In this document: piece after piece, positions 1 to 7,478 of the stretch
How the letters are laid out: every line of letters starts with the position of its first letter
Position numbering within the stretch: position 1 is the stretch's first letter
Assembly (NCBI GenBank): GCA_001797815.1
Contig: MGQK01000004.1
Location: forward strand, 1 to 7,478
Direction: 5' to 3'
Source: Deltaproteobacteria bacterium RBG_13_61_14
GTDB taxonomy: Bacteria; RBG-13-61-14
DNA: 7,478 nucleotides
Made by a program: the position numbers and the translations under genes
Notes under the pieces: model-generated
What the model was told of the DNA's origin: nothing
The model's input: the letters and a program-made list of their open reading frames with translations, nothing else
The model's database searches: none

Positions 1-56
1 CCTTGAGCAAGAACAAACGCTGGCGGGTGATCCGGGTGGTGGAGAAAGCCGCGTAG
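1..56 (+). CDS. rpsQ: 30S ribosomal protein S17 (uS17), 3' end only
   Basis: Only the C-terminus is in the window. From base 3 the frame reads LSKNKRWRVIRVVEKAA and ends at TAG (54-56). This matches the conserved S17 tail (E. coli has a PLSKTKSW...VRVVEKAV ending), in which a basic loop precedes the final VRVVEKA strand. S17 is an early-assembling 30S protein that binds 16S rRNA. It lies directly upstream of L14, its usual place in the S10/spc block. The spacer to rplN is 21 bases. The identification rests on 17 residues plus position, but both agree. Confidence 0.93.
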   Translation, partial: LSKNKRWRVIRVVEKAA

Positions 57-77
57 GCGAGGGACGGGAGCGGGACG

Positions 78-446
78 ATGATCCAGACACAAACTTACCT
101 CAACGTGGCCGATAACTCCGGGGCCCGCAGGGTCATGTGCATCAAGGTCCTGGGCGGCACCCGCCGGCGCTATGCCTCGGTCGGGGATGTGATCGTGGTC
201 AGCGTCAAAGAGGCCATCCCCGAGGCGAAGGTCAAGAAGGGGGATGTGCTCAAGGCGGTGGTGGTGCGGACGGCCAAGGAAGTGAGCCGGCACGACGGCA
301 CCTATATCCGGTTTGACGATAACTCGGCGGTGCTGATCAACAACCAGCTCGAACCTCTGGGGACCCGGGTGTTCGGCCCGGTGGCCCGGGAGCTGCGGGC
401 CAAGAAGTTCATGAAGATCATTTCGCTGGCCCCGGAGGTGTTGTGA
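78..446 (+). CDS. rplN: 50S ribosomal protein L14 (uL14)
   Basis: L14 is a 50S protein at the subunit interface, where it contacts 16S rRNA and L19 and helps form an intersubunit bridge. The 122 residues are the usual family length. Family landmarks are the N-terminal [17 protein letters not shown], the CIKVLGG segment (21-27), the [14 protein letters not shown] strand (35-48), VKKGDV (52-57), the ...VRTAKE...[10 protein letters not shown] block (63-82) and the C-terminal [13 protein letters not shown] (95-107). The ATG is preceded by a CGGGAG Shine-Dalgarno sequence (65-70) with 7-base spacing. It is the classical first gene of the spc operon. The 74-base spacer that follows is one of the four long ones in the window and holds a hairpin. 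Confidence 0.98.
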
Positions 447-455
447 ATAAGGAAT

Positions 456-501
456 CGCGGGTGAGGCTTCGGCCGTGAGCTCAGCCGAACGGTCACCCGC
501 G
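456..501 (+). other. Imperfect hairpin in the rplN-rplX spacer
   Basis: Bases 456-464 (CGCGGGTGA) pair perfectly with 493-501 (TCACCCGCG). After a 3x3 internal loop, 468-473 (TTCGGC) pair with 484-489 (GCCGAA). The apical loop (474-483) contains the self-complementary octamer TGAGCTCA. The outer stem ends 6 bases before the rplX Shine-Dalgarno sequence (507-512). There is no U-run after it, so it does not look like an intrinsic terminator. Possible roles are a protein-binding site for operon autoregulation, an RNA-processing site, or a stabilising structure. The base pairing is seen; the role is unproven. Confidence 0.6.
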
Positions 502-506
502 GCCCG

Positions 507-512
507 AAGGAG
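507..512 (+). promoter_or_regulatory. Ribosome binding site that fixes the rplX start
   Basis: AAGGAG at 507-512 lies 8 bases before GTG 521, an ideal spacing. A GTG three codons earlier (512-514) is in frame, but its first base is the last base of this Shine-Dalgarno sequence, so initiation there is unlikely. The start is therefore placed at 521. Confidence 0.8.
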
Positions 513-520
513 TGATTAGG

Positions 521-847
521 GTGGCGGGCAAGGCGAAAATCCGCAAGGACGACCTGGTCGCGGTGACCATCGGCAAGGAGCGGGGCAAGACCGGCAAGGT
601 GCTCCGGGTGTATCCCGACAAGGGCCGGGCCATTGTGGAAAAGCTGAATTTCCAGAAGCGGCACGTGCGCAAAGGGCATCCCATGGCCCAGCAAGGGGGC
701 GTGATCGAGCGGGAGGCGCCGATCCCCTTGACCAACCTGCGGCTGATTTGCCCCAAGTGCCAGGAGAAGATGCGGCCGCGGTTCCAGGCTCTGGAAAGCG
801 GGACCCGGGTGCGGGTCTGCCGTAAGTGCGGGGAGCAGATCGGATGA
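521..847 (+). CDS. rplX: 50S ribosomal protein L24 (uL24), zinc-ribbon form
   Basis: L24 is one of the first proteins to bind 23S rRNA; it nucleates 50S assembly and lies near the exit of the peptide tunnel. With the GTG start at 521 it has 108 residues. The KOW region is near residues 5-35, with [26 protein letters not shown]. The basic [10 protein letters not shown] stretch follows (43-52), and [14 protein letters not shown] (62-75) is the family signature of the C-terminal half. The C-terminus adds a four-cysteine ribbon, CPKC (77-80) and CRKC (100-103), which should bind zinc; many bacterial L24 proteins have it and E. coli lacks it. The stop (845-847) overlaps the rplE start as ATGA, implying translational coupling to L5. 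Confidence 0.96.
830..835 (+). promoter_or_regulatory. Ribosome binding site that supports the long form of L5
   Basis: GGGGAG at 830-835 lies 8 bases before ATG 844, which overlaps the rplX stop codon. The alternative internal ATG at 1033, which would give an L5 of ordinary length, follows a C-rich stretch without a purine-rich Shine-Dalgarno sequence at the right distance. This supports translation of the N-terminal extension. Confidence 0.75.
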
Positions 848-1566
848 GCGACGAGAGCAAAGAGAAAACCCAAGAGAAAACCCAGGAACCGGGGATCGAG
901 CCCGCCCCGGCTAAAGATAAGGGCAAAGGCAAGGAGCAGGCCCGGGACAAGGCCAAAGCCAAGGGCAAGGAGGGGGCCGGAGCCAAAGAGAAGGCTAAGG
1001 AGTTGCCCAAGGTCAAGCCGGGCCCTTCCCGGATGAAGAAGTTTTATCACGAGCAGTGCCTGCCGGCGCTGATCAAGGAGTTCAATTACAAGAACCCGAT
1101 GCAGGTGCCGCGGTTCTCTAAGATCACGGTCAACATGGGCGTGGGCGAGGCCAGCCAGAACATCAAGCTCCTGGACCAGGCGGCGGAAGAGGTGAAGGCG
1201 ATCTGCGGGCAGAAGCCGGTGATCACCCGGGCGCGGCGCTCGATCGCCGGGTTCAAGCTGCGGGCCGGGGCGCCGATCGGGTGCATGGTCACCCTGCGGG
1301 GGGACCGCATGTATGATTTCTTCGACCGCCTGGTCAATGTGGCGCTGCCCCGGGTCCGCGACTTCCGGGGGATCTCGCCCCATTCCTTTGACGGCCGGGG
1401 GAATTTTTCCATGGGGATCCGGGAGCAGATCATTTTTCCGGAGATCGTTTACGACAAGATGGAGCGCATCCAGGGCATGAATATCACGGTCAATACCACG
1501 GCGCGGACCGACGAGGAAGCCCGGGCTCTCTTGAAGCTGATGGGCATGCCGTTCCGGGAGAACTAG
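844..1566 (+). CDS. rplE: 50S ribosomal protein L5 (uL5) with a long Lys-rich N-terminal extension
   Basis: L5 binds 5S rRNA in the central protuberance, contacts P-site tRNA and makes the B1b bridge with S13. The 240 residues compare with about 180 for the family. The L5 core starts near residue 61 ([20 protein letters not shown]) and is complete: [20 protein letters not shown] (84-103), [19 protein letters not shown] (122-140), [11 protein letters not shown] (143-153), the RDFRGISP...[11 protein letters not shown] block (172-191) and the C-terminal [19 protein letters not shown]. Residues 1-60 are extra and low in complexity: 16 Lys, 9 Glu, 3 Asp, 1 Arg, 8 Ala and no aromatic residue, so probably disordered. 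ATG 844 overlaps the rplX stop and has a well-placed GGGGAG. An internal ATG (1033) would give a normal-length protein but has no clear ribosome binding site. The core identity is certain; use of the whole extension is likely. Confidence 0.95.
860..883 (+). repeat. Exact 12-bp tandem duplication inside the rplE extension
   Basis: AAGAGAAAACCC occurs twice back to back (860-871 and 872-883) without mismatch. It is in frame and adds four codons, giving [10 protein letters not shown] at residues 6-15 of L5. This looks like recent replication slippage in a tolerant, disordered segment. Confidence 0.9.
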
Positions 1567-1588
1567 GCCGGAGGAGGATTTTCGGGCG

Positions 1589-1774
1589 GTGGCGAAGAAA
1601 TCGTTAATGGCCAAGGCGAAGCGGCCCCCCAAGTTCAAGGTGCGGGCCTATCACCGGTGTCCGCTGTGCGGGCGGGCGCGGGCCTACTACCGCAAGTTCG
1701 ACATGTGCCGGTTATGTTTCCGCAAGCTGGCCCTGGAAGGAAAGATTCCAGGCGTGATCAAATCGAGCTGGTGA
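1589..1774 (+). CDS. rpsN: 30S ribosomal protein S14, zinc-binding short form (uS14, type Z)
   Basis: S14 binds 16S rRNA in the 30S head and joins late in assembly. The 61-residue length is that of the zinc (C+) form, not the roughly 100-residue zinc-free form of E. coli. The zinc ligands are CPLC (24-27) and CRLC (40-43). Between them lies [11 protein letters not shown], and the ending is [11 protein letters not shown], all as in the family. The GTG start gives the usual [16 protein letters not shown] opening and is preceded by GGAGGAGG (1570-1577), 11 bases upstream. An in-frame ATG at residue 7 is less consistent with the family N-terminus. It sits between L5 and S8 as expected in the spc operon. 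Some annotators name this form rpsZ. Confidence 0.97.
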
Positions 1775-1784
1775 GGTTATCCTC

Positions 1785-2183
1785 ATGACTATGACCGATC
1801 CGATTGCGGATATGGCCACGCGCATCCGCAACGCGCACAAGGCGCGCCACGAGAAGGTGGAGGTGCCGGCGAGCAAGCTCAAGCTGGAGATCGTGCGGGT
1901 GCTCAAGGCCGAGGGTTACATCAAGAACTACAAGCTGATCCAGGACAAGCGGCAGGGGGTGCTGCGCATCTTCCTCAAATACGACGCCGACCGCCAGCCG
2001 GTGATCCAGGGAATCCAGCGCCTGAGCGTGCCCGGCCGAAGGCTCTATGCCGGGGCTTTCGATCTGCCTTCGATCAAGCAGGGTCTGGGCATCGCCGTGG
2101 TCACCACCTCCAAAGGCGTGATGACCGACCAGGAGGCCCGGCGCGAGCACGTGGGCGGCGAACCCCTGATCGCGGTCTGGTGA
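1785..2183 (+). CDS. rpsH: 30S ribosomal protein S8 (uS8)
   Basis: S8 is a primary 16S rRNA-binding protein that organises the central domain of the 30S. In E. coli it is also the translational repressor of the spc operon. The 132 residues are of normal length. Landmarks are DPIADMATRIRNAHKARHEKVEVPASKLK (5-33), AEGYIKNY (42-49), the RLSVPGRRLYAG segment (79-90), GLGIAVVTTSKGVMTDQEAR (100-119, the conserved RNA-binding STSKG-type loop) and GGEPLIAVW at the end. The first of two close ATGs (1785 and 1791) is chosen because the family usually begins M-x-M-x-DPIADM. A GAGGT (1772-1776) lies 8 bases upstream, overlapping the end of rpsN. Whether S8 still represses this operon cannot be told here; candidate mRNA structures are noted separately. 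Confidence 0.98.
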   Translation: MTMTDPIADMATRIRNAHKARHEKVEVPASKLKLEIVRVLKAEGYIKNYKLIQDKRQGVLRIFLKYDADRQPVIQGIQRLSVPGRRLYAGAFDLPSIKQGLGIAVVTTSKGVMTDQEARREHVGGEPLIAVW

Positions 2184-2196
2184 GGAGTAGCCAGGG

Positions 2197-2751
2197 ATGT
2201 CGCGGATTGGAAAAATGCCGGTGGCGGTCCCGGCCGGGGTCACGGCCGACTGGAGCCCGCCCCGGTTGGCGGTGAAAGGGCCCAAGGGCGAGCTCAGCCG
2301 GTCCTTTCCGCCGGGGGTCACGGTGGAAGTGGCCGGGAACCAGATCCTGGTCAAGCGCCAGGACGACTCGCGGGAAAACCGGATGCGGCACGGGATGGTG
2401 CGGTCCTTGATCAAGGGCATGGTGGAGGGCGTGGCCAAGGGCTACGAGATCCGGCTGGAAGTGCTAGGGGTGGGCTACAAGGCCGAGGTCAAGGGCCGCT
2501 CGCTCCTGCTCTACCTGGGGTTCACCCGCCCGATGGATTTCCCGATTCCGGAGGGGATCTCGATCTCGGTGGACCGGGCCATGGTCACCATCACCGGCGT
2601 TGACAAGCAGAAGGTGGGCGAAGTGGCGGCCGAGATCCGCTCGAACAAGCCGCCGGAGCCCTACAAGGGCAAGGGCATCAAGTATGCCCATGAGACCATC
2701 CGCCGCAAGGCCGGCAAGGCCACGGTCGCCGGCGGTGGCGGCAAGCAGTAA
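2197..2751 (+). CDS. rplF: 50S ribosomal protein L6 (uL6)
   Basis: L6 binds 23S rRNA near the sarcin-ricin loop at the factor-binding side of the 50S and has two similar domains. The 184 residues are close to the family norm. Domain 1 opens with [15 protein letters not shown], then [16 protein letters not shown] (26-41) and the [23 protein letters not shown] block (62-84). Domain 2 holds [14 protein letters not shown] (87-100), [17 protein letters not shown] (105-121), [17 protein letters not shown] (132-148) and the signature [23 protein letters not shown] (152-174). A Gly-rich tail (VAGGGGKQ) extends slightly past the usual end. GAGGAG (2182-2187) lies 9 bases before the ATG and overlaps the rpsH stop region, consistent with close coupling. 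Confidence 0.98.
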
Positions 2752-2762
2752 AGGAGAGAGGG

Positions 2763-3125
2763 ATGCCCCTGACGCGGGACGAGATGCGGCGCATCCGGCA
2801 GCGGCGGGTGCGCACCAAGGTGCGGGGCAGCGAGGGCCGGCCGCGCCTCAGCGTGTTTCGCAGCTCCCGGCACATTTACGCGCAGGTGGTGGACGACGGC
2901 AGCAACCGCATCCTGGCCGCGGCCAGCACGCTGAGCAAGGAGCTGAAAGGGACCCTGAAGGGCACCGGCAACAAGCCGGCGGCGGAGGCGGTGGGCAAAC
3001 TGGTGGCGCAAAAGAGCCTGGCGCTGGGGATCAAGCAGGTGGTCTTTGACCGCAACGGGTTTCTCTACCACGGCCGGGTCAAGACCCTGGCCGATGCCGC
3101 CCGCGGCGCGGGACTGGAGTTTTAA
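2763..3125 (+). CDS. rplR: 50S ribosomal protein L18 (uL18)
   Basis: L18 binds 5S rRNA and, with L5 and L25, attaches it to the central protuberance. The 120 residues match the family. The basic N-terminal part has [21 protein letters not shown] (9-29). The core follows with [28 protein letters not shown] (29-56), [18 protein letters not shown] (73-90), the hallmark [28 protein letters not shown] (93-120), and the final F typical of the family. AGGAG at 2752-2756 sits 6 bases before the ATG and overlaps the rplF stop. The following spacer to rpsE is 86 bases, the longest in the window, and carries repeats. Confidence 0.98.
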
Positions 3126-3133
3126 GATTAGTA

Positions 3134-3159
3134 GTGCCACCGGATTAAATCCGGTGCAC
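3134..3159 (+). repeat. Palindromic repeat / hairpin in the rplR-rpsE spacer
   Basis: CACCGGATT (3138-3146) and AATCCGGTG (3148-3156) are exact inverse complements around a single A. With C3138 bulged, the RNA stem extends outward: GTGC (3134-3137) pairs with GCAC (3156-3159) and ACCGGAT (3139-3145) with ATCCGGT (3149-3155), leaving loop TAA. That gives 11 base pairs. The strong symmetry on either strand, the small size and the local drop in GC resemble REP-like or similar dispersed intergenic repeats. There is no U-run for a terminator. Membership of a repeat family cannot be shown from one copy. Confidence 0.65.
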
Positions 3160-3162
3160 CGC

Positions 3163-3174
3163 AAGATTGATCTT
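3163..3174 (+). repeat. Small palindrome in the rplR-rpsE spacer
   Basis: AAGAT (3163-3167) and ATCTT (3170-3174) are inverse complements separated by TG. It is too short to be convincing alone, but it lies immediately after the 3134-3159 palindrome and just before the heptamer repeat, so it may belong to the same inserted segment. Confidence 0.35.
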
Positions 3175-3192
3175 CACTGTGCACTGTGCACT
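3175..3192 (+). repeat. Heptamer tandem repeat CACTGTG
   Basis: CACTGTG at 3175-3181 and again at 3182-3188 is followed by the first four bases of a third copy (CACT, 3189-3192). The unit produces two GTGCAC palindromes (3179-3184 and 3186-3191). It lies 7 bases before the rpsE ribosome binding site and is non-coding. Short heptamer tandem repeats are known as dispersed intergenic elements in several bacterial groups; kinship with those is an inference. Confidence 0.75.
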
Positions 3193-3211
3193 TTAAAGCA
3201 AGGAGGCGTTC

Positions 3212-3709
3212 GTGTTTGATGCGCAGCGCCCGGAAGTCGAGCTGAAAGACAAGGTGGTCAACATCAACCGCGTGGCCAAGGTGGTCAAGGGCGGCCGGCG
3301 GTTCAGCTTCAGCGCCTTGGTGGTGGTGGGGGACGGCCAGGGCCGGGTCGGCTTTGGCCAGGGCAAGGCCAAAGAGGTCCCGGAAGCCATCCGCAAGGCC
3401 ATGGAAAAAGCCAAGAAGAGCCTGATCGCGGTGCCCATCGCCGTGGGCGGCTCGGTGCCGCACGAGGTGATCGGCCGGCACGGCGCCAGCCGGGTCCTGC
3501 TCAAGCCGGCCCGACCGGGCACCGGCGTCATTGCCGGCGGGGCGGTGCGGGCGGTGATGGAGACCGCCGGCATCAGCAACGTGCTCACCAAGTGCCTGGG
3601 CAGCTCGAACCCCCACAACGTAATCAAGGCCACTTTCCAGGCCCTGCAGGGGCTCACTACCCGGGAGCAGGTGGCCAGGCGCCGGGGCAAGCACCCGGAT
3701 GAACTTTAA
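3212..3709 (+). CDS. rpsE: 30S ribosomal protein S5 (uS5)
   Basis: S5 lies at the mRNA entry side of the 30S, contacts S4 and S8, and affects decoding accuracy and mRNA unwinding. The 165 residues are typical. The N-terminal double-stranded-RNA-binding-like domain contains [31 protein letters not shown] (11-41) and [26 protein letters not shown] (44-69). The C-terminal domain has [35 protein letters not shown] (87-121) and [15 protein letters not shown] (131-145). The GTG start is supported by AAGGAGG (3200-3206) 5 bases upstream, and no better start exists because the spacer upstream is non-coding. Its own strong ribosome binding site fits the fact that the long upstream spacer uncouples it from rplR. 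Confidence 0.98.
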
Positions 3710-3730
3710 GCCGGAAGCGGATCGGGAACC

Positions 3731-3916
3731 ATGGGCAAAGAGACGATCAAGGTAACCTTGAAGCGGAGCGGGGCGGGCCGGCCCCCGAAGCAGCGGGCGG
3801 TTTTGCGCGGGCTGGGCCTGCGCCGCCTGCGCCAGACGGTGGAGCGGCCCAACACCCCGGAGATCCGGGGCATGATTAAAAAAGTGATCCACCTGGTGGA
3901 GGTTGAAGAGGAATGA
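3731..3916 (+). CDS. rpmD: 50S ribosomal protein L30 (uL30)
   Basis: L30 is a small peripheral 50S protein. The 61 residues fit the short bacterial form. Visible family elements are IKVTLKRSGAGRPPKQRAVLRGLGLRRLRQTVERPNTPEIRGMI, i.e. the first strand, the conserved 'LGL-R' helix and the RPNTPEIRGMI segment that places the protein with confidence. The C-terminus is acidic (VEVEEE). No strong Shine-Dalgarno sequence precedes the ATG; only GGAAGCGG (3713-3720) and GGGAA (3724-3728) are near. Coupling to rpsE, 21 bases upstream, may help. The stop overlaps the rplO start as ATGA. Not all bacteria have L30; here it is intact. Confidence 0.96.
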   Translation: MGKETIKVTLKRSGAGRPPKQRAVLRGLGLRRLRQTVERPNTPEIRGMIKKVIHLVEVEEE

Positions 3917-4356
3917 CCGGGCTGCACCAGTTGAAACCGCGTCCCGGCGCGCGCCGGTCGCCGAAACGGGTGGGCCGGGGCGAGAGCTCGGGCGTGGGCA
4001 AGACCTCGGGCCGCGGCAACAAGGGCCAGCGCGCCCGGAGCGGCCGGCGCAAGCACCATCCCGCCTTTGAAGGCGGCCAGATGCCGCTGGTGCGCCGGCT
4101 GCCCAAGCGCGGCTTTCACAATCCTTTTTCCACCCGCTACGAGGTGGTCAACGTGCAGAGTCTGAACCGGTTCCCGGCCGGGAGCGAAGTCAGCGAAGCG
4201 GAGCTTCGCGCGGCGGGCCTGGTCAAGGGCCGCCGGCCGGTGAAGATCCTCGGCCAGGGCGAGGTGGACCGGGCGCTCACGGTGCGGGCGCACCAATTCA
4301 GTACCCAGGCCCAGAAGAAGATCGAGGCGGCCGGGGGTAAAGCCGAGATGATTTAA
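3913..4356 (+). CDS. rplO: 50S ribosomal protein L15 (uL15)
   Basis: L15 binds 23S rRNA with a long N-terminal extension that reaches into the 50S and joins during later assembly. The 147 residues are normal. The Gly/Arg/Lys-rich N-terminal tail contains GARRSPKRVGRGESSGVGKTSGRGNKGQRARSG (12-44), followed by FEGGQMPLVRRLPKRGFHN (52-70). The globular part has VVNVQSLNRFPAGSEV (78-93), LRAAGLVKGRRPVKILGQGEV (98-118) and the closing family motif TVRAHQFSTQAQKKIEAAGGKAEMI. The ATG overlaps the rpmD stop (ATGA), and GGAGGT (3898-3903) lies 9 bases upstream. secY begins 2 bases after the stop. Confidence 0.98.
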   Translation: MTGLHQLKPRPGARRSPKRVGRGESSGVGKTSGRGNKGQRARSGRRKHHPAFEGGQMPLVRRLPKRGFHNPFSTRYEVVNVQSLNRFPAGSEVSEAELRAAGLVKGRRPVKILGQGEVDRALTVRAHQFSTQAQKKIEAAGGKAEMI

Positions 4357-4358
4357 GC

Positions 4359-5675
4359 ATGGCCGGTTTTGGCAGTATCACCAAGATCCCGGAGTTGCAG
4401 CGGCGCCTGCTCTTCACCGCGGCCATGTTCGCGGTCTACCGGATCGGCTGTCACGTGCCGGTGCCGGGGGTAAACGGCGCGGCGCTGACCGAGCTCTTGA
4501 GCTCGCGCCAGCAGACCCTGTTCGGCCTGCTCAACACCTTCACCGGCGGCGCCTTCGAGCGGATGTCGGTGTTCGCCCTGGGCATCATGCCCTATATTAC
4601 CTCGTCCATCATCTTTTCCCTCCTGGCGGTGGTGGTCCCCTACCTGGAGCAGCTCCAGAAGGAAGGCGAGTTGGGCCGGCGCAAGATCACCCAGTATACC
4701 CGCTACGGCACCGTGCTGCTGAGCGCGGTCCAGAGCCTGATGCTGGCCTTTTGGCTCGAGCAACAGGTCAACCCCTCGTTGGTGAGCGCCCCGGGCTGGG
4801 CCTTCCGGCTGATGACCATCATCACCCTGACCTCGGGCACCGCCTTCATCATGTGGCTGGGCGAACAGATCACCGAGCGGGGGATCGGCAACGGCATCTC
4901 GCTCATTATCTTTGCCGGGATTGTCGCGAGGCTTCCCAACGATATTGCCGACACCCTGGTGATGCTGTCCCAGGGCGAGTTGTCCTTCTTCGTGCTCCTC
5001 GGCATCGGGCTGCTGATGGTGGCGGTGGTCGGGGGCATCGTCTTCGTGGAGCGGGGGCAGCGCCGGATCCCGGTCCAATACCCCTCGCGCACCGTGGGCC
5101 GGCGCATGTTCAAGGGGGTGAAGACCCACCTGCCGCTGCGGATCAACACCGCCGGCGTGATCCCGCCCATCTTCGCCAGCTCGATCCTGGCTTTCCCCCA
5201 GACCTTCCTCCAGTTCCTCCCCAGCGAGAACCCGAACATGATCCTGCAGTGGATCAACAACGCACTCAACATGTTCGGCTGGCAATACAACGCGCTTTAC
5301 GCGGCCGGGATCATCTTTTTCACCTATTTTTACACCGCGGTGCAGTTCAACCCGGTGGACGTGGCCGATAACCTGCGCAAGCACGGCGGCTATATCCCCG
5401 GGGTGCGGCCGGGGAAAAATACCGCGGACCACATTGACCGGGTCCTGACCCGGATTACCCTGGGCGGGGCGCTGTATTTGTGCGCGGTCTGTGTGTTGCC
5501 CTCGATCCTGGTCAGTTCGGCCGGGGTGCCGTTCTATTTCGGGGGCACCAGCCTGCTGATCGTCGTGGGCGTGGCCCTGGACACCGCCCAGCAGATGGAG
5601 GCGCACATGCTCGCCCGCCATTACGATGGTTTCCTGGGGGCCAAAGGGCCGAAAATGAGGGGACGGCGGCGGTGA
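4359..5675 (+). CDS. secY: Protein translocase channel subunit SecY
   Basis: SecY is the inner-membrane channel of the Sec translocon. With SecE and SecG it passes unfolded proteins driven by SecA, or inserts nascent membrane proteins from the ribosome. The 438 residues match the family, with ten hydrophobic segments from about 16-35 to 392-410. Landmarks are the plug/TM2 region with GIMPYITSSIIFSLLAVVVPYLE (75-97), KEGELGRRKITQYTRYGTV (101-119), LGEQITERGIGNGISLIIFAGI (167-188), the cytosolic loop ERGQRRIPVQYPSR (231-244), HLPLRINTAGVIPPIFASSIL (257-277), and the large loop DVADNLRKHGGYIPGVRPGKNT (334-355), which contacts SecA and ribosome. The end is basic (MRGRRR). It starts 2 bases after rplO with no good ribosome binding site, so translation is probably coupled. 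The stop codon lies inside a hairpin (5668-5697). Confidence 0.98.
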   Translation: MAGFGSITKIPELQRRLLFTAAMFAVYRIGCHVPVPGVNGAALTELLSSRQQTLFGLLNTFTGGAFERMSVFALGIMPYITSSIIFSLLAVVVPYLEQLQKEGELGRRKITQYTRYGTVLLSAVQSLMLAFWLEQQVNPSLVSAPGWAFRLMTIITLTSGTAFIMWLGEQITERGIGNGISLIIFAGIVARLPNDIADTLVMLSQGELSFFVLLGIGLLMVAVVGGIVFVERGQRRIPVQYPSRTVGRRMFKGVKTHLPLRINTAGVIPPIFASSILAFPQTFLQFLPSENPNMILQWINNALNMFGWQYNALYAAGIIFFTYFYTAVQFNPVDVADNLRKHGGYIPGVRPGKNTADHIDRVLTRITLGGALYLCAVCVLPSILVSSAGVPFYFGGTSLLIVVGVALDTAQQMEAHMLARHYDGFLGAKGPKMRGRRR

Positions 5676-5697
5676 AACGGCAGTTGTTTTCACCGCC
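5668..5697 (+). other. Hairpin spanning the secY stop codon and secY-adk spacer
   Basis: GGCGGTGAAA (5668-5677) pairs perfectly over 10 bp with TTTCACCGCC (5688-5697), leaving a 10-base loop. The secY TGA (5673-5675) is within the left arm. The following bases, CTTACACAAAGGAG, contain no U-run, so this is not a standard intrinsic terminator. It could be an attenuation, pausing or RNA-processing point between the ribosomal/secY genes and adk-map-infA. The adk Shine-Dalgarno sequence (AAAGGAG, 5706-5712) is left free just downstream. The pairing is seen; function is inferred. Confidence 0.6.
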
Positions 5698-5718
5698 CTT
5701 ACACAAAGGAGTGGAGCC

Positions 5719-6372
5719 GTGCGATTGATCTTTTTAGGGCCGCCGGGTTGCGGCAAGGGAACCCAGGCCCAACGGATTATTTCGGATTACCGGATTCCCC
5801 AGATTTCCACGGGCGACCTGCTCCGCCAGGCGGTGCGGGACAAGACCGCGCTCGGCAAAGAGGCCAAGAAGTTCATGGACCGCGGGGAACTGGTGCCGGA
5901 CGAAGTGGTGGTGGGGATGGTGAAGGAGCGGCTCTTGGCCAACGACTGCAAGGGCGGGTTCCTGCTCGACGGCTTCCCCCGCACCGTGGCCCAGGCCGAG
6001 GCCTTGGACCGGACGCTCCAGAAGATGAAGCTCAAACTGAACGCGGTGGTCTCGATCGAGGTGCCGGACCCCGAGGTGGTCAAGCGTCTGGCCGGCCGGC
6101 GTACCTGCCCCAAGTGCCAGGCCATGTATCACGTGATTTTTAATCCGGCCCAGAACCAGAACGTGTGCGACAAGTGCGGGAGCGAGCTTTACCAGCGGGA
6201 CGACGACCAGGAAGACACCATCCAGGCCCGGTTGGAGGTTTACCACCGCCAGACCGCGCCCCTGATCGAGTATTACCAGAAGCAGGGGCTGGTGAAGCCG
6301 GTGACCGGGATGGGAAGCATTGACGAGATCTACGGCCGGATCAGGCAGGCGCTGGGAGATCGGGCTGGATGA
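5719..6372 (+). CDS. adk: Adenylate kinase, long form with zinc-binding LID
   Basis: Catalyses ATP + AMP = 2 ADP in the cytoplasm and balances adenylate pools. The 217 residues are the long bacterial form. The P-loop is GPPGCGKGTQ (7-16). The AMP-binding part has STGDLLRQAVR (30-40), with the conserved Arg at 36, and the DGFPRT motif (84-89). The LID domain (about 124-165) carries two pairs of cysteines, C130/C133 and C150/C153, which should bind structural zinc as in Bacillus-type enzymes; E. coli Adk lacks these. The QRDDDQEDTIQARLEVYHRQTAPLIEYY segment closes the LID and leads to the C-terminal helix. The GTG start is preceded by AAAGGAG 6 bases upstream and gives the usual M-x-L-I-F-L-G opening. 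The stop overlaps the map start (ATGA). The Cys in the P-loop is an uncommon but tolerated choice. Confidence 0.98.
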   Translation: MRLIFLGPPGCGKGTQAQRIISDYRIPQISTGDLLRQAVRDKTALGKEAKKFMDRGELVPDEVVVGMVKERLLANDCKGGFLLDGFPRTVAQAEALDRTLQKMKLKLNAVVSIEVPDPEVVKRLAGRRTCPKCQAMYHVIFNPAQNQNVCDKCGSELYQRDDDQEDTIQARLEVYHRQTAPLIEYYQKQGLVKPVTGMGSIDEIYGRIRQALGDRAG

Positions 6373-7136
6373 TCGAACTCAAGAACCCGGCGGAGATCGA
6401 AAAGATGCGCCGGGCCAACCAGGTGGTGGCCGAGACCTTGCAGGAGATCCGGGCGATGATTCGACCGGGCGTGAGCACCATGGAGCTGGAAGAGAAGGCG
6501 CGCGAGCTTCTCAACCAGACCCGGGCCCGCTCGGCTTTTCAAGGGTATCGGGGCTTCCCCTGCTGTCTGTGCACCTCGATCAATGAAGAGGTGGTGCACG
6601 GGATCCCCTCGTCCCACCGGGTGCTAAAGGAGGGCGACCTTCTCAGCCTGGATTTCGGCGTGGAGCTGGACGGATGGTTCGGCGACGCCGCGGTCAGCGT
6701 GGGGGTGGGCCGGCTCTCGCCCGAGGCGGGAAAGCTAATTCGGGTGACCGGGGAGGCCTTGGCGCGGGCGATTGCGGCGATGCAAGTGGGCAACCGGCTC
6801 TCGGATATTGCCCGGGCGGTGCAGGGCCACGTGGAGAGCCACGGCTTCTCGGTGGTGCAGCAGTTTGTCGGTCACGGGATTGGCCGGGCGATGCACGAGG
6901 AGCCGCAGGTGCCCAACTTCGGGAAGCCGCGTCCCGATTACCGTTTGCGGGAAGGGATGGTGCTGGCCCTGGAACCCATGGTCAATGTCGGCGGTCCGGA
7001 GGTGGAAATCGAGAAAGACGGCTGGACGGCCCGGACCGCGGATGGATCGCTTTCGGCCCATTTCGAGCATTCGGTCGCGGTGACCGTGAAGGGGCCGGAG
7101 GTGTTGAGCCGCCTGGATTCGAGCCAGGCATGTTAA
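6369..7136 (+). CDS. map: Methionine aminopeptidase, type I
   Basis: Removes the initiator methionine from nascent proteins at the ribosome when residue 2 is small. The 255 residues have the 'pita-bread' fold of type I enzymes without N-terminal extension. All five metal ligands are visible: D95 (in LDFG), D106 (in GDAA), H169 (in GHGIG), E202 (in LEPMV) and E233 (in FEHS). They are offset by two from the E. coli numbering. The active-site histidines H77 (VVHGIP) and H176 (AMHEEP) are also present. The ATG overlaps the adk stop, and GGGAG (6354-6358) is 10 bases upstream. Its place between adk and infA is standard in many Gram-positives and deltaproteobacteria-like groups. The enzyme appears fully functional. 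Confidence 0.98.
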
Positions 7137-7149
7137 GTCAAGCCCGGAG

Positions 7150-7365
7150 ATGGCTAAGAAAGACCATATTGAAGTGGAGGGGAGGATCAGGGAAGTTCTG
7201 CCCAATGCCACCTTTCGGGTGGAGTTGGACAACGGGATGAAGGTGATGGCGCACATTTCCGGGAAGATGCGGATGCACTACATCAAGATCGTGCCGGGCG
7301 ACCGGGTGACCGTGGAGTTATCGCTCTATGATCTGACCCGGGGCCGGATTACCTATCGGCATTGA
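7150..7365 (+). CDS. infA: Translation initiation factor IF-1
   Basis: IF-1 is a single-domain OB-fold protein that occupies the 30S A site during initiation and stimulates IF-2 and IF-3. The 71 residues are typical. The opening [13 protein letters not shown], the [13 protein letters not shown] strand pair (17-29), [34 protein letters not shown] (34-67) and the ending YRH are all family hallmarks. The ATG is 13 bases after map. The only purine run, CGGAG, abuts the start codon without spacing, so initiation may depend on coupling to map. No alternative start fits the conserved N-terminus. The 43-base spacer to rpmJ holds a GC-rich hairpin. Confidence 0.97.
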
Positions 7366-7369
7366 GCGC

Positions 7370-7391
7370 GGGTGCGGGCGCGCCCGCGCCC
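7370..7391 (+). other. GC-rich hairpin in the infA-rpmJ spacer
   Basis: Bases 7370-7378 pair with 7383-7391 (nine pairs, one of them a G-U) around loop CGCG. The centre is the 14-base perfect palindrome GCGGGCGCGCCCGC (7374-7387). An alternative pairing of 7366-7372 (GCGCGGG) with 7383-7389 (CCCGCGC) is also possible. It begins just after the infA stop and ends 5 bases before the rpmJ Shine-Dalgarno sequence. No U-run follows. It could set relative expression of infA and rpmJ, or act in transcript processing. Confidence 0.55.
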
Positions 7392-7408
7392 CGAGCGGGA
7401 GAAGAATA

Positions 7409-7478
7409 GTGAAAGTTCATACCTCAGTCAGGCGCCGCTGCAAGAAGTGCAAGGTGATCAAGCGTCGGGGGGTGGTGC
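7409..7478 (+). CDS. rpmJ: 50S ribosomal protein L36 (bL36), 5' part only
   Basis: L36 is a very small 50S protein that binds 23S rRNA late in assembly. The GTG start at 7409 gives MKVHTSVRRRCKKCKVIKRR followed by GVV before the window ends, covering 23 of the usual 37 or so residues. CKKC (residues 11-14) is the first half of the zinc site of the zinc-binding form; the remaining Cys and His ligands should lie beyond the edge. GGGAGA (7397-7402) is 6 bases before the start. It is the usual last gene before the rpsM-rpsK-rpsD-rpoA-rplQ block, which would be expected downstream. Confidence 0.95.
   Translation, partial: MKVHTSVRRRCKKCKVIKRRGVV

Follow-up and report, generated by a model that had tools for sequence, protein, structure and literature searches.

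We analyzed a 7,478-nucleotide stretch of DNA (the window) from the uncultured Deltaproteobacteria bacterium RBG_13_61_14, which the order of its open frames (L14, L24, L5, S14, S8, L6, L18, S5, L30, L15, secY, adk, map and infA) identifies as the latter half of the ribosomal S10-spc operon; L14, L24, L5 and S14 were checked against Pfam, and the remaining genes were named by inspection. The L5 gene (rplE) occupies the spc operon position expected of uL5, between L24 and S14. Upstream of it, the GTG521 of rplX is preceded by an AAGGAG Shine-Dalgarno (SD) sequence, and the rplX stop codon (TGA, 845-847) overlaps the ATG844 of rplE as ATGA. From this ATG, the frame continues for 240 codons (240 aa) to a TAG at 1564-1566, and its product carries both uL5 Pfam domains above cut-off, Ribosomal_L5 (PF00281) at residues 84-140 with 92.5 bits and L5_C (PF00673) at residues 144-237 with 145.6 bits (Table 1). 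A first-pass annotation had described an ATG844 with GGGGAG 8 bases upstream and an unbroken frame into a complete L5 core; sequence and Pfam agree, confirming the observation of an N-terminally extended L5 in an uncultured bacterium.

Table 1 Features of the window around rplE and in neighboring intergenic gaps
Feature	Position	Strand	Details
Inverted repeat	456..501		between L14 and L24
rplX (uL24)	521..847	+	likely start GTG521; Pfam ribosomal_L24 and KOW
Shine-Dalgarno-like GGGGAG	830..835	+	8 bases before ATG844; duplex energy -6.4 kcal/mol
uL5 N-terminal extension	844..1032	+	63 residues, low-complexity K/E/A/G, predicted disordered
Tandem repeat	860..884	+	12-nt unit AAGAGAAAACCC x2.1, inside extension
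Imperfect repeat pair	916..975	+	two 30-nt copies, 70% identity, inside extension
uL5 core and stop codon	1033..1566	+	177 aa; Pfam PF00281 and PF00673
REP-like palindrome	3134..3160		L18-S5 gap; palindrome core 3138-3156
CACTGTG tandem repeat	3175..3192		L18-S5 gap; 2.6 copies

Intergenic gaps of the window hold elements of their own. The L18-S5 gap contains a REP-like perfect palindrome, CACCGGATT-A-AATCCGGTG, with the CACTGTG repeat just downstream of it. This palindrome has 14 genome sites within 2 mismatches, compared with none for a reversed-pattern control, and four of its copies share GTGC-CACCGGAT...ATCCGGTG with unrelated flanks. The inverted repeat between L14 and L24 is 18 nt long and 83% complementary, and the 86-nt stretch there folds at -33.6 kcal/mol (z of only -1.64 vs. 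shuffles), with no Rfam match there or elsewhere in the window.

The absence of stop codons from the extension is by itself weak evidence of translation, since 35% of Markov resamplings of its 189 bases remain open and long antisense frames in the window are also open, for hundreds of codons. What makes the frame at 844-1032 convincing is the ATGA overlap, the anti-SD duplex energy at ATG844 (-6.4 kcal/mol, with the window genes ranging from 0 to -10), the GC content by codon position (0.62/0.44/0.78, the pattern of the neighboring genes with a somewhat lower GC3), and the distance from the L24 stop to the L5 core, which is 185 nt in the window vs. about 20 nt in two same-order genomes. We infer that the 63-residue tail is probably translated from ATG844.

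Composition and recurrence of the uL5 tail

The first 63 residues of L5 comprise K16, E9, D3, A8, G7, P6 and R2, with F, W and Y absent, and carry a net charge of +6. The residue counts given earlier (16 Lys, 9 Glu, 3 Asp, 8 Ala and zero aromatics) were exact on recount, and the extension is repeat-containing as claimed, with real but short repeats that fit growth of the tail DNA by slippage or duplication. A search of the rest of the genome for paralogous tails returned weak low-complexity matches only (E 0.2 or worse). In an AlphaFold2 model built on a 39-row alignment, residues 1-60 lack secondary structure, with a pLDDT between 49 and 60 for each block of ten residues, and the normal uL5 fold begins at helix 63-80. 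The tail is probably intrinsically disordered, the low pLDDT being consistent with, and not proof of, disorder. Composition, the AlphaFold2 model and many analogous cases thus bear out the disordered, mixed-charge and net-basic nature of the arm as first described, while its reach over 5S rRNA, 23S helices or the tRNA path and any part in assembly are putative.

Lysine-rich tails also occur on other ribosomal proteins of this genome. On the same contig as the window, bL17 (L171:3048-3515) ends in a K/A-rich C-terminal tail of about 35-40 residues, and bL25 (L188:1198-2019, contig C116), a CTC-type protein of 273 aa, bears a long EKGEKGEK.../PAKAEK repeat tail at its C-terminus, so the tail habit is not confined to uL5. 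A coupled remodeling of the central protuberance together with bL25 was considered and rejected, as bL25 frames are also long in sister genomes that have no uL5 tail.

Comparison across genomes revealed tails of this kind in distant lineages. Three genomes of the window's phylum were compared, and the uL5 tail is absent from the other two (G001 and G002), which share the window's order but not its family and are the only two same-order genomes examined. Among the relatives compared, of the same order at the closest, none was seen with this region out of frame or broken by stops. Among the loci read, 30 of the 96 rows in a tree set, mostly from Myxococcota, extend uL5 by 30 residues or more and have a start signal downstream of the L24 stop; this proportion is not a frequency in bacteria, as the set was chosen by similarity and interest. 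Outside Myxococcota, where such tails are common, extended uL5 is scattered over phyla, e.g., Armatimonadota L103 and G014, G011 and G015. It also occurs in G054, G009, G032 and G031. Looking for the extension in related genomes, as the first-pass annotation had suggested, showed absence from the two same-order genomes and tails of similar composition in Myxococcota and other phyla. These recurrent K/A/E-rich extensions span 31-88 aa, with a uniform make-up over 33 extensions (K 24%, A 17%, E 11%, G 10%, P 8%) and net charges from 0 to +12; the window tail, with 63 extra residues against a threshold of at least 30, its K/A/E-rich make-up, its own SD and its net +6, is of the same type. In a Myxococcota-centered search, the alignment began at query residue 34 or earlier in every matching genome of family f30, and uL5 is of the ordinary short form in the loci read from families f62 and f67. 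The charged N-terminal tail of uL5 is, then, real but not extraordinary, belonging to a recurrent kind that is seemingly little described for uL5, and literature searches for a bacterial uL5 N-terminal extension found no paper.

Similarity to these Myxococcota proteins has its bounds. Many Myxococcota uL5 (e.g., L096 from Archangium sp., L132 and L139) share with the window a K/A/E-rich, net-basic N-terminal extension, often starting MAEEK or MADDK; these tails are alignable within a family, whereas the window tail is not detectably homologous to them, and they often carry a proximal clade motif (GFAANIEEGLEV, LGYELAPEG or ATISAAPGKA) before the core that the window tail lacks. Across the L132-L161 Myxococcota loci, such clade-specific motifs, which include hydrophobic or aromatic residues, lie just before the core, and might serve as a docking element.

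Other uL5 variants differ in position or context. The uL5 of Cutibacterium acnes also has a lineage-specific, flexible extension, of 31 aa, but at the C-terminus rather than the N-terminus; it is disordered in the 70S map, and local refinement was needed to trace it, between H84 and H38, the A-site finger (PMC10085706). Among experimental cases this is the closest parallel. Long N-terminal additions like that of the window are present in mitochondrial and chloroplast uL5 chains in the PDB (e.g., 6ywe and 5mmi, with the core match starting at residue 187 of 352 or 55 of 258), although these organellar additions may include targeting peptides or mitoribosome-specific parts. The best 60 of 85 PDB sequence matches included no bacterial uL5 with a comparable N-terminal tail.

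Possible roles of the tail

uL5 binds 5S rRNA in the central protuberance, close to the P site. In our best explanation, which as a whole we hold with moderate confidence, the 63-residue N-terminal tail of the uL5 encoded by rplE would be genuine, its translation starting at ATG844 and coupled to that of rplX; this tail would be a disordered, net-basic (+6) polyampholyte gained in the window's lineage, and short tandem duplications of Lys/Glu codons probably helped it to grow. From its attachment at the N-terminal helix of uL5, the tail would most likely serve to hold on weakly, by electrostatic attraction, to rRNA around the 5S rRNA and central protuberance, during or after assembly, a role perhaps filled independently in many lineages. 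This explanation builds on observed anatomy, sequence, distribution and absence of detectable tail homology, and on predicted disorder. A flexible net-basic tail of this sort might contact rRNA weakly, assist the docking of the 5S RNP, or have no important effect.

The last of these options is a serious if less probable contender, in which the tail is translated and merely tolerated, a near-neutral, slippage-grown addition at an exposed terminus that has no specific role. It would account for the short tandem repeats in the tail DNA, the lack of residue conservation with other tails, the lysine-rich tails of bL17 and bL25, and the fact that both same-order genomes do without a tail, which also speaks against a functional one. 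Against it, many lineages show the same net-basic K/A/E make-up, and Myxococcota families have kept it (extension z-scores of 8-15); this retention suggests selection there, with no direct transfer of that conclusion to the window. More doubtful is the far-reaching proposal that N-terminal polyampholyte arms of uL5 are an adaptation of bacterial central protuberances that arose convergently and has so far gone undescribed, guiding 5S RNP docking or modulating the region of the P site and A-site finger, of which this rare phylum would have evolved one independently.

Origin of the tail and start of rplE

We consider it very improbable that the tail was inherited from Myxococcota or acquired with an L5 gene from them. 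The highest L5 core identities are indeed to tailed Myxococcota (L060 at 74% and L132 at 72%), which hinted at horizontal transfer, but neither the trees nor the tail comparison supported it. The L5 core tree, in which many branches are weak, does not place the window inside Myxococcota and needs at least 12 changes of extension state, and a grouping of the window with the two same-order genomes (L003/L006), as expected under vertical descent, is not rejected (AU p = 0.33). A tree of five other ribosomal proteins, from flanking genes, unites the window with these two, G001 and G002, outside Myxococcota (SH-aLRT 100). Compared with 31 other tails against self-shuffles, the window tail gave z from -1.5 to 2.3, and thus little or no similarity beyond composition (vs. 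z 8-15 for tails within a Myxococcota family), although low-complexity sequence can lose similarity quickly. Given this grouping with tail-less relatives outside Myxococcota, independent gain in the window's lineage would be the simplest reading, with tail loss in G001 and G002 a possible alternative.

Equally slight is the probability that the start is misannotated and L5 begins at ATG1033, with 844-1032 as a leader region: such a start would leave a 177-aa core, which is an ordinary length, but it would place L5 185 nt after the L24 stop, disregard the overlap of ATG844 with that stop and the coding-like GC pattern across the extension, and rely on a duplex energy of -2.5 kcal/mol vs. -6.4 at ATG844. 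The weak SD is suggestive rather than decisive, because L30 and secY are weak as well and infA scored zero. Tail-less homologues usually begin at positions matching G60/P61 of the window, 3-4 residues ahead of the core, and most have Leu in place of the window's Met64. ATG1033 is thus probably not an internal start either, and the dual initiation first thought conceivable is poorly supported, as this ATG lacks an SD-like sequence and lies three codons downstream of the homologous start, at a site without homology to the starts of other uL5 genes.

For the window itself the consequence is mainly one of annotation, ATG844 being the start to keep. More broadly, the textbook bacterial uL5 of 180 residues is not universal, and gain or loss of the charged N-terminal tail has happened on many occasions.
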